From positions 57,966 to 121,965 of the forward strand of contig JACPNS010000008.1 in the NCBI GenBank assembly GCA_016185345.1: a DNA stretch of 64,000 nucleotides, written 5' to 3'. Numbering within the stretch: position 1 is the first letter of the stretch; each line of letters starts with the position of its first letter. This DNA comes from Solirubrobacterales bacterium. Lineage in GTDB: Bacteria > Actinomycetota > Thermoleophilia > Solirubrobacterales > JACPNS01. Positions 1-64,000 of the stretch are shown in pieces. The notes under the pieces were generated by a model. It was not told where the DNA came from. It was given only the letters and a program-made list of their open reading frames with translations, and made no database searches. Made by a program: the position numbers and the translations under genes.

Positions 1-332
1 CCGGCCATGATCTCGGCGCGGCCGCCGCTGATCAGGTCGAGCGTTGCGAACTCTTCGTAGACGCGCACGGGGTCGGCGCTGCTGAGCACGGTTACGGCAC
101 TGGTCAGGCGGATGTTTTTGGTGCGCGCGGCGATCGCGGCCAGCGCTACCGTGGGCGATGAGACGGTGAAGTCAGGGCGGTGATGCTCACCGACGCCAAA
201 GACGTCGAGCCCGACCTGGTCGGCGAGTTCGGCCTCTTCGATCAGGTTCTTCATGCGCTCCTGACCACTGAAGAGCGCGTTCCCCTCGTAGTCGGAGCCG
301 TTGTCGGCGAAGGTGACTACTCCTAGTTCCAT
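1..332 (-). CDS. LLM-class (luciferase-like) flavin-dependent oxidoreductase, 3' end cut by window edge
   Basis: Partial gene running off the left edge; about 110 N-terminal residues are present. The protein begins [12 protein letters not shown] and contains [16 protein letters not shown], the strand and EHH motif of bacterial luciferase-like monooxygenases that bind reduced FMN or F420. A second family signature, ISGGRAEI, follows. The ATG at 332 is the only start that keeps the first beta strand. No clear Shine-Dalgarno is seen. It lies divergent from the HAD phosphatase, with about 80 bp between them. Substrate is unknown; the family oxidises aldehydes, alkanesulfonates or nitrogen heterocycles. 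A second LLM gene of the same superfamily lies 1.4 kb away. Confidence 0.85.
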
Positions 333-415
333 GAGGTCACTGTAACACAATCGGACTGTAGTCCGCTTATGCCCACGTGGGCGATCGAGCCCGGCAATGG
401 CTTACCGTCACTCGC

Positions 416-1078
416 ATGCCCGTAGACGCAGTGATTTTCGACATGGACGGCGTGATCGTCGACTCCGAGGCGCTTTGGGACGAGGCGCGGGAGGACCTGG
501 TCAAGGAGACCGGTGGTCGCTGGGGCACGAACTCCCAGGAGGCGATGATGGGCATGGCCTCGCATGAATGGTCGGTGTATGTGCGCGACGAACTGCAAGT
601 TCCGATGAGTGCCGAAGACATCTCGCGAGAGGTGGTCGCGCGCCTGGAGGCCTTGTACCGCGCGGATCTCCCGCTGATCGAAGGATCGGCCGAAGCAGTG
701 CGCGCGGCCGCCGAACGCTGGCCCGTCGCCATCGCCTCATCAAGCAACCGCGAACTGATCGACCTGATCGCAGAACTCGCCGGCATCGCCGACATGCTGA
801 GCACCACAGTTTCTTCTGAGGAAGCCGGCCGGGGCAAGCCGGCACCTGACGTCTTCCTGATGGCCGCCGAGCAGCTCGGCGTCGATCCGGCCAACTGCGT
901 CGTGATCGAGGACAGCGCCAACGGCATCCGCGCCGGCGTTGCCGCTGGCATGAAGGTGATCGCGGCGCCGAACAAAGACTTTCCACCCTCACAGGACGCG
1001 CTCGATCTCGCCACGCTGGTGCTCGACCGCGTCGCCGACATCACCAACCAGACAATCGAACACGCTGGGAACTCATGA
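416..1078 (+). CDS. HAD-superfamily hydrolase, beta-phosphoglucomutase-like
   Basis: Cytosolic phosphatase or phosphomutase of HAD subfamily I, 220 residues. Motif I is FDMDGVIVDSE, with nucleophile Asp9 and acid/base Asp11. The cap domain follows, then motif II (AIASSS), motif III Lys (GKPAPDVF) and motif IV (VIEDSANGIRAG). This set is typical of beta-phosphoglucomutase and phosphoglycolate phosphatase relatives, so the substrate is probably a small sugar phosphate; it cannot be fixed from sequence. An upstream GTG at 377 would extend the frame, but the ATG at 416 starts just before motif I as usual in the family. The stop overlaps the next start by 4 bp (ATGA), so it is translationally coupled to the esterase. 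Confidence 0.88.
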   Translation: MPVDAVIFDMDGVIVDSEALWDEAREDLVKETGGRWGTNSQEAMMGMASHEWSVYVRDELQVPMSAEDISREVVARLEALYRADLPLIEGSAEAVRAAAERWPVAIASSSNRELIDLIAELAGIADMLSTTVSSEEAGRGKPAPDVFLMAAEQLGVDPANCVVIEDSANGIRAGVAAGMKVIAAPNKDFPPSQDALDLATLVLDRVADITNQTIEHAGNS

Positions 1079-1722
1079 CGACACTCGAATTCATGGAGCG
1101 CCCCGCAGAAGGGCAGGCGACAGGCGCTCTTTTCCTGCATCACGGACGTGGTTCCTGGGAGGGCGATCTTCTTCCACTTGCGGACCAGTTCGACCCAGAG
1201 CGCCGGCTCCACGTGATTGCCCCGCGCGCTCCGATCCAGATCGGTGACGCGCAGGGGTTCCACTGGTACACGGTCCCCAGAGTCGGCTATCCCGACCCCG
1301 CGACTTTCCATGCCGCGCGCAAGGCGCTGGCGGAGTTTCAGGACGATCAGCTCGAGCGCATCGCCGTGAGCGCGGATCGCGCGGTGCTCGGCGGATTCTC
1401 AATGGGCTCCGTCATGAGCTTCACACTCGGGCTCTCGGCCGATCGACCGCAGCCGGCGGGGATCCTCGCGTTGTCGGGCTTTATCCCGGTGCTCGACGAC
1501 AACAGCTGGCAGCCGGACTTTTCCTCGCGCACCGACCTGCCCGTCTTCCTTGCCCACGGCAGACTTGACCCGGTGATCGACTTCGGCTTCGCCGAGATCG
1601 CGCAGGCCAAACTTGAAAGGGATGGCCTGCCGACCGAGTTCTTCCCGTTCGACGGTGGCCACGAAATCAGCATGTCTGAGATCGCGCCGATCGCCGACTG
1701 GCTCACCCGGATCATCCCGTGA
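1075..1722 (+). CDS. Alpha/beta hydrolase, phospholipase/carboxylesterase family
   Basis: 215-residue predicted serine esterase. The nucleophile elbow is GFSMGS (Ser109), the oxyanion region is LHHGRGSWEG, the acid is Asp165 in HGRLDPVID and the base is His196 in GGHEIS. This order and size match the single-domain phospholipase/carboxylesterase family (PF02230), which acts on short acyl esters in the cytosol. No signal peptide is seen. It overlaps the HAD gene by 4 bp and the following monooxygenase by 4 bp (GTGA), so the three form one operon. The combination suggests small-molecule processing rather than lipid digestion, but the substrate is unknown. Confidence 0.85.
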   Translation: MTTLEFMERPAEGQATGALFLHHGRGSWEGDLLPLADQFDPERRLHVIAPRAPIQIGDAQGFHWYTVPRVGYPDPATFHAARKALAEFQDDQLERIAVSADRAVLGGFSMGSVMSFTLGLSADRPQPAGILALSGFIPVLDDNSWQPDFSSRTDLPVFLAHGRLDPVIDFGFAEIAQAKLERDGLPTEFFPFDGGHEISMSEIAPIADWLTRIIP

Positions 1723-2723
1723 GCGATTTCAAGATCAGCGTGCTCGATCAGACCCCGGTGCCCGAGGGGCTGACCGGCGGAGACGCGCTGCGCAACACAA
1801 TCGACCTTGCGAAGACCGCGGACAAGCTCGGTTACCACCGCTACTGGCTCGCCGAGCACCACGGTCTGTCACTGGCCGGACCAGCGCCAGAGGTACTCGC
1901 GGGCCCAGTTGCCGCCGCAACCACTCGGATCCGCGTGGGCAGCGGCGGCGTGATGCTCCCCCACTATTCGCCCTTCAAGGTCGCCGAGAGCTTCAGCCTG
2001 CTCGCGGGGCTCTTCCCCGGCCGCATTGACCTCGCAATCGGCCGCGCCAGCGGCACCGAGCCGATCACGCAGTTCGCGCTCCAGCGCGATCGCCGCCAGG
2101 CCGCCGCCGACGATTTCCCGCAGCAGATGCTCGAACTGCTCGCTTACTTTCGCGAAGAGCTGCCCAAGGATCATCCGTTCTGGAAACTGCAGTTCGCACT
2201 CCCCGGCGGCGACCAGAAGCCGGAGATCTGGTTGCTGGGCTCATCGCAGCAGTCGGCGATCTGGGCCAAGGAGCTCGGCCTCCCGTACGCCTTTGCCGAT
2301 TTCATCAATAGCGACGGCGCGCCGATTGCGCTGTCCTATCGGGGCGGGTTTGAGCCCTCGAAGGAACTGACCGCGCCGCATTCGATGGTCGGTCTTTGGG
2401 TGCTTGCCGCGGAGACGACGGAAGAGGCACGCGAGCTCGCGGCCTCGATCCAGATGTCGATGCTGATGCTTCGTCGCGGCACACCGATCAAGATCCCGCC
2501 GATGGCCGAGGCAGTTGAGTTCCTGCGATCACAGGGGCGTGAGCCGGGCGTCAGCAACTCAAGGCGGATCATCCTTGGCGACCCCGAGTCCGTGCGAACC
2601 GGGATCGAACAGGCAGTCGAGGAGTACCGCGCCGACGAGGCGATTCTTGTGACGATCACCCACGACCACGATGCGCGCAAGCGCTCGTATGAGCTGGTCG
2701 CGAAAGAGTTCGGGCTGGCCTAA
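1719..2723 (+). CDS. LLM-class flavin-dependent oxidoreductase (MsnO8-like)
   Basis: 334-residue TIM-barrel flavin monooxygenase or reductase. It starts with the strand ISVLDQTPV and has the pattern YWLAEHHG...GSGGVMLPHYSPFKVAE...LFPGRIDLAIGRA, characteristic of the MsnO8/luciferase-like group often annotated as LLM oxidoreductase. The start is GTG and overlaps the esterase stop by 4 bp. The C-terminus contains the usual LGDPESVRTGIE segment. It is cytosolic and needs reduced FMN or F420 supplied elsewhere. Its last codons overlap the convergent ABC permease by 4 bp. Function beyond the family is not determinable. Confidence 0.88.
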   Translation: MSDFKISVLDQTPVPEGLTGGDALRNTIDLAKTADKLGYHRYWLAEHHGLSLAGPAPEVLAGPVAAATTRIRVGSGGVMLPHYSPFKVAESFSLLAGLFPGRIDLAIGRASGTEPITQFALQRDRRQAAADDFPQQMLELLAYFREELPKDHPFWKLQFALPGGDQKPEIWLLGSSQQSAIWAKELGLPYAFADFINSDGAPIALSYRGGFEPSKELTAPHSMVGLWVLAAETTEEARELAASIQMSMLMLRRGTPIKIPPMAEAVEFLRSQGREPGVSNSRRIILGDPESVRTGIEQAVEEYRADEAILVTITHDHDARKRSYELVAKEFGLA

Positions 2724-3460
2724 TACTCGGAGCGCTCAACGCGAGCCCAGGCAGCGCCGATCAGCGCGACAAGCCAGAGCGCAAGCAGGACAGACGAGAC
2801 AGCGAGGGAGAGTGTCGGATCGGCCGAGGAGCCCGCCTCACGGTCGATAACCACACCGGCAACCACCGGAAAGAAGCCCTTCGCCAGATCTTTCGAGACG
2901 TATTCAGAGATCAAGCCGGTGATCAAAAGACTCGACAGGTTGAGCACGATCGAAACCGCGATGGCCACGCCGTTGGAGTTGAGGAATGTTCCAATTGCGA
3001 GGCTGAGGACGCCAAAAACCCACGCTCCCACCCAGATCATCCAAAAGAGGTCAAACCACATCGCTCCGTCAATCGGAGCGCCATCGGGCGCAATCAGGAC
3101 GGTGATCAGAGTGAGGACTATCGCGGGAAGCGTGAACATCACGATCGTCGCGAAAAGCGCGATTGGACGAACGACGACGAGCTGCCAGCGCGGTCGACCG
3201 GTAAGGACGAGATAGCGCATCGTTCCCTGGCTGGAGTCGTATGAGCCGGCGGTGGCGCCAACGACGATCGCCGCAAGGAGGGCAACGAAAAACGTCAGGC
3301 CGGTGCCTGTCTCAAGCACTCCGAACTTGGTGTCGTTCTCGCTCAGGATCGCCCAGACGAAGTGCCCCGCGGCAAATAACGTCACAAACGCCATCGCGCC
3401 GAAAAACGATCCCCTGCGTCCGACCTGGCGGCGGAGCTCTGCCGGAAGAAGGCCGATCAC
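2720..3460 (-). CDS. ABC-2 type transporter permease subunit
   Basis: 246-residue integral membrane protein with about six hydrophobic segments, beginning after a short cytosolic basic stretch (LRRQVGRRGSF). The hydrophobic runs around FVALLAAIVVGATAGSY, FATIVMFTLPAIVLTLI and WVFGVLSLAIGTFL are typical of ABC-2 permeases. The sequence TMRYLVLTGRPRW, just after the second segment, resembles the conserved coupling region of these exporters. It follows the ATPase gene with a 4-bp overlap and forms an ABC exporter with it. Substrate is unknown; such two-gene ABC-2 systems often export peptides, lipids or drugs. Confidence 0.85.
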   Translation of the reverse strand: MIGLLPAELRRQVGRRGSFFGAMAFVTLFAAGHFVWAILSENDTKFGVLETGTGLTFFVALLAAIVVGATAGSYDSSQGTMRYLVLTGRPRWQLVVVRPIALFATIVMFTLPAIVLTLITVLIAPDGAPIDGAMWFDLFWMIWVGAWVFGVLSLAIGTFLNSNGVAIAVSIVLNLSSLLITGLISEYVSKDLAKGFFPVVAGVVIDREAGSSADPTLSLAVSSVLLALWLVALIGAAWARVERSEY

Positions 3461-4386
3461 AACACAGCCTCCCCGCCGGTGATGTCGAGAAAGCGTTGCT
3501 CGAGCGATTCCTGAAGCGGGTACAGCGAGACGACTGCGATGCCGGCACCGAAGAGGGTCTCGCCGGTCTTCATCAACGTCGCGTCATCTGCCTGCTGGAC
3601 GGTGAGCGTCAGGCCGCCGTGCTCATCAGTTGCAACTGTCCCGACGAACTGGCTGCCGTGAAGCAGCGCGGCGGCGGCTTCCACGTCTGTGGTGCGCACA
3701 TAGATCTTCTGCGATCCGCCGCTGACCAACTCGTCGACGGATCCGAATGCGACCATCTTTCCCTTCTGGATGATCGCCACGTCGTCGGCCATTTTCTGAA
3801 CCTCGCTGAGAATGTGCGAGGAGATGAAGACGCTGCGGCCTTCATCCACAAACGATCGGATCAGCTCGCGGAACTCTGCGAGTCCTGCGGGGTCGAGGCC
3901 GTTGGTCGGCTCATCGAGGATCAGAAGCTTTGGATCGTTGAGCAGCGCGCGGGCGACGCCGAGGCGCTGGCGCATGCCCAGCGAATAGGTCTTTACGGCC
4001 TCGTCGGCGCGGTCGAGCAGGCGCACGCGGTCGAGCGCGCCGTCGATTCGCTCTGCGGCGCCGTCGCCATAGTGCGCGGCCCAGACCTGAAGGTTCTTGC
4101 GCCCGGACAGGTAAGGGTAAAAGCGCGGCTCCTCGACGATCCCGCCAACCTCTGCGAGCGCCGCGGCAGTCTGATGCGGCACGTCGTAGCCGCAGACCTC
4201 GATTTTGCCGCCGCTCGATCGCGCGAGCCCCAGCATCATTCGGATAAGCGTGGTCTTGCCACAGCCATTGGGGCCAAGCCATGCGAAGCAACGACCGGGC
4301 GCGACATCGACCGTGACGTCGTCTACGGCGGTCAGCTGTCCAAAGCGCTTGGTGACGCCTTCGAGGTGAATCACGTGTTCGGACAC
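3457..4386 (-). CDS. ABC transporter ATP-binding protein
   Basis: 309-residue exporter-type ATPase. Walker A is GPNGCGKTT (residues 38-46), the signature is SLGMRQ (135-140), Walker B is LLILDEP (154-160), and the switch His is H191 in SSHIL. A C-terminal extension of about 90 residues (VRTTDVEAAAALL...) is typical of ABC-2/NatA-like drug exporter ATPases. It is the first gene of a two-gene minus-strand operon with the permease. It diverges from the zincin-like gene over about 50 bp, too short for an obvious operator. Confidence 0.93.
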   Translation of the reverse strand: MSEHVIHLEGVTKRFGQLTAVDDVTVDVAPGRCFAWLGPNGCGKTTLIRMMLGLARSSGGKIEVCGYDVPHQTAAALAEVGGIVEEPRFYPYLSGRKNLQVWAAHYGDGAAERIDGALDRVRLLDRADEAVKTYSLGMRQRLGVARALLNDPKLLILDEPTNGLDPAGLAEFRELIRSFVDEGRSVFISSHILSEVQKMADDVAIIQKGKMVAFGSVDELVSGGSQKIYVRTTDVEAAAALLHGSQFVGTVATDEHGGLTLTVQQADDATLMKTGETLFGAGIAVVSLYPLQESLEQRFLDITGGEAVL

Positions 4387-4438
4387 GGCGCCACCTTATC
4401 GGCGCGATCGGTGGATCAGATCGGTAAGAATCCTCGCC

Positions 4439-4873
4439 ATGGATGACATCGACCGCACGCCGCCGCACACAGACAACATCGGCGGCCTCTCGGATCGCGA
4501 GTTCGATGAGCTCGAGGACTACAGCGAGGAACTCGCCAAGTCACACGGCACGGATGTGACGCCCGACGCCTTCGACCAGTTGGTCCAGGCGGCGATCGAC
4601 CGCCTGCCCGAGGAGTTCCAGATCCACCTCGAAGCCGTTCCGGTGATCGTCTCGGATCTCGGCAGGCAGCACCAGGCTTACGGGCTCTACCAGGGCGACA
4701 CGGTCGCCCACGACAATTACCCCGACCGCATCCTGATCTTCCGCGACACACTTCTTCGCGACTTCGGACATCACCCAGACCTCCTCACCGCGCAGGTCGA
4801 GCGCACGCTGCGCCACGAGCTCGCCCACCACCTCGGCTGGGACGAGCAGGGCGTCGCCGGGCTTGGTCTTTAG
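4439..4873 (+). CDS. Metallopeptidase-like (zincin) family protein with HExxH
   Basis: 144-residue protein of the small zincin-like family (possible zinc metallopeptidase, PF06262). The acidic N-terminus is followed by FDQLVQAAIDRLPEEF, the hallmark opening of this family. The C-terminus carries HELAHHLGWDE, with the HExxH zinc ligands at about residues 126-130 and a downstream Asp as the likely third ligand. Proteolytic activity has not been established for the family as far as I know. It is monocistronic. Its last 4 bases overlap the convergent CDGSH gene. Confidence 0.85.
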   Translation: MDDIDRTPPHTDNIGGLSDREFDELEDYSEELAKSHGTDVTPDAFDQLVQAAIDRLPEEFQIHLEAVPVIVSDLGRQHQAYGLYQGDTVAHDNYPDRILIFRDTLLRDFGHHPDLLTAQVERTLRHELAHHLGWDEQGVAGLGL

Positions 4874-5559
4874 TCAGCTTTCCACTTGGTCTTGACGTGG
4901 GTGCCGTCGCAGAACGGCTTGTTGGCTGACTGCCCGCAACGACAGAGCGTGACCCGGTTGCGCAGTTCGTACGGCTCGCCGTCGGAGCTGAGGATTTCGG
5001 CTTCGCCCTGGACCCAGAGCGGCCCGCTGCATTCTGCCGCCGGGTCCTCGATCAGGCCGATCTTCGGCTCGGAGTAGTCGGGCTCGAGCGCAAGCGGCTC
5101 GCCCGTGGATTTGTCGATCGCCACGAGCCGCCCGCTCGGGCACATCATCGACTCGCTGCCGACGATGTCGCGGCTTTCCTCGGTGTCGGTGCGCTTGACG
5201 TTGCTCCAGGCCTTGCCGCGCGCGTCACAGAATCGCGCGACGGAACAAAGCGCCGGGTTGTCGGTCATGTCCATCGTCGGACCGGAGTAGAGCTTGGCGC
5301 CGTCCTCGTAGCGATCGTGGGGCGCAAGCTCAGCGCCGTCGAACCCGACCTTGTTGTGCGATCCGTCGCAGAAGGGCTTGTTGCCCGAGTGGCCGCAGCG
5401 GCAGAGCGCGTAGCTCTCTTTTGCGGGGATCGACTCGCCGTGCTCCCAGGCCAGTGACTCCTCGTCGGATTCGGCGACGATCGTTTCGCGCTGGATCGGC
5501 AGGCCGCCGGTCACCAGATACGGGCCGTCTTCAGTGACTTCGATCTGCGGTTTGCCCAT
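4870..5559 (-). CDS. CDGSH iron-sulfur protein with two CDGSH domains flanking a divergent 4Fe-4S-like domain
   Basis: 229 residues with two complete CDGSH motifs. The first is C53-x-C55-x8-C64-x3-H68 (CRCGHSGNKPFCDGSH). The second, near the C-terminus, is C206-x-C208-x8-C217-x3-H221 (CRCGQSANKPFCDGTH). Each should bind a 2Fe-2S cluster with 3Cys/1His ligation. The middle (about residues 85-195) has further cysteines in CSVARFC, MMCPSGR and AECSGP, resembling the divergent mono-cluster domain that often accompanies bacterial CDGSH proteins. No signal peptide is seen. Likely a cytosolic electron-transfer or Fe-S/redox-sensing protein. The partner is unknown, although an Old Yellow Enzyme lies immediately upstream on the same strand, 19 bp away. 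Confidence 0.88.
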   Translation of the reverse strand: MGKPQIEVTEDGPYLVTGGLPIQRETIVAESDEESLAWEHGESIPAKESYALCRCGHSGNKPFCDGSHNKVGFDGAELAPHDRYEDGAKLYSGPTMDMTDNPALCSVARFCDARGKAWSNVKRTDTEESRDIVGSESMMCPSGRLVAIDKSTGEPLALEPDYSEPKIGLIEDPAAECSGPLWVQGEAEILSSDGEPYELRNRVTLCRCGQSANKPFCDGTHVKTKWKAD

Positions 5560-5578
5560 GGCCGCAGACTACGACGAG

Positions 5579-6826
5579 TTACGAGCGCTTGCGCCGAACC
5601 CCATTGATGCCGTCTCGCACCAACGCGTGGCCGATCGACTCCCAGCCGGTGAGCCCGCGGCGCGGCTGCTTGCCGGCGCCGAGCCTGCGCAGCTGGATGT
5701 TGCTCCACCAGAGATCTGCCGGCGAGTCGAGCTTTGAGATGCCCGTGCGAATCGGCTTCAGGCGCGCGACAGTGCTCGGATCATTGATCAGGCGACGCGG
5801 CAGGTCTGTCTCTAGGCACACCGGGCGGGCGACGCCGACGATGTCGATGCCGTCCTCGATCGCCTCGGTCATCGCGGCGCTTGAACGCAGGCCGCCGGTG
5901 ATCATCAGCGGCATCGCAGTGACCTGCTTTGCCTTTTCGGCGAAGTCAAGGAAGTAGGCCTCGCGGGCTGCAGAGCGTTCTGACATCTTCTTCGACGTCG
6001 CGCCCATCATGGCTGGCTTTTCATACGTGCCACCGCTGATCTCAAGGAAGTCGAGTCCCTCTTCGCCGAGCAGGCGCACGACCTCGAGCGACTCTTCCTC
6101 GCTGAAGCCTCCGCGTTGGAAGTCGGCGGAGTTGAGCTTGATCGCGACGATCTTGTCGGGTCCGACCGCTGCGCGCGTGGCGCGGGCGAGTTCGATCACG
6201 AAGCGGCGGCGGCGCTCGGCGTCACCGCCCCATTCGTCGTCGCGCTTGTTGACCAGCGGCGACAGGAACTGCGAGATCAGGTAGCCGTGCGCGCCGTGGA
6301 GCTGGATGCCGTCAAAACCGGCGCGAACCGAGATCTCTGCAGCAGTTGCGTAGCGCTCGATGATCTCTTCGATCTCTGCGGCTTCAAGCGCACGCGGCTT
6401 CGGGAACGGTGCGCCAGGAATGTTCAATCGGACCGCGCTCGGCGCAACCACGACGCTGGAAACACTGCGCAGCGTCTGGCGCCCGGGGTGATTGAGCTGG
6501 ACGATCGCCGGAGCGCCGCCAGACTTTGCGGCCTCGGCCCAGGCCGTAAGGCCATCGAGGTCACGATCGTCCTCGATCACGACGTTCAGCGGCTCGCCGA
6601 TCGAACGGCGGTCCACCATCACGTTGCCGGTGACCTGGAGCCCCGGTCCGCCACTGGCCCATTGGCGGTAGAGGTTGATCAGCTCGGGCGTGGTGTCGTT
6701 GGTGCGCGAGCCGAGCTGTTCGCTCATCGCGCTTTTCGCGATGCGGTTTGTCAGCGTGACGCCGCAGGCGAGTTCAAGCGGGCTGGCGAGCGTGGCCGGA
6801 GGGGCGGCAGCTTTGATCGGAGTCAT
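5579..6826 (-). CDS. NADH:flavin oxidoreductase, Old Yellow Enzyme family
   Basis: 415-residue FMN TIM-barrel ene-reductase. Visible signatures are LTNRIAKSAMSEQL near the N-terminus (FMN-binding strand), IVQLNHPGRQ (flavin and substrate pocket), GFDGIQLHGAHGYLISQFLSP (the family HGAHGYL motif), the following NKRDDEWGG, and ITGGLRS with GVARPVCLETD for phosphate binding. It belongs to the single-domain OYE class, without the C-terminal Fe-S/FAD half of 2,4-dienoyl-CoA reductase. It probably reduces activated C=C bonds such as enones. It precedes the CDGSH protein on the same strand and may be co-transcribed with it. Confidence 0.9.
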   Translation of the reverse strand: MTPIKAAAPPATLASPLELACGVTLTNRIAKSAMSEQLGSRTNDTTPELINLYRQWASGGPGLQVTGNVMVDRRSIGEPLNVVIEDDRDLDGLTAWAEAAKSGGAPAIVQLNHPGRQTLRSVSSVVVAPSAVRLNIPGAPFPKPRALEAAEIEEIIERYATAAEISVRAGFDGIQLHGAHGYLISQFLSPLVNKRDDEWGGDAERRRRFVIELARATRAAVGPDKIVAIKLNSADFQRGGFSEEESLEVVRLLGEEGLDFLEISGGTYEKPAMMGATSKKMSERSAAREAYFLDFAEKAKQVTAMPLMITGGLRSSAAMTEAIEDGIDIVGVARPVCLETDLPRRLINDPSTVARLKPIRTGISKLDSPADLWWSNIQLRRLGAGKQPRRGLTGWESIGHALVRDGINGVRRKRS

Positions 6827-6865
6827 TCGGCGAATGTAACACTAAATGATGTAAAGGTCAAACGC

Positions 6866-7741
6866 CTAAATCGCGGGTTGAGCCTTTGCGCCCTTCTTCG
6901 GCTTGACGCTCGCCTCGAGCTCATCGACCGTGAACGGCCCGACGACCTGCTCGCTGACGATGTACCGGTAGAGCGCAACGCCAAAGACGCCGCGCACAGC
7001 GGCGCCGACGACTGCGGCTACGAAGAAGATCACGATGCCGAGCAACAGCAGCCCGCCACCGGCGACAACTGCTGCGCCACCGGCCGTGAATGCAAATACG
7101 CCGCCCACTGCGATGAGGATTCCGAAGAACATTGCCACGCCAGAGATCAAGCCGATCGCGATGTCACCGGTGATCTGCTGGCCCCACTTCTGCTTGAACA
7201 TTGAGGAGGAACGCTTGATCGCCGCGAATGGCCCGAGGCCTTCGAAGGCAAGCACCGGGGCGATCAGGAAGGTCACGAGTGACCAGATTGCAGCGCCGAG
7301 TCCGGCGGCGATCTGACCGACCAGCCCGCCGCGCTCACGCAGCAGGTTGAAGATGAGGCTGACGATTGCCGCTACCAGGGCCCACTGCGCGATGACCTTC
7401 ATGCGGGAGCGGGCGAGCGCGAGGCCGGCCTTTGTGTCTGCGGTGCCAGTCTGGAAAGCGCTGTCAGCTGCTGCGGCAAGCGCGACGTTGAAGTAGATGA
7501 TCGCGAAGGACGACAGATAGGCCCCAATCGCAACCAGTATCCCGCCGCCTACATAGGCCGCGTTGGCCGAGGCCGAGTCCTGCTCGACTGCGATCAGCGC
7601 AAGACCCGGCACGCCGAACACAAAGAATGCGATGAATGCCGTGAGCCCGCCGTAGATCGGCAGCTTCACGAGCCCAGGGTTGGCACGCACTACGCCCCAA
7701 GCCTTCTTTGTCAGTTCCCAACCTCTGCGAATTCGTCCCAT
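6866..7741 (-). CDS. DUF6159-family integral membrane protein
   Basis: 291 residues. The short N-terminal RRGWELTKKAWGVVRANP segment is typical of the family and is followed by about six strongly hydrophobic segments. The cytosolic helix AFEGLGPFAAIKRSSSMFKQKWGQQ lies mid-protein, and a lysine-rich tail (KPKKGAKAQ) ends it. Known only as a family of uncharacterised actinobacterial membrane proteins. It is monocistronic, between the tetR gene of the alk operon and the OYE gene, all on the minus strand. Role unknown. Confidence 0.75.
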   Translation of the reverse strand: MGRIRRGWELTKKAWGVVRANPGLVKLPIYGGLTAFIAFFVFGVPGLALIAVEQDSASANAAYVGGGILVAIGAYLSSFAIIYFNVALAAAADSAFQTGTADTKAGLALARSRMKVIAQWALVAAIVSLIFNLLRERGGLVGQIAAGLGAAIWSLVTFLIAPVLAFEGLGPFAAIKRSSSMFKQKWGQQITGDIAIGLISGVAMFFGILIAVGGVFAFTAGGAAVVAGGGLLLLGIVIFFVAAVVGAAVRGVFGVALYRYIVSEQVVGPFTVDELEASVKPKKGAKAQPAI

Positions 7742-7779
7742 GGGCGCACCATACAGCAGGCGGCTACGGCCAAATACCG

Positions 7780-8391
7780 CTAAACGGAAAGGTGTTGGTC
7801 TATGAAGGGGGAGAGCAGCTCGAGCACTTGGCGCACTGAATCCTCTTTGCTCCCATTGGCGAGCCCTGCGTGGCTGATCGCCAGACGGACAAGCCCCTCG
7901 GCAAGCGTGTTCGCCGCATCGGGCGCAGCCTGCGGCCAGGTGTCGGTCATCTTCTTGGCGAGGCGCTTGGTCGCAAGTTCCACGACAGGGCCACCGCGCG
8001 AAGTGAAGAGCGAGAGCAATTCGTCGGCGCCGGGGTCGCGAACAACGATGTGCCGGACCATCGGGTCACTCTCGGCAAGCTCAAGGAACCGTGCGAATCC
8101 CGTTTCAAGTGCTCGGTAGGGATCATCGGGCCAAGACGTGAACGCTTCTTCGACGTCAGTCAGAAAGCGATCGGCGGCGCGCAGCGCGTAGGTCTGGGCG
8201 AAGACGTCGCGCGAGCCGAACTCGTTGTAGAGCGTCTGACGACTGACGCCGGCCCGGGTCGCGATTGCCGCCATCGAGATCTCGGTCCACGGCGCATCGG
8301 TCATCAGTTCGCCGGCGGCGTCGAGCAGGCTGGCGCGCAGGAGATCACGCGCGGCCTCGCGGTAGGCACCGGTTTTGACAGCTGGACTCAC
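7780..8391 (-). CDS. TetR-family transcriptional regulator of the alk operon
   Basis: 203-residue regulator. The HTH is in residues ~15-60: EISMAAIATRAGVSRQTLYNEFGSRDVF, a canonical TetR recognition helix. The C-terminal ligand domain is variable. I place the start at the GTG at 8391, because the open frame further upstream overlaps the rubredoxin gene and is low-complexity Arg/Thr/Ala. This start lies 7 bp after the rubredoxin stop. A tetR gene directly behind alkB and rubredoxin is the arrangement of actinobacterial alkB clusters, where the regulator represses alkB and responds to acyl intermediates. That role is inferred from context. A candidate operator lies at the alkB promoter. Confidence 0.9.
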   Translation of the reverse strand: MSPAVKTGAYREAARDLLRASLLDAAGELMTDAPWTEISMAAIATRAGVSRQTLYNEFGSRDVFAQTYALRAADRFLTDVEEAFTSWPDDPYRALETGFARFLELAESDPMVRHIVVRDPGADELLSLFTSRGGPVVELATKRLAKKMTDTWPQAAPDAANTLAEGLVRLAISHAGLANGSKEDSVRQVLELLSPFIDQHLSV

Positions 8392-8398
8392 GATGCGA

Positions 8399-8569
8399 TC
8401 AACCAACCTGGTCGAAGTCGATCTTGTCGCGCACGCCGCAGTCCGGGCAGTTCCAGTCGTCGGGAACCTCGGACCACTTCGTGCCGCCTGGGAAGCCCTC
8501 GCGCGGATTGCCCTCGACTTCGTCGTAGATGTATCCGCATTCGGGACATTCAAACTTTGACACTTGCAT
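8399..8569 (-). CDS. Rubredoxin, electron donor to AlkB
   Basis: Small gene of 56 codons. The protein starts MQVSKFECPECGYIYDE and has the rubredoxin double CxxC: C8-x2-C11 and C41-x2-C44 (WNCPDCGVRDKIDF), ligating one iron. The central WSEVPDDW core is also typical, and the length is normal for the family. Its ATG overlaps the alkB stop (TGATG), so it is translationally coupled. CPDCGVRDK at the second knuckle resembles the AlkG2-type rubredoxins that can serve alkane hydroxylases. It should accept electrons from a rubredoxin reductase, which is not encoded in this window, and pass them to the AlkB di-iron site. Confidence 0.95.
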   Translation of the reverse strand: MQVSKFECPECGYIYDEVEGNPREGFPGGTKWSEVPDDWNCPDCGVRDKIDFDQVG

Positions 8570-9837
8570 CACGCTCCAGCTGTGGCCTGTTGCGACGGTC
8601 CGCCTTCTGCCTGACCGCCCGTGCCGCCACCGTACCGCTTGATGATGCGGTCCCGCTTGCGCGGGAGGATGTTCACCTTGGTGATGTCGCCGTTGTAGTG
8701 GTCGAGCACGCGCCGGTCCATAACGCGGCGCCAGACCGGCGGGAAGAGCGCGGCGACGATCATTGTCGCGTAACCGCTCGGGAGGTCCGGCGCCTCTTCG
8801 AAGTCGCGCAGCGCCTGGTATCGGCGGGTCGGGTGCGCGTGGTGGTCGGAGTGACGCTGCAGGTGGTAGAGAAAAACGTTCGACGCGATCTGGTTGCTGT
8901 TCCAGCTGTGGCTCGGCTGGCAGCGCTCGTAGCGACCGTCTTCTTTCTTCTGGCGCATCAGGCCGTAGTGCTCGAGGTAATTCACGACCTCCAGCAGCGA
9001 GAAGCCCATGACGCCTTGGATGATCAGGTACGGCAGCACGACCCAGCCGAAGATTGCCGTGAGGGCCACGTAGAGCACGAGGCTCATCGCCCAGGCCTGC
9101 AGAAGGTCGTTCTTGACCGACCAGAAGCCGTCGCCAGTGCGGTCGAGGCGCTTCTTCTCAATCTCGATCGATGAGGTGAGGCTGCCCCAGACTGTGCGCG
9201 GCCAGAACTCGTAGAAGCTCTCGCCAAAGCGCGAGCTCGCAGGGTCTTCCGGCGTTGAGACGCGAACGTGATGGCCGCGGTTGTGCTCGATGAAAAAGTG
9301 CCCATACCAAGTCTGCGCGAGCGCGACCTTCGAGAGCCAGCGCTCTGACTTCTCGCGCTTGTGGCCGAGTTCGTGAGCGGTGTTGATCGCGATACCGCTG
9401 ACCGTTCCCATCGTCAGCGCGAGTCCGATCGACTCAAGCGTCGAAAGCCCGCCGTATGCCCACTGATAAGACGCGAACACGAGTCCGGCGTACTGCAGTG
9501 GGATGTATGCGAAGACGACGAAGCGGTAATACTTGTCGGCCTCGAGCCAAGCGAGAACGCTGTCTGGCGGATTCTCGGAGTCGGTGCCGATCACCTGGTC
9601 GAAGATCGGGAAAAGGACGAAGACGACGACCGGTCCGGCGTACCAGAGGGCCGTGATTCCAGTCAGTTCGACGAGCCCCCAGGCAATGAAGGGGACGCAC
9701 GGGATCAATAGGCCGAGCATCCATGCGTAGCGTTTGGGGTCGTGCCAGGTCTCTGGTTCGTTGAGTTCGACGGGGTTGTCGTCGTGGTCGTGGTGGTGGT
9801 GTTCCGCTTCGGGAAAATCTGCGGTGGTTGTTGACAC
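8569..9837 (-). CDS. alkB: Alkane 1-monooxygenase
   Basis: 422-residue integral membrane di-iron hydroxylase that converts medium-chain n-alkanes to 1-alkanols. It has about six hydrophobic helices. All histidine clusters are present: HELGHK (155-160), EHNRGHH (184-190), the NYLEHYGL signature (286-293) and LQRHSDHHAHP (326-336). These are the diagnostic AlkB motifs and distinguish it from fatty-acid desaturases. The N-terminus is His/Asp rich (HHHHDHDD). The C-terminal tail is Gly/Gln rich and carries no fused rubredoxin; the rubredoxin is the next gene, coupled by TGATG. A near-consensus promoter lies 78 bp upstream of the ATG. Confidence 0.96.
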   Translation of the reverse strand: MSTTTADFPEAEHHHHDHDDNPVELNEPETWHDPKRYAWMLGLLIPCVPFIAWGLVELTGITALWYAGPVVVFVLFPIFDQVIGTDSENPPDSVLAWLEADKYYRFVVFAYIPLQYAGLVFASYQWAYGGLSTLESIGLALTMGTVSGIAINTAHELGHKREKSERWLSKVALAQTWYGHFFIEHNRGHHVRVSTPEDPASSRFGESFYEFWPRTVWGSLTSSIEIEKKRLDRTGDGFWSVKNDLLQAWAMSLVLYVALTAIFGWVVLPYLIIQGVMGFSLLEVVNYLEHYGLMRQKKEDGRYERCQPSHSWNSNQIASNVFLYHLQRHSDHHAHPTRRYQALRDFEEAPDLPSGYATMIVAALFPPVWRRVMDRRVLDHYNGDITKVNILPRKRDRIIKRYGGGTGGQAEGGPSQQATAGA

Positions 9838-9911
9838 GCTCAGGCTCCTGGGTGGTTGTGGGGCGGCGCGACCTGCCGTATTACAGAACCGCTCCCCGCG
9901 TCTGGATATTT

Positions 9912-9954
9912 GACATCATAGCCGATTTTGTAAAACTTGTCAAGGATTGATGTC
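9912..9954. promoter_or_regulatory. Inverted repeat enclosing the alkB promoter, candidate TetR operator
   Basis: GACATCA at 9912-9918 and TGATGTC at 9948-9954 are perfect inverted arms separated by 29 bp. One arm overlaps the -10 box and the other lies just upstream of the -35 box. A second offset pair, TTGACA/TGTCAA, is also present. The arrangement fits a repressor that blocks polymerase. The link to the operon's own TetR protein is inference. Confidence 0.45.
9915..9943 (-). promoter_or_regulatory. Sigma-70-type promoter of the alkB operon
   Basis: On the minus strand TTGACA (9943-9938) is followed after exactly 17 bases by TATGAT (9920-9915). This is a full-consensus -35 and a 5/6 -10, unusually strong for a high-GC genome. 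The predicted transcript would start near 9908, leaving about 70 nt of leader before the alkB ATG. The site lies in the gap between the SDR stop and alkB. Confidence 0.8.
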
Positions 9955-9960
9955 GAGGTG

Positions 9961-10725
9961 TCAGGACACCTGTTCAGTCGGCCTCACCAACAGCTCGTTG
10001 ATCGCAACGTGCTTGGGCCGGGTGACGATGAAGCTGACGATCTCGGCGATGTCTTCGGCCTGCAACGCATCCACGTGGCCAAGTCGCTCCTCGAACGACT
10101 GCTGAGCGCGTTCGCTCAGATGCGTGGTGAGTTCGGTCGCGACGTAGCCCGGCTCGACGGCCGAGACGCGCACGTGGCGTTCGGTCACTTCTTGCCTGAG
10201 CGCATCCGAGAACGCACTGACGCCGAACTTGGTCAGGTTGTAAACCGCGGAGCCCGGGCGCGCAATGCGACCGGCGACCGAACTCGTGTTGATCAGGTCT
10301 GAGACCCCGCGGGGGGACGATTCAGCCGCCGACACGAGGTGCGGGATCGCGGCGTGTGCCGTGTAAAGCAGCCCCTTGATGTTGATGTCGACCATGCGCT
10401 CCCAGTCATCGACGTCCTGGCGTTCGGCCATGCCGAGCAGCATCACGCCGGCGTTGTTGAAGAGCGTGTCGAGTCGGCCGAGAACCTCCACCGTGCGCTC
10501 GACAGTTGCCTCGGCCTGCGCGCGATCGGTCATGTCGCCTTCGATCGCGAGGGCCGTGCCGCCGGCCTCCTCGATCCGCTTGACCAGATCGTCCAGACGG
10601 TCCTTTCGGCGCGCGGCGACCGCGACCGATGCTCCCTGCTCTGCCAGCATGATCGCCGTCGCTTCGCCAATTCCACTGCTTGCGCCGGTGATCAGCGCGA
10701 CTGTTTCTTCAAGTATTTTGCTCAT
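9961..10725 (-). CDS. SDR-family oxidoreductase
   Basis: 254-residue classical short-chain dehydrogenase. Cofactor motif TGASSGIG (13-20), NNAG (90-93), catalytic Ser148/149, Tyr162 and Lys166 in the YNLTK motif. Arginines after the second strand (AARRKDR) suggest NADP preference. The family reduces or oxidises alcohols, ketones and aldehydes. It lies directly upstream of alkB on the same strand, but a strong separate alkB promoter sits between them, so it need not be part of the alkane operon. A role in oxidising alkanols is possible but unsupported. Confidence 0.9.
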   Translation of the reverse strand: MSKILEETVALITGASSGIGEATAIMLAEQGASVAVAARRKDRLDDLVKRIEEAGGTALAIEGDMTDRAQAEATVERTVEVLGRLDTLFNNAGVMLLGMAERQDVDDWERMVDINIKGLLYTAHAAIPHLVSAAESSPRGVSDLINTSSVAGRIARPGSAVYNLTKFGVSAFSDALRQEVTERHVRVSAVEPGYVATELTTHLSERAQQSFEERLGHVDALQAEDIAEIVSFIVTRPKHVAINELLVRPTEQVS

Positions 10726-10788
10726 GTAGCGGTTTTATCAGCGCGGTCATGGCAACTGTGCCGGTCGGGCTGCTGTAGGTTGCGCGAG

Positions 10789-11472
10789 ATGGCCGATCAG
10801 AACTTCACGCGCGTTCGCCGCTTCGGGATGATGAATCTCTACCTCGTCGAGGAAGAAGACGGTTTGACTGTGATCGACACCGCCATGAGGGCGTCCAAGC
10901 AGATCGTGCAGGCGGCGGCGCTCAAAGGCCAACCGATCAAGCGAGTCGTTCTGACTCACGCGCACGACGACCACGTCGGCAGTCTCGACGCGCTCGTGGC
11001 GACGGTGCCAGACATCGAAGTGATCATGAGCCCGCGCGATGCGCGGCTGATGGCGGGCGATTTTTCTTTGGATGACGACGAGCCGGAGGACGAGATCCGT
11101 GGCGGCCTGAAGGGCCAGAAGACCGTGCCGACACGGGACCTGGTCGACGGCGAATCGATCGGCTCGCTGAAAGCGATATTTACGCCCGGCCACACGCCCG
11201 GACATTTCTCGTTGCTGGACGAGCGCGACGGCACACTGTTCACCGGCGACGTCTACTCAACCTTCGCCGGGCTCGCCACATCGGCGGTCAGCAATCCGCT
11301 TTTCCCGCTCGTGAAGATGGGCACATGGCACCCGCCGACGGTGCTCGAAAGTGCCCGCGCGCTGGCCGAGCTCGATCCCGCGCGCCTGGCCCCCGGGCAC
11401 GGCCGCGTTTTCGAGGACCCGAAGGCCGACATGCTGAGAGTGATCGAGAAAGCCCGGAAGCGAGTTTCTTAG
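10789..11472 (+). CDS. MBL-fold metallo-hydrolase
   Basis: 227-residue metallo-beta-lactamase-fold enzyme. The metal motif is THAHDDH (56-62, HxHxDH). Downstream are the ligand His in TPGHTPGH, the Asp in FTGDVY, and the last His in LAPGHGRVF. The start is taken at the ATG at 10789, directly before the first strand (FTRVRRFGMMNLYLVEE); the frame stays open upstream but that part is antisense to the SDR gene. Resembles glyoxalase II-like and quinolinase-like hydrolases; substrate unknown. Divergent from the SDR gene across about 60 bp. Confidence 0.88.
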   Translation: MADQNFTRVRRFGMMNLYLVEEEDGLTVIDTAMRASKQIVQAAALKGQPIKRVVLTHAHDDHVGSLDALVATVPDIEVIMSPRDARLMAGDFSLDDDEPEDEIRGGLKGQKTVPTRDLVDGESIGSLKAIFTPGHTPGHFSLLDERDGTLFTGDVYSTFAGLATSAVSNPLFPLVKMGTWHPPTVLESARALAELDPARLAPGHGRVFEDPKADMLRVIEKARKRVS

Positions 11473-11488
11473 CGCTACGTTCAGCGCG

Positions 11489-13276
11489 TTGAGCTCGATT
11501 GACGCAACCCTCGGCAGTGCGTCGTCGCAGGAGAATCCCCGCGACTGGACCGGCCACGTAATCGTTTGCGGATTGCACGTCAACTCAATCCGCGCGATCG
11601 AGCTGTTGATCGCCAACGGCACCAAGGTCGTCGTGCTCGACGACGAGCCAGACGCCCGCCTCGTACCGACCGTCGAATCCTGGAATGTGCCGCTGCTGCA
11701 CCGCGGCGACGGCCCCAAAGAGTTTGAGCTGGCTGGCGTGCAGGGCGCCAGCGCGGTGATCTGTGCCGAGTCGAGCGATCTTCTCACGCTGCAGACGGCG
11801 CTTCTCGTGCGCGACGTTCGTGAAGACGTGAAGGTGATCGTGGACATTGACAACCAGTCGGTCGGTCGGGCGATAGAGGATGTGACAGGCAGGGGCAGCG
11901 TGCTCGACGTGGCCGGGCTGTTCGCGCCCTCGGTGATTTCGACCTGCATGGGCCACAGCGCCGACAAGCTCGACATCGGCGGCAAGGAATTCTTCGCGGC
12001 GACAGTGCGCGTGGAAGAGGCTGGAACGCTGCGCGACAGATTCGGTGATCTCGCACCGATCGGCGTGGCCCGAGGAAACAGCGACGAAGTCGTGATCGGA
12101 CCATCGCGCGACTTGCACGTGGAGCCGGGCGACCGCGCCTGCGTGATCGGACCGACCGAGGATCTGCGCGCGGCGAACATCGACCTGGAGGCGAGCAACC
12201 AGGACGAACGCGGGTACTTGCGTCGCCAGCTCGATCGCGCGTTGCGCACGTGCCGAGTCGCAACCGAAAACACGGACTCTGCACTCAAGGTCACGCTCTG
12301 GCTCGGCTTCCTGCTGGTCGTGGTCTCTTCAACAATCCTTGGACTGTCTTACCGCGAGCCAGACGGCACTCGCCTGACGATTCTCGAAGCGATCTACTTC
12401 ACTTTTGAGACAGGCGCGACGGTCGGCTTCGGCGATTTCTCGTTCGCAGATCAGAGCAGCGCCCTTCAGGTGTTCGCGATTTTCCTGATCGTCTTCAGCA
12501 CAGTGATCGTCAGTTTGATCTTCGCCTTGATCACCAACCTGTTGGTCAGTCGTCGAATCGAGCAGTCGCTGGGCCAGGAAAAGGTCCATGAGTTTCGCGG
12601 CCACACGGTGCTGATCGGGCTGGGTTCCGTTGGAATGCGCGTTATCGAAGGCCTGCGCGATCAGGATCGCGACGTGACCGTGATCGAACGCAACGCAGAC
12701 AACAGCTACATCCCGCTGGCGCGATCACTGGGTGTGCCCGTCATCATCGGCGACGCGACGCTCGGAACCACACTTGAGTCCGTCAACCTCGACATGGCCT
12801 CATCGGTTGCGGTAATGACATCCAACGACCTTACGAACATCGAGACGAGTCTTGCTGTTCGCGGGAAGCTCGGTGATCGGTGGGAGCAGACGCCGGTAGT
12901 TGTTCGTGTGTTTGATCGAGCGCTCGCCGATCGGTTGTCGCGGAGCTTTGGCTTTCAGCACGTGTGGGCATCCGCGTCGATCGCTGCGCCGTGGTTCGTA
13001 GGTGCAGCGGTAGGGCTCGAGGTGCTGTCGACCTTCTACTTCGCGAGCGAGCCGTTTCTGGTGGCGACGCTCGAGGTGAGCGACGGCGGCGGACTGACCG
13101 GTGCGACGATGCTCGATCTTGGCGCCGACATTCGCGTGATCGCAATTGATCGCGGGGATCGACTGGAGTATCCGCCGAGGCGGGGTACGGAGTTCATGGC
13201 CGGGGATCGGGCGTATCTGGCTGGGCCGTATGAGGAGTTGTTGCGGGTTATGCGGCGGGATAGGGAAGCGGCTTAG
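11489..13276 (+). CDS. Potassium channel with RCK/TrkA-N domains on both sides of a two-helix pore
   Basis: 595 residues. Residues ~22-150 form a TrkA-N/RCK Rossmann domain (GHVIVCGLH...VVVLDDEPDA), followed by a TrkA-C-like segment. TM1 is at ~268-288. The pore loop carries the K+ filter TVGFGD (311-316), and TM2 is at ~324-352. A second RCK domain begins at ~371 (GHTVLIGLGSVGMRVIEGL...VTVIERNADN), with its own C-lobe to the end. The start is TTG at 11489, 16 bp after the MBL gene; no ATG precedes the first domain. Likely a homotetrameric K+ channel in the cytoplasmic membrane gated by nucleotides or ions. One chain holds both RCK units, so a tetramer would carry its gating ring without a separate subunit. 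Confidence 0.88.
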   Translation: MSSIDATLGSASSQENPRDWTGHVIVCGLHVNSIRAIELLIANGTKVVVLDDEPDARLVPTVESWNVPLLHRGDGPKEFELAGVQGASAVICAESSDLLTLQTALLVRDVREDVKVIVDIDNQSVGRAIEDVTGRGSVLDVAGLFAPSVISTCMGHSADKLDIGGKEFFAATVRVEEAGTLRDRFGDLAPIGVARGNSDEVVIGPSRDLHVEPGDRACVIGPTEDLRAANIDLEASNQDERGYLRRQLDRALRTCRVATENTDSALKVTLWLGFLLVVVSSTILGLSYREPDGTRLTILEAIYFTFETGATVGFGDFSFADQSSALQVFAIFLIVFSTVIVSLIFALITNLLVSRRIEQSLGQEKVHEFRGHTVLIGLGSVGMRVIEGLRDQDRDVTVIERNADNSYIPLARSLGVPVIIGDATLGTTLESVNLDMASSVAVMTSNDLTNIETSLAVRGKLGDRWEQTPVVVRVFDRALADRLSRSFGFQHVWASASIAAPWFVGAAVGLEVLSTFYFASEPFLVATLEVSDGGGLTGATMLDLGADIRVIAIDRGDRLEYPPRRGTEFMAGDRAYLAGPYEELLRVMRRDREAA

Positions 13277-13299
13277 CTTGTAGGGGCTGGCTCAGGTAT

Positions 13300-13371
13300 G
13301 GGGGTTCTAATCCACAGTCTGCCCCGGCGGGAGAGACTGTGGAAGATTTACCGCGTAGGAATCGGAACCCC
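13300..13371. other. Nested hairpin in the gap after the K+ channel gene
   Basis: Inner stem CCACAGTCT (13312-13320) with AGACTGTGG (13334-13342), 9 perfect pairs, continued inside by CCC/GGG around a CGGC loop. It is enclosed by a second stem, GGGGTTC (13301-13307) with GAACCCC (13365-13371). The gap from 13277 to 13547 has no convincing gene. A further 7-bp hairpin, CCTCGGC/GCCGAGG, lies at 13454-13482. No T-run follows, so these are not ordinary intrinsic terminators. An unrecognised structured RNA or a remnant of a repeat element is possible. Confidence 0.5.
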
Positions 13372-13453
13372 AAACTGAAGCGCCGATCCCCTGCGCGCGG
13401 ATTCCGCCGCGCAACCCTCGCTATCCCCCGCTCGCTGCAAGAACATGGACACC

Positions 13454-13482
13454 CCTCGGCAACAGCCACCCTTAAGCCGAGG
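13454..13482. other. Short inverted repeat downstream of the desaturase gene
   Basis: CCTCGGC (13454-13460) and GCCGAGG (13476-13482) flank a 15-nt loop, about 65 bp beyond the stop of the minus-strand desaturase gene. It may slow or end transcription from that gene, but no T-run follows on the minus strand. Confidence 0.35.
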
Positions 13483-13547
13483 CGCCGCCGAGTCCAAAGG
13501 ACCCGACGGCGCGTACAGCGTTTTCTGCGTGAAGCGAGCGGTTGCCG

Positions 13548-14624
13548 TCAGGCAATTGCCTTTTCGACAGGCTCAGCTTCTGGTGCCGTAGCCACTGGAG
13601 ACTCGGCGCGGGAAGTGGACAAACCCGCGACGACATCTTCGGAACCGGTGGCCGGGCGGTCAGGGATCGATCCCACGAGGGAATCTGTTTCCTGGCTTCG
13701 CTGGGGAGCGAACTTTTCTGCGTCGTCCTCTGCTTTGGAGACGCGAAGTAGGGCCTGGATCTGCTCGTCCGTGGGGACCTTGACGTTCCACGCGAGGCCG
13801 GCCTTCTCGAGGCCGCGAATCGTGAGGTACGCGGGGTCGAGCTGACGCGCAAGGAGACCGTGGCGAGCCGAAGTCGGGAAGGCGTGGTGGTTGTGGTGCC
13901 AGCCCTCGCCGAGTGCGACGAACGCGACGGCCCAGTTGTTGGTTGACTGGTCCTCGAGCTCGAACGGCTGCTTGCCGTACATGTGGCAGATCGAGTTGAC
14001 GCTCCAGGTTGCGTGGTGCTGCAGGAAGATGCGCACGAAGCCACCCCAGAGCATCGCCGTGAGACCTGCGTACAAGGTGAACCCGCCGAGCAGGAAACCA
14101 AGTGCAAACGGGATCGCGAGGCCGAGCAGGACCCAGCTGAAGAAGTGCTTGTCAATCCAGACGATGTCGGGATCGTTCTTCAGGTCACGGGCGTAGCGCG
14201 AAGCCGATGCGCGCTCGTCGCGGCTGAAGAGCCACCCCATGTGCGAGTGGTACCAACCGACGAAAATGCCCTTCACGCCAGTGTGGTCGTGAGTGTGAGG
14301 GCTGTGCGGGTCGCCTTCTTCGTCCGTGAAGTCGTGGTGCTTGCGGTGGTCGGCGACCCAGTGGATCGGGGCGCCCTGCACTGACATCGAGCCGGCGATG
14401 GAGAGAGTGATTTTCAGCCAACGCTTTGCTTCAAAGGAGCGGTGGGTCAGCATGCGGTGGTAACCGACGACGATTCCCATACCGGTGAAGAGGTACATAC
14501 CGACAAGGATTCCGAGGTCGAGCCAGTTGACGCCGTTGTTCCAAAAAAGAACAATCGCGACGAGAAACCCGAGGAACGGAAGCGTGACTGCTGTGATTGT
14601 TATACGGCGTTCAAGTGTGCTCAT
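13548..14624 (-). CDS. Acyl-CoA desaturase (delta-9 type)
   Basis: 358-residue membrane di-iron desaturase introducing a double bond into fatty acyl-CoA. The three histidine boxes are HRMLTH (56-61), HRKHH (93-97, in the context HDFTDEEGDPHSPH) and HHNHH (243-247, in GEGWHHNHHAFP). Hydrophobic helix pairs lie at ~8-55 and ~165-195. This is the DesA3/SCD-like layout. The ATG at 14624 is chosen because it directly precedes the first helix. The C-terminal ~40 residues are polar and probably cytosolic. The gene is divergent from a PucR regulator across 92 bp. Confidence 0.93.
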   Translation of the reverse strand: MSTLERRITITAVTLPFLGFLVAIVLFWNNGVNWLDLGILVGMYLFTGMGIVVGYHRMLTHRSFEAKRWLKITLSIAGSMSVQGAPIHWVADHRKHHDFTDEEGDPHSPHTHDHTGVKGIFVGWYHSHMGWLFSRDERASASRYARDLKNDPDIVWIDKHFFSWVLLGLAIPFALGFLLGGFTLYAGLTAMLWGGFVRIFLQHHATWSVNSICHMYGKQPFELEDQSTNNWAVAFVALGEGWHHNHHAFPTSARHGLLARQLDPAYLTIRGLEKAGLAWNVKVPTDEQIQALLRVSKAEDDAEKFAPQRSQETDSLVGSIPDRPATGSEDVVAGLSTSRAESPVATAPEAEPVEKAIA

Positions 14625-14681
14625 GCGATGTAATTTACAGTCAAAAGACACACTGTTTCGCACACTACAGCCACAAGTTTC

Positions 14682-14714
14682 TGGCATTTTTCATCATTTT
14701 CTTATAAGATGCCA
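14682..14714. promoter_or_regulatory. Inverted repeat in the desaturase/PucR divergent promoter
   Basis: TGGCAT (14682-14687) and ATGCCA (14709-14714) are inverted arms 21 bp apart, and CTTATAAG (14701-14708) is an 8-bp palindrome between them. TTATAA could serve as the -10 box for the PucR gene. Its ATG at 14717 would then lie at or very near the transcription start, giving a leaderless message, consistent with the lack of a Shine-Dalgarno. Confidence 0.4.
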
Positions 14715-14716
14715 AA

Positions 14717-15904
14717 ATGACTCCGGCTTCTGAGATTCGCGCGAGCAGGCCGTGGGAGCGACTTTCCGAGGCGTCTGCACGCTTGATGGAGAGCCATCGG
14801 CGCGCAATCGCTGAAGAAATCATCGTCGAGATTGGTCGCGAGATCCCGGCCTACACGCGGCCGCTTGAGGGCGCCTTCGGGGAGGCGGTGGTCGGAGGCG
14901 TCGAGCAGGCACTGACGCAGTTCGTGGCGATGGTGCGCGACCCGCAGGCATCGGGTCGCGAGGAAGCACGCCGCGTCTACGTAGGACTCGGCCGTGCAGA
15001 AGCATCGGTCGGACGTTCGATCGGTGCCCTGCTTGCGGCGTACCGACTTGGCGCCCAGGTGGCATGGCGCCACCTCGCCGACGCGAGCATCAAGGCCGGG
15101 CTCGATCAACGCGAGTCGAACCTGCTCGCCGAATCGATCTTCGCCTATATCGATGAGCTCTCGGCAGAGTCGGCCGAGGGCTACGCCGAGGCGCAGGCGG
15201 AAAGTGCCGGAGAGATCGACGCGCGCCGGGCCGAGCTGATCGACCTGCTCACCCTCGGAACGCTCGGCTCCGACCCACGTGCTCTGGCGGCCGCCGCCGA
15301 AGCCGCCAACTGGACGCTGCCTGAAGAAGTCGCGGTGCTGACCTGGCGCGAGGACCTCGGCCGATCGCCAGCGGGTCGGCTGCCGCAAGACTCGATCGTC
15401 CGTGGCGACGAGACCCAGTACGTCGCGTTGATTCCTGAGCCACGAAACCCGGCGCGGCGCAATCAACTGATTCGTGCCTTTGCAAAGATTCCTTCTGGCC
15501 TCGGGAGCGTGGCGGCGATTCGTGACACGCGACATTCGTATTCGCACAGCCGCGCAATGCTCTCCCTCGGGGAGGAGGCGAATCTGCCCGGAATCGTCCT
15601 GGCCGACTTCAATCGAGCCGCGTTGATAGCGCGCTCGGATCGCATGCTCGCCGAGGAGATCATTCGCGACCGCCTCGCGCCGCTCGACGAAGAAACACTC
15701 GCTTCTCGCGAGCGACTGTCCGAAACGCTTCTGTCCTGGCTCAGGCACAACGGGAGCATCACCGAGGCTGCCGAGGAACTCCACGTGCACGCGCAAACTC
15801 TGCGTTACCGCATGACCCGCTTGCGCGAACTGCTCGGCGACGCGCTGGAGGATCCCGAGTTGCGTTACGAGCTGGAGTTCGCGCTGCGCGCTTCGCGCTC
15901 GTGA
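14717..15904 (+). CDS. PucR-family transcriptional regulator
   Basis: 395 residues. The N-terminal two thirds is an all-helical sensory region (about 1-170) followed by a GGDEF-like/CdaR-type domain. The C-terminus carries the PucR HTH: LSWLRHNGSITEAAEELHVH, then QTLRYRMTRLRELLGD. The family are cytosolic DNA-binding regulators of catabolic or lipid genes. Position opposite the acyl-CoA desaturase with a shared 92-bp promoter containing an inverted repeat suggests it controls desaturation of membrane lipids; that is inference. There is no obvious ribosome binding site before the ATG. Confidence 0.88.
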   Translation: MTPASEIRASRPWERLSEASARLMESHRRAIAEEIIVEIGREIPAYTRPLEGAFGEAVVGGVEQALTQFVAMVRDPQASGREEARRVYVGLGRAEASVGRSIGALLAAYRLGAQVAWRHLADASIKAGLDQRESNLLAESIFAYIDELSAESAEGYAEAQAESAGEIDARRAELIDLLTLGTLGSDPRALAAAAEAANWTLPEEVAVLTWREDLGRSPAGRLPQDSIVRGDETQYVALIPEPRNPARRNQLIRAFAKIPSGLGSVAAIRDTRHSYSHSRAMLSLGEEANLPGIVLADFNRAALIARSDRMLAEEIIRDRLAPLDEETLASRERLSETLLSWLRHNGSITEAAEELHVHAQTLRYRMTRLRELLGDALEDPELRYELEFALRASRS

Positions 15905-16362
15905 TCGAGTAGCCAAATCTTGCGCTCAAGCCCGCCGGCATAACCGACGAGAGCTCCGCCAGAACCGACCACGCGGTGGCAGGGCACGATCACTGCGATC
16001 GGATTGCGGTTGTTCGCCATTCCCACCGCACGCGCTGCCCCTGGTCGACCGACCTGCGCGGCGATCTGCCCATAACTTCGTGTATCGCCGTACGGGATTT
16101 GCTGCAATGCATTCCAGACGGCGCGCTGGAACTCGGTTCCATTCGGTTCAAGCCGAAGATCGAAGCTGTCGCGCTCACCCGCGAAGTACTCATCGAGTTG
16201 ATCGATCGTGTCCGCAAAGGCGTCCTGGTCCTGCCTCAGAACAAGCTTCCGCTGATCAAAGGCGCCATCACCGTTCATCAACAGACCGTGGACCTTTTCT
16301 TCGTCGCCAAGGACGAGCAGCTCGCCGATCGGGCTGTCTGTGATTGCGAAGTGAGTCGTCAT
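15865..16362 (-). CDS. ogt: Methylated-DNA--protein-cysteine methyltransferase
   Basis: 165-residue O6-alkylguanine-DNA alkyltransferase. The active site is IVPCHRVVGSGG with acceptor Cys128. The DNA-binding wing contains IPYGDTRSYGQIA and the helix GAARAVGMANNRNP. The N-terminal ~70 residues form the usual ribonuclease-like domain. It is a suicide repair protein, accepting methyl groups from O6-methylguanine. The ATG at 16362 overlaps the stop of the upstream AlkA gene by 4 bp, so the two repair proteins are co-translated. The last ~13 codons overlap the convergent PucR gene (15865-15904), which is unusual but within the polar tail. Confidence 0.93.
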   Translation of the reverse strand: MTTHFAITDSPIGELLVLGDEEKVHGLLMNGDGAFDQRKLVLRQDQDAFADTIDQLDEYFAGERDSFDLRLEPNGTEFQRAVWNALQQIPYGDTRSYGQIAAQVGRPGAARAVGMANNRNPIAVIVPCHRVVGSGGALVGYAGGLERKIWLLDHEREARSANSSS

Positions 16363-17852
16363 CGATGATCCTCGGTTTGGATTTTGTCGGATGCAAGCGC
16401 CCAGAGGTGCTGCAACGCGTAGGCCCGATACGGGCGCCAACGCTCGGCAGTCCGTGCAGCGCCGCGCGGCGAGCCGTCGAGGCCAAGTGCTTCCAGCCCA
16501 CGCCGCACGCCGAGGTCGGTGGGAAGAAATGCGTCGGGGTCGCGCAGCGCTCGCATCGCGATGTACTGCGCGGTCCAATCCCCGATCCCGGGGAGCGCGA
16601 CGAGGCGTTCATGAACGCTCTGTCGTTCCTGCGATCCGTCGAGTCTGAGCTCGCCGCTGGCGAGCTCGCTCGCGAGGCCGATAAGCGCGCGTGATCGGCT
16701 CTTTGGCATCGCGAAACTCGAAGGGTCGAGTGCGGCGACGGCGGCGGCGGTTGGGAAGAGGTGCGTGACCCCGCCCACAGGACGCTTCAGTTCGTCGCCG
16801 CACAACTCGGCCAGCCGCGCCGCTGCGGTTGAGGCTCCGCGAACCGAGACCTGCTGCCCGAGCACAGCCCGGATCGCAATCTCATCTCCGTCGACCGAGC
16901 CGGGGACGCGCAGGCCCGGGCGGCTGGCCACGCTTGCGCGAAGGAGTGGATCTTCTGAGAGCGCGGCATCGGCGGCGATCGGGTCCGCGTCGAGATCGCC
17001 GAGCCGGCGCACGCGTTCAGTTGCGGCACCCAGATCCCGGAGGTCGTCGAGTTCGAAGCGCGCACAGATGCAGTTCTCCCCGGCGCGAAGCCGGACCACA
17101 CCGGAGCCTCGAGGCAGGCGCATGCTTCGCGAACAGGTCTCGTCGTCTGCGGATTCAACGCCGGCGACCGCTCGGTGCGCGAGATAGGCATGAAGCAGCG
17201 AGAAATCAAAAGGCTTGCGTGCAACAAGCCGCAGCTCCAGCCCGCCGCGACCAGCAAGCCGCGTGGCGTGGCGTGGTTTGCGGCGAAGCTCGCCGGGCGT
17301 TGTGGCGAAGATCTCCTGCATCGTCGCGTTGAACTGGCGCACGCTTGAAAAGCCGGAGGCAAATGCGACGTCTGCGGAACTCAAGTCAGTGGTCTCAAGC
17401 AGAACGCGAGCGTTCTGCGCGCGGGCAGCGCGGGCAATTCCGAGCGGCCCTGCGCCGACCACCTCGGTCAACATCCGATGCACGTGCCGCTCGCTGAAGC
17501 CGAGCTGCGAGGCAAGCCCGGCGACGCCTTCGCGATCAACGACTCCGTCGGCGATCAGCCGCATTGCCCGGCCAACGGCGTCGGCGCGAAGGTCCCACTC
17601 GGGCGATCCCGGCGACGCGTTCGGCCAGCAGCGCTTGCATGCGCGAAAACCGGCCGACTGGGCGGCCGCCGCGGTCGCAAAGAAGCGCATGTTCGCGGCC
17701 TTCGGGGTTCGCGCCGGACAGCTCGGCCTGCAGTAGATGCCCGTGGAGGTGACGCCGGTGTAGAACCAGCCGTCGAACCGCGCGTCCTTGTCCTCGGCTG
17801 CTTGGCGGCAGCGCTCGAAGCTGGGGAGACAGGTCTCGTCGGTTCGGAACAT
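16359..17852 (-). CDS. alkA: Ada-type regulator fused to AlkA 3-methyladenine DNA glycosylase
   Basis: 497 residues, three parts. Residues ~1-80 are the Ada zinc domain with C41, C45, C72 and C75 (GIYCRPSC...RACKRC). C41 corresponds to the phosphotriester methyl-acceptor Cys of Ada. Residues ~85-180 are an AraC-type HTH (GVAGLASQLGFSERHVHRML...VAFASGFSSVRQFNATM). Residues ~200-490 are AlkA_N plus HhH-GPD glycosylase: LPGIGDWTAQY hairpin and catalytic Asp446 in LPTDLGV. It excises alkylated bases and probably self-regulates. The ATG at 17852 is preferred since upstream frame residues are not family-like. It is coupled to the MGMT gene. Confidence 0.93.
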   Translation of the reverse strand: MFRTDETCLPSFERCRQAAEDKDARFDGWFYTGVTSTGIYCRPSCPARTPKAANMRFFATAAAAQSAGFRACKRCWPNASPGSPEWDLRADAVGRAMRLIADGVVDREGVAGLASQLGFSERHVHRMLTEVVGAGPLGIARAARAQNARVLLETTDLSSADVAFASGFSSVRQFNATMQEIFATTPGELRRKPRHATRLAGRGGLELRLVARKPFDFSLLHAYLAHRAVAGVESADDETCSRSMRLPRGSGVVRLRAGENCICARFELDDLRDLGAATERVRRLGDLDADPIAADAALSEDPLLRASVASRPGLRVPGSVDGDEIAIRAVLGQQVSVRGASTAAARLAELCGDELKRPVGGVTHLFPTAAAVAALDPSSFAMPKSRSRALIGLASELASGELRLDGSQERQSVHERLVALPGIGDWTAQYIAMRALRDPDAFLPTDLGVRRGLEALGLDGSPRGAARTAERWRPYRAYALQHLWALASDKIQTEDHR

Positions 17853-18002
17853 GACGGCATCCTCGCACGACGTGATCGCGAAAGCTGGCGGATTTCGGAC
17901 ATCTTGGTTTGGACGTCCGTTCACCGCGCTCCGCGGCGCGTGTCAGACGGCCTATAGTCCGGGGAGTACGCCATCCCGAACGAATTCGTGAAACGAGAAA
18001 CG

Positions 18003-18419
18003 ATGAACCTTTTGCTCGCCACGTCGGACAACTGGTCACTTGGTGACATGTTGCTCTCGATGCTTTATTTCTTCCTCTTCATCATCTGGATCTGGATCTT
18101 CATCTCGATCGTCAGCGACGTCTTTCGTGACCATGAGCTGGGCGGAGTCGGTAAGGCAGCTTGGCTCCTCGTTCTGATCTTCCTCCCCTTCTTGAGCGCG
18201 CTGGTCTACCTGATCGCCCGCGGCGACGGCATGCGTGATCGCACCATCAAGCATGCAGTTGACATCCAAAAGGCTCAGAACGCCTACATCCGTGAAGTTG
18301 CCGGCTCACCGGTCGACGACCTCTCCAAGCTCAACGACCTGAAGAACTCCGGCGTGCTCACGCAGGAAGAGTTCGACAGGGCCAAGGGCAAGGCCCTCGC
18401 CGATCACCACGGCGAGTAA
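18003..18419 (+). CDS. PLDc_N/SHOCT-domain small membrane protein
   Basis: About 138 residues from the ATG at 18003 (a GTG at 17988 would add five). Two hydrophobic helices (MLYFFLFIIWIWIFISIV and AAWLLVLIFLPFLSALVYL) form the phospholipase-D-nuclease N-terminal-like membrane anchor. A soluble linker and a C-terminal SHOCT motif follow (LNDLKNSGVLTQEEFDRAKGKAL). These proteins are common in actinobacteria as single genes. SHOCT is thought to mediate oligomerisation. Function unknown. Divergent from the alkA operon. Confidence 0.85.
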   Translation: MNLLLATSDNWSLGDMLLSMLYFFLFIIWIWIFISIVSDVFRDHELGGVGKAAWLLVLIFLPFLSALVYLIARGDGMRDRTIKHAVDIQKAQNAYIREVAGSPVDDLSKLNDLKNSGVLTQEEFDRAKGKALADHHGE

Positions 18420-18423
18420 TCCG

Positions 18424-19212
18424 CTATTTGCCTTTGAAATTCGCCTGTCGACGTTCGGTAAATGAGAGGACGCCCTCCTGGGCGTCCTCTGTTCCGAACA
18501 GCGCATGGATTTCGGTGAGGTAGTTCGCGACGGAAGCGTCGTGGCCCTCATCGATCGCAAGATGTGCCGTGCGCAGCGCACCCCGAACAGCCAGGGGCGC
18601 TGAGCGCGTCGCGATGTATTCAGCGATCTCGGTCGCCCGCGCCAGTTCTTCGCCGGGCTCAGTGATCTCTTGAATCAGCCCGAGGCGCAGCGCCTCTTCT
18701 GCGCCGAAGTCTTCGCCGGTGAGGATCCAACGCATCGCGTTGCCCCAACCGGCCTCGCGCACGAAGCGCGTCATCGCTCCGCCGAACGGGAAAATCCCGC
18801 GCTGGACCTCGAACTGGAGAAACTTGCTGTCGGAGGCGGCGACGCGGATGTCGGCGGCGAGCATCAGCTCGATGCCCGCCGTGTAGTTCATGCCCCGTGC
18901 GGCGACGATCACGGGCGTTGTCCAGCGGGTGCCGTCGTTACGCCACGGGTCCAGACCGCCTTCGGGCACGACCTTGTCGAAGTCGCCGAACGCTCCGGCA
19001 ACGTCCGCGAGATCGAGCCCGCCGGTGAAGTGCTCGCCGTGGGCAAAGACGACGCCGACCCAGATCTCAGCGTCGTTCTCGATCTCCCCATACGCGCTGC
19101 CGAGCTCGCGGATCATCTGCATGTTGAATGCGTTGCGCTTCTCCGGGCGGTTCAAACCGACAAAAAGGATGTGATCGCGTCTCTCGATCGTCAACGTTTC
19201 GTAACTACTCAT
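18424..19212 (-). CDS. Enoyl-CoA hydratase/isomerase (crotonase) family protein
   Basis: 262 residues. Oxyanion-hole segments are AHGEHFTGGLDLADV and AARGMNYTAGIELMLAADIRVA, with FEVQRGIFPFGGAMTRF following. The Glu in FEVQRG aligns with the first catalytic Glu of classical enoyl-CoA hydratases, but the second position lies in an altered FPFGG context, so hydratase activity is uncertain. The ATG at 19212 precedes the first strand; the frame upstream is not family-like. It lies 4 bp beyond the convergent SHOCT gene. Probably part of acyl-CoA metabolism, substrate unknown. Confidence 0.88.
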   Translation of the reverse strand: MSSYETLTIERRDHILFVGLNRPEKRNAFNMQMIRELGSAYGEIENDAEIWVGVVFAHGEHFTGGLDLADVAGAFGDFDKVVPEGGLDPWRNDGTRWTTPVIVAARGMNYTAGIELMLAADIRVAASDSKFLQFEVQRGIFPFGGAMTRFVREAGWGNAMRWILTGEDFGAEEALRLGLIQEITEPGEELARATEIAEYIATRSAPLAVRGALRTAHLAIDEGHDASVANYLTEIHALFGTEDAQEGVLSFTERRQANFKGK

Positions 19213-19313
19213 CGCCAATGCTCTCCCAGCAGCACCTTCATGCCGCGCTTGATCGTCTTTGTGTGGATCAGAGTGTGTCAGCCAACCGGACATCCGGCAT
19301 TAGCAATATGAAC

Positions 19314-19343
19314 TTAACATAACGAAAAATATAACGATATATC
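19314..19343 (+). promoter_or_regulatory. Candidate promoter of padR
   Basis: TTAACA (19314-19319) is followed after 18 bp by TATATC (19338-19343), which lies inside a 14-bp palindrome. The local stretch is strikingly AT-rich for this genome. Transcription would begin near 19350, about 30 nt before the padR ATG with its GGAG site. Confidence 0.5.
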
Positions 19344-19346
19344 GTT
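19333..19346. promoter_or_regulatory. 14-bp perfect palindrome, candidate PadR operator
   Basis: AACGATATATCGTT is a perfect 14-bp palindrome overlapping the presumed -10 box of padR, 35 bp before the start codon. PadR proteins commonly repress their own gene and an adjacent exporter through AT-rich palindromes. The assignment rests on position. Confidence 0.6.
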
Positions 19347-19381
19347 GGCACATCGTGATACACCACAGTTTGGAGAAACAC

Positions 19382-19990
19382 ATGCACGATGCAAACACAC
19401 ACAACCACCACCACGGCTGCCGCCACCCCGGCCGCCCGCACCATCGACGCGACGACTTCGGCTTTGGCCCAGGCTTTGGCCCGCCGTTCGGAGGAGGCCG
19501 CGGAGGGCGAGGCGGTCGCAAACGAATGCGCCGCGGCGACGTACGCGCGGCGATCCTCGTACTGCTGGGCGAAGAACCCCGCAACGGCTATCAACTGATG
19601 CAGGAGATCGAAGAGCGCAGCGATGGCAACTGGCGCCCGAGCTCAGGCTCGATCTACCCGGCGCTCTCCCAACTTGAGGACGAAGGTCTTGTCCAGCCCG
19701 ACACAACCGAGGGCGGCAAGCGCTTCACCCTCACCGATGAGGGCGCGCAACACCTCAAGGACCACGCCGAAAAGCTCGGCGAACCATGGAAGGACCTCGG
19801 CGGCAAGCAGCAAGCCGGAGTCCGCGAAATGGCCAACGAGATCAAGCCCCTGATGGGCGCAATTGGCCAGCTCCTCCACACCGGCAGCGAGGCGGATGCC
19901 AAAAAAGGCGCTGGGGTCCTTGCCGATGCGCGGCGCAAGATCTACGCGATTCTCGCCGAATCAAGCACGCATGAGGAAGTAGAAAGCTGA
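19382..19990 (+). CDS. PadR-family transcriptional regulator
   Basis: 202 residues from the ATG at 19382, which has GGAG about 8 nt upstream. The N-terminal ~45 residues are a low-complexity His/Gly/Arg tract (HNHHHGCRHPGRPHHRR, then GPGFGPPFGGGRGG), a possible metal-binding or flexible tail. The PadR winged helix follows (GDVRAAILVLLGEEPRNGYQL...SSGSIYPALSQLEDEGLV...RFTLTDEG), with a C-terminal helical dimerisation region. It probably represses itself and the downstream MMPL exporter. The palindrome in its promoter supports autoregulation. Confidence 0.92.
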   Translation: MHDANTHNHHHGCRHPGRPHHRRDDFGFGPGFGPPFGGGRGGRGGRKRMRRGDVRAAILVLLGEEPRNGYQLMQEIEERSDGNWRPSSGSIYPALSQLEDEGLVQPDTTEGGKRFTLTDEGAQHLKDHAEKLGEPWKDLGGKQQAGVREMANEIKPLMGAIGQLLHTGSEADAKKGAGVLADARRKIYAILAESSTHEEVES

Positions 19991-20015
19991 GCACTCGAAC
20001 ACGATCGAAGAATGC

Positions 20016-20045
20016 GAGGCCGGTGCGGATTGCTGCATCGGCCTC
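20016..20045 (+). other. 11-bp hairpin between padR and the MMPL gene
   Basis: GAGGCCGGTGC (20016-20026) pairs with GCATCGGCCTC (20035-20045), with one G-T wobble and an 8-nt loop. No T-run follows, so read-through into the exporter gene seems likely. It could stabilise the padR message or partly attenuate transcription. Confidence 0.4.
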
Positions 20046-20120
20046 CTTCCAAATACATTTCGTAACCTGAATGTTCCCCGGAATTGCTCGCCATCGACTT
20101 ATTAGGAGATTTCCCCCAGC

Positions 20121-22523
20121 ATGCGCTCTTTTGCAACCTGGATCACCCGTCACCGCAGGCCCGTCGTCTTTGCGTGGATCGTGATCGTCTTTGCCACCGG
20201 CTTCGCAGCCGCGCAGGTCGGCTCGGACTTCAAGGAGGACTTCAACCTCCCCAAGTCGGACTCGCAGAAGGCGCTCACGCTCCTCGAGGACAACTATCCG
20301 TCCCAGGCCGGCGACACCGGACAGATTGTCTTCGACGCCAAGGATGGCCTCGAAGATCCAGCGGTGAAGGCCAAGATCACTTCGGCGCTCGACAAGATCG
20401 CCAAGCTCGACGGGATCAGCGACATCACCTCGCCGTACGGCCCCGAAGGTGCCGTTCAGATCTCCGCAGTCGGAGCCGCGAAGGGACAGATCGGCTTCGC
20501 GACCGTCAACTGGTCCGAACCGATCAGCATGGACAAGGTCGAGGCGCAGGTCGATCCGGTCCTGAAAATCATCGATGAGGCGCGTAAACCGGACCTCGAC
20601 ATCCAGGCCGGTGGAAATCCGTTCATCACCGCCCAGCAGTCAGAGAGCAGCGCCAGCGAAACGGTCGGCGTCACGGCCGCGATGCTCGTTCTGTTCATCA
20701 TGTTCGGCACGCTCCTCGCGATGGGCATGCCGATCATCACCGCGCTGCTCGCGGTCGGTACGGCGTCGTCACTGATCACGCTGTCCTCACAAGTCTTCAC
20801 GACGGCGCAGTTCGCCACGTTCCTGTCCGTGATGATCGGACTCGGGGTCGGGATCGACTACGCGTTGTTCATAATCACGCGTTTTCGGCAGGGTTTGCGT
20901 GAAGGCGTCGATCCGCGCGAAGCCGTCATCACCGCGATGGATACTGCCGGCCGCGCAGTCATGTTCGCGGGCATCACCGTGATGATCGCGCTGCTCGGGC
21001 TGTTCCTCGTCGGCATCTCGTTCCTGCATGGTCCGGCGATCGCCGCTTCAGTAACCGTGCTGCTCACGATGTCCGCGGCGCTGACGCTGTTGCCGTCGCT
21101 GCTGACGATCGCCGGCCACAAGATCAACGATCCGTTCTACGAAGTTCTCCTCGCTGCGGTCAAGCGCAACTTCCGCAAGCTCAAAAGCAAGAGCACGCTG
21201 TTCGGGGGCATCATCTCGTTGCCGCTGCTCCTGCTGCAGGGCCTCCTGCTTCCGCTCTCATACCTCTTCTACGCAATCGTGATCTGGATGCCCTCGAAGG
21301 TCCTCACGCTCCTTCGCGTCCCAGTCCCGTCGCGAAAGCGCGACGTGCTCCAGAGTGACGAGCTCGCCCACCCGCGCTGGCACAAGTGGTCGGCGATGGT
21401 CCAGCGTCGGCCGTGGCCGGTGGCGATCGTTTCCCTCACCATCCTCTGCGTGCTCGCTATCCCGGCTTTTTCGCTTCAGCTCGGCGTCGCCGACTCGGGT
21501 ACGGACCCGGCCGACACGACCACCCGCAAGGCCTACGACCTCCTGGCCAAGGGGTTCGGACCCGGATTCAATGGACCACTGACGATCGTCGTTGAGAACT
21601 CGGCGGGCGAAGCGAAGCTGACCGCGCTGAGCAGGGATTTTGAGAGCAATCCAAACATCGCCGCGGTCACGCCTCCGGTCCCGAGTCCCAACGGGAAGAT
21701 TTCACTGATCACCGTCTATCCCAAGACATCGCCGCAGAGCCAGTTGACGAACGAACTCGTGAAGGACATTCGCGCGAACAATCTCGCGAGCCTGAACGCG
21801 GCCGGAGTCTCGGCTCACATCGCGGGCATCACCGCGGTCTTCGACGACTTCTCGACGCTGATCGCCAAGCGACTGCCGTACTTCATAGGCGCCGTCGTGT
21901 TGCTCTCGGCACTGCTGCTGCTGGCAATTTTCCGCTCGATCGCAATCCCGATCAAGGCGGTCGTGATGAACCTGCTCGGGATCCTCGCCGCCTTCGGCGT
22001 GGTCGTCGCGATCTTCCAATGGGGTTGGGGCGCGGACCTGATTGGCGTAACAAGTACGGCGCCCATCATCGCCTTCTTACCGGTGATGATGTTCGCGATC
22101 GTCTTCGGCCTCTCAATGGACTACGAGGTCTTCCTGATGAGTCGCATCCACGAAGAGTGGGAGCGACGCGGGGACGCCGAGGAGGCCGTAGTCGAAGGCA
22201 TGGCTGCAACGGGCGGTGTGATCACCGCGGCGGCCGTGATCATGATCTCGTTGTTCGCGTCGTTCGCGGCGTTGTCTGGTGACCTGACGACCAAGTTGTT
22301 CGGCGTCGGGCTTGCAACGACGATCTTTCTCGACGCGTTCCTGATCCGCTCGGCGCTCGTGCCGGCGGTGATGGCAATTCTCGGTGAGAAGGCCTGGTAC
22401 ATCCCGAAGTGGCTCGACCGGATCACGCCAAAGCTCAACGTCGAGCCGCCCGAGACGCTTCACACGGATGCCGAAACCGGAAAAACGGTCCACGTCGAGC
22501 CGCCACCCACTGCGCAGCCATAG
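20121..22523 (+). CDS. MMPL/RND-family transporter
   Basis: 800 residues with the MMPL layout: one N-terminal TM helix (WITRHRRPVVFAWIVIVFATGF), a periplasmic-side domain (~35-190), five TM helices (~190-330) and a cytosolic loop with further hydrophobic stretches. A second TM helix (VAIVSLTILCVLAIPAF), a second external domain and five more helices follow. Conserved membrane motifs GLGVGIDYALFIITRFR and FGLSMDYEVFLMSRI match the proton-relay Asp-Tyr pairs of MmpL proteins. Drives proton-coupled export of lipids or drugs. Control by the upstream PadR is likely. AGGAG lies about 14 nt before the ATG. Confidence 0.93.
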   Translation: MRSFATWITRHRRPVVFAWIVIVFATGFAAAQVGSDFKEDFNLPKSDSQKALTLLEDNYPSQAGDTGQIVFDAKDGLEDPAVKAKITSALDKIAKLDGISDITSPYGPEGAVQISAVGAAKGQIGFATVNWSEPISMDKVEAQVDPVLKIIDEARKPDLDIQAGGNPFITAQQSESSASETVGVTAAMLVLFIMFGTLLAMGMPIITALLAVGTASSLITLSSQVFTTAQFATFLSVMIGLGVGIDYALFIITRFRQGLREGVDPREAVITAMDTAGRAVMFAGITVMIALLGLFLVGISFLHGPAIAASVTVLLTMSAALTLLPSLLTIAGHKINDPFYEVLLAAVKRNFRKLKSKSTLFGGIISLPLLLLQGLLLPLSYLFYAIVIWMPSKVLTLLRVPVPSRKRDVLQSDELAHPRWHKWSAMVQRRPWPVAIVSLTILCVLAIPAFSLQLGVADSGTDPADTTTRKAYDLLAKGFGPGFNGPLTIVVENSAGEAKLTALSRDFESNPNIAAVTPPVPSPNGKISLITVYPKTSPQSQLTNELVKDIRANNLASLNAAGVSAHIAGITAVFDDFSTLIAKRLPYFIGAVVLLSALLLLAIFRSIAIPIKAVVMNLLGILAAFGVVVAIFQWGWGADLIGVTSTAPIIAFLPVMMFAIVFGLSMDYEVFLMSRIHEEWERRGDAEEAVVEGMAATGGVITAAAVIMISLFASFAALSGDLTTKLFGVGLATTIFLDAFLIRSALVPAVMAILGEKAWYIPKWLDRITPKLNVEPPETLHTDAETGKTVHVEPPPTAQP

Positions 22524-22547
22524 CTGAAATTCCGTATGCTGCGGCGC

Positions 22548-23351
22548 ATGGACGTCGCAGCATTTAAGGAAGGTCAAAAGACAGTCTGGTCGCTGGGCGA
22601 GTTCGCCGACATCGCGTCGATGATCCGACCGGCATCGGAGACAATCATGGACAAGGCCGGCGTGCAGAGCGGGGACACCCTGCTCGACGTCGCCTGCGGA
22701 ACAGGAAATCTCGCGATCCCGGCAGCCCAGCGCGGCGCGATCGTGGCAGGCATCGACATCACGCCCAAGCTGGTGGAGATCTGCCGCAACGAGGCGGCAG
22801 CGGCCGGACTGTCGATTGACATTCGCGAAGGCGACGCCGAAGCGCTTGACTTCCCGGACGATTCATTCAACAAAGTGATCTCAGTCTTCGGGATGATGTT
22901 CGCCCCGCAGCACGAGCTTGCGGCCTCCGAAATGGTTCGCGTCTGCGAACCCAGCGGCACCGTCGCGATCACCACCTGGACGGTCGAGGGCATGAACGGC
23001 AGGTTGTTCGGCGTGATGGGCAACCACATGCCGCCTCCACCGGAAGGCATGCAGACCCCGTACCACTGGGGGACCGAGGAGCACGTGCGCGAGATGTTCG
23101 AAGACTCGATCCAGTGGAGCTTCTCCCGCGAGCTCGTCAGCTTCCGCGCCGAAGACGCCGCCAAGTGGTACGAGTTCATGGAAGAGAAGCTCGGCCCGTT
23201 GGTGATGGCCCGCGCGGCGCTCGAACCCCAGGGCAAGTACGAGGCGCTGCGCGAGGACCTGATCGCGCACTACGAGACGTTCAACACAGCTACCGACGGC
23301 AGCTTCAACGGCGAGGCTGAGTACCTGCTGGCCGTCGGCCGACTGCCCTAA
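22548..23351 (+). CDS. Class I SAM-dependent methyltransferase
   Basis: About 267 residues (an ATG at 22536 would add four). SAM motif I is [10 protein letters not shown], the acidic strand-2 end is AGIDITP, and motif II/III regions are [18 protein letters not shown] and [16 protein letters not shown], as in UbiE-like methyltransferases. A variable C-terminal half ([15 protein letters not shown]...) probably gives substrate choice. It follows the MMPL gene by about 25 bp and may be co-transcribed with it. Substrate unknown. Confidence 0.88.
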
Positions 23352-24769
23352 GCGTTGTTGATCATCACGTGCTTGATCTCGGTGTAGTCCTCTAGCGAGT
23401 ACATCGAGAGGTCCTTGCCATAGCCCGACTGCTTGTATCCGCCGTGGGGCATCTCGGAGACCAGCGGCATGTGGTCGTTCACCCACACGCAGCCAAAGTC
23501 GAGTGACTTGGCGGCGCGCATGGCGCGGCCGATGTCCCGCGTCCACACTGAAGCTGCAAGGCCATAGTCGACGCCGTTGGCGTATTCGATGGCCTGCTCC
23601 TCGCTGTCGAACTTCTGCACCGTCACGACCGGGCCGAAGATCTCGCGCTGGACCACTTCGTCGTCCTGAGCGAGGTTCGCGACGACCGTCGGTTCAAGGA
23701 AGAATCCGGCGTCGCCAATCTCTTTGCCGCCGGTCACGATCTCGGCGTGGCCCGGAACGCGCGAGAGGAATCCCTCGACGCGCTCGCGCTGCACCCCGGA
23801 GACGAGCGGACCCATCTCGGTCTCGGCGTCCTGCGGATCGCCGACCTTCACGGCCTTGGCCGCGTCGGCCAGTCCAGACACGAACTCGTCGTAGATCTTC
23901 GGACCTGCGAGAACGCGCGAAGCAGCGGTGCAGTCCTGGCCGGTGTTGTAGTAGCCGCCGATTTGAACGCCCTCGATGACTGCCTCGAGATCTGCGTCAT
24001 CAAACACCACGACCGGCGCCTTGCCGCCGAGCTCAAGATGCACGCGCTTCAAAGAATCCGCCGCCGCCTTGGCGATCCACTTTCCGGTGCCAACCGATCC
24101 GGTCAAGGAGACCATCGACACGTCGGGGTGGGTGACCAGATGCTGACCGACCGGGTCGCCATGACCAAAGACCACGTTGAAGACGCCGTCGGGCACGTGC
24201 TCGGAAACGACCTGCGCAAGCAACTGCGATGAAACCGGGGTGAACTCAGATGGCTTGAGCACGATCGTGTTGCCGCCGGCAAGCGCCGGGCCAATTTTCC
24301 ACGCCGCCATCAACAGCGGGTAGTTCCACGGCGCGATCTGCCCGACCACGCCGACGGGCTCGCGGCGAATCATCGAGGTGTAGCCGTCCATGTACTCGCC
24401 CGCTGCCTTGCCCTCCATGTTTCGGCATGCTCCCGCGAAGAAGCGCAGGCAGTCAACGACCTGCGGGATCTCTTCCTTGGCGTACTCGATCGGCTTTCCG
24501 ACGTTGTCAGATTCCAGTTGCGCGAATTCATCAGCCCGCGCCTCAATTGAGTCAGCGATTTTCAGCATCGCCAGGGAGCGCTCCTGCGGAGTGGTAACCG
24601 ACCACTTCTCGAACGCCGACTTCGCAGCGGCGACGGCCGCATCGACCTCCGATGTCTCGGAAGTTGGCGCAGTCGCGATCGCGCTACCGGTCGCCGGGTT
24701 CAGGACATCCTCGGTTGCGTTGGCGGCAACTGACTTGCCGCCGATGAAGTTCTCGATCGTTGTGGTCAT
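23348..24769 (-). CDS. Aldehyde dehydrogenase, gamma-aminobutyraldehyde dehydrogenase type
   Basis: 473-residue NAD(P)-dependent ALDH. Catalytic Cys280 lies in [10 protein letters not shown], the general base Glu246 in LELGGK, Asn149 in PWNYP and the cofactor Lys172 in LKPSE. The GQDCTA context, instead of the usual GQxCxA, and the [17 protein letters not shown] segment are typical of the PatD/Prr group that oxidises 4-aminobutanal to GABA. The ATG at 24769 directly precedes the first strand. It is the last gene of the four-gene amine operon, 14 bp after alanine dehydrogenase. Substrate assignment rests on family resemblance plus the aminotransferase neighbour. Confidence 0.88.
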
Positions 24770-24783
24770 GGCGGTGTGCCTTT

Positions 24784-25896
24784 CTACAGCAGCTTGTACG
24801 GAGCGTGGTACTCGGCGCCGACGGCTTCGGCGACGGGCTGGTTGGTGATTTTGCCCTTGGCGACGTTGATGCCGGGGCTGAGGCCCGGGTCCAGTCGGCA
24901 TGCTTCCTTCACGCCATGGTTGGCGAGCATCAGGATGTACGGCAGCGTGGCGTTGGTCAGCGCGTACGTGGCCGTAATCGGCACGGCGCCCGGCATGTTC
25001 GCCACGCAGTAGTGCAGGATCCCGTCGACCTCGTAAGTTGGGTCCGAGTGGGTGGTTGGTTTGGAAGTTTCGAAGCAGCCGCCCTGGTCAATCGCAACAT
25101 CAACCAGCACCGTCCCGGGCTTCATCAGCTGGAGCTGTTCGCGCGTGATCACGTGCGGAGCCTTTGCGCCGTGAACGAGAACCGATCCGATTACGAGGTC
25201 GACTGTGGGCAGCATCTGCTCTATCGCCAGGGTCGAGCTGTGGACGGTCGATGCCCGCCCGTCAAAGATCGACTCGAGCTCGCGGAGGCGCGGAATCGAC
25301 ATGTCGAACACGAAAGTGTCCGCCTGCATTCCGATCGCGATGTTTGCCGCATTAAGGCCGACCACACCGCCTCCGATCACCATCACATTTGCGGCGGCGA
25401 CGCCCGGGACGCCCCCGAGCAGCATTCCGCGCCCGCCCATCGGCTTCTCCAGCATGAACGCCCCGCTCTGCGTTGCGAGCTTCCCGGCGATCTCACTCAT
25501 CGGTGCAAGTAGCGGCAGGCGGCCCAACTTGTCCTCAACGGTTTCGTAGGCGATGCACGTCGCTCCGCTCTCAACCAAACCCTGGGCGAGTTCGGGTACC
25601 GGCGCAAGGTGCAGATAGGTGAAGAGCACCTGGTCCTTGCGCAGCATCTTCACTTCCTCGGGTTGCGGCTCCTTGACTCCGAGGATCATGTCGGCCTCGG
25701 CGAAAACGGCCACGGCATCGGGAAGGATCTTCGCGCCCTGAGCGGCAAAATCGCCGTCTGAGAGGGAGCTGCCGTCGCCGGCGCCGGATTGGATCAGCAC
25801 CTCGTGTCCGTACTCGGTCAGCTCGCGCACGCCTACGGGCGTCAAAGCGACGCGGTACTCATCGGTCTTGATTTCTGTGGGTACTCCGACCTTCAC
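24784..25896 (-). CDS. ald: Alanine dehydrogenase
   Basis: 370 residues, the usual Ald length. It catalyses L-alanine + NAD+ + H2O to pyruvate + NH4+ + NADH. K75, H96 (TYLHLAP) and D270 (VDVAIDQGG) fall exactly where the catalytic residues of characterised alanine dehydrogenases lie. The NAD Rossmann motif is VIGGGVVG with an acidic strand end (FDMS). The N-terminus [20 protein letters not shown] is diagnostic. Within this operon it can return pyruvate to the pyruvate-dependent aminotransferase and release the amine nitrogen as ammonium. Confidence 0.95.
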
Positions 25897-25907
25897 GACA
25901 CATCTCC

Positions 25908-27002
25908 TCAGTGTTCAGTCACGCTGAAAACAGCGTTCCTACTTGCAAGCTCGTCGAACATGTCCTGCGGAACGATCGCCGCCTCCGGAGGTATCGCGCC
26001 TCGCGCGGTGATCTTGCCCCTGGCCATCAGCCTCACCGCCGCTGCTGCTGGCGCGGACGTTGATATGACGCTCCCGCCGAGACCCCATTGCGGAACCGGA
26101 GAGGTCTTGCAGGTCACGCGTACGCGGCGATCACCTGAAAACGCATCGACAATGTGGAATGAAATGGTTTTCGCTGACGGCTTCACGGCTTCGGCGGCAG
26201 CGGCCACAACTTCTTCGGGCGTCGCGGTCGTAAGTTCGATCAGTCGGTTCAACACCGCTGGGCCGAGCGAAAGCTTGAAGGTGCACTCGGTGCAGCCAAA
26301 ACTCGTGCCGAAGGTCAGCACTTCGGAGTGCAGGGTGTAGATCGCTGGCGCGTCGCCAATCGGCTCCGGGAAGTCGACGATCCCCGCGTCGGATAGCGGC
26401 TCGATCGCGACCGCCTCACCGCCGCGCAGAATCATCGGCTTCAGAGTCAGCTCGTCGAGCAACGTTTGCACTGCGTATGGCGGAGCGAATCCATCGGGAG
26501 GATCGAGGTCGCGACCGCCCGCGATCGCGTCGATGGTGTCCACCTTGCCGCCAAGCTTCTCGGTCGCGACCGCCGCCATCAGGTTGGTCTTGCCCGGCGC
26601 CGAACCCATGCCCAGCAGAGCGAGCAGTCCGGCAGACTCGAAGCGATCGTTCAGCGTCAGCTGTTCGGCAGTCACGTGGTACAAACCGCCGAGGTCGATG
26701 TAGTGCGTGCCGCTGCGAAGGCACGCCTCCATGACATCGACGTTGATCCGATAACTCGCCGAGTTGACGAGCACGTCCACGTCGGTCAGCTGCGATTCAA
26801 GCGCGCCCTCTTCGCGCCCGTCGACCTCAATCGCCACCGACTTGCCGCCGCCGTGTTCGCGCGCGGTCGCCTCGGCCTTTGCGCCGTCGAGATCAAGCAG
26901 CTTCAGCGCCGCCGCCTCGGGCGACTCCGCAAGGTCACGAACGATCGGCGGGGCGATTGTCCCACCGGCGCCGAGCACTGCGACGGTCAATCCGTCAGAC
27001 AA
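25908..27002 (-). CDS. Saccharopine-dehydrogenase-like NAD(P)-binding protein
   Basis: 364 residues. The N-terminal Rossmann fold (VAVLGAGGTIAPPIVRDL) is followed by LVNSASYRINVDVMEACLRSGTHYIDLGG, the hallmark of the saccharopine dehydrogenase/carboxynorspermidine reductase superfamily. GMGSAPGKTNLMAAVA and the C-terminal catalytic-like half follow. The family forms or cleaves secondary amines between an amino acid and an oxo-acid or aldehyde. It overlaps the aminotransferase gene by 8 bp and precedes ald by 11 bp. In this setting it could act on a lysine- or polyamine-derived imine, but the reaction is not known. Confidence 0.82.
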   Translation of the reverse strand: MSDGLTVAVLGAGGTIAPPIVRDLAESPEAAALKLLDLDGAKAEATAREHGGGKSVAIEVDGREEGALESQLTDVDVLVNSASYRINVDVMEACLRSGTHYIDLGGLYHVTAEQLTLNDRFESAGLLALLGMGSAPGKTNLMAAVATEKLGGKVDTIDAIAGGRDLDPPDGFAPPYAVQTLLDELTLKPMILRGGEAVAIEPLSDAGIVDFPEPIGDAPAIYTLHSEVLTFGTSFGCTECTFKLSLGPAVLNRLIELTTATPEEVVAAAAEAVKPSAKTISFHIVDAFSGDRRVRVTCKTSPVPQWGLGGSVISTSAPAAAAVRLMARGKITARGAIPPEAAIVPQDMFDELASRNAVFSVTEH

Positions 27003-28386
27003 TTTTGTCCCACGCCTCTGTCAGCACCGAGCGCAGGATGCCGTCGATCTCGGCGAACTGCTCCGGGCCGGCAATCAGCGGCGGGGAGAGTTGGATGACT
27101 GGGTCGCCGCGATCGTCGGCGCGGCAGATCAGCCCCTTGTCAAAAAGTGCATTGGAGAGAAATCCGCGCAGCAGCTTCTCGGACTCCTCGTCGGTGAAGG
27201 TCTCGCGCGTCTCCTTGTTCTTGACAAGCTCGATCGCGTGGAAGTAGCCGGCGCCACGAACGTCGCCGACGATCGGCAACTCAAGCAGCCCATCGAGCAT
27301 GGAGCGGAACGCAGGCTCGTTCTTGAGCACGTGGCCGCAGAGATCCTCGCGCTCGAAGATCTCGATGTTCGCGAGCGCGACTGCCGCGCTGATCGGGTGG
27401 CCGCCGAAGGTGATGCCGTGGTTGAAGACCTCGTCGCCCTTCATGAACGGCTCGGCGATTTTGTCGGTCGCGATCACTGCGCCCATCGCCGCGTAGGCAG
27501 AAGTGAGGCCCTTCGCGGTCGTAACGATGTCCGGCGAGTAGTCGAAGCGCTCGTGGCCGAAGTAATACCCGAGGCGGCCCCAGGAGCAGATCACCTCGTC
27601 GGAGACGAGCAGCACGTCGTGGCGGTCGCAGATCTCGCGAACCCGCTGGAAGTAGCCCTCGGGCGGCGTGTAACACCCGCCGGCGTTCTGGACGGGCTCG
27701 AGGAATACGGCGGCGACCGTCTCTGGGCCTTCGAACTCGATGATCCGTTCGATCTCGTCGGCCGTCCAGAGCGGGTCCGGGTGGTTGTTGTCGTGGTAGG
27801 TGTTGGTGTTCGGGGCGTGTCGTGTGCCCGGAGCGAGCGGCTCGAACTCGGTGCGCAAGCTCTGAATTCCTGTGATGGCGAGCGCGCCGTGGTACGTGCC
27901 GTGGTAAGCGATGTCGCGCGAGATCACCTTTGTTTTCAAGGGGTTACCCGTGCGCTTGTGGTACGCCTTGGCGAGCTTCCACGCCGACTCGACGGCCTCG
28001 CCGCCACCGCTCGTGAAGAACACGCGATTCAGGTCGCCAGGCGCGAGTTCGGCGATTTTTGCGGCCAACTCAATCGAGCGCGGGTGCGCGTAGGACCAGT
28101 TCGTGTAGAAGCCAAGTTCGGCCGCCTGCTTTGCGGCGGCCTCGCCGAGTTCAGCCCGACCGTGGCCCGCGTTCACGCAGAAAAGCGCAGAGAGACCGTC
28201 GAGATAGCGCTTGCCGTTGTCGTCGTAGACGTAACAACCTTCGCCGCGCACGATGATCGGAATGTCGTGGTCGGCATATGCGCCCATGCGCGTGAAGTGC
28301 ATCCAGAGGTGCCGTTTGGCGAGCTCCTGCAGGTCGCGCGTTTCGCTGTGTGCGTCTGTGACCTGATCGTCGGTGAATGTTGCCAT
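26995..28386 (-). CDS. Class III aminotransferase (omega-amine:pyruvate type)
   Basis: 463-residue PLP enzyme of fold type I. PLP Lys292 is in TTAKGLTSAYAAMG, Asp263 in LLVSDEV, and the phosphate-binding turn is SGGGEAVESAWKLA. LWMHFTRMG near the N-terminus and SYAHPRSIELA are typical of the polyamine/beta-alanine:pyruvate transaminases. It converts a terminal amine to an aldehyde, with pyruvate as likely acceptor. First gene of the operon, divergent from an APC amine permease, and followed by alanine and aminoaldehyde dehydrogenases, which complete the route to an omega-amino acid. Confidence 0.9.
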   Translation of the reverse strand: MATFTDDQVTDAHSETRDLQELAKRHLWMHFTRMGAYADHDIPIIVRGEGCYVYDDNGKRYLDGLSALFCVNAGHGRAELGEAAAKQAAELGFYTNWSYAHPRSIELAAKIAELAPGDLNRVFFTSGGGEAVESAWKLAKAYHKRTGNPLKTKVISRDIAYHGTYHGALAITGIQSLRTEFEPLAPGTRHAPNTNTYHDNNHPDPLWTADEIERIIEFEGPETVAAVFLEPVQNAGGCYTPPEGYFQRVREICDRHDVLLVSDEVICSWGRLGYYFGHERFDYSPDIVTTAKGLTSAYAAMGAVIATDKIAEPFMKGDEVFNHGITFGGHPISAAVALANIEIFEREDLCGHVLKNEPAFRSMLDGLLELPIVGDVRGAGYFHAIELVKNKETRETFTDEESEKLLRGFLSNALFDKGLICRADDRGDPVIQLSPPLIAGPEQFAEIDGILRSVLTEAWDKIV

Positions 28387-28580
28387 CGAACACCTTCCTC
28401 TTTCTGTGCCGTTTTCGGCTCCTCGGTCGCCAGCGTATAGGAAAGGCGGGGCGGGAAGAGGCGATCCGCTGGACCACTAATGGGTACTTCCATATCGCGC
28501 CGCATCCGTTCGGCGGGAGGCGTAGGATCGGATCGATACCGGGGGGTAGGACACCCGGGCCCACGAACGGAGGCAGTTGA

Positions 28581-30104
28581 ATGAGTGTTGCCGATTTGCC
28601 CGAACGAGGAGGGAAAGGACTTCGCTCCAACGCGATCGGATTCGTGTCGAGCACCGTCATTGGTGTGGCGTCCACCGCCCCGGGTTACAGCCTTGCTGCG
28701 ACGCTCGGATTTGTAGCCGCCGCGGTTGGATTCCAGAGCCCGGCGATCATGATCGTCGCGTTCATCCCGATGCTCTTCATCGCGACGTCGTACTTCTACA
28801 TGAACCGCGCGGATCCCGACTGCGGAACGACGTTCACCTGGGTCACCAAAGCGATGGGGCCGCGCGCCGGATGGATGGGCGGCTGGGCGATCATCGTCGC
28901 CGACGTGATCGTGATGGCGAACCTGGCGCAGATCGCTGGTCTCTACAGCTACGAGCTGGTCGGCTGGACCGCCGCGGCGGAATCGACGTGGGCCGTGACA
29001 ATCCTCGGCGTTCTGTGGATCCTGCTCATGACCTGGATCGTGGGTCGCAGCGTGGAGCTTTCGGCCCGGACCCAGAACTATCTGCTTGGCGCCGAACTTC
29101 TGACGCTGGGAGCGTTCGCGGTGGTCGCGATCTACAAGGTGTACGCCGACCCCGGTCCAAACGCAGTCGAACCAGCGCTCTCGTGGATCAACCCGTTCGC
29201 GATCGACAGCTTCAGCGCGCTCACTTCAGGCGTTCTGCTCGCGGTGTTCATCTACTGGGGCTGGGACTCGACGGTCACCGTCAATGAGGAGACCACCGAT
29301 TCTTCTCGCACGCCCGGACTCGGCGCGCTCACCGCCACAGTGATCCTGGTGTTCACCTACGTGATCGTCTCGGTCGCCGCCCAGGCGTACGGCGGTGTCG
29401 ATTCGCTGGTCGAGAATTCAGATGACGTTCTGTCCAAGCTCGGCACCGAGGTCTTCGGGTCCCCATGGGACAAGATCTTGATAATCGCGGTCTTGACGTC
29501 GGCTGCGGCGTCCACGCAGACGACGATCCTCCCGACGGCGCGCACGTCGCTCTCGATGGCTCGCGCGAAGGCGCTGCCGGCGAAGTTCGGTGAGGTCCAT
29601 GACCGCTACTTCACCCCGTTCTTCTCGACCTGGGTGATGGGCATCAGTTCGATCGTCTGGTACGTCGGGCTGACGGCGCTCTCCGAGAACATCCTCTACG
29701 ACTCGATCGCGGCACTCGGTCTGATGATCGCGTTCTACTACGGGATCACCGGATTCGCATGCGTCATCTATTACCGGAAAGAGCTGTTCAAGAGCGCGAA
29801 GAACTTCTTCTTCATCGGGGTGTGCCCGACGATCGGTGGCGTGATGCTGTCGGCGATTCTCGTCAAGAGCATCATCGACCTCTCAAAGCCGGAGAATTCC
29901 GAATCGCGCGCATCCTGGCTGGGCCTTGGGCCCCCGCTGGTGATTGCGATCGTGTTCGCGATCATCGGTCTCGGTCTGATGCTCTACTGGAACAAGGTCA
30001 GCCCGATGTTCTTCAAGCTCAAGCCCCAGGTCGCAGACCCGCAAGTGCTCACAGGCGAGAAACAAGCGGTCGCCAGCTTTGCCGCAGAAGAAGAGGAGGA
30101 CTGA
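28581..30104 (+). CDS. APC-family amino acid/polyamine permease
   Basis: 507 residues with about 12 TM helices, starting after a basic leader (LPERGGKGLRSNAIGF). The conserved TM1 unwinding region is STAPGYSLAAT, and later PDCGTTFTWVTKAMGPRAGWMGGW matches the APC consensus between TM2 and TM3. FIYWGWDSTVTVNEETTD is the characteristic TM6-8 segment. It imports amino acids or amines by proton or sodium symport. It is divergent from the amine catabolic operon over about 190 bp, so it likely supplies that pathway's substrate. A UspA gene follows after 2 bp. Confidence 0.92.
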   Translation: MSVADLPERGGKGLRSNAIGFVSSTVIGVASTAPGYSLAATLGFVAAAVGFQSPAIMIVAFIPMLFIATSYFYMNRADPDCGTTFTWVTKAMGPRAGWMGGWAIIVADVIVMANLAQIAGLYSYELVGWTAAAESTWAVTILGVLWILLMTWIVGRSVELSARTQNYLLGAELLTLGAFAVVAIYKVYADPGPNAVEPALSWINPFAIDSFSALTSGVLLAVFIYWGWDSTVTVNEETTDSSRTPGLGALTATVILVFTYVIVSVAAQAYGGVDSLVENSDDVLSKLGTEVFGSPWDKILIIAVLTSAAASTQTTILPTARTSLSMARAKALPAKFGEVHDRYFTPFFSTWVMGISSIVWYVGLTALSENILYDSIAALGLMIAFYYGITGFACVIYYRKELFKSAKNFFFIGVCPTIGGVMLSAILVKSIIDLSKPENSESRASWLGLGPPLVIAIVFAIIGLGLMLYWNKVSPMFFKLKPQVADPQVLTGEKQAVASFAAEEEED

Positions 30105-30106
30105 TC

Positions 30107-30526
30107 ATGCCCGGAATAGTCGTAGGAATTGACGGGAGCACTTGCTCCGACATGGCGGTCGCCGAAGCTGCGGTCCTCGCGACGGAACTCGGCGAGAAGC
30201 TCTTCGTGGTGTTCGGCTATGAGCCATGGCGGGGGGGCGGCGAGATCCAGGATCATCGCCTAGCGCTCGAGGATCTGGGCCACAAGGTTGGGGGCGCTGC
30301 GGTCGAGCAGGCGAAGGAAGTCGGCGCGGAGGCCGAGCTGAAACTCGTCGATCGCGGTTCGGTCGACGCTCTGCTCACCACGGCCGACGCTGTCGACGCG
30401 CGGATGATCGTCGTCGGAAGCTACGGCGACTCACCACTGAGGGGCGCGATCCTCGGATCGACGCCGCACAAACTGGTCCACCTCTCGAAACGCCCCGTGC
30501 TCGTCGTGCACGGCGCCGACGAGTAG
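30107..30526 (+). CDS. Universal stress protein (UspA family)
   Basis: 139 residues. N-terminal strand IVVGIDGS and the C-terminal ATP-binding signature G-x2-G-x9-G-S (GSYGDSPLRGAILGST) indicate the ATP-binding UspA class. The ATG at 30107 lies 2 bp after the permease stop, and the stop is shared with the next start (TAGTG). Genes for UspA proteins commonly accompany APC permeases and may tune transport; that role here is inference. Confidence 0.92.
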   Translation: MPGIVVGIDGSTCSDMAVAEAAVLATELGEKLFVVFGYEPWRGGGEIQDHRLALEDLGHKVGGAAVEQAKEVGAEAELKLVDRGSVDALLTTADAVDARMIVVGSYGDSPLRGAILGSTPHKLVHLSKRPVLVVHGADE

Positions 30527-31488
30527 TGGAGGCAGCTGCGCCGAACGGCTTCGTGGTCCCGACCGCGGAGCCGTTCGACCCGGAACTGCAGGCTCTCGCG
30601 GACAAACTTCCTGGAGGGCTGGCGCTGCCGGTCGAAAACGATCCGGTCAAGTCGCGTGACCGGTTCCGGAGGATCACTGTGGCGCTGCGCGAGTCACTGC
30701 CGCCGGGAAACCTGGAGCGGATGGACGACATCGCTGTGCCGGGCGCCGCTGGCGATCAGGCCGCGCGTGTGTACGTTCCGGTCGGCGGGGGCAACGGCGG
30801 CACGCTGTTGTTCTTTCACGGCGGTGGATTCATCATCGGCGACATCCCGTCGTATGAATTGCAGGTTCGGTCGTTTGCCGAGCGCACCGGGATGATCGCG
30901 ATCAGCGCGGAGTACAGACTTGCGCCGGAGGATCCTTTTCCGGCGGCGGCGGACGATGCGGTTTCGATCGCCTCGTGGGTGATTGAGAATGTGGAGAAGT
31001 TCGGCGGAGACGCTTCGCGGATCGTGGTTGCAGGCGACAGCGCTGGTGGCAATCTTGCTGCGGTCGTCGGCCAACACGTGGATGGAATCGCCGGTCAGGT
31101 GCTGATCTATCCAGCGATCGACTTTTCGAGGACCTACGACTCTGTCGATCAGCATGCTGATGGGCCGGTGCTCACGAAGGAAGCCGGGATGGTGTTCCAG
31201 AAGGCCTACCTCGCGGATAGCGACCCCGCAGACCCGCGGATCTCGCCGTTGCTGGCCGAGGACTTCGGCAACCAGCCCCCGAGCGTCGTGGTCACGACCG
31301 AGTACGACATACTGCGCGACGGCGGACTGGCCTACGCAGCCAAACTCGATGAGTTCGGCGTGCAGGTCAAGCACCTCCACCACCCGTCTCTGATGCACGG
31401 GTTCATGGGGTGCTTTCCGTTCAGCAAGGCTTGTGATCGTGCGCTCGATGAGATCTGCGCTGCGGCCGTTGAACTTTCAAACAGGTGA
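30526..31488 (+). CDS. Alpha/beta hydrolase, hormone-sensitive lipase (HSL) family
   Basis: 320 residues from a GTG overlapping the UspA stop. The oxyanion motif is HGGGF (98-102), the nucleophile is Ser172 in GDSAGG (170-175), the acid is Asp261 in TEYDILRD, and the base is His291 in LMHGFMG. The EYRLAPEDPFPAAADDA segment is also typical. Cytosolic esterase of group IV, preferring short acyl chains. It ends the permease-UspA operon. Relation to amine metabolism is unclear, though it may deacylate an acyl-amine or ester substrate. Confidence 0.9.
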   Translation: MEAAAPNGFVVPTAEPFDPELQALADKLPGGLALPVENDPVKSRDRFRRITVALRESLPPGNLERMDDIAVPGAAGDQAARVYVPVGGGNGGTLLFFHGGGFIIGDIPSYELQVRSFAERTGMIAISAEYRLAPEDPFPAAADDAVSIASWVIENVEKFGGDASRIVVAGDSAGGNLAAVVGQHVDGIAGQVLIYPAIDFSRTYDSVDQHADGPVLTKEAGMVFQKAYLADSDPADPRISPLLAEDFGNQPPSVVVTTEYDILRDGGLAYAAKLDEFGVQVKHLHHPSLMHGFMGCFPFSKACDRALDEICAAAVELSNR

Positions 31489-31512
31489 TTTCGTACTCCT
31501 ACGTTCGTCCAC

Positions 31513-31537
31513 CCCGCTGATCCACACCCGCTGATCC
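31513..31537 (+). promoter_or_regulatory. Direct repeat upstream of the HD-GYP gene
   Basis: CCCGCTGATCC occurs twice (31513-31523 and 31527-31537) with a 3-bp spacer, a 14-bp period. It lies 40-65 bp before the ATG at 31580, which has a GGAGGG ribosome site. Could be an activator or response-regulator site. No match to a known box is claimed. Confidence 0.35.
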
Positions 31538-31579
31538 GCCGAAACCACAAGACACACCACGGCTATCCACGGAGGGAAC

Positions 31580-32992
31580 ATGCCGGAGAACACCTTTGCG
31601 CGGAGCGCAACGCAGCCCAGCACGAATTCAGTCAGCTCAGTCCGCATGTCGGAAGTGCTTGGCGCGCTCTCGCAGGCGCTTGACATCACCGAAGGTCAGC
31701 CCGCCGGTCACTCGGCTCGTAGCTGTGCGATCGGTATGCGCCTGGCGCAAGAGACCGGCCTGCCGGCCGATCAGCAGTCCTCCCTCTTCTACGCGCTCCT
31801 GATGAAGGACGCCGGTTGCTCTTCCAACTCGGCAAAGGTCTGCGCGCTGTTCGGTCACAACGACATCGTGATCAAGCGCGACGGCAAGACCGTGGACACC
31901 GACTCACTGAAGGCCATGGTCGGATACATCTCGCGCAACCTCTCCCCCGACGGCTCGTACCTGACCCGGGCGAAAATGTTCAAGCAGTTCGTCGGCAACG
32001 GCGCCAACATCGGCCGTCTGCTGACCAAGACTCGTTGTGAGCGCGGCGCGGAGATCGCGCGCAAGCTCGACTTCACCGAGGACACTGCTTCTGCGATCCA
32101 CTCACTCGACGAGCACTGGGACGGCGGCGGACACCCCGACGGCCTGAAGGGCGTCGAGATCCCGCTGCTCGGCCGTTATCTCGGCCTCGCTCAGTGCGTT
32201 GACTTCTATCGCAACGCCGCCGGTATCGACGGCATGTACGAAGTGATCGAGGACCGCGCTGGGCGCTGGTTTGACCCGGACCTCGTGATCGCGCTCCAAG
32301 CGATTCGCAACGACACTCGCTTCTGGGAGAGCCTTACCTCCAAGCGACCCGAAAGCCTCGTTCGCTCATACGAACCCGAGGACCGTGTGAAGATCGCAAC
32401 CGACGCACGCATCGACCGTGTCGCCGAAGCATTCGCCCAGGTGATCGACGCCAAGTCGCCCTACACCGCGACGCACTCTGCGGGTGTGGCAGAGATCGCC
32501 GTTGGAATCGGAAAGGTCCAGGGCCTGATCCCCAAGGAGATCAATGACCTCAACCGCGCGGGCCTGCTGCACGACATCGGCAAGCTCGGTGTTCCGAACA
32601 CGATTCTCGACAAGCCGAACAAGCTCTCGGCGGCCGAGTGGCAGGTGATGCGCGAGCACCCTCGTTACACCGAGGAGATTCTCAGCCAGGTTTCAGTCTT
32701 CAAGCCGATCGCGCAGATGGCAGGACGCCACCACGAACGCCTCGACGGCACGGGCTACCACCGCGGAATCCGCGGCGAACAGATGACGCAGATGGACAAG
32801 ATCCTTCAAGTCGCTGACGTCGCCGAGGCGCTGGCTGCTGATCGTCCGTATCGCGCGGGGATGAGCGTGGAGCGAGTGCTTGCGATCGTTGACTCCGAAG
32901 CGGGCACGAAGCTCGACCCGGGTTCGGTCGAGGCTCTGCATGTGTATCTCGACAGCATCCAGCCGATTACGCGCGCGAGCTTGGCCGCTTAG
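31580..32992 (+). CDS. HD-GYP phosphodiesterase-like protein with a second, degenerate HD-GYP half
   Basis: 470 residues. The C-terminal half (~270-460) is an HD-GYP domain: HDIGKLGVP, then HHERLDGTGYHRG and DVAEALAADRPYR. The GYP triplet reads GYH here, but metal-ligand residues are kept. The N-terminal half (~20-230) is related: its first helix has GHSARSC, and the region DEHWDGGGHPDGLKG resembles HHExxDGxGYPxG, but the HD doublet is replaced by KD (LLMKDAG). This half is probably catalytically inert. Predicted cytosolic c-di-GMP hydrolase or sensor. Monocistronic with a strong Shine-Dalgarno. Confidence 0.88.
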   Translation: MPENTFARSATQPSTNSVSSVRMSEVLGALSQALDITEGQPAGHSARSCAIGMRLAQETGLPADQQSSLFYALLMKDAGCSSNSAKVCALFGHNDIVIKRDGKTVDTDSLKAMVGYISRNLSPDGSYLTRAKMFKQFVGNGANIGRLLTKTRCERGAEIARKLDFTEDTASAIHSLDEHWDGGGHPDGLKGVEIPLLGRYLGLAQCVDFYRNAAGIDGMYEVIEDRAGRWFDPDLVIALQAIRNDTRFWESLTSKRPESLVRSYEPEDRVKIATDARIDRVAEAFAQVIDAKSPYTATHSAGVAEIAVGIGKVQGLIPKEINDLNRAGLLHDIGKLGVPNTILDKPNKLSAAEWQVMREHPRYTEEILSQVSVFKPIAQMAGRHHERLDGTGYHRGIRGEQMTQMDKILQVADVAEALAADRPYRAGMSVERVLAIVDSEAGTKLDPGSVEALHVYLDSIQPITRASLAA

Positions 32993-32999
32993 GTTCAAC

Positions 33000-33359
33000 T
33001 CAGAACGAGTGCCCGAGAGCGACGCCGGCGACCACGCCGAGAAATCCGATCGACGTGCTGAAAGCGATGTTCCGGATCGCGCCGATCGGGTAGCCGTCCA
33101 CGTTCAATCGCTCGCTCTCGAACATCCAGGTCGAGAAGGTTGTGAAGCCGCCGAGGAAGCCAACCGCGAGGAGCAGCGTGAGGTCGCGGTCAGCGTTCGC
33201 ACCGAAGAGAATCCCGATCGCAAACGCTCCGACGAGGTTCACCAGGAACGTGCCGAGCGGGAACGCGCTCGGATCTTCACGAGTGATTCCGCGATGCACC
33301 GCGAAGCGAGCGACCGATCCAAGGCCGCCAAGCAGCGCGACTGAGATCGCCAGGATCAC
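33000..33359 (-). CDS. crcB: Fluoride channel subunit CrcB/Fluc (second of a pair)
   Basis: 119 residues, four TM helices. Signatures are GGLGSVARF, FLVNLVGAFAIGIL and GFLGGFTTFSTWMFE; the TTFST turn holds the central Na+ site and the Phe residues of the pore. Exports fluoride as a dimer. The GTG at 33359 is preceded by AAAGGA and overlaps the upstream crcB stop by 4 bp. A frame extending further upstream is antisense-like and lacks family sequence. Together with its neighbour it should form a heterodimer of antiparallel subunits. Confidence 0.9.
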   Translation of the reverse strand: MILAISVALLGGLGSVARFAVHRGITREDPSAFPLGTFLVNLVGAFAIGILFGANADRDLTLLLAVGFLGGFTTFSTWMFESERLNVDGYPIGAIRNIAFSTSIGFLGVVAGVALGHSF

Positions 33360-33769
33360 GCGAGGTCCTTTCCGCGATTGACGAAGCGGCGGGCTGAGGT
33401 CACGGCGAGGAACCCGCAGAAAATGCTCACGAACGGATAGGCAGTCGCGGTGAAGTACTGGTGCGCGTCGAGCAACTGGTAGATCTCGAGTTGGAACGTG
33501 GAGAAGGTCGTCAGCGCCCCGCAGAATCCGGTCCCGATCAGCGAGACCTCCAGCCCTGTGCCACGATGAGCGATCACGAGTCCGAGGATCACGCAGCCCG
33601 CGATGTTGGCGAGGAAGATCGGCCACGGCCAGCTGCCGCCGTAGGAGCCGAACAGCTCGACGAGTCCGTAACGCGCCAGCGCGCCAGCGAATCCGCCGAC
33701 AAAAACCGCGGCGCATTCGGCCACGAAACCAGGTCGCACGTCCTCGTGAATTGCCACCGAGCGGTTCAT
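33356..33769 (-). CDS. crcB: Fluoride channel subunit CrcB/Fluc (first of a pair)
   Basis: 137 residues with four TM helices. GGFAGALARYGL, FLANIAGCVILGL and GFCGALTTFSTFQLE are the Fluc signatures. The N-terminus has about 20 extra polar residues. Tandem crcB genes generally encode obligate heterodimers, each subunit inserted in opposite topology. The gap to the divergent crotonase gene is only about 50 bp, too short for a fluoride riboswitch, so expression may be constitutive. Confidence 0.92.
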   Translation of the reverse strand: MNRSVAIHEDVRPGFVAECAAVFVGGFAGALARYGLVELFGSYGGSWPWPIFLANIAGCVILGLVIAHRGTGLEVSLIGTGFCGALTTFSTFQLEIYQLLDAHQYFTATAYPFVSIFCGFLAVTSARRFVNRGKDLA

Positions 33770-33820
33770 CCAGCATATGATCGCGCACGGCCATCCCGCA
33801 TTGCCTTAAAGGAGCAGCAA

Positions 33821-34507
33821 GTGTCTTCACTCGACCGCGACGGAAACGTCTTCGTTCTCAACCTGGGTGACGATGAAAATCGTTATAACCCCGATTCGGT
33901 CAGCGCGCTCAACGCGCACCTCGATGAAGTGGAAGCTGCCCCGTCACCGCGTGCACTCGTTGTCGTCGGTACGGGCAAGATCTGGTCCAACGGTCTCGAC
34001 CTTGAATGGATGGGCGCGAACGTCGAGAGCGTTCCGGCATTCATCAACGAAGTCCACTCGCTTCTTGCGCGCGCGCTTGAGTTTCCAGTCCCGACCATCG
34101 CCGCTTTGAACGGCCATACCTTCGCCGCTGGCGCGATGCTGGCGATCGCGTTCGACGAACGAATCATGCGCGACGACCGTGGCTACTACTGCCTGCCCGA
34201 GGTGGACATTCGGATCCCGTTCACGCCGGGCATGGACGCGCTCATAAAGGCGCGCCTGAAGCCGCAGGTCGCCCACGAGGCGATGACCACGGGCAAGCGG
34301 TACACCGCAGTCGAGGCGCTCGAAGCCGAGATCGTTCAGGGCGTCGCCTCCGAGGCCCAGGTTCTGCCCGCCGCCATCGAGCGCGCCAGCGCGCTTGCCG
34401 ACAAGGACGGCGGCACGCTCGGGATCATCAAGCAACGCCTCTACGCCGCCGCGGTCGCAGTGCTGCGTGACGTTGAGGCAAACAAGCTGCCGGGACTGGG
34501 AGACTAG
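33821..34507 (+). CDS. Enoyl-CoA isomerase-like crotonase
   Basis: 228 residues from a GTG with AAAGGAG about 7 nt upstream. It begins VSSLDRDGNVFVLNLGDDENRYNP, which resembles the delta3-delta2 enoyl-CoA isomerases of plants and actinobacteria more than hydratases. Oxyanion-hole segments are GTGKIWSNGLDLEWM and ALNGHTFAAGAMLAIAFD. Likely shifts double bonds during oxidation of unsaturated fatty acids, which fits the several desaturases in the window. It is followed after 4 bp by a quinone reductase-like gene. Confidence 0.88.
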   Translation: MSSLDRDGNVFVLNLGDDENRYNPDSVSALNAHLDEVEAAPSPRALVVVGTGKIWSNGLDLEWMGANVESVPAFINEVHSLLARALEFPVPTIAALNGHTFAAGAMLAIAFDERIMRDDRGYYCLPEVDIRIPFTPGMDALIKARLKPQVAHEAMTTGKRYTAVEALEAEIVQGVASEAQVLPAAIERASALADKDGGTLGIIKQRLYAAAVAVLRDVEANKLPGLGD

Positions 34508-34511
34508 GCAC

Positions 34512-35468
34512 ATGAAAGCTATTCAAGTCAAGGAATTTGGCGGGCCGGAAGTACTCGAGCTCGTAGAGATCGATGAGCCGGTCGCGCCCGAGGGCGCGTT
34601 GCTGATCGACGTCGAAGCAGCCGGCGTCAACTTTGCAGACACCCACCAGGCCGAGAACTCTTACCTCGCCCCGGCCGAGCTTCCGCTCGTCCCGGGCGGC
34701 GAAGTGATCGGTAGGACGCAGGACGGACGCCGCATGGTCGCGCTGGTCAGCGGCGGCGGCTACGCCGAAAAGGCAGTTGCCTGGCCCCAGGCCGCTTGGG
34801 AAGTTCCGGATTCGGTCAGCGCAGGCTCAGCACTTGCAATTGTTCTGCAGGGCGCGACTGCCTGGCACCTGTTGAAGACTTCGGCGAAGCTCGATAAGGG
34901 CGACACAGTGGTTATCCATGCGGCCGGCGGCGGCGTTGGCACGATTGCCGTCCAGCTGGCCAAGCGCTGGGGCGCCGGGCGCATCATCGCCACCGCCTCA
35001 ACGGAGGAGAAGCGCGCCCAGGCCATCGAGCTCGGCGCGGACGCCGCGATCGATTCCCGCATCAACACCTCCGAAGAGATGAACCAACGCATTCGCGGTG
35101 CCAACGACGGCCAGAAGGTCGACGTGATCCTCGACATGGTCGGCGGACCGACAACCGATGGCAGCACGAAGGCCCTGGCGCCGTTCGGTCGCCACGTCGT
35201 CTACGGAATGGCCGGGCGCGTCCCGCCGAAGGACATCAGCGTCGGAATGCTGATGGGGACCTCGCGAGCCGTGATCGGATTCTGGCTCGTCCACTGCATG
35301 ACGAAGCCCGGGATGATGGATGCCGCGATGACCGATCTGATCGAACTTGTGGACTCAGGAAAGCTGCGCACGATCGACGGCGGCAGTTTCCCGCTGTCAG
35401 ATGCCCGAGCGGCTCACGAGGCGATCCGCGGGCGCGGCACCAGCGGCAAGCTGATTCTCGTTCCGTAG
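34512..35468 (+). CDS. Zinc-type/quinone oxidoreductase (MDR family)
   Basis: 318 residues. GroES-like N-terminal domain (MKAIQVKEFGGPEVLELVE, GVNFADTH, LPLVPGGEVIG), then a Rossmann domain with AAGGGVGTIAVQLAKRWGA binding NADPH and VDVILDMVGG. It lacks the catalytic and structural zinc cysteines, so it belongs to the NADPH:quinone reductase (QOR) branch of medium-chain dehydrogenases, which reduces quinones or enones. Co-transcribed with the upstream isomerase. Confidence 0.9.
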   Translation: MKAIQVKEFGGPEVLELVEIDEPVAPEGALLIDVEAAGVNFADTHQAENSYLAPAELPLVPGGEVIGRTQDGRRMVALVSGGGYAEKAVAWPQAAWEVPDSVSAGSALAIVLQGATAWHLLKTSAKLDKGDTVVIHAAGGGVGTIAVQLAKRWGAGRIIATASTEEKRAQAIELGADAAIDSRINTSEEMNQRIRGANDGQKVDVILDMVGGPTTDGSTKALAPFGRHVVYGMAGRVPPKDISVGMLMGTSRAVIGFWLVHCMTKPGMMDAAMTDLIELVDSGKLRTIDGGSFPLSDARAAHEAIRGRGTSGKLILVP

Positions 35469-35478
35469 CCGCGGGGGC

Positions 35479-35943
35479 CTATAGGTCGTCGACAAAAGTG
35501 CAGATCGCTGCGATGACTTCAGACGCGTGCGTGAGTTCTTCGGGATTGAAGCCTTCAAGCGCTTCGTCCCAGGCGGCCCGCATCTCATCGATTCGTTCGG
35601 TGAGCATCGCGATCCCGGTATCGGTAAGAGTTGTGATCACGACGCGCTTGTCGTCTTCCTGACGATTGCGCTCGACCACGCCGGCGACCGCGAGTTGATC
35701 GAGCATGTGCGTCGTCGTCGCAGGCGTGAGACCGGCTGCCTCTGCGAGCTGACCAGAGGACATCGGGCCGTTCTCGGCCAGCGGCCCAAGCAAGTTGACC
35801 TGCGGGGCGGTGAGCCGTCCCGGCTGCATCGCATCCCTTCCGCGAAGTCTGCGCTGGGCGCGAGCGACTCCTGAATACGCCTCGCCGAGCCGACTCAGCG
35901 CGGCTTCCTTGTCTACGGCAGATACCGAATTTTCCACGTTCAT
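35479..35943 (-). CDS. MarR-family transcriptional regulator
   Basis: 154 residues from the ATG at 35943 (in-frame ATGs also at 35970 and 35985). The winged helix is APQVNLLGPLAENGPMSSGQLAEAAGLTPATTTHMLDQL, followed by the wing RQEDDKRVVITTLTDTG. The 35943 start is favoured by the G-rich stretch 7-12 nt upstream, which is half of a palindrome and would let the protein block its own promoter or ribosome site. Lies 10 bp from the convergent QOR gene and just after purT. Confidence 0.9.
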   Translation of the reverse strand: MNVENSVSAVDKEAALSRLGEAYSGVARAQRRLRGRDAMQPGRLTAPQVNLLGPLAENGPMSSGQLAEAAGLTPATTTHMLDQLAVAGVVERNRQEDDKRVVITTLTDTGIAMLTERIDEMRAAWDEALEGFNPEELTHASEVIAAICTFVDDL

Positions 35944-35946
35944 GAG

Positions 35947-35962
35947 TTTACCCCCCGGTAAA
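35947..35962. promoter_or_regulatory. Palindrome TTTACC-N4-GGTAAA before marR
   Basis: A perfect 6-bp inverted repeat around CCCC, immediately upstream of the marR ATG, in the gap between purT and marR. Position and symmetry suit a MarR dimer operator for autoregulation. Confidence 0.55.
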
Positions 35963-35984
35963 TAGATCATGTGCTTCTCGATCA

Positions 35985-37187
35985 TTATTTTGCAACAACG
36001 GACACCCTGTTTGCCGCAGCTACCGCCAGCTGGCGGGCGACTTCAACGGAGGGTCCGACTGCCAGGGCGACTCCCATTCGTCGCACCGGTGAAGCCGTAG
36101 GTTTACCAAAAATTAGTAGACACAGCTGTTCATCTATCGCGAGCGCTTGCTCGACGCCTGCATAGATCGGCTCGTCGAGATCGCTTTCAGCGAGGATTAC
36201 GGCGCTAGCTGAATGCGCTTTCAGCGGGATCGTCCCGACGGGTACGGGGAGCCCAAGGATCGCCCTCATGTGAAGGGAGAACTCCGAAAACGCCTGGCTG
36301 GCGATCGTCACGAGCCCGGTGTCGTGTGGGCGCGGCGAGACCTCCGAGAAGATCACCTCATCGCCGGCGACAAAAAGTTCCACGCCGAAGATGCCGTGCC
36401 CACCGAGGCCATCGGTGATCGTGCGCGCGACTTCCTGGCATTTCGTCAGCACCGCCGGATCAACCGCTGCCGGCTGCCAGCTCTCTCGATAGTCGCCGCC
36501 TTCCTGAAGGTGGCCGATCGGCGCGCAGAAGCTGGTGCCTGCGGCGTGACGGACCGTGAGCAGTGTGAGCTCATAGTCGAAGTCCACGAACGCCTCGCAG
36601 ATGACCCTTCCGCCGCCGACGCGGCCGGCCGCTTCGGCATAGGCCCACGCGGCGGTGATGTCTTCTCCGCTGCGTGCAACCGACTGCCCCTTGCCCGACG
36701 ACGACATGATCGGCTTGATCACGCAGGGGTATCCGAGCCGCTCGGCGGCGTCGCGCAGCTCTTGCTCGCCGTCGCAGAACTCGTAGGGCGAGGTGGCCAG
36801 GCCGAGCTCTTCGGCCGCCAGCCGGCGGATGCCCTCACGATCCATCGTCAGGCGCGCGGCGCGCGCATTTGGCACGACGTGCGCGCCCGCGCTTTCAAAT
36901 TCTTCGAGCACCTCGGTGGCGATCGCTTCGATCTCGGGGACGATGATCAGCCGCGCGCATGGCTTGTCGCGCTCTTCACTCAGGATCGTCCGCAGCTGAT
37001 CGGGATCGGACATCGTCAGCACGTGGCTGCGATGGGCCACCGCCATCGTGGGGGCACCGGGGTATCGGTCGCAGGCCACGACTTCGCAGCCAAGACGCAC
37101 CGCCTCGATCGCAACCTCGCGTCCGAGCTCGCCCGATCCGAGCAGCACGACGCGGGTCGCCGACGGAGTGTTTGGCGTGCCGATCAT
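35985..37187 (-). CDS. purT: Formate-dependent phosphoribosylglycinamide formyltransferase
   Basis: 400-residue ATP-grasp enzyme that makes formyl-GAR from GAR, formate and ATP in purine synthesis. N-terminal [17 protein letters not shown], then the ATP-grasp segment [16 protein letters not shown]. The metal-binding region [30 protein letters not shown] is diagnostic of PurT. C-terminal [19 protein letters not shown] closes the purine-type domain. Length matches the family. It follows the decayed thioesterase with only 2 bp between its ATG and the remnant's end. Confidence 0.95.
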
Positions 37188-37189
37188 GG

Positions 37190-37542
37190 TCAGCGTCGCG
37201 AACCCGAGCGGACGATCTTCGCCTCGGCACGGAACAGCCCGCAGTCGCGAGTGATCGCGCGGGTCAGGTTGACCTTGTTCTCGATCGTGCTGTAGCCCAC
37301 GCTTAGCCGCCGTGCACCATCCCGATCGGGTTGTAGACGCGATCGCTCGGCCTGCCCTCGATCACTTCCCGGCCGTACTCAGCTTCGACGAGTTGGAACT
37401 CCGTCAGCCGGCTGATCGGCGGCGCCGGGTGCTCGCCGTTGATGATCGCCTGCAGGAACTCCAGTCCCGAGAGGTGCGCTGCGCTGGCGAGCAGTTCGTC
37501 GCTCGGCGTCTCGAACTCAGCGCTTATCTCTTGCTTGGACAT
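37190..37542 (-). pseudogene. Decayed PaaI-type hotdog thioesterase
   Basis: The reading frame from the ATG at 37542 gives MSKQEISAEFETPSDELLAS and then LSGLEFLQAIINGEHPAPPI and [10 protein letters not shown], the N-terminal half of PaaI-family acyl-CoA thioesterases. It stops (TAA, 37303-37305) right after the HGG motif. In another frame, from 37300 to 37190, [17 protein letters not shown] and [15 protein letters not shown] continue the same fold. Compared with typical family members about 20 residues of the central helix after HGG are missing, and so is the last strand. An internal deletion with frameshift plus C-terminal loss is the simplest reading. Confidence 0.75.
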
Positions 37543-37565
37543 CGCGCTGAGGGTACGGTACGCAC

Positions 37566-38297
37566 GTGCCCGACGAAGAATCAAAACTCCCACGCTTCGC
37601 CGCGACTTTCGATGAGGACCTGCTGCTCGGTGTTGGCGACGACGTCCCACTCAGCGCCAAGGACGACCCGGCGAGGATCGCCGGAATCGCCGACGAGTTC
37701 AAGATGGGCTTTGACGCGCTAGCGGCGGTGCACCGCGGCGTTTCGATCTTCGGCTCGGCGCGAACTCCGGCCACCGACCCCGACTACATCCGTGCCCGCG
37801 CGATCGCCGCAGAACTCGGCCGGAACGGATACTCGATCATCACCGGCGGTGGGCCGGGAATGATGGAGGCCGCCAATCGCGGAGCCCAGGATGTAGGAGC
37901 AATATCCATCGGCTGCAACATCAAACTTCCGCACGAGCAGGTTCCCAATCCGTACCAGGACATCCGCCTCACGTTCGAGCACTTCTACGTTCGCAAGGTG
38001 ATGTTCGTTCGTTACGCGCATGCCTTCGTGATCATGCCGGGGGGCTTTGGCACGATGGACGAACTCTTCGAGGCACTGACGCTTGCCCAGACGGCGACGA
38101 TCCGGCACTACCCGGTGGCCTTGGTGGGCCGAGAGTTCTGGGGCGGGTTGATCGACTGGCTGCGCGAGCGCATGCTCGCGACTGGCAACATCGGCGAAGA
38201 GGACCTCGCGCTGATCAACATCTGCGAAACACCCGAGGACGTGCTCGAGCTCGTGCGCGCTGAAAGCCAGTTGCTGCGGTCTTTGACCGCGTGGTAG
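37566..38297 (+). CDS. LOG-family nucleotide phosphoribohydrolase
   Basis: 243 residues from a GTG start. Contains the Rossmann-like core with SIFGSARTPATDPDY, ITGGGPGMMEAANRGA and the catalytic MPGGFGTMDELFE motif of the LOG (lonely guy) family, which releases cytokinin-like bases or ribose 5-phosphate from nucleoside monophosphates. The Arg in the first motif and Glu in the second are kept. It is divergent from the decayed thioesterase, 23 bp apart. Likely a nucleotide-salvage enzyme. Confidence 0.92.
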   Translation: MPDEESKLPRFAATFDEDLLLGVGDDVPLSAKDDPARIAGIADEFKMGFDALAAVHRGVSIFGSARTPATDPDYIRARAIAAELGRNGYSIITGGGPGMMEAANRGAQDVGAISIGCNIKLPHEQVPNPYQDIRLTFEHFYVRKVMFVRYAHAFVIMPGGFGTMDELFEALTLAQTATIRHYPVALVGREFWGGLIDWLRERMLATGNIGEEDLALINICETPEDVLELVRAESQLLRSLTAW

Positions 38298-38316
38298 CCC
38301 TGTAGGGTCGCTCCCT

Positions 38317-39885
38317 ATGGGAGCGGAGGAAGAGCAGGCAATCGCGGCGAGGAAACCGTCGCTGCTGCGCGCGGCGCTCGACGGCGAGCGGCGCTCGGGT
38401 TCCGCGATCATCGCTCGCGCTGCACCCGCGCTGACGATCGGCGTGATCGGGTCCAATCTAGTCGGAACGGTGATTCTGTTCGTGCTCGTGTCGTGGGTCA
38501 TTCCGGTGCCCGACCTCGACGACGACCAGAACGTCCGGCTCGTCAACCTGATCGTGCTCGCCGTCTATTTGTTGTTCGCCGTGACAAGCGGGATCGTCAA
38601 AACGATCCACGACATCAATCCAGTTCGGCGCTGGCTGTTTGAGGAACGCCCGCCAACGGCGGAGGAGCAGGCGCTGGCACTGCTCGGACCGTCGCGGCTT
38701 CTGAAGCGACTCTTGGTGCGCTGGGGCCTGGGCGTCGTGATCTTCACGATCTTGAATGCGGCGATCGAGCCGCGTCTCGCGTTGGTGGTCGCGATCGCCG
38801 GAATATTCAGCGGACTCGGCACCTGCGCGTTCTCATACCTGGTCGCCGAGCGCGCGATGCGCGAAGTGGCGCGTCGCGCTCTTGAGGACGGCCCGCGCGA
38901 GCACCCGGCCGTGCCGGGCGTGACGGCGCGCGTGATGTGGGCGTGGGCAATCAGTACCGGCACGCCGGTTCTGGGAGTCGTGCTGATCGCGGCGGGCGTC
39001 ACGACGGGAGTTCTGCCGAACAACTCGCAACAGCTGCTCTGGTCCACGATGATCATCTGCGGCGTTGCGCTGTTCATCGGGGTGCAGGCGATGTGGCTCG
39101 TCTCGCGCTCTATCTCCGATCCGATCAAGTCGGTTCGTCGCGGGATCGATCGCGTCGCCGCTGGCGATCTCTCGGTCGAGGTGCCGGTCTTTGACGCGTC
39201 CGAAGTTGGATTGCTGCAGAGTGGCTTCAACGACATGGTCGCCGGACTGTGCGAACGCGAACGCGTGCGCGATCTGTTTGGTCGGCACGTCGGCGAAGAC
39301 GTCGCCGAACAGGCCCTGCTCGTCGGTGCCGAACTAGGCGGCGAAGTGCGCGAGGTGGCCGTGATCTTTGTGGACGTGGTCGGATCGACAGAGATGGCGG
39401 CGGCTCGGCCGGCGTCGGAGGTCGTCGAGGTCCTGAACCGATTCTTCGCCGAGGTGATCGAGGCAATCGACCGATTCGATGGCTCGGTGAACAAGTTCGA
39501 GGGCGACGCCGCGCTCTGCATCTTTGGCGCCCCGGTCGCGCGGGACGATCCGGCCGGCGATGCGCTTGCGGCGGCGCGGGCGATGGTCGAGGGCCTTCGG
39601 CGTGAGCTTCCCGAACTCGGGGTGGGCGTCGGCATCTCCTACGGACCGGTGGTCGCCGGAAACGTCGGATCCGCCGAGCGCCACGAGTACACCGTGATCG
39701 GCGACGCAGTCAACGAGGCCGCCCGCCTCACGGAAATCGCCAAGTCGATCGACGGCGGTGTAGTCGCCTCAGGCACAGTGCTCGACCAGGCCCGCGAGTC
39801 CGAAGCCCAGCATTGGCGCCGCGGCGAGTCGATCGTCCTACGTGGCCGCTCCGAGCCAACAGTGTTGGCAACACCCCATACCTAA
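38317..39885 (+). CDS. Membrane-bound class III adenylate/guanylate cyclase with HAMP domain
   Basis: 522 residues. About six TM helices lie in residues ~35-260, followed by a HAMP domain (SRSISDPIKSVRRGIDRVAAGDLSVEV) and a catalytic domain (~340-520). The latter has metal Asp residues in VIFVDVVGSTEM and FEGDAALCIFGAP, substrate-choosing Lys in NKFEGD with Asp in VIGDAVNEAAR, and the transition-state Asn/Arg in the same motif. This residue set favours ATP, so cAMP is the likely product. The layout resembles mycobacterial Rv1318c-type cyclases. The stop codon TAA is the first triplet of the conserved repeat that bounds the RAYT element. Confidence 0.92.
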   Translation: MGAEEEQAIAARKPSLLRAALDGERRSGSAIIARAAPALTIGVIGSNLVGTVILFVLVSWVIPVPDLDDDQNVRLVNLIVLAVYLLFAVTSGIVKTIHDINPVRRWLFEERPPTAEEQALALLGPSRLLKRLLVRWGLGVVIFTILNAAIEPRLALVVAIAGIFSGLGTCAFSYLVAERAMREVARRALEDGPREHPAVPGVTARVMWAWAISTGTPVLGVVLIAAGVTTGVLPNNSQQLLWSTMIICGVALFIGVQAMWLVSRSISDPIKSVRRGIDRVAAGDLSVEVPVFDASEVGLLQSGFNDMVAGLCERERVRDLFGRHVGEDVAEQALLVGAELGGEVREVAVIFVDVVGSTEMAAARPASEVVEVLNRFFAEVIEAIDRFDGSVNKFEGDAALCIFGAPVARDDPAGDALAAARAMVEGLRRELPELGVGVGISYGPVVAGNVGSAERHEYTVIGDAVNEAARLTEIAKSIDGGVVASGTVLDQARESEAQHWRRGESIVLRGRSEPTVLATPHT

Positions 39886-39943
39886 GCCACAAAGTCCTAC
39901 AAGGTTGCGACTTTGTCGTGCGACATAGGCGCAACCTTGTAGG
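39883..39943. repeat. REP-like palindromic repeat, left copy flanking the RAYT gene
   Basis: The 48-bp hairpin at 39896-39943 has 13-bp outer arms (CCTACAAGGTTGC with GCAACCTTGTAGG) and an inner stem TGTCG/CGACA. It is preceded by TAAGCCACAAAGT, also conserved in the right copy. Both copies lie in the same orientation. Conserved sequence starts exactly at the cyclase stop codon. Confidence 0.9.
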
Positions 39944-39966
39944 AGAAAAGCCCTTGTCTACGGGGA

Positions 39967-40674
39967 TTATTTGTTTGGTTGCGGCAGGATGTGGCTTCCT
40001 CTACCTCGTTTGATTGGGCGGCTGGGCGGTAGCGGATTCTTGGCTCGGTTTTCGATCTTGCGCGTTCTGATCTCCTCCCACTTCGTGAAGACGACCTGTT
40101 GATACGCGTCCTTCGAATCGAAGAGCCGAAGTCCAATCCCGCTTGCAAGCCAGTCGCTCTCGCGCATGCCCATGTATTCACGATGACTGCTGAACTCGTA
40201 GTTCGGACCAAGCACCTCATGGTTTGTATGGACGTACGAGATCAGGTGTCGGATGTCGTCGTGCCCGTCTGCGGCCCGCGCCGAGTATGGGGACTCAAAG
40301 ATCTGCGCACGTCGGCCGTGCGTCTCGTTGAAGTAGCGGCCGTACGAGGTGAGCACTGACTTCATCAGCGAGATCACGCCGCCCTCCGCTTTCTGAAAGA
40401 TCAAGAGATGGAAGTGGTTGTCCAGGATGCAGAAAGCGAGGAGCTCGACCTCGTCACGGAGCTTTCTGTACGGGCGATAGTTCGTGTCGAGGATTTTCCG
40501 CGGCGACAGATGTCGCTCGATCCGATCTAGAAACTCCCGCTTGTCCCGTCGCTCGGGGAAAACGTGCATATCGTCGATCGCGTGGCCCCAGACATGAACC
40601 ACCTGACCCACGAGGAATCGCGTCTCTTCCGGATGCAGATCACTGGCCCGCAAAGGCTTTCTAGTTCGTCCCAT
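39967..40674 (-). CDS. REP-associated tyrosine transposase (RAYT, Y1/HUH family)
   Basis: 235 residues. The Y1 domain has the metal-binding HUH triad as H87-F88-H89 in LDNHFHLLIFQ. The catalytic Tyr is probably Y111 or Y114 in TSYGRYFNETHGRRAQIF. VVHVWGHAIDDMHVFPERRDKREFLD is the typical opening of TnpA_REP proteins. Such enzymes cut single-stranded palindromic DNA. The gene lies between two 48-bp direct-orientation hairpin repeats 24 and 84 bp from its ends, so the unit 39883-40805 looks like a self-contained RAYT/REP element. It is intact, with no frameshift. Confidence 0.92.
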   Translation of the reverse strand: MGRTRKPLRASDLHPEETRFLVGQVVHVWGHAIDDMHVFPERRDKREFLDRIERHLSPRKILDTNYRPYRKLRDEVELLAFCILDNHFHLLIFQKAEGGVISLMKSVLTSYGRYFNETHGRRAQIFESPYSARAADGHDDIRHLISYVHTNHEVLGPNYEFSSHREYMGMRESDWLASGIGLRLFDSKDAYQQVVFTKWEEIRTRKIENRAKNPLPPSRPIKRGRGSHILPQPNK

Positions 40675-40744
40675 AACCAGTTAAGGCCCCAGCCAGAATT
40701 CTTTACCCCCCCATCAATAGAACTTTTCTGCCAAACCCGATGAG

Positions 40745-40805
40745 TAAGCCAGAAAGCCCTACAAGGTTGCGACCTTGTCGTACGACATAGAGGCAACCTT
40801 GTAGG
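40745..40805. repeat. REP-like palindromic repeat, right copy flanking the RAYT gene
   Basis: The hairpin at 40758-40805 has outer arms identical to the left copy and differs from it at only a few central bases. Its upstream 13 bases (TAAGCCAGAAAGC) differ at two positions. It lies 50 bp before the acyl-CoA dehydrogenase start and may sit inside that gene's promoter region. Confidence 0.9.
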
Positions 40806-40856
40806 AGGATGCCGCTTGATTGAGGGACATTCACCGATCGGTACATTGGATCGAAT

Positions 40857-42083
40857 ATGGTGCCCGGTATGGAAGCTTCAAGTACGCGCAGTGCATCTCG
40901 CCCTAAGGGCATGGCCAAGGACATCACCCCTCCGTACACGGAGGAGCTCGAGGAATTCAGGGACTCGGTTCATGGGTGGGTCACGACGAATCTGCTCCCC
41001 CACGCCGACGAGTGGGAAGACGCCAAGTACTTCCCCGACTCCGTCTTCAAGCAGGTCGCAAGCCAGGGCTACCTGGGGCTGAAATTTGAAGAGGAGTACG
41101 GCGGATCGTGCACCGGCGGCCCGGACAACGCATCCGACGGCTACCTCGCGGACTCGATTCTGCTTGAGGAGCTCCCGGCCTGCGGAAGCGGCGGAGTTGC
41201 GGCCGGACTCTGGGCCCACGCCGGAATCGCGCTGACGCCGATCTGGAAGTTCGGCACGCCCGAGCAGAAGGCCAAATACCTCGCCCCCGGGATCACAGGC
41301 GACAAGATCGCGGCGCTCGCAATCACCGAGCCTGGCGCGGGCAGCGACGTCGCTGGCATCACGACCAAGGCCGAAAAAGTGGACGGCGGCTACGTCCTGA
41401 ACGGTTCGAAGGTCTTCATCACGAACGGCATCCGCGCGCACACGATCGTCACCGCCGCAAAGACGACTCAAGAGGGCGGCCACAAGGGCATGAGCTTCTT
41501 CATCGTCGAACGCGGCGAGGGCATCACTTCATCGCCGCTCGAAAAGCTCGGATGGCACGCGTCTGACACCGCCGAGATTTCTTATGAAGACGTCTTCGTC
41601 CCCGAGGAGAACCTGCTCGGCACCGAGAACGAGGGCTTCTACATGATCATGGCAAACTTCCAGTGGGAGCGGCTGATGATGGCTTTGGGCGCGGTCGGCG
41701 CGATGAAGCTCGTCTACCAACAGACGATCGACTACGCGCACGAGCGCAACGCCTTCGGTCGCCCGATCAGCAACTTCCAGGTGATCCGCCACAAGTTCGC
41801 CGACATGGCAACGCAGATCGAGGCCGCGCGCGCGATCACCTACAACGCGCTGCGCCTCTTCATCGAGGGCAAGCAGCCGCTCAGCGAAGTGACAATGGCC
41901 AAGCTCTTCACGCAGTCGCTGCTCGTCAAGATCTGCGACGAATGCCTGCAGATCCACGGCGGCTGGGGCTACATGAAGGAATACAAAATCGAACGAGCCC
42001 TGCGCGACGCCCGCCTCGGCCCGATCGGCGGCGGCACCGACGAGATCATGAAAGAAATCCTCGGCAAGAGCCTCGGGATCTAG
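40857..42083 (+). CDS. Acyl-CoA dehydrogenase
   Basis: 408 residues (in-frame ATGs at 40869 and 40911 are alternatives). FAD enzyme that makes the alpha-beta double bond of acyl-CoA. Signatures are ALAITEPGAGSDVAGI (FAD and substrate contact), IHGGWGYMKEYKIERALRDARLGPIGGGTDEI near the C-terminus, and WERLMMALGAVG. The catalytic Glu is probably in this WERL helix, as in isovaleryl- and long-chain-type ACADs, since the C-terminal position usual in medium-chain enzymes reads GGGTDE. Likely feeds beta-oxidation. Its 3' end overlaps the convergent HTH gene by 4 bp. Confidence 0.93.
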   Translation: MVPGMEASSTRSASRPKGMAKDITPPYTEELEEFRDSVHGWVTTNLLPHADEWEDAKYFPDSVFKQVASQGYLGLKFEEEYGGSCTGGPDNASDGYLADSILLEELPACGSGGVAAGLWAHAGIALTPIWKFGTPEQKAKYLAPGITGDKIAALAITEPGAGSDVAGITTKAEKVDGGYVLNGSKVFITNGIRAHTIVTAAKTTQEGGHKGMSFFIVERGEGITSSPLEKLGWHASDTAEISYEDVFVPEENLLGTENEGFYMIMANFQWERLMMALGAVGAMKLVYQQTIDYAHERNAFGRPISNFQVIRHKFADMATQIEAARAITYNALRLFIEGKQPLSEVTMAKLFTQSLLVKICDECLQIHGGWGYMKEYKIERALRDARLGPIGGGTDEIMKEILGKSLGI

Positions 42084-42715
42084 TCGTCGGCACGCCGGCC
42101 CATCGAGTTGAACGGCGAGTTCGCGCGGAGCTTCACGCCTGCTGGCGAGTAGTCAGTCATCTTTCCGGCCACGTCGTCCACAGGTCGATCCAGGAGCAGC
42201 TCCCAGGCGTCGGCCTCTTCGTCGGTCATCGCTCCGGAATCGCGCAGATCCGCGACGACCTGCTGCGCTCGATCGCAGGTGGCCCGATCGAGGTTCCGCG
42301 CCATCGCGCGATGAAACGCCAGCGCGCGCATCTCCATGATCTGCTCAAGGTCGCGCTTGCCCTCGGGGATCTTTGCGGCAATTTTCTCTCGCCGCTTCTC
42401 TTTGATATCCACCACGGCATGGACTCCGCCGCCGGCTTCGATCAGCTCGAGCAGCGACAGAACCTCGATCTGCGCCCGCCCCTTCGCATTGTCAATCGTC
42501 CGCAGCTTCTTCGAAGAAATCAGCTTCGAGACTTCGGGATGCGGCACGCCGAGCGCCCGCGCTGCCGTGCGCTGCGGCACAGCATCACCCAGAGCAGTTT
42601 GGATCCCCTCGATCCCGCGATTCACATCCGTGTTGCCCGGCAGCAGCGCGCGCACGCGCCGTAGGCCGAGCAGTCCATTGAGCATCCGCTCGCGGTCCTC
42701 TTCGGTCACAGGCAC
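42080..42715 (-). CDS. Putative HTH DNA-binding protein
   Basis: 211 residues, not recognised as a named family. An HTH-like segment (QRTAARALGVPHPEVSKLISSKKLRTI, about residues 47-73) resembles Xre/antitoxin-type helices. The following half is helical and charged (DIKEKRREKIAAKIPEGKRDLEQIMEMRALAFHRAMARNL). There is no signal or membrane segment. It could be a regulator or antitoxin-like protein, but no toxin gene neighbours it. It lies between the ACAD gene and the Ig-repeat proteins. Confidence 0.7.
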   Translation of the reverse strand: MPVTEEDRERMLNGLLGLRRVRALLPGNTDVNRGIEGIQTALGDAVPQRTAARALGVPHPEVSKLISSKKLRTIDNAKGRAQIEVLSLLELIEAGGGVHAVVDIKEKRREKIAAKIPEGKRDLEQIMEMRALAFHRAMARNLDRATCDRAQQVVADLRDSGAMTDEEADAWELLLDRPVDDVAGKMTDYSPAGVKLRANSPFNSMGRRADD

Positions 42716-42726
42716 CCGCCCAGCTT

Positions 42727-42761
42727 AAAGAGAACGCGGCCGGAGCTTTCGCCCCGACCGC
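42727..42761 (-). terminator. Intrinsic terminator after the first Ig-repeat gene
   Basis: On the minus strand GCGGTCGGGGC pairs with GCTCCGGCCGC (11 pairs including two G-T wobbles) around a GAAA tetraloop, followed by GTTCTCTTT. It sits 23 bp after the stop of the 964-residue Ig-repeat protein. Confidence 0.7.
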
Positions 42762-42783
42762 GGTACTGCCGAGAGTTGCGCCC

Positions 42784-45678
42784 TTAGTGACGGATCGAAG
42801 CGGTTAGATTGCTGCTGCTGACCGTCGGGAGCACGCTCAGGACCGAGCTCGACTTCAAACTCAACTGGATCGTGTGACCGGCGGCCGCCGAGAGCGTCAG
42901 GTTGGTCTTCGTTGCGTCGAGATTCGTGCGAAAGATCCCGAAGAGATCGAACAACACGGTCGCGCTGTCGCTGGCGACGGGGCTGCCATCGACGATGATG
43001 CTCATCGTGTATGTGCTGCCGAAGCCGACGGTGCTCGCGAGGCCGTTGATCTGAGCTGCGAGGTCAACCGTGTAGTTGCCGGTGAGGCCGTTCGGGTTGG
43101 CCGGGATGTCGATCGTCAGCGTAGTGTCCGGGCAACCGAGCAGCGAGTTCAGGCTGGCGTTGCCGGTGCAGAGGATGCCCCACTGGAACCCGCCGGTCTT
43201 GGACATAGTGACCGGGTCCTTGAAAACGCCGAAGGGCTTGACGACCGGAGCCGTCGCGTTGCCTGCTGCGTCGGTGCCGATGCAGGTGAAGGTGTGGCTG
43301 CCGTTGCTGAGCACCGCCGTGGTGTACGGCGAAGTAACTGATGCGTAGGAGCCAGCGTCGACCTTGCACTGGAATGTCGTGCCGGCTTCGTTGGAACTGA
43401 ACGTGAAGTCGTGCTTGCCGTCCCAGCGCGGTGCGCCGTCGGTGATCGTGATCGTTGGGACAGTCGTGTCGACCGTGATCGACTTGGTGACTTCGGCCGT
43501 CGCGTTGCCGGCAGTGTCGATTGCGCGGCATGTGACGGTGTGAGCACCTTCGCTCAGAACCGCAGTGGTGAATGGGCCGACGACCGTGACCCAGGCGCCG
43601 CCGTCGACCTTGCACTGAAGGTTTCCGCCGCTTCCGCCGCCCAACGTGTAGGTCGGAGTATTGTCGTTGATCAGACCGCTCGGACCGGTGACCGTGACTG
43701 CACTCGGCGCCGTCGTGTCAATCACAACCGAGTAGGCGTTGTCCGGGCCCTTGACTCCTGTGGCAGAGACGTAGCGGCAGGTGATGGTGTGCGAGCCGTC
43801 GGCGAGCGCCGCCAGCGTCCACGGTGATGTGACCGTGGTGAAAGAGCCATTGTCGACCTTGCACTCGATATAGCCGCCAGTGGCAGAGGTAATGAGAGTG
43901 AAGGTCGGCGTGTTGTCGTTGGTGTTTGACGGGCCGGTTATCGTGACCGTGCCCGGAGCGGCAGAGTTGATCGTGACGTTGGCCGAGGAGTTCGGACCGA
44001 CGTTGCCAGCTGTATCGACGCGGCGGCAGGTCACTGAGTGCACGCCATCGGTGAGGGCGGCCGTCGTGTAGGTCGAGCCGGTTGCGGCAAACGTTCCGCT
44101 GTCGGTCTTGCACTCGTAGGTGTCGCCCTGGAGCGCACCGCTGAGGTTGAATGACGGCGTCGTGTCGCTGGTCGCGCTGCTCGGACCGCTGATCGTGACT
44201 GCGCCCGGCGGCGTCGTGTCGACAACGAGCGTGAACTCGGCGACCGGGCTCAAGTTTCCAGCGTCGTCCTGCTGGCGGCACTGGATCAAGTGGGTGCCGT
44301 CCCCAAGAGCTTCGGTGGTCAGCGGGCTGGAGATGTTCCAGGCCTGAAGACCGTCGACGGCGCAGCCGAGGCTTCCGCCGGGCTCTGACCTAGTGACCGT
44401 GAAGGTCGGCGTGTTGTCTTTGCTCGGGCTGGCCGGACCGCTGAGCGCGGGCGCGCCAGGCGAAGTGCGATCGATCGTCAGCGTGTACGTCGTCTCGGGG
44501 CCAACGTTGCCGGCGCCGTCGACGTAACGGCAGGTGATCGTGTAGGTGCCCTCGGGGAGGACCGGGAGGACCCAGTTCGCATCCACTGTGGTGAAGTTCA
44601 CGAACGGTCCGTTGTAGCCGCCGCCGGAGATCTTGCACTCGGTGAAGCCGCCGCTCTCGCCCGCAGGCGGGGTGACGTCAACCGTCGGCGTCTCGCCGTT
44701 GCTTGAACCGTTGTTGCTCCCCGGGACCGTGATGGTCGGGCCGCTGGTCGGGGCCGTCGAGTCGACCGTGACCGTGACGGTCGTCGGGTCGCCCGCGTTG
44801 CCGGCGCCGTCGACGTAACGGCAGGTGATCGTGTGCGAGCCATCGGAAAGCGTCGGCGTGGTCCAGGTCGAAGTGACCGTGACGTACGCGCCGTCGTCGA
44901 TCTTGCACTCGATGCGACCGTCGGTCTCGCCGGCCGGCGGCGTGATCAGGAAGGTCGGCGTGTTGTCGTTCGTGGTGCTCGGGCCGGTGATCGTCACGAC
45001 GCCGGGAGCGGTCGTGTCGGCGCCGTTGCTGCCGTTGCCGCCGTTGCCGGATCCGCCGTTGCCGCCGTTGCCGCCGTTCCCGTTCTTGTCACATGCCTTC
45101 GTGAAGGTGGCGTTCCCGGCCTTGATCTGATTCCCGAGATTCTTCAGGCGCTTGCGCAGAACCTTCTTGCGGTTCTTGGCTTTCTTCGAGTTGCCCTTGA
45201 CCTTGCGCAGCTGCATCTTGCGCTCGTACTGAAGGTTGATCAGTGAGTCGAGCTTGGAGAAAGTGATTGAGCACTCAGCACTGAGTGCCGAGGTGGTGCC
45301 AACGCCCTGGCACAGAGTCTTCAGTGAAGCGCGCGCCGAGTTGACCTTCTTGTCGGCCTTCTTGACCGACTTCTTGGCGGCCTTCCTGGCCTTTGACGTC
45401 GTGGCGGTCTTCAGCCTGTAGCGCGGCACGGCGCGTGCGGCGAGCGCTGCGTTGACTGCTGTGACTGCCTGACCGCAGTTCTGCGGCGCTTTGACCATCG
45501 CGGTCTTCTTCTTGGCTTTGGCTGCTTCAGCAGAGGCCGCACTTGCCGTGTCGCTGAATGCGGCGATCTGCAGAAGGGCAGCGGCGGCCAACACCAGGGC
45601 GGCAATTGAGATCTTTGAAATCGTAAGAATCGTGCGGCTCCCGGCGGCACGGTACTTGAATACGAAATTCACTTGCAA
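42784..45678 (-). CDS. Large secreted protein with seven Ig-like repeats
   Basis: About 964 residues. N-terminus: basic leader and hydrophobic segment (ISIAALVLAAAALLQIAAF, ~23-42) with AxA-like cleavage near TASAA. A Lys/Ala-rich helical region (~50-200) follows with four Cys and long basic stretches. Then comes a Gly/Asn linker (GGNGGNGGSGNGGNGSN) and seven repeats of ~85-90 residues. Each repeat opens with a TITGPS/TNDNTPTF-type strand and has a Cys in CKVD/ECK and a second in ITCRYVD, suggesting one disulfide per repeat. The C-terminal ~130 residues form a distinct domain ending SIRH. No LPXTG or TM anchor is seen. The start is TTG 45678 or GTG 45672 behind AAAGGA. Likely a cell-surface or matrix structural protein. 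Confidence 0.88.
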   Translation of the reverse strand: MQVNFVFKYRAAGSRTILTISKISIAALVLAAAALLQIAAFSDTASAASAEAAKAKKKTAMVKAPQNCGQAVTAVNAALAARAVPRYRLKTATTSKARKAAKKSVKKADKKVNSARASLKTLCQGVGTTSALSAECSITFSKLDSLINLQYERKMQLRKVKGNSKKAKNRKKVLRKRLKNLGNQIKAGNATFTKACDKNGNGGNGGNGGSGNGGNGSNGADTTAPGVVTITGPSTTNDNTPTFLITPPAGETDGRIECKIDDGAYVTVTSTWTTPTLSDGSHTITCRYVDGAGNAGDPTTVTVTVDSTAPTSGPTITVPGSNNGSSNGETPTVDVTPPAGESGGFTECKISGGGYNGPFVNFTTVDANWVLPVLPEGTYTITCRYVDGAGNVGPETTYTLTIDRTSPGAPALSGPASPSKDNTPTFTVTRSEPGGSLGCAVDGLQAWNISSPLTTEALGDGTHLIQCRQQDDAGNLSPVAEFTLVVDTTPPGAVTISGPSSATSDTTPSFNLSGALQGDTYECKTDSGTFAATGSTYTTAALTDGVHSVTCRRVDTAGNVGPNSSANVTINSAAPGTVTITGPSNTNDNTPTFTLITSATGGYIECKVDNGSFTTVTSPWTLAALADGSHTITCRYVSATGVKGPDNAYSVVIDTTAPSAVTVTGPSGLINDNTPTYTLGGGSGGNLQCKVDGGAWVTVVGPFTTAVLSEGAHTVTCRAIDTAGNATAEVTKSITVDTTVPTITITDGAPRWDGKHDFTFSSNEAGTTFQCKVDAGSYASVTSPYTTAVLSNGSHTFTCIGTDAAGNATAPVVKPFGVFKDPVTMSKTGGFQWGILCTGNASLNSLLGCPDTTLTIDIPANPNGLTGNYTVDLAAQINGLASTVGFGSTYTMSIIVDGSPVASDSATVLFDLFGIFRTNLDATKTNLTLSAAAGHTIQLSLKSSSVLSVLPTVSSSNLTASIRH

Positions 45679-45736
45679 ACCAATCCTTTGATTTCCTGAG
45701 TTTTGTCGCCGGGCTCAGAGGGGCGTTCCCGGCCAT

Positions 45737-45761
45737 AAAAAAAGCGAGCGTCAACGCTCGC
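45737..45761 (-). terminator. Intrinsic terminator between the two Ig-repeat genes
   Basis: On the minus strand GCGAGCG-TTGA-CGCTCGC is followed directly by TTTTTTT, a textbook Rho-independent terminator. It is about 100 nt after the stop of the upstream gene (45860) and about 60 nt before the start of the downstream gene, so it may also act as an attenuator. Confidence 0.92.
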
Positions 45762-45764
45762 AGC

Positions 45765-45806
45765 GGTCGCGCAACGCCTGAAACATCCTGTTTCTGGACG
45801 GCGACC
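45765..45806 (-). other. Foldable leader segment next to the terminator
   Basis: Stem GAAAC/GTTTC (45780-45784 with 45790-45794) is extended by CGCC (45775-45778) with GGCG (45800-45803). A competing outer stem GGTCGC (45765-45770) with GCGACC (45801-45806) uses the same bases. Mutually exclusive pairings next to a terminator resemble an attenuator or riboswitch. No known class is recognised. Confidence 0.4.
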
Positions 45807-45859
45807 AATCTCAATCTATGAATTCTGCGCCGTTTGTCAAGCCCTGCGCGAGAACATAT

Positions 45860-48823
45860 TCAGCGCGCAACAAAGGCCCCGCGGCCGCTGCTCTGCCTTC
45901 CACCGGCGCCGATGGCGTCGAACGTGAATTTGTAGCCGCCAGCGGCAAGCTTCGCGCTGCCGAGCAGCTTGATCCTGACCTTCTGCTTGCCCGCGCCGAC
46001 GGCGAAGAGCTGATCAGCGACCGGGGCCGCAACTCCCGCGCGGTACACCTTGATCGCAATCAACCCGGCGCGCTTTGCCGTGGAACTGAGCGAGAAACTG
46101 CGTGCGCCGGCCGCGGCACTCATGGCCGTGAACTTCGCGCCCGCCGAGGACCCTCCGACCACCGGGCATCTGGTGTCGAGCGTGCTCTGTGCGCCAGAGG
46201 CGCGACGCAGACCAGTGCTGTTTGCGATCAGTGAGAGTCGCGCGGTGCCGTATTCGCGTTTGACGCTGTAGTAGCGAACTGCGAGCTCGACCTTGGTTCC
46301 GTTCGCAGGAGCGCGCTTGAGCTTCACGGTCAACTTCGTGGTTCCGGATTTGATCGCGAACGGGGCTGAGGCCAGGTTCGTCGCTCCCGCAAAAGCGTCA
46401 ACCCGGGCTACCGCCGCGGTGCCGGAGTTGAGTGAGAGTTTCATTTCGCGGCCAGCTCCCGTCGCGGTGACGACCCTCAGACGCCCACTGGTCAGACCAT
46501 CGGCGCCAAGCACCTTGCAGGCCTTCGCGGGCGGAGGGGTTGGCTCTCGATAAGTCTCTGCCGGTGGCAGTGTCGGCTGCGTCGGCGGGGTCGTGACAGG
46601 CACAACGTTGAAAACGAGAACCTGGTCGCCGGAATTTCCGGCCGTATCTGTGAAGCGAATCGTCAGTGCGTGAATCCCGACAGTCGCAGCAGGCTTGAAC
46701 TGTCCGCTGCAGTCGACAAACGGTCCGTTGTCAAGCTTGCAGCGGGCCGCCGCGCCCGGATCGTCGCTGGCGATCGCGAAGGAAGGCACGCCATCGCTTC
46801 CGGCCGAGCCCGCAACCTGCGAGCTCTGTCCCACCGGCGCCGTGCGATCAATCGTGAACGTGACTGACTTTGGTGGCGTTTCAATATTCTCCACGGCGTC
46901 TTTGGCGCGAACGCTCATAGTGTGTGTCGCCTCGCTGAGCGCCGGAGTCTCTAACGGGCTGGCGCAAGGCACGAACGCAGCCGAGTCGAGGCTGCAGCTG
47001 AACACCGCCTGCGGATCGTCGGCGTCAAAGGCGATCGTGACCGTGCTCGCACTTGTCGGCGCGGTGGGGGCGCTCCGGATGGTTGTGATCGGGGCGACGC
47101 TGTCGACGTTGAGCGTCTGAGTTGCGCCGAACGGGCCAACGTTGCCGGCCTGATCGATCGTACGAGCCTTGATCGCAAGTGATCCTTGGGCGAGTGCGCT
47201 CCCGGGGGTCAGTGCCCAAGCCCCGGTGCTCGGATTCGCCGGAGCCGTGCCGAGCGAAGTTGCCCCAACGAAAAACTCAACCGACGCGCCGGCCTCGGCG
47301 AAGCCACTGAAAGTCGGGCGGGCGGTCGTCACGGTCGCGCCGTCAGCGGGTCTGCCGATCACAGGCGCGAGCGGTGGCTCGAGGTCGATCGTCCAGGTGA
47401 TGACCGCGCTGTCCTCTCCGACATTCCCCGCGCGGTCCGTGGCGCGTGCCTTGAAGCTGTGTGTCGCGGCGCCCAGCCCGCTGTAGCTCGACTCAGCAGC
47501 GCACGGCAGCCAGCCGCTGGCATCGAGCGCGCACTCAAGGTCGACGTCTGGCTCGCTGGCTGAGAGCGTGAACGCCGCGTTGGTCTGGTTGGTACGAGCG
47601 GGCGGTTGAGCACTCACAGCCACCGTCGGTGCCGTACGGTCAATGCGCACGTTGGCGACGTTTGAGATCACGCTGCGATTGCCGAAATCGTCGATCTCCT
47701 TGGCCGCAAACGCATACTCGCCCTCGGCCAGTGCGCTGAATGTGTGCGACCAGCTGCCGTCATTTCCTGCGGTTTGAGCGGCCACTTCGTTGGACCCGAT
47801 CAGGACTCTGATCGACGCATCCGGGGCTGCCGTTCCGTAGATGGTGATGCTCGTAGCCGCGGTCGCGAACCCATCGAGCGGGTCGGTCAGGGTCGGGGCA
47901 TCCGGAGCCGTGGCGTCGAGTTCGAAGGATCGCTGGATCGACGGGCTCTCATTGCCCGCGCCGTCGCGTGCGATCACGTCGATCTGATGCGGCCCATCGA
48001 GAAGCTGAATCGTCGAGACGCAGTTCCATGCGCCGGCCGGATCAGTCGACGTCGAGCAGAGCCGCGTTGCGCCTTCGTAGACGGAAATCGTCGCCTGTCC
48101 TTCGGCTGTGCCGGAGAACATCGGCGTTCGCGTGTTGACCTTTGCCGCGGCAGCTGGATTGACGACGACCGGCGCGGCCGGTGCCTGCGTGTCGATCTTC
48201 AGGCTGCGCAGTGACGTGTAGTCGCTGCGGTTGCCGGCTGCGTCCACGGCTCGAACCCGCCAGAGGTGAGTTCCGTCGGTCAGTCCAACCCCGGGAGTGA
48301 ACGCCCATCTGCCGTCGACGCCCGCCTGTGGGTTACCGATCTGCGTGCTGCCATCAAACACCGGTACATGGGCAAAGGGCTCGGCCGTTCCGCTGAAGGT
48401 CGGCGCTGCGTTGTTGGTCAGGAGATTGTCGGGCGGCGTCGACACGGTCGGCACTGCGGGCTTCTCAGTGTCGATCGTCCAGCTGTAGACCGCCGGCACT
48501 CCGGTGCTGTTGTCGAGTCCAATCGCGCGCACGCTGAAGGTGTGCGATCCGACTGTCAGTCCCGACAGAGTCACCGGCGAGACGCAGTCGTCAAAGGGAG
48601 TGGTGTCAAGCTTGCATTGGAGCCTCAGCGCCGGGCCGTCTGCGTCGAAGCTGAACGTGCCTGTCTGCGCGTTCAGTGGCGGCACGCTGCCGATCGTGAC
48701 ATCAGGTGCCGCTGCCGAGGCCGCGCCCGCGCTGACGAGCAGGCAGACGCAGGCAGCGAGCGCGGCAACTGGTACGCGCGCAGGCAGCCGCGGGTTCGCG
48801 TGCTGAGCTGATCGACTTTTCAT
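45860..48823 (-). CDS. Large secreted protein with multiple Ig-like domains
   Basis: About 987 residues from the ATG at 48823 (a frame-compatible start at 48844 is possible). Clear signal peptide: MKSRSAQ... then PVAALAACVCLLVSAGAASAAA with AxA cleavage. It is followed by about eight Ig-like/fibronectin-like modules separated by linkers of the type IDTxAPxxP. Some have the FSCSLDxAxFxPCxSP and HTxSVRAxD pattern with paired Cys, others the Big_6-like TFSGTAEPxAxVxVF pattern. A proline-rich linker (TTPPTQPTLPPAETYREPTPPP) precedes a C-terminal ~200-residue domain rich in basic residues and beta strands. No sorting motif. Probably cell-surface or extracellular. The two unlike tandem Ig genes are separated by a terminator. 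Confidence 0.88.
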   Translation of the reverse strand: MKSRSAQHANPRLPARVPVAALAACVCLLVSAGAASAAAPDVTIGSVPPLNAQTGTFSFDADGPALRLQCKLDTTPFDDCVSPVTLSGLTVGSHTFSVRAIGLDNSTGVPAVYSWTIDTEKPAVPTVSTPPDNLLTNNAAPTFSGTAEPFAHVPVFDGSTQIGNPQAGVDGRWAFTPGVGLTDGTHLWRVRAVDAAGNRSDYTSLRSLKIDTQAPAAPVVVNPAAAAKVNTRTPMFSGTAEGQATISVYEGATRLCSTSTDPAGAWNCVSTIQLLDGPHQIDVIARDGAGNESPSIQRSFELDATAPDAPTLTDPLDGFATAATSITIYGTAAPDASIRVLIGSNEVAAQTAGNDGSWSHTFSALAEGEYAFAAKEIDDFGNRSVISNVANVRIDRTAPTVAVSAQPPARTNQTNAAFTLSASEPDVDLECALDASGWLPCAAESSYSGLGAATHSFKARATDRAGNVGEDSAVITWTIDLEPPLAPVIGRPADGATVTTARPTFSGFAEAGASVEFFVGATSLGTAPANPSTGAWALTPGSALAQGSLAIKARTIDQAGNVGPFGATQTLNVDSVAPITTIRSAPTAPTSASTVTIAFDADDPQAVFSCSLDSAAFVPCASPLETPALSEATHTMSVRAKDAVENIETPPKSVTFTIDRTAPVGQSSQVAGSAGSDGVPSFAIASDDPGAAARCKLDNGPFVDCSGQFKPAATVGIHALTIRFTDTAGNSGDQVLVFNVVPVTTPPTQPTLPPAETYREPTPPPAKACKVLGADGLTSGRLRVVTATGAGREMKLSLNSGTAAVARVDAFAGATNLASAPFAIKSGTTKLTVKLKRAPANGTKVELAVRYYSVKREYGTARLSLIANSTGLRRASGAQSTLDTRCPVVGGSSAGAKFTAMSAAAGARSFSLSSTAKRAGLIAIKVYRAGVAAPVADQLFAVGAGKQKVRIKLLGSAKLAAGGYKFTFDAIGAGGRQSSGRGAFVAR

Positions 48824-48964
48824 TTTCTTTTGCGGGCTGCACACGGCAACCCAGGTGAATTCACACTTCCATATGAGTGTCGGCGCATCAATGCCTACCG
48901 CTTAGTCACCAAACGGACGCTCGATACATGAAGCACCGTACGCCCAGCGGCGGAGCAGATTTAC

Positions 48965-49543
48965 CTAAGGAAGCAGGCGCGCCAGCGTCTTGCGCGCGCG
49001 ATCGAACACAGCGGCGTCGCCGAAGAGCTGGTACGAGGAGTTCGCGCCCTGGCAGATCGAGTAGAGCTCGAACGTGAGTTGCTCTGGATCTTCCACGCCG
49101 GCGGCGGTCGCCTGCTCGCGCAGAACGTCGAGCCAGACACCGAGTTTTTCCTGAATCATGTCGCGGACCGGGCCGGGGCGGTTGTCAAATTCTGCCGACA
49201 CCGAGCCCCAGAAGCAGCCGCCTTCGAAGGTTGCCTGCTCAAGGTAGTCAACGAAGTTCTCAGCCAGGCGGGCGAGACGCGCGGCGCCTGCGGTTTCGTC
49301 ACGCGCAGGGCGGATCACTGTGCGACCGAAGATTTCGGCGCCCGCGTCGATCGTCGCCAGCTGCAGCTCTTCCTTGGAGCCAAAGTGGCCAAACAGACCG
49401 CTCTTGCTCATGCCGAGGTCCGCCGCAAGGCGCCCGATCGTCAGCGATTCGAGCCCCTCGGCCGCGGCGATCTGCACCGAATGCTCGAGGATTCGATCGC
49501 GCGTGCTCGGCTGTTCGGGACGGGTGTCTGTGGACGTCGCCAT
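48965..49543 (-). CDS. TetR-family transcriptional regulator
   Basis: 192 residues from the ATG at 49543 (in-frame starts at 49552 and 49555 also possible). The HTH is ESLTIGRLAADLGMSKSGLFGHFGSKEELQLATI, a typical TetR DNA-binding domain. The C-terminal domain has FEGGCFWGSVSAEFDNRPGPVRD, which resembles the TetR_C domains of regulators such as YxaF-like proteins. A 12-bp palindrome lies about 30 bp upstream. Target unknown; the upstream DUF4389 gene is on the same strand. Confidence 0.92.
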   Translation of the reverse strand: MATSTDTRPEQPSTRDRILEHSVQIAAAEGLESLTIGRLAADLGMSKSGLFGHFGSKEELQLATIDAGAEIFGRTVIRPARDETAGAARLARLAENFVDYLEQATFEGGCFWGSVSAEFDNRPGPVRDMIQEKLGVWLDVLREQATAAGVEDPEQLTFELYSICQGANSSYQLFGDAAVFDRARKTLARLLP

Positions 49544-49570
49544 CGCGCCCATCATACGCGATTTGCGCGT

Positions 49571-49582
49571 ACGAACGTTCGT
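49571..49582. promoter_or_regulatory. 12-bp perfect palindrome upstream of tetR
   Basis: ACGAACGTTCGT lies between the DUF4389 stop and the tetR start. Such GAAC/GTTC palindromes are common TetR-type operators, so autoregulation is likely. Confidence 0.6.
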
Positions 49583-49593
49583 CCCGGAGCCTT

Positions 49594-50334
49594 CTATTTG
49601 CTGAGCGAGAACGGCGGATACTGGTCTGTCACGAGCAGCGAGACGTACCCCGCAACGCGCGTGTTCCAGCGGATCACGCCCTCCACGAACTCACAAATAT
49701 CCCGTGGATACCGACCCGTGAAGAGGATCGCGAACCAGGCGAAGATCGTCGCAAATAGTACGCCGATCCAGAGGAAGAAGAGCACGATGTAGTGGGGGAT
49801 CGCGAGCAGCCACTTGATCAGCGGCATGTAACGATTGAGCTCGCCCGTCACGTTCGGATACTCGAGCGTGAGGTCCACCCCCTGCGGTTCATCGGTCGAG
49901 GGATAGCGGTCCTCGATCAGCAGGAAGTAGGCGGCGACGCGAAGCAGGAACGCAGTCATCTGCTTGTTGAAGTCGAACCACCAGCGCGGGTACTTCTCAC
50001 GGAAGATGATCATCAATGCAGTCGGGAACGTGATGGTCGCGCCGGCCGCGCCGACCGCTGCTCCAGAGTCCGAGTAGGTCCCGGACGAGCCCGAGAGCAG
50101 CGCGACGATGATCCCGATCGGGATGATCGTGAAGACACGGAAGAAGGTCGTGGTGCGGTTGAGCTCGCGGTCCTGGTACTCGATCGAAACATCAACCGGA
50201 TACGGCTCGGGACCGGTGCTGATCATGCCGCTCGGCGGCTCAGTTGGCGGCGGAGGTGGCGGAGGCGGCTCGCCCGGCGGGGGCGGAGGGGGCGGAATCG
50301 TTCCTGCTGGAGGAGGCGGCGGCGTCTCGTTCAT
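49594..50334 (-). CDS. DUF4389-domain membrane protein with proline-rich N-terminus
   Basis: 246 residues. Residues 1-38 are almost pure Pro/Gly/Thr tracts (PPPPP repeats), likely a cytosolic flexible or protein-interaction tail. Then come DUF4389 modules with TM pairs near FRVFTIIPIGIIVALL and LLAIPHYIVLFFLWIGVLFATIFAWFAILFTGRYPR. GRYPRDICEFVEGVIRWNTRVAGYVSLLVTDQYPPFSL is the diagnostic C-terminal motif. Found in actinobacteria; function unknown. Confidence 0.88.
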   Translation of the reverse strand: MNETPPPPPAGTIPPPPPPPGEPPPPPPPPTEPPSGMISTGPEPYPVDVSIEYQDRELNRTTTFFRVFTIIPIGIIVALLSGSSGTYSDSGAAVGAAGATITFPTALMIIFREKYPRWWFDFNKQMTAFLLRVAAYFLLIEDRYPSTDEPQGVDLTLEYPNVTGELNRYMPLIKWLLAIPHYIVLFFLWIGVLFATIFAWFAILFTGRYPRDICEFVEGVIRWNTRVAGYVSLLVTDQYPPFSLSK

Positions 50335-50379
50335 GCCCAGAGTTGTACCACCGCGCCTGGCAGGCCGGGATTTCTGTCG

Positions 50380-51900
50380 CTAGACGGCGGCGGGCTCGGC
50401 AGACGACTCGGCAGCTGTTGCCGGTTCGCCACTGGCGCGAAGCGTGACCTGCGACGGGTCGAACTCACGGCAGAGCTTGCGAAAGCGAAAGGTGAAGTCC
50501 GGCCAGAGCGTGGTGTTTCGCCCGCTCGCATCGAGGTACCAGCTTTCGCAGCCGCCCGAGGTCCAGATCGTCCCCTGTGAGCGCTTCACTATGTCGTCCT
50601 CGAATGCCTCGACCGTTTCTTCGTTCACCTCGACTTCCGCGGCGCCGGTTTTCTCGACGTGATCGAGCACGCTGATGATGTATTCAACATTCGACTCGAT
50701 CATGTAGACCATCGAACTGTGGCCGAGGCCGGTGTTCGGTCCGATGATCAGGAAGGTGTTGGGGAAGTTCGGGACCAGCGTGCCGAGGTATGAGCGCATG
50801 CCGGTCGGCTTCCAGGTTTCAGTCAGCGAGCGTCCGTCACGGCCGAAAAGGTTGTTCCAGTCGGGATTGTCGGTCACGTGGAATCCCGTGCCCCAGATGA
50901 TCGCGTCGACCTCGCGCTCGGTGCCGTCGCTGGCGATGATCGAGTTCTCGCGAACCTCGGCCACGCCGTGTGTGATCAACTCAACGTTGTCCTTGGCGAG
51001 CGCCGGGTAATAGTTGTTGGCCATCAGCACGCGCTTGCACCCGATGTCGAAGGTCGGCGTGACCTTCTTGCGCAAAGTTTTGTCCTTGATGTGCCGTCGG
51101 ATGTTTGCTTCAGCGGCGAGCGTGAAAAGCTTCATCAGCTTTGGTTGCTTGACGAATCCGATGACGCGCATTTCGAGGAAGGAGTAGACCGAGCCGCGCA
51201 CGAGCTTCTGCGTGAACGGCACGTAGCGGAAAAGCTTGTGTTCGAACGCGGTCAGGCTTCGCTCTGAGCGGGGGAGGATCCACGGCGGCGTGCGTTGGTA
51301 GAGGTGCAACTCGGCCACCTCAGGCTGAATCTGGGGAACGAACTGGATGGCCGATGCGCCGGTGCCGACCACCGCCACGCGTTTCCCTTTCAGGTCGTAC
51401 TCGTGATCCCATTGCTGTGAATGAAAGGCCGCGCCCTGAAAATTCTCGATGCCCGGAAGCGAGGGAATCTGGGGGACGGAGAGGAAGCCCATCGCTCCGA
51501 TCATAAAATCAGCCGTGAAGGGACCGGACTCTGACTCCCCGCGCCAGAGCTGCGCTTCGCCATCCCACCCCGCGTTCAGGACCGCGTCGTTGAAGCGGAT
51601 GTGCTTGAGCAGATCGAGCTTCTTGGCCGTCGCGCGGATGTAGTTGTTGATCTCCCAGCCACCCGAGTAGCTGCGGCTCCAGTCGGGATTGAGCGCGAAC
51701 GAGAAGGAGTAGAGGTTCGACGGAACGTCGCAGGCAATACCGGGGTAGGTGTTGTCGCGCCAGGTCCCGCCGACGTCATTGCCCTTTTCGAAGATCACGA
51801 AGTCGTTGCGTCCGGACCTCTTCAGGTAACGGCCCATGGCGATGCCAGAAAAGCCGGAGCCGACGATGACGATGTGGTGATGTCTCGGAGATCGATTCAC
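50380..51900 (-). CDS. Flavin-containing monooxygenase, Baeyer-Villiger type
   Basis: 506 residues. FAD motif GSGFSG (14-19) is followed by NDVGGTWRDNTYPGIACDVPS, the type I BVMO signature. The BVMO fingerprint FxGxxxHxxxW appears as FQGAAFHSQQW, then the NADPH motif VVGTGASAIQFVPQI. The C-terminal half has GTGFHVTDNP. It oxidises ketones to esters or heteroatoms using NADPH and O2. The start is GTG at 51900, directly before the first strand; no better start lies upstream. It is divergent from the sigma-factor gene with about 90 bp between. Could act on ketones from sub-terminal alkane oxidation; that is inference. Confidence 0.92.
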   Translation of the reverse strand: MNRSPRHHHIVIVGSGFSGIAMGRYLKRSGRNDFVIFEKGNDVGGTWRDNTYPGIACDVPSNLYSFSFALNPDWSRSYSGGWEINNYIRATAKKLDLLKHIRFNDAVLNAGWDGEAQLWRGESESGPFTADFMIGAMGFLSVPQIPSLPGIENFQGAAFHSQQWDHEYDLKGKRVAVVGTGASAIQFVPQIQPEVAELHLYQRTPPWILPRSERSLTAFEHKLFRYVPFTQKLVRGSVYSFLEMRVIGFVKQPKLMKLFTLAAEANIRRHIKDKTLRKKVTPTFDIGCKRVLMANNYYPALAKDNVELITHGVAEVRENSIIASDGTEREVDAIIWGTGFHVTDNPDWNNLFGRDGRSLTETWKPTGMRSYLGTLVPNFPNTFLIIGPNTGLGHSSMVYMIESNVEYIISVLDHVEKTGAAEVEVNEETVEAFEDDIVKRSQGTIWTSGGCESWYLDASGRNTTLWPDFTFRFRKLCREFDPSQVTLRASGEPATAAESSAEPAAV

Positions 51901-51988
51901 GATTGCACGATTTGATGTTACATAGAGAATGCATCCGTTGGGTATGTAGTGATCCGGAGAACTGCCGCGCGCGTAGAAACAGACGACG

Positions 51989-52588
51989 ATGAAACTGTTT
52001 GGACGCACCGAAGATCACGCGCTGCAGGACCTCGCTGACGAGGATCTGATCGCCATGGCACAACGTGGAGACATTGCGTCGTTCGAAATTCTCTACGACC
52101 GCCATAAAGGCCCGGCCTATTCGCTGGCCCGCCGGATCACCGGCAGCGACGGCAACGCAGACGACGTCGTCCAAGAGACATTCGTATCCGTATGGCGATC
52201 GATCGAGCGTTACGACCCGCGCCGCGCAAGCGTGCGTACTTGGTTGATGCGCATCGTCCATCGCCGCGCGATCGACCAGCTGCGTTCGCAGATGGTCCAC
52301 CTGAAAAGGCGTGCCGACGGCGAGGGAGTCGTCGAAGAGCTCGCCGCGAAGGATCCGGCGCCCGAGTCGCTGACCCTCGCCGCCGAACAGTCGGTCGAGG
52401 TGCGCGAAGCACTGAGCGATCTCCCGGACGATCAGAGAAAGGTGATCGAACTCTCTTACTTCAGCGGCTTTTCTCAAACTGAGATAGCCGAAATCACCGG
52501 ACAACCCCTCGGCACAATTAAGGGTCGGATGCGCCTCGGGCTCGAAAAAATGCGCGCTCACCTTGAACTTGAGGAGGCACAAGCATGA
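51989..52588 (+). CDS. ECF-family RNA polymerase sigma factor
   Basis: 199 residues. Region 2 is FEILYDRHKGPAYSLARRITGSDGNADDVVQETFVSVWRS with the core- and -10-binding helix, and RTWLMRIVHRRAIDQLR follows. Region 4 is ALSDLPDDQRKVIELSYFSGFSQTEIAEITGQPLGTIKGRMRLGLEKMR, the -35-binding HTH. There is a short linker between them and no region 3. It overlaps the anti-sigma gene by 4 bp. Resembles the SigK/SigL group controlled by RskA-type membrane anti-sigma factors. Confidence 0.95.
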   Translation: MKLFGRTEDHALQDLADEDLIAMAQRGDIASFEILYDRHKGPAYSLARRITGSDGNADDVVQETFVSVWRSIERYDPRRASVRTWLMRIVHRRAIDQLRSQMVHLKRRADGEGVVEELAAKDPAPESLTLAAEQSVEVREALSDLPDDQRKVIELSYFSGFSQTEIAEITGQPLGTIKGRMRLGLEKMRAHLELEEAQA

Positions 52589-53295
52589 TGGATCAGATGA
52601 ACGAAAATCTGCATGACGACGCGGCAGCATTCGTGCTGGGTGCGATGAGCGAGCTTGAACACGAAGCCTTCCGGGTGAAGGTGATGCGCGACTGCGAACT
52701 CGGTCGCTACGTTGAGTCACTCGAGCAGGTTGGAGACCATCTGCTGATGTCCTCCCCGCCGGTGGCAGTTCCCGAATCGATTGGCGCATCGATCATTGCC
52801 GAGGCTCAGCGCGACCTCGATGCGCGAGAGATTCTTGAATCGCCGCGCGGCGTGCCGACAAGGAAGCGCAGCGGATTCGGATCGCGGGCATTCCGCCCGC
52901 TGGCGCTTGCCCTGAGCTTGCTTGTCGTTGGACTCGGCGCCTTCGCTATGGGCGGTGGATTCGGCACGGCCGATCAGTCCTCGGCGGCGCTCGCGGCCAA
53001 CTTCGACGCCCCCACTGCGCCGACGATGAACGGCGAGGTCAAGGCGTCTGGTGACGGCGCGGCCGTGAACGTCAGCGGCATGGACACCGACATTGAAGGC
53101 GATGTCTACCAACTGTGGATCCAGCGCAAGGGCACCATTTACGCGGCGCCGGTCTTCACCGTCGCCAGCGATGGCAGCGGGCACGCGTTCATCAACCGTG
53201 AGCTCGCCCCGGGCGACGTGGTGATGATCACCCGTGAACCTGCCGGTGGTTCGAAGGAGCCGACCAGCAAGCCGCTGGCCTCCGCGCAGGTCTAG
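52585..53295 (+). CDS. RskA-like membrane anti-sigma factor
   Basis: 236 residues. The cytosolic N-terminus (~1-100) contains LHDDAAAFVLGAMSELEHEAFRVKVM, matching the anti-sigma domain start of SigK regulators; the zinc HxxxCxxC motif is absent. A single TM segment (~107-127, PLALALSLLVVGLGAFAMGGG) is followed by an extracytoplasmic RskA domain with GDVYQLWIQRKGTIYAAPVF. It should hold the preceding sigma factor at the membrane until proteolysis. Co-translated with the sigma gene. Confidence 0.92.
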   Translation: MMDQMNENLHDDAAAFVLGAMSELEHEAFRVKVMRDCELGRYVESLEQVGDHLLMSSPPVAVPESIGASIIAEAQRDLDAREILESPRGVPTRKRSGFGSRAFRPLALALSLLVVGLGAFAMGGGFGTADQSSAALAANFDAPTAPTMNGEVKASGDGAAVNVSGMDTDIEGDVYQLWIQRKGTIYAAPVFTVASDGSGHAFINRELAPGDVVMITREPAGGSKEPTSKPLASAQV

Positions 53296-53957
53296 CTGCC
53301 CGGCTCGTTCATGCCACAGCGTTTGCGCAGCTCGGCGACCTCTCGCTCGAGCCTCGCGACGGCGGCCTTCAGCTCTGCAAGTTCGTCGGTTCGCTCGATC
53401 TGAATTGCCAGCTCGGCGCTGCCGGTCACCACGGCGGGAGCGCCATCAAGGAATGACTCGCCACCGCCAAGAAGATGGCGCCAGCGAACTTGCTTCTCGC
53501 CGGGCCTGCGATCGAGCTTCTCGACCAGCCCGAGCTCTGCCATTTCTCCGAGCTTCAGCTCGACATCCTCGAGCACTTCAAAGCCGTTGAGTCGTTCGGT
53601 TCGCGTCTTCAGCTCGCCTGGTGTCTGTTCGCCGCGCAGCAACAGGACAGTCAGCAACGCCTGCTCGGGCTGCTCGATCCCGAGCGTCTCCGGCACGAGG
53701 TGGCGGTACTTGGATGATCGCGAGCCGTGCCCGCTCGCCGCGCGGGTGAGTTCGCGCCGGTGCAACTTCTGCAAAGTGTCGTGAATCAAATCCTCGTCGT
53801 AGTCAACAACCGGATCGCGATTCGTGGACTGGTTGCAGGCGAGGCGCAACGCGTTGAGGGTCAGCGGGTAGCCGTCGGGCGTCGTTCGCTGCTTCTCCAT
53901 CAGGCACCCGAGGATGCGGACTTCTATCGGGTCGAGATTTGTCGGCGCGAGGCTCAT
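53292..53957 (-). CDS. YceH/DUF480-family protein
   Basis: 221 residues from the ATG at 53957. It has two winged-helix-like repeats: LDPIEVRILGCLMEKQRTTPDGYPLTLNALRLACNQSTNRDPV, then LLTVLLLRGEQTPGELKTRTERLNGF and LVEKLDRRPGEKQVRWRHLL. A coiled C-terminal helix follows (AELKAAVARLEREVAELRKR). This is the UPF0502 family. No enzymatic motif; DNA binding is possible. It overlaps the anti-sigma gene by 4 bp convergently. Confidence 0.88.
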   Translation of the reverse strand: MSLAPTNLDPIEVRILGCLMEKQRTTPDGYPLTLNALRLACNQSTNRDPVVDYDEDLIHDTLQKLHRRELTRAASGHGSRSSKYRHLVPETLGIEQPEQALLTVLLLRGEQTPGELKTRTERLNGFEVLEDVELKLGEMAELGLVEKLDRRPGEKQVRWRHLLGGGESFLDGAPAVVTGSAELAIQIERTDELAELKAAVARLEREVAELRKRCGMNEPGS

Positions 53958-53978
53958 CGGCGCCAAGGCTACAGGGGT

Positions 53979-53989
53979 ATCGGCCCGAT
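53979..53989. promoter_or_regulatory. Short palindrome upstream of the MFS-tetR operon
   Basis: ATCGG-C-CCGAT is an 11-bp palindrome, 43 bp before the MFS start. It could be the operator of the TetR encoded downstream. Weak on its own. Confidence 0.3.
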
Positions 53990-54031
53990 GATTAATGATA
54001 CGGTGACGTTTCGATATTGCCGAAGAGATCG

Positions 54032-55582
54032 ATGAACCAAGCAACTGACAACAACAAGTGGTGGACGCTCGCCGCCGTCTCGATCGCAATCTTCATGTTG
54101 CTGCTCGACATCACCGTCGTCAACGTCGCGCTGCCGGACATTCGCAAGGAACTGAACGCCTCGTTCACCGACCTGCAGTGGGTGGTGGATGCTTACTCCC
54201 TGGCGCTCGCGGCAACACTTCTGGCGTTCGGATCGATCGCAGACCTGATCGGACGTCGACTGATTTTCGTGATCGGATTGGGCGTGTTCATCGTTGCTTC
54301 GCTCGCATGCGGTCTCGCCAATGACCCGACGATGCTGAACATCGCCCGCGCTGTCCAGGGCACCGGCGGCGCGATGATGTTCGCGACTTCGCTGGCGCTG
54401 ATCGCGAGCGCCTTCCAGGGCCCCGAGCGCGGCACCGCATTTGGCGTCTTCGGTGCCGTGACCGGTGGCGCGGTCGCAATCGGGCCGCTGATCGGCGGCG
54501 TGATCACCGACGGCCCGGGTTGGGAGTGGATCTTCTTCGTCAACATCCCGATCGGAATCACCGCAATCTTCCTGACAATGAGCAAAGTCGCGGAATCAAG
54601 GGACCCTCATAACTACGGGATCGACTGGCTCGGCGTCATCGCCTTCAGCGGGTCGCTCCTGCTGCTGGTTCTGAGCCTGCTCGAGGGCAACGATCGCGGC
54701 TGGGGAAGCACTCTGATCGTTTTTCAGCTGACCGCTTCGCTGGTGCTGCTGATTGCGTTTTTCGCGATCGAGGCGCGCAAGTCCCACCCGCTGTTTGATC
54801 TGAAGCTTTTCATGAAGCCGGCATTTGCCGGCGTCTCGATCGCTGCATTCGCTCTTTCGGCGTCGATGTTCTCGCTGTTTCTCTACATCACGCTGTACGT
54901 GCAGAACATTCTTGGTTACGGCCCGCTCGAGGCCGGCTTGCGCTTCCTGCCGATCACACTGCTCTCGTTCATCGTCGCGCCGTTCGCCGGAAAACTCACG
55001 CAGACCTACCAGCCGCGTTGGTTCCTCGGTGGCGGCCTGCTGTTCATCGCCGCCGGCATTCTCCTGATGCAGGGAATCGACATCGAATCCAAATGGACAT
55101 TCCTGCTTCCGGGCTTTGTCGTCGCCGGTATCGGCGTCGGGCTCGTCAATCCGCCGCTGGCGTCCACCGCAGTCGGCGTCGTTCCGCCAGAACGTTCTGG
55201 CATGGGCTCGGGAATCAACTCGACGTTCCGGCAGATCGGAATTGCCACCGGTATTGCGGGCCTGGGGGCGCTCTTTCAATCACGCGTCAACGGCACTCTC
55301 GCCACCGAACTCGCCGGCACACCCGGGGCCGAGAACGCCAAAGAGCTCGGCCGCGCCGTGACCTCCGGCGCACTCGGCGACGTCGTCCAGCAGCTGCCGG
55401 TCAGCGCGCAGAGCACAGTCACTCGTGCGGGAACAGACGCCTTCATCTCTGGCTACCACGCGATCTTCTATGTCGCGGCCGGGATCGCGCTGGTCGGCGC
55501 GATCCTCTCGGTGCTGCTCGTCAGGCCACAGGACTTTGTCCCGCATGGCATCGGACCGGAAGTAAAAAGCGGCGAAGAATGA
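54032..55582 (+). CDS. MFS drug-efflux transporter, DHA2 (14-TM) family
   Basis: 516 residues with 14 predicted TM helices, the EmrB/QacA class. Motif DITVVNVALPDI lies in TM1, LQWVVDAYSLALAATLLAFGSIADLIGRR (motif A region) follows TM2, and MMFATSLALIASAF and AIGPLIGGVITDGPGWEWIFFVNIPIG (motif C, antiporter signature) come next. Proton-coupled drug or lipid exporter in the cytoplasmic membrane. The ATG at 54032 has GAAGAG upstream. The stop overlaps the start of a tetR gene. Confidence 0.92.
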   Translation: MNQATDNNKWWTLAAVSIAIFMLLLDITVVNVALPDIRKELNASFTDLQWVVDAYSLALAATLLAFGSIADLIGRRLIFVIGLGVFIVASLACGLANDPTMLNIARAVQGTGGAMMFATSLALIASAFQGPERGTAFGVFGAVTGGAVAIGPLIGGVITDGPGWEWIFFVNIPIGITAIFLTMSKVAESRDPHNYGIDWLGVIAFSGSLLLLVLSLLEGNDRGWGSTLIVFQLTASLVLLIAFFAIEARKSHPLFDLKLFMKPAFAGVSIAAFALSASMFSLFLYITLYVQNILGYGPLEAGLRFLPITLLSFIVAPFAGKLTQTYQPRWFLGGGLLFIAAGILLMQGIDIESKWTFLLPGFVVAGIGVGLVNPPLASTAVGVVPPERSGMGSGINSTFRQIGIATGIAGLGALFQSRVNGTLATELAGTPGAENAKELGRAVTSGALGDVVQQLPVSAQSTVTRAGTDAFISGYHAIFYVAAGIALVGAILSVLLVRPQDFVPHGIGPEVKSGEE

Positions 55583-56160
55583 TGACTGCCAAGCGCGGGC
55601 GCGGCAGACCGCGCGACCCCGAAACCGACGAGCGCATCCTTCGCTGCGCGCTCGATCTCCTGGCAGAGGATGGCTTCGCCGGAATGACGATCGACGGCGT
55701 CGCCGGTGCAGCTGGTGTGAGCAAGGCAACGATCTACCGCCGCTTCGCCGACAAGAACGACCTTGTGACGGCCGCGATCGCCGTCTATGCGAGCCAGGAC
55801 GACGAAGCGCTTCAGGGTGATACCCGCGAGCGGCTGACCGCCGTGATGCAAGGTGCGCGCGAACGGATGATCGACGGATCAGGGATGACGATCATGCGCC
55901 AGATCATGGCCGAGTCCAAACGCAATCCAGAGCTCGTTCGTCTGCACCGCGAGCGCACGATTCAGCCGAAGATGGCGGCGATGGTGCGACTGCTCGAGGA
56001 TGGTGTCGAGCGCGGCGAAGTTCGGCCCGACGCGGATCTTCAGCTGATCACCGAACTGCTCACTGGCTCCTGGATGGCGCGCTGGAATCGCGGCGAGGAG
56101 TTCCCGGGCAATTGGTCCGAGCGCGTCGTCGATGCAATCTGGCCGGCGCTGGCCGCTTGA
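55579..56160 (+). CDS. TetR-family regulator of the MFS pump
   Basis: 193 residues. The N-terminus is GRGRPRDPETDERILRCALDLLAEDGFAGMTIDGVAGAAGVSKATIYRRFADKNDLV, a clear TetR HTH. The C-terminal region has MRQIMAESKRNPELVRLHRERTIQPK, as in TetR_C_16-like domains. It overlaps the exporter gene by 4 bp (ATGATG start), so pump and regulator are expressed together, a standard arrangement for drug-inducible efflux. Confidence 0.92.
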   Translation: MMTAKRGRGRPRDPETDERILRCALDLLAEDGFAGMTIDGVAGAAGVSKATIYRRFADKNDLVTAAIAVYASQDDEALQGDTRERLTAVMQGARERMIDGSGMTIMRQIMAESKRNPELVRLHRERTIQPKMAAMVRLLEDGVERGEVRPDADLQLITELLTGSWMARWNRGEEFPGNWSERVVDAIWPALAA

Positions 56161-56299
56161 ACGCGAGCCTGCGGCTGCGTTACGCGAGTGTTACGAGAAT
56201 CGCACAGCCCCTGCATCCGATGTACTCTTCGCCAGTCTTTTTCAGACTTCAGATTTGTCCGTATCCAATGGGGGACCCTTTCCAGGGAGGTAATAGACC

Positions 56300-56716
56300 G
56301 TGACTTTGAAAACTCGCTCAACCCGACTTCGTGTCGCCAGCATGCTGCTCGGACTTGTGGCACTTCTGCTGCTCGCCGGCTGTGGTGAAGACAAGAAAGA
56401 CCCAGGCCCAACTGCCGCTGCACCCAAGCTTTCGGCCTCGATCGACCTGACCGTCAAGGATGGCTCGTTCAACAAGTCCGCTGTGACGGCGAAGCCGGGC
56501 ACGATCAAGATCACGGTCACCGTGCCGGCGGATGCCAAGGGCAAGCACGGCGTCGGTATCGATGGCGGCCAGTACAAGGACATCAAGGGTGCGCCTGTCG
56601 CCCCGGGTCGTTCGACCAGCCTCACCGTCGCTGTGGTGAAGGGCAAGTACACGATCTTCGACTCCTACAAGAACAACCGCAAGAATGGCTACGAGACGGC
56701 GCTCACCGTCAAGTAG
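56300..56716 (+). CDS. Lipoprotein with cupredoxin-like domain
   Basis: 138 residues from a GTG preceded by AGGGAGGT. Signal peptide with lipobox LLAGC (Cys28), then a Pro/Ala linker and a small beta domain (ASIDLTVKDGSFNKSAVTAKPGTIKITVTVPADAKGKHGVGID...GKYTIFDSYKNNRKNGYETALTVK). The fold pattern suggests a cupredoxin/plastocyanin-like sandwich. Of the copper ligands only one His is seen and the Cys-His-Met set is absent. Likely a membrane-anchored, non-copper beta-barrel; substrate unknown. Terminator follows. Confidence 0.82.
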   Translation: MTLKTRSTRLRVASMLLGLVALLLLAGCGEDKKDPGPTAAAPKLSASIDLTVKDGSFNKSAVTAKPGTIKITVTVPADAKGKHGVGIDGGQYKDIKGAPVAPGRSTSLTVAVVKGKYTIFDSYKNNRKNGYETALTVK

Positions 56717-56739
56717 CTGTAACCGGAGTTTCAGTCAAA

Positions 56740-56775
56740 GGCCGCATCCGGTTTCCGGGTGCGGCCTTTTTCTTT
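56740..56775 (+). terminator. Intrinsic terminator after the lipoprotein gene
   Basis: GGCCGCATCCGG and CGGGTGCGGCC form a GC-rich stem with a TTTC loop, followed by TTTTTCTTT. It lies 24 bp after the stop. Confidence 0.92.
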
Positions 56776-56776
56776 G

Positions 56777-56866
56777 TTAGAGCCAGAGTTTTGTGGCGGC
56801 GATGATCATCCCCACGAATACGAGTACGACGAGAACGATTTGCATGACGATCCAATTGGTTTGCAC
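56777..56866 (-). CDS. Possible 29-residue membrane peptide
   Basis: A short frame from GTG at 56866 (or ATG at 56845) encodes about 22-29 residues that are almost entirely one hydrophobic helix, QIVLVVLVFVGMIIAATKLW. No strong ribosome site is visible, and it lies in the gap between a terminator and a UspA gene. Such one-helix peptides are frequent but are hard to verify from sequence. Confidence 0.3.
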   Translation of the reverse strand: MQTNWIVMQIVLVVLVFVGMIIAATKLWL

Positions 56867-56968
56867 GGCGGTGATGCTAATCGGCGGCTGTGCAACGGTT
56901 CGCACACAAGCCGCCCCCCTGCTCCCGTATGATCGACCGGCAGCACCACCCAACCGAGTGAGGAAAAG

Positions 56969-57412
56969 TTGATCCAGAAAATCGTCGTCGGCACAGACGG
57001 TTCCGACACCGCGGCCCAAGCAGTGATTCAAGCAGGCGAACTCGCCGAGAAGCTCGGCGCATCGTTGGTGATTGTCAGCGCCTTTGATCCGGTTTCCACC
57101 GCCCGGCTGGAAAAAGAGCGCGCGGACGCACCAGCAGACGTCGAGTGGACGATCAACGAGCGCGAAGACGTGGACGCGATGCTCAGCCAGATTTCGGCCC
57201 CGATGGAAGAGCGCAACATCGACGTGAAAATCGCCGCTCGTCAGGGCAACCCCGCTGACGCGATTCTTGATGTCGCCGAAGAAGAGGGCGCCGACCTGAT
57301 CGTCGTCGGAAACAAGGGCATGGCTGGCGCTCGTCGCTTCCTGCTCGGCAGCGTGCCGAACAAGATCTCGCACCACGCACCGTGCTCGGTGCTGATCGTC
57401 AGAACGACCTAG
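56969..57412 (+). CDS. Universal stress protein (UspA family)
   Basis: 147 residues from a TTG start. N-terminal KIVVGTDGSDTAAQAV and the ATP-binding motif G-x2-G-x9-G-S (GNKGMAGARRFLLGSVPNKI) indicate the ATP-binding class. The sequence differs from the UspA in the amine locus at 30.1 kb. Monocistronic; 16 bp from the convergent subtilisin gene. Confidence 0.93.
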   Translation: MIQKIVVGTDGSDTAAQAVIQAGELAEKLGASLVIVSAFDPVSTARLEKERADAPADVEWTINEREDVDAMLSQISAPMEERNIDVKIAARQGNPADAILDVAEEEGADLIVVGNKGMAGARRFLLGSVPNKISHHAPCSVLIVRTT

Positions 57413-57428
57413 CGCTCGACCGAATTGT

Positions 57429-58898
57429 TCAAGGCGCGCCGACAGCGGCGGCGGCGTCGACGAGGCCGTTGCCGTAATGCAGGTCGTAGCCAGGTGCGCC
57501 GAGGTCCTTCGCGGTCACTTCCAGCCGTGCCTGGACGGCTGCGGGAGTCGGGTTCTCGCCGACGATGCCGCTGGCGATTATCAGCGCCGCCACTCCCGAG
57601 ACGTGCGGTGACGCCATCGACGTGCCCTGGTAGGTCCCGGGCAGGGAGAAGCTTCGCGGACTGCGCGCGAAGGTCATCTGGTAAATCGATGCGGCGGGGT
57701 TCGTAACCCGGCAGTTCGCGGGGTCGGTGCTGCCCGAGCTGGTGTCGAGATCGAATGTGTCGCTACCGCCGCCCGGGGCGACGAGATCCAGGCCGTTGCC
57801 ATAGTCGGAGTAGTCGGCGAGGCAACCGTTGATAGTGGTTGCGCCGACGGACAGCGCGTAGCCACTGCGCGCCGGGTAGGCGACCCGGTTGGCCTCCTGG
57901 TTTCCAGATGCGGCAACCACCAGCGAGCCCTTGGCGCGTGCGTAACGCATCGCCGAGATGATCCCGGGGAGGTCTGAGGCGCTGAGCTGGACGTCGAACT
58001 CGACGGAAAGATTGATCACGTCAGCGCCGCGATCGGCGGCGTAACGGATTGCGCGTGAGACGGTCGCCTCATCGCCGAGGCCGCGAGCGTTAAGAGCGCG
58101 GATCGGCATCAGCGTTGCGCCGTAAGCTATGCCGGTGACAGCGAGCGCGTTGTCGGTCTGCTCGAAGACGGTCGATGCGACGTGCGTGCCGTGGCCGTTG
58201 CGGTCCTCGGGGTAGCGGTCGCGATCGAGGAAGTCGTATGCAGCCTTTATCTTCACGCCGCGAAGATCCGGCGAGCGCTTGAAGCGGCCGCGGTTCTCGA
58301 AGGCGACCCCGGTGTCGATAATCGCAACTACTGACTTGCGCCCGCCGGAGCGGCGGAGGGCGCGCAGTTTACGCCAGGCAGGCAGCACGTTGATGCCGTA
58401 CTTGCCGGCGAAGTTCCACTGTGTGCTCTGCCAGCCGCCCGGCGTCGAGCTGCGACCAGGGTCGTTGGGGATCCAATCGGTTTCATCTGCAGCGATCCGC
58501 GCGATGTAGTTGGGCTTGACGTAACGCACACCGGGCTCAGCTGCGAGCTTCTTGGCGACGCTCCTGAGCGACTCATCCTTGCCGACCTTCACGACTGCGC
58601 TGCGCGGCCCGCCGAGCTGGACCGTTCCTGCGCTAGCCGACGCAATCGAGGCGGCACCGGCGCTCGCCGAGGTGTCTGAATCGAATCCAACAATCACTGA
58701 GCTACTCGAGTAGCTGCTCGCCGGATCGTCAAACCCACGAACCTGGCCCGCGCCGCTCGCGCTCTGCGAGGCCACCAGCATCGCGGTTGCAGCGACGATC
58801 GGCGCCAGACGGCGCAGGGTACGGGTTTCGATGGTCAGGAGTACGGGTGAATGTGGCGTGAAAGGAGTTGCGGGGCTCCGGATCAGTGCCCCGCGCAA
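57429..58898 (-). CDS. Secreted S8-family serine protease (subtilisin-like)
   Basis: Up to 489 residues (TTG start at 58898; the true start may be further in, before RRLAPIVAATAMLVASQSASG). Signal segment, then a ~100-residue propeptide with VIVGFDSDTSASA and EPGVRYVKPNYIA. The catalytic triad is Asp195 (AIIDTGV), His236 (NGHGTHVAS) and Ser427 (GTSMASPH), with oxyanion Asn in AASGNQEA. Extracellular protease, about 300-residue mature domain. No C-terminal extension or anchor. Confidence 0.93.
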   Translation of the reverse strand: MRGALIRSPATPFTPHSPVLLTIETRTLRRLAPIVAATAMLVASQSASGAGQVRGFDDPASSYSSSSVIVGFDSDTSASAGAASIASASAGTVQLGGPRSAVVKVGKDESLRSVAKKLAAEPGVRYVKPNYIARIAADETDWIPNDPGRSSTPGGWQSTQWNFAGKYGINVLPAWRKLRALRRSGGRKSVVAIIDTGVAFENRGRFKRSPDLRGVKIKAAYDFLDRDRYPEDRNGHGTHVASTVFEQTDNALAVTGIAYGATLMPIRALNARGLGDEATVSRAIRYAADRGADVINLSVEFDVQLSASDLPGIISAMRYARAKGSLVVAASGNQEANRVAYPARSGYALSVGATTINGCLADYSDYGNGLDLVAPGGGSDTFDLDTSSGSTDPANCRVTNPAASIYQMTFARSPRSFSLPGTYQGTSMASPHVSGVAALIIASGIVGENPTPAAVQARLEVTAKDLGAPGYDLHYGNGLVDAAAAVGAP

Positions 58899-58980
58899 GC
58901 TGAAACACCGTATCTGCAGATAAGTCGTGCAGGTGCCGGTGAACTTTCGCTTGCGTATGCCTGTTCTACGGTATTCGAAG

Positions 58981-59454
58981 ATGACTGGATCACCAGCTGA
59001 ATGGACCGATCAGGACGCGCATTTCATGGCGCTCGCGATCGCGCAGGCGCAGGCCGCCCTCGCCCATGATGATGTACCGATCGGCGCCGTTGTGACGCTC
59101 GGTATTGAGGTGATCGGCGTCGGTCGCAACGAGCGCGAACTGCTGCAAGATCCGACCGCCCACGCGGAAGTTCTGGCGCTGCGTCACGCCGCCGAGGCGG
59201 TCGGCAGCTGGCGCGTGCTGGACGCCACTTTGTACGTCACGCTAGAACCTTGTGCGATGTGTGCGGGGGCGATCGTCCTCAGTCGAGTCCCGCACGTGAT
59301 CTTCGGCGCATCAGACCCGAAGGCCGGCGCCTGCGGAAGCGTGCTCGACGTCACCGGAGAACCGCGATTCAACCATCGACCGAATGTTCGTGGCGGCCTG
59401 ATGGGCGATACATGCGGCGACCTGCTGCGTGCATTCTTCGCCGCGCGCCGTTGA
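58981..59454 (+). CDS. tadA: tRNA adenosine(34) deaminase
   Basis: 157 residues from the ATG at 58981 (an upstream in-frame ATG at 58957 is less likely). Zinc motif HAE (61-63) and PCAMC (90-94), with further TadA signatures DDVPIGAVV and FGASDPKAGACGSV. Converts A34 to inosine in tRNA-Arg(ACG). A tRNA-Ser gene follows 18 bp after the stop. Length and motifs match TadA rather than other CDA enzymes. Confidence 0.94.
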   Translation: MTGSPAEWTDQDAHFMALAIAQAQAALAHDDVPIGAVVTLGIEVIGVGRNERELLQDPTAHAEVLALRHAAEAVGSWRVLDATLYVTLEPCAMCAGAIVLSRVPHVIFGASDPKAGACGSVLDVTGEPRFNHRPNVRGGLMGDTCGDLLRAFFAARR

Positions 59455-59472
59455 TCTTCTAGGATTTCCCGC

Positions 59473-59561
59473 GGAGAGGTGCCGGAGCGGTTGAACGGGG
59501 CAGTCTCGAAAACTGTTGACGGGCGTAAGCTCGTCCGAGGGTTCGAATCCCTCTCTCTCCG
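59473..59561 (+). tRNA. tRNA-Ser (anticodon CGA)
   Basis: 89-nt tRNA with a long class II variable arm. The acceptor GGAGAGG pairs with TCTCTCC (one G-T wobble), the anticodon loop CTCGAAA gives CGA, which reads UCG, and the T loop is in GGGTTCGAATCCC. Discriminator base is G as expected for serine. CCA is not encoded. Confidence 0.95.
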
Positions 59562-59665
59562 TTAGTTTGCGCTCTTTCGAGCCCTCTCCCGCACCAACAG
59601 CGGCAATTGCTTGGTTGCACAGGCGTCTGGTGTCGCCATCAACCAGCAGACAGCGCTGAGTTCTC

Positions 59666-59699
59666 GGCCGCCCTCAGGTGACCGAGGCGGCCTTATTTT
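59666..59699 (+). terminator. Terminator downstream of tRNA-Ser
   Basis: GGCCGCCCTC and GAGGCGGCC form a GC-rich hairpin (one bulge) followed by TTATTTT. It lies 105 nt after the tRNA and overlaps the stop codon of the convergent desaturase gene. Confidence 0.75.
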
Positions 59700-60628
59700 G
59701 GCTCGCCCCAGTGAGAATGCTCGATTTCTCGTAACCTGCGGTACTCCTCGACGGTCAACGGTCGACCCGTTGGAGTCGCCATCGCCGGGTCGTTCGCCAG
59801 GTAACTATCCTCGTTATTTCGCCAGACCGCGATGTAGCGGTAGAACGGAATCCGCGGGTGAAGGTGGTGAACCAGGTGGTAGTTCTGGTAAACGAGCAAC
59901 GGGGTGAGGATGAATTCGGCTCCAACGATGTTTCGGGTGGCTCGGAAGCGATTGCTCTCGACAGTGTCCGTCAGCTCATGATGGGGCAACCAGTCGAATG
60001 ACCAAGCGAGTATGAACAAAGCAATTCTGGTCGGGATCAGGTAATACAGCAGTACGTCTACGGCATACCCGTTGAGCCAAAGTGTCGCGATCACGGCCAC
60101 GACGATCGCGAGGTTGACGAGAAACTCGAACTTCTCGGAGCGCGGCCGCGAAGAAATCCTCGACAGGTAGAAGACGAAGTAGTTGAAATCAATCGTCATC
60201 CAGCGGAAGGGAAGGGCGAATCTGCTGTCGGACTGCGTGTAGTGGTCCGGGTCGCTGCCGTCTGTGTGGTTGGTGAACCGATGGTGTTGCATGTGCACGA
60301 ATCGCAGGAGGCTGAAACTTCCGATCGCTGTGAAGAAAGGCGTCGCAACGCGCCCCAACCACAAGTTGAATCGCTGGTTCGAAGAAGCCGAAGCGTGACT
60401 GCATTCGTGCGCCACCGAGAACATCAGGAACGCGGCAATGCCGTTGACCAGTACCGAAACAGGCGCCGGCCAGAAGTCCTTGACCCCGGCGAGCGTTGAC
60501 GCGAGCCACACGATCAACGCTCCCGCGAACAGCGCAAAAGTTGGCCACGCCACGGCGGGAATCGGTTCTTCCGGCCGCGGAATCTGGTTGATTGCGCCTG
60601 CGCTGTGGGGCTTGATTGTTGTAGACAT
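59693..60628 (-). CDS. Membrane fatty acid desaturase-family protein
   Basis: 311 residues. Histidine boxes HECSH (74-78), HMQHH (112-116) and HLVHHLHP (251-258), with TM pairs at ~30-70 and ~170-210. A di-iron FA_desaturase fold, but the third box (NYHLVHHLHPRIPFY) is closer to the CrtW/FADS-like branch than to acyl-CoA desaturases. Substrate could be acyl lipid or carotenoid. The ATG at 60628 is chosen because upstream sequence is not family-like. A remnant of a 2TM-domain gene lies immediately upstream. Confidence 0.9.
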   Translation of the reverse strand: MSTTIKPHSAGAINQIPRPEEPIPAVAWPTFALFAGALIVWLASTLAGVKDFWPAPVSVLVNGIAAFLMFSVAHECSHASASSNQRFNLWLGRVATPFFTAIGSFSLLRFVHMQHHRFTNHTDGSDPDHYTQSDSRFALPFRWMTIDFNYFVFYLSRISSRPRSEKFEFLVNLAIVVAVIATLWLNGYAVDVLLYYLIPTRIALFILAWSFDWLPHHELTDTVESNRFRATRNIVGAEFILTPLLVYQNYHLVHHLHPRIPFYRYIAVWRNNEDSYLANDPAMATPTGRPLTVEEYRRLREIEHSHWGEPK

Positions 60629-60657
60629 AGGGCTGCCCGGGGTTGGATCGGCGAAGG

Positions 60658-60858
60658 TCACACTAGCGTCGGCCGAGACCTGGAGTGCGCCGCAAGGCCG
60701 ATGCCCCAGCCGAGCAGTACGAAGATGAACCACGGAAAACTCGTGCCGACGCCCGGCTGACACAGCGTCACTCGGATCGCGATCAGCAGCACGTTCACCG
60801 CAATGGAGTGGGTGAATTGCGGCGTGCCAAGGCCTGTTCTGTATCTGATCGCGGCGCA
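60658..60858 (-). pseudogene. Remnant of a 2TM-domain membrane protein
   Basis: Minus-strand frame ending at 60658 reads FTHSIAVNVLLIAIRVTL, then SFPWFIFVLLGWGIGLAAH, the paired helices and GWGIGLAAH ending of small 2TM-domain proteins. No start codon is found in frame before the first helix, and the frame runs under the start of the plus-strand exonuclease gene. Probably an N-terminally decayed gene. Confidence 0.4.
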
Positions 60859-61608
60859 ATGTCCCCGGCCGCGGTTAGTTTTTTGGCCGTGGCCGGAGCG
60901 GACTCAAATTGGCATCACGGCAGGCTTGCCGCCTTCGACATCGAATCGACCGGCGTCGATCCGCAGAGCGATCGCATCGTGACGGCGACGGTCAGCGTCG
61001 TCGGCGGGCAGAAGCCGATCGATACGACGTCGTGGCTGGCCGATCCCGGCGTACCGATACCCGAAGCCGCCGCTCGCGTTCATGGCATCACGACCGAGAT
61101 GGCGCAAGCCGAGGGCAGGCCGTCGGCCGAGGTGGTCGCCGAAATCGTCGAGAAGCTCGCCGGACAGATCGCCCAGGGCGTCCCAATTGTCGCCTTCAAC
61201 GCACGCTACGACCTGACGATGCTCGACCGTGAAGCGCGGCGCCACGGCGTCGTCCCCTTGACCGAGCGCGGCTCGGAGCTCTTCGTGATCGACCCACTGA
61301 TCATGGACAAACAACTCTGGAAGTTCCGCAAGGGCAAGCGCACATTGACCGCCGTTTGTGAGGTCTACAACGTCAAGCTCTCAGAAGACGACGCACACGC
61401 CGCAGACGCCGACGCGATCGCCGCCGCACGGGTGGCCTGGCGGATGGGCGAGCAGTACGACGAGCTGAAGGGAGTCGGCCTTAAGGAGCTTCACGCCTCG
61501 CAGATTCTCTGGGCAGCCGAGCAGGCAGCATCGCTTGAGGACTACTTCCGCTCCCAGGGCAAGAACGAGACGATCGAGCGCGACTGGCCGATCGTCAGCG
61601 CCGACTAA
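60859..61608 (+). CDS. DnaQ-like 3'-5' exonuclease (DEDDh family)
   Basis: 249 residues. DEDDh residues: FDIESTG (first D and E), FNARYDLTML (second D), and HAADADA (His and last D). VHGITTEMA is the family motif I-II linker. The C-terminal ~60 residues (LKGVGLKELHASQILWAAEQAASLEDYFRSQG) are typical of actinobacterial exonuclease domain proteins. It degrades DNA or RNA 3' ends in the cytosol; the precise role is not known. Start ATG at 60859; alternatives further in cannot be excluded. Convergent overlap of 4 bp with the next gene. Confidence 0.9.
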   Translation: MSPAAVSFLAVAGADSNWHHGRLAAFDIESTGVDPQSDRIVTATVSVVGGQKPIDTTSWLADPGVPIPEAAARVHGITTEMAQAEGRPSAEVVAEIVEKLAGQIAQGVPIVAFNARYDLTMLDREARRHGVVPLTERGSELFVIDPLIMDKQLWKFRKGKRTLTAVCEVYNVKLSEDDAHAADADAIAAARVAWRMGEQYDELKGVGLKELHASQILWAAEQAASLEDYFRSQGKNETIERDWPIVSAD

Positions 61609-62540
61609 GCAGCGATCTTCGGCGGAGGCCCAGGCGGCTTCTCGCGCTCGATCTCGCGCTTGTCCACCTCGCTGCCGGGCTGCCAGCCCGGACCGCGGAA
61701 CATGTAGCCCATGCGATCGCGCCAACTGGTTGCGGCGCGAACGTCGCGCCAGATCGCGATCCATTCGTGGGCGAAGACCTTGAAGGGATTGAAGGTGTGG
61801 ATGTTCTTGGTCAGGCCGTACTTCACGCGGTCGCCCTCCGGCTCGAACGATCCGAACATGCGATCCCAGATGATCAGGATGCCGCCGTAGTTGCGGTCGA
61901 GGTACTGCGGGTTGCTGCCGTGGTGAACCCGGTGGTGGCTCGGCGTGTTGAAGACGTATTCGAACGGGCGCGGGAGCCGCCCGATCGCCTCGGTGTGGAT
62001 CCAGTACTGGTAGATCAGGCTGACGGCATGCATTCCGATGATCATCGCTGGCGAGAAGCCCATCAGCGCGAGCGGGATCCAGAACGGAAGTTCGGTCATG
62101 AGTACCCACTGCTGACGCAGCGCAGTTGAGAGATTGAAGTGCTGGCTCGAGTGGTGTACGACGTGCTGGGCCCAGAAGAGTCGGACCTCGTGGTGCACGC
62201 GGTGATACCAGTAGAAGGCGAAGTCGTCGGCCAGAAAAAGTACGAGGTACGTGTACGGCTGATCGGCCGGGAATTGGAACGGCGCGATGTACTTGTAGAT
62301 CGCCGCGAGGATCGCGATCTGGGCGATCTTCCAGACCGCGTTGACGATGAGGTTGCCGAGCCCCATCGTGATCGAGGTCTGGGTGTCGCGCCTCTCGTAG
62401 CCGACCGGGCCCTCGATGCCCATGGCGAGATCAAGCGCCTCATCCTCGTCTTCGGGGTGGTGGACGTGCCGGAGCAGCAGCATTTCCACCACCAGAAGGA
62501 TGATGAAGTACGGAATTGCGTAGAGGATCAGATTGACCAT
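61605..62540 (-). CDS. Sterol desaturase/fatty acid hydroxylase superfamily protein
   Basis: 311 residues, about four TM helices. Histidine motifs are HRVHH (113-117), HVVHHSSQHFN (126-136) and HHRVHHGSNPQYLDRNYGG (around residue 200), the C-5 sterol desaturase/AGMO set. The N-terminus is a long hydrophobic helix (LILYAIPYFIILLVVEMLLL). The family modifies sterol-like or ether-lipid substrates. The Pro-rich C-terminal tail (EKPPGPPPK) is variable. Confidence 0.93.
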   Translation of the reverse strand: MVNLILYAIPYFIILLVVEMLLLRHVHHPEDEDEALDLAMGIEGPVGYERRDTQTSITMGLGNLIVNAVWKIAQIAILAAIYKYIAPFQFPADQPYTYLVLFLADDFAFYWYHRVHHEVRLFWAQHVVHHSSQHFNLSTALRQQWVLMTELPFWIPLALMGFSPAMIIGMHAVSLIYQYWIHTEAIGRLPRPFEYVFNTPSHHRVHHGSNPQYLDRNYGGILIIWDRMFGSFEPEGDRVKYGLTKNIHTFNPFKVFAHEWIAIWRDVRAATSWRDRMGYMFRGPGWQPGSEVDKREIEREKPPGPPPKIAA

Positions 62541-62607
62541 GGGTCAGGCGCGCGCTCCCCAGCGGGCGCCTACAGGATACGTGCGAACGCTCGCGCGAAG
62601 GTCACTG

Positions 62608-63726
62608 TCAGGCGAAGTCGGTGCGAACTTCCGTCAGCTCGACTGAGAACGTGGTGCCGAGACCAACTTCGCTTTCAACGTCGACCGTCCCGCCCATCTC
62701 CTCAACCAGACTCCGCGTGAGCGACAGCCCGAGTCCGACGCCCTCGACGTCGCCTGGCTCAGCCCCAAGTCGCTCGAATGGCTGGAACAGTCTCGTGTGG
62801 TCCGCCTCGTCAATGCCAATTCCGGAATCGGCGACTGTCAGTCGCACGCGACCCGAGAGTGGCAACTGCGTCACTTCGATCCACGCTCGGCCGTCGGGGC
62901 GGTTGTACTTGATCGCATTCGATAGCAAGTTGACCACGGCCTGGGTCAACCGACGAGCATCAGCTTTGACGAACAGCTCGCACGATTGCTCCGGAAGCGA
63001 CAGAGTGACGCCCGTCCTGATCGCCAACGGGGTCATCAACTCGACGGCAGACTGCAGCACGAAATCGAGCCGCACCGGTTCGATTGAAATCTGCATCTGC
63101 CCAGACTCGATGCGAGTGATGTCAAGCAGGTCGTTGGTCAGCGCCAGGAGATGCTCACCCGCATTGAAGATCGCCTCTGCCGCCTGCAGATCCTCCCCCG
63201 TCAGTTGACCATCCAGCTTGAGAAATTCGCTGTAACCGATGACTGCGGTCAGCGGCGATCGGAGTTCGTGAGTCATACGACAGAGGAACGTGTCCTTTGC
63301 CTCATTCTCTGTCCGTAGTTGCAGGGTGAATTCGCGGAGCTCTTCGCGCTCGGTCGTGTCCTGAAGCTCGACAATCACGTGCGAGAGAACCCCGTCCGAT
63401 CCGACCACCGGGGTACTTACCGCCCGCCAGGAAAGAGTGCGATGCTCGCTCTGCTGAGTCTCAGTCGCGTCGGGACGCAGAGTTCGAATTGCACGTTTGA
63501 CCGAATCGCGAAGGTCGGCGTCGTTCAGCTCTCGTCCGATCGTGTCACTGCGATCTCTCATCGTCGCCCTGAGACAGGCGTCGGTCGCATCGAGTATCCG
63601 GAGATTCGGAGCCACGATCAGATACATCCCGGGGATCGACTCAAAGAAGCTCGAGGTATCGAAATCGGCGACTTGCCGATCCTCGGTACCGACGCAGACC
63701 TCCTGCTTTAAATCTCCTGAGTACAT
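62608..63726 (-). CDS. PAS-domain sensor histidine kinase
   Basis: 372 residues from the ATG at 63726. PAS domain (~25-125, FFESIPGMYLIVAPNLRILDATDACLRAT...HVIVELQDTTERE), then HisKA with phospho-acceptor His153 (MTHELRSPLTAVIGYSEF). HATPase follows: N box NLLSNAIKYN, G1 DSGIGIDEAD, F box LFQPFERL, G2 GVGLGLSLTRSLV. No TM segment, so a soluble kinase. No response regulator is seen in the window. The frame stays open upstream to 63972 but with no family sequence. Confidence 0.92.
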   Translation of the reverse strand: MYSGDLKQEVCVGTEDRQVADFDTSSFFESIPGMYLIVAPNLRILDATDACLRATMRDRSDTIGRELNDADLRDSVKRAIRTLRPDATETQQSEHRTLSWRAVSTPVVGSDGVLSHVIVELQDTTEREELREFTLQLRTENEAKDTFLCRMTHELRSPLTAVIGYSEFLKLDGQLTGEDLQAAEAIFNAGEHLLALTNDLLDITRIESGQMQISIEPVRLDFVLQSAVELMTPLAIRTGVTLSLPEQSCELFVKADARRLTQAVVNLLSNAIKYNRPDGRAWIEVTQLPLSGRVRLTVADSGIGIDEADHTRLFQPFERLGAEPGDVEGVGLGLSLTRSLVEEMGGTVDVESEVGLGTTFSVELTEVRTDFA

Positions 63727-63894
63727 ATGCACTAGATAAGACGCGCCAGCGAGCTCATGGTGTCGAAAGTTGCGACGTCCTACGCATATAGGTGGTCCGC
63801 GCGACGGATTTGTGACCGGATCCACCAGAGTATTTTTTCGCCGCGCTACAAAGACGGACAGGGAGGTGTGTGATTTCACCACATCGTCCACAGA
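63727..63894. other. Gap upstream of the histidine kinase, no gene seen
   Basis: About 170 bp with no convincing coding frame. The minus-strand frame of the kinase continues open but contains no conserved PAS or signal sequence. No clear promoter box is seen. The interval ends at the probable insertion-sequence edge, so the original kinase promoter region may have been displaced. Confidence 0.5.
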
Positions 63895-64000
63895 TGTGTC
63901 AGGACATAGGAGACATCCCCTTTCGAGAAGGCGGTCTCCTTGGACAAGGCGCGTTATCTGGTTGAAGCTCACCTGACTGAAGGTGTGAGCGTCGCTTCCC
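63895..64000 (+). mobile_element. Probable left end of an IS481-like insertion sequence
   Basis: TGTGTCAGGACATAGGAGACA at 63895 onward resembles the TGT-starting terminal repeats of IS481-family elements and is followed 45 bp later by a transposase start. The right end is beyond the window. It would have inserted about 170 bp upstream of the histidine kinase gene. Assignment is tentative because only ~105 bp are visible. Confidence 0.4.
63940..64000 (+). CDS. IS481-family transposase/integrase, 5' end only
   Basis: The frame from TTG at 63940 reads LDKARYLVEAHLTEGVSVAS, the N-terminal HTH start of integrase-core transposases of this family (the common form is MDKARYLVEAHLREGRSVAE). GAGAAGG lies 13 nt upstream. 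The rest of the gene is outside the window. Confidence 0.5.
   Translation, partial: MDKARYLVEAHLTEGVSVAS

Follow-up and report, generated by a model that had tools for sequence, protein, structure and literature searches.

A RAYT-type transposase gene between paired palindromic repeats, a probable REPtron-like unit in a genus of Solirubrobacterales

In the 64,000-nucleotide stretch of Solirubrobacterales DNA analyzed here (the window), a RAYT-type Y1 (HUH) transposase gene lies between two palindromic repeats. We consider it likely that gene and repeats form a REPtron-like unit, in which the enzyme recognizes its own repeat as a folded single strand and copies or moves it beside stop codons. 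The evidence comes from the protein and its predicted fold, from further copies of the repeat, from the matching of genes and repeats across the genus, and from the state of orthologous sites in related genomes.

Results

The window locus

The features of the locus are collected in Table 1. Two 48-nt palindromes in direct orientation had been predicted here, together with conserved sequence in the 13 nt before each, and both were recovered: the repeat copies share 81% identity over 89 nt, and nucleotides 39883-39895 and 40745-40757 are alike. The left-right flank score is 97, whereas the highest of 50 shuffles reached 25. The putative unit ends were chosen from the sequence at -19/+19 from the palindrome. 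Folded as single-stranded DNA, the left 86-nt unit reaches -22.2 kcal/mol (shuffle mean -7.7, z = -7.0) and the right 86-nt unit -16.6 kcal/mol (shuffle mean -6.6, z = -5.3), with 0 of 200 shuffles as good in either case. The palindrome halves (ACAAGG/CCTTGT) can be folded separately by eye; the best computed fold is a single long hairpin.

Table 1. Coordinates of the transposase locus in the window and of further repeat copies in the host genome (G000)
Feature	Position	Strand	Basis or remark
Left neighbor: HAMP and adenylate/guanylate cyclase domain gene	38317..39885	+	ORF, Pfam
Left repeat unit with outer ends (putative)	39877..39962	.	AAGC tag from 39884, 12 nt before palindrome
Cyclase TAA stop codon	39883..39885	+	At -13 in end of left repeat unit
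Left 48-nt palindrome (core)	39896..39943	.	Sequence comparison, fold of its unit
RAYT-like Y1/HUH transposase gene, 235 aa	39967..40674	-	ORF, Pfam Y1_Tnp, invariant residues, AlphaFold model
Transposase leader motif: GGGGTAA, TTAAC 26 nt further	40679..40712	-	Common to genus relatives
Right repeat unit with outer ends (putative)	40739..40824	.	AAGC tag from 40746
Right 48-nt palindrome (core), in direct orientation with the left copy	40758..40805	.	Sequence comparison, fold of its unit
Right neighbor: acyl-CoA dehydrogenase (ACAD) gene	40857..42083	+	ORF, Pfam
Near-full solo copies of window repeat in G000	C13:97413, C5:186229, C21:234546
Half copy of window repeat in G000	C13:76656

The end of the left unit reads CAT ACC TAA GCC at the cyclase gene, and, as had been noticed, the first triplet of the repeated stretch is the cyclase stop codon. 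The right copy had been placed in the ACAD promoter. Its palindrome does end close to the ACAD ORF, whose first ATG follows after about 50 nt, but the intervening TTCACCGATCGGTACA (40830-40845) is conserved both in the related genome G003, which has a hairpin here, and in G004, which has none. The right copy therefore lies beside, rather than inside, the likely promoter.

The palindromes might instead be host gene-end elements, such as terminators or 3′ RNA structures, with the transposase gene merely situated between two of them. Copies are indeed found near stop codons, and some, e.g., L002, are followed by a T run on one strand. Nevertheless, an Rfam search of 39700-41000 returned nothing at E ≤ 1, and a terminator scan of the same interval placed no terminator-like site in the palindromes and one outside them (shuffle mean 1.0). 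The repeat families also track the presence of the matching transposase gene, and paired flanks recur at 13 of the 30 loci in the genus. We regard host elements as a very improbable explanation.

The transposase

The intact HUH tyrosine transposase of the original prediction is an uninterrupted ORF with the HuH motif NHFH (H87, H89) and a putative catalytic tyrosine, Y147, assigned from its place in the Y motif. H87, H89, Q94 and Y147 are invariant in all 15 aligned sequences of the genus. The Y motif of the window gene is Y---NH, not Y---NP; among the 15 sequences, 14 carry Y---N[H/D] and one QD. In searches with family profiles the protein scores 23.5 bits against Pfam Y1_Tnp, barely above the cut-off of 23, and 29.5 bits against NCBIfam REP_Tyr_transpos, far under the cut-off of 80. 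An AlphaFold model based on the 15 sequences (pLDDT 87.4) has as its top PDB match 4er8, E. coli TnpA-REP with a REP hairpin (E = 1.3e-5, the sole match at E ≤ 0.001), which argues for a REPtron-like (RAYT/REP) unit. A PDB sequence-profile search gave three matches with E of 0.5-0.7, none of them a transposase, and a PHROGs search gave zero. A protein with 67% identity is labeled as coming from a Thermoleophilaceae bacterium.

In the fold search the IS608 and ISDra2 transposases rank after 4er8, and the gene is flanked by two hairpins. Both facts would also suit an ordinary IS200/IS605-type insertion sequence, whose gene and hairpin ends travel together. Yet genes of that type (subclass 1.1) have a Y---Q motif and encode about 152 aa (PMC6006769), as against Y---NH and 235 aa here, and the window unit has the same palindrome at both ends instead of distinct left and right ends. 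Moreover, the gene is single: G000 holds five genus-type genes, the other four are just 34-44% identical to that of the window over the matched part, and near-identical copies are absent. Solo hairpins are more numerous than the gene. An ordinary insertion sequence is thus highly unlikely.

Copies of the repeat and their matching genes

In the host genome (2.43 Mb, 22 contigs), the search for further hairpins proposed in the original prediction found the window repeat without the gene at four more places, three near-full and one half (Table 1). Among four congeners it was found in one, G003, at one place. Another candidate in G000, L013 (C21:116357), a match of 20 nt, was left uncounted. The window family (F019) was searched separately from the other 13 flank repeats; apart from the window gene it has six own-or-congener sites, five of which belong to its own genome or to the orthologous junction in G003.

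The 13 other flank repeats were searched jointly across the five genomes of the genus, and their row counts are lower bounds that include the genes' own flanks: at least 20 for F036, 19 for F027, 10 for F034, 8 for F022 (some overlapping), 6 each for F021, F023 and F029, 4 for F040, 3 each for F038, F026 and F020, 2 for F025 and 1 for F024. Copy numbers are low, up to 20 rows per family among the matches listed. Of the 91 rows of these families among the matches listed, 90 fall in a genome with the matching gene, the sole exception being a weak F038 match in G003. One G000 place under F034 also matched the F023 query; the F034 and F023 genes are orthologs. Together with the fold match to 4er8 and the copies elsewhere in the genome, this genus-wide matching of genes and repeats upholds the RAYT/REP reading of the locus.

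Across nine families, RAYT identity and core similarity are weakly correlated (rho = 0.38, permutation P = 0.026). For several pairs of families, core similarity exceeds that of random palindromes (F019-F029, P = 0.007). Some families may therefore be distant relatives, and we dropped the notion that the cores of different families are wholly unrelated.

The outer AAGC tag and stop codons

Repeat sides of eight families were aligned (113 sides; F022, F024, F025, F036, F038 and F040 were left out). In 50 of the 113 sides AAGC begins precisely 12 nt out from the palindrome, and in 9 it begins 10 nt out, compared with 0-2 times at each other position from -40 to -4; it stands at neither -12 nor -10 in the remaining 54. 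The tag is sparser in F027, with AAGC at -12 in just 12 of 38 sides. A C occupies -19 in 72% of sides. No GT[AG]G was found at the hairpin foot in any of the 113 sides. With cores that differ from family to family, the AAGC tag is the element in common, and we offer it as a possible counterpart of GTAG.

In 53 of 117 sides a probable gene is directed toward the repeat. The stop codons of these inward genes lie at -13 in nine, -17 in eight and -20 in five (22 of 53), within the tagged end; the counts are partly non-independent, with the orthologous pairs window/L049, L002/L215, L003/L216 and L034/L023 counted twice, two of the -20 stops belonging to RAYT genes themselves and one -17 case being a 210-nt ORF, perhaps not a true gene. 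Thanks to the stop codons in the repeat end, insertion of a copy into the final codons of a gene would be tolerated.

The cyclase-ACAD junction in relatives

The comparison of this junction among relatives, also proposed in the original prediction, gave three different states. Gene and two hairpins are present in the window, whereas G003 has the cyclase gene, a single hairpin and the ACAD gene, with no transposase gene between. In G004 and G001 the cyclase stop (TAG and TGA, respectively) is followed by the ACAD leader, with neither hairpin nor gene. A clear cyclase-ACAD junction was not found in G002. There are thus both further hairpin copies and differing junctions. It had been proposed that the element either landed at the cyclase stop or supplies it. 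In the window and G003 the TAA does form part of the repeat end, just as it does elsewhere, and the relatives without the repeat stop at TAG or TGA, that of G004 at the same alignment position as the TAA of the window; the junctions do not distinguish gain of gene and hairpin from loss of the gene through recombination of the hairpins.

At the 11 positions that differ between the two window copies, the G003 hairpin equals the left copy at two (left of center), the right copy at six (right of center) and neither at three. No gene in G003 (82% complete) is nearer than 39% identity to that of the window. Judged from these sequences, the pattern would be expected if recombination between the hairpins had removed the gene, or if gene and hairpin had been gained where a hairpin already stood; we tentatively favor removal. 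The G003 hairpin would also suit the idea that all solo hairpins are scars, i.e., that gene and two hairpins insert whole and recombination then deletes the gene, as in solo LTRs. A solo hairpin in G003 where G000 has a RAYT gene (L212/L024) points the same way. But families with one known gene reach 20 rows, which would need equally many insertions and losses, and at the G003 site L211 the G000 counterpart is shorter by about 93 nt, which equals the length of a single unit. As a general account, scars are therefore improbable.

Orthologous sites with different cores

Twelve solo G000 sites were sought in the relatives, and 11 had at least one match (L207 had none). In G003, three sites hold a core of another family (L002/L215, L003/L216 and L203/L217), one holds a decayed unit with tags (L006/L243), two hold other hairpins (L204, L205), and four are without a unit (L009, L208, L209 and L202, the last aligned on one side only); the L206 and L207 sites were not found there. 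In the more distant G001, G002 and G004, most such sites lack the unit or have other hairpins. The 20 nt on each side of the core are identical at 35 of 40 positions for L002 and 30 of 40 for L003, compared with 30 of 50 (gapped) and 31 of 50 (gapped) for the cores. L203/L217 is a weak site, because its flanks (22 of 40) are no better preserved than its core (32 of 49). In addition, an F023 solo repeat in G003 (L212) lies opposite an F024 gene and repeat (L024) in G000, with left homology reaching the core. The places of L211 and L029 are reused by F027 units in G004, at different nucleotides.

By these alignments, three to four orthologous sites carry units whose cores belong to different families in the two species, L203/L217 being the weak case. 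In-place exchange of the core, divergence with homogenization, and repeated insertion at one nucleotide are all possible explanations; the second competes with exchange because the family cores may be distant relatives. A bolder reading is that the repeat units are slots fixed at the ends of genes, which would keep their outer tags, with the cores being rewritten in place to match the transposase retained by the lineage (L002/L215, L003/L216, L203/L217, L212/L024). We put this forward tentatively and think it somewhat unlikely.

Repeat divergence between orthologous genes can be followed at L034 (G000) and L023 (G003), whose genes are 82% identical, with synteny over 3.5 kb at 82%. In their repeats (10 and 6 copies), five pairs have changed on both sides (22 cells); the cell count was matched in 0 of 500 shuffles and the pair count in 27 of 500, and slid controls gave 0-2 cells, in a test that kinship inflates. 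Covariation in F027 (15 of 19 rows) gave no support for a long or a double-hairpin form.

Distribution in the genus and beyond

Related genes occur in all five genomes of the genus (5, 4, 3, 12 and 6 matches in G000 to G004, respectively). These five are all that were found for its family, and they are 82-97% complete, so absences in them are weak evidence. In an order-level search (E ≤ 1e-8) of 201 genomes, a draw from the larger group, the five positives all belong to this genus, 1 of 51 genera, and the 196 other genomes had no match. At 13 of the 30 genus loci the flanks contain a left-right pair of repeats with a score of 44 or more (shuffle maxima 22-31). The other 17 have no paired flank repeat, some having a palindrome on one side only.

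We built a tree of 71 selected rows (19 of 30 genus loci, 45 of 79 outside loci and 7 of 29 database proteins), in which 19 genus and five metagenome rows group together (98/90). The nearest row outside the group is from Ilumatobacter, another actinobacterium, on a long branch, and such genes are therefore not confined to the genus. An outside scan kept 80 loci among the matches listed. The 75 with both flanks include 31 with a direct and 24 with an inverted pair, in overlapping sets, which suggests that paired palindromes extend beyond the genus among transposases of this group. A few of the outside repeat pairs are non-palindromic. RAYT-type genes are less confined to proteobacteria (PMC6006769) than the original prediction supposed. 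In the open-access literature we found nothing on a REP-associated tyrosine transposase in Actinobacteria, nor on a Thermoleophilia transposase with a REP element; for RAYT and Actinobacteria, the titles among the matches listed look unrelated.

Discussion

The locus belongs to a real REP/RAYT-type system. In the mechanism we envisage for the REPtron-like unit, the enzyme would bind its own repeat as a folded strand, and Y147 would cleave single-stranded DNA near the tag, which would help to guide cleavage. Copies would pass to single-stranded targets, e.g., at the replication fork, and would persist chiefly at the ends of genes. The gene would be lost when its two direct hairpins recombine, with one hairpin left behind, as in G003. 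Mobility of the unit is something we infer; among the genomes compared, no near-identical strain pair with and without a copy was seen.

Like REPtrons (RAYT/TnpA-REP, TnpAY1 class 2; PMC6006769), the system combines a Y1/HUH enzyme of TnpA-REP-like fold, low-copy diverged genes, and flanking hairpins with dispersed copies (in the window, the pair and four further places), one repeat family per gene. It differs from them in having the AAGC tag 12 nt out in place of GT[AG]G at the hairpin foot, Y...N[H/D] in 14 of 15 sequences where REPtrons have Y...NP, palindromes about 48 nt long, and few copies. A REPIN consists of two inverted REPs, and the F027 pair counts favor neither a double-hairpin nor a long form. 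The TIRtrons/TIRYTs (Di Nocera 2013, PMC3733652) likewise have RAYT-like genes of similar length and long flanking repeats unrelated to GTAG REPs, some self-complementary and some dispersed. However, the GGGGWSAS motif of many, not all, TIRtron members is absent from both window repeat units. TIRtrons are probably subclass 2.1 of the 2018 survey, which in its accessible text records no REP-like sequences beside subclass 2.1 genes (PMC6006769); the accessible text of the TIRtron paper names no Actinobacteria (PMC3733652). RAYT-like genes of Patescibacteria and others (L052-L130) also have left-right pairs, and some of their hairpins are of the ACAAGG...CCTTGT type seen in half of the window palindrome; but these outside genes mostly have shorter single hairpins, and Y...NP in 66 of 79.

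Ends of GTAG REPs that supply stop codons to neighboring ORFs have already been described (PMC3733652), and here too the repeat end forms the neighbor's stop. There, TAG comes from the tetranucleotide, whereas here TAA, TGA or TAG stands at -13, -17 or -20 in the AAGC-tagged end. The L034/L023 pair resembles the REP orthoswitch of Pseudomonas and Stenotrophomonas, in which orthologous RAYTs have different, also dispersed, classes of flanking repeats (Nunvar 2013, PMC3686654). In the orthoswitch the old REPs are said to remain and decay, whereas in this genus units from different families occupy some of the orthologous sites. On the mechanism of the switch its authors could only speculate (PMC3686654). 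REP-borne stop codons and REP switching thus have precedents; the features that look new are the actinobacterial radiation, the AAGC tag and the possible exchange of cores in place.

A REP-type system is now placed in Actinomycetota, where the 2018 survey had, in its accessible text, nothing but IS200-type genes for Actinobacteridae (PMC6006769). If the slot reading were true, the transposase would be a homing-like core editor, beyond a mere copier. How REPs spread and how new classes replace old ones are unsolved questions. This genus makes both testable, with its many RAYT-like genes, each with a recognizable repeat, its low copy numbers, and its orthologous sites in different states.

Leader and neighboring sequences of the transposase unit

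Most of the aligned RAYT-like genes of the genus share a leader motif. GGGGTA[A/G] lies ahead of 11 of the 15 aligned genes, and in 10 of those 11 it is accompanied by TTAA[C/G] 26-27 nucleotides beyond; this leader could be a promoter of the transposase genes. Next to the acyl-CoA dehydrogenase (ACAD) gene, comparison of the junction among relatives revealed that TTCACCGATCGGTACA is conserved in G003 and G004, with TAGACAGACTGTCTA instead at this position in G001. TTCACCGATCGGTACA looks like an operator. The nearby 964-aa ORF contains numerous repeats of the type DTTAPGAVTISGPS...TFTCRATDAAGN and likely encodes a surface protein.

Window coordinates of features around the transposase unit
Feature	Position	Strand	Location
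Leader motif	40679-40712	minus	same place before genus RAYT-like genes
TTCACCGATCGGTACA	40830-40845		adjoins ACAD gene
964-aa ORF	42784-45678	minus	near transposase unit

Hairpins at other loci

At one intergenic place, the solo hairpin site L204 of the source genome G000 and its counterparts L233, L224 and L225, the hairpin is unlike in each of G000, G003, G001 and G004. Outside the genus, an Ilumatobacter gene of the same transposase group (L073) has the motif YVHRNP and the palindrome TCACGTTGTGTCAGACACAACGTGA on both flanks. In the 2018 survey (PMC6006769), REP-like sequences were not seen beside subclass 2.1 genes, whereas here, among the matches listed, short palindromes often flank the RAYT-like genes of Patescibacteria and others (L052-L130).
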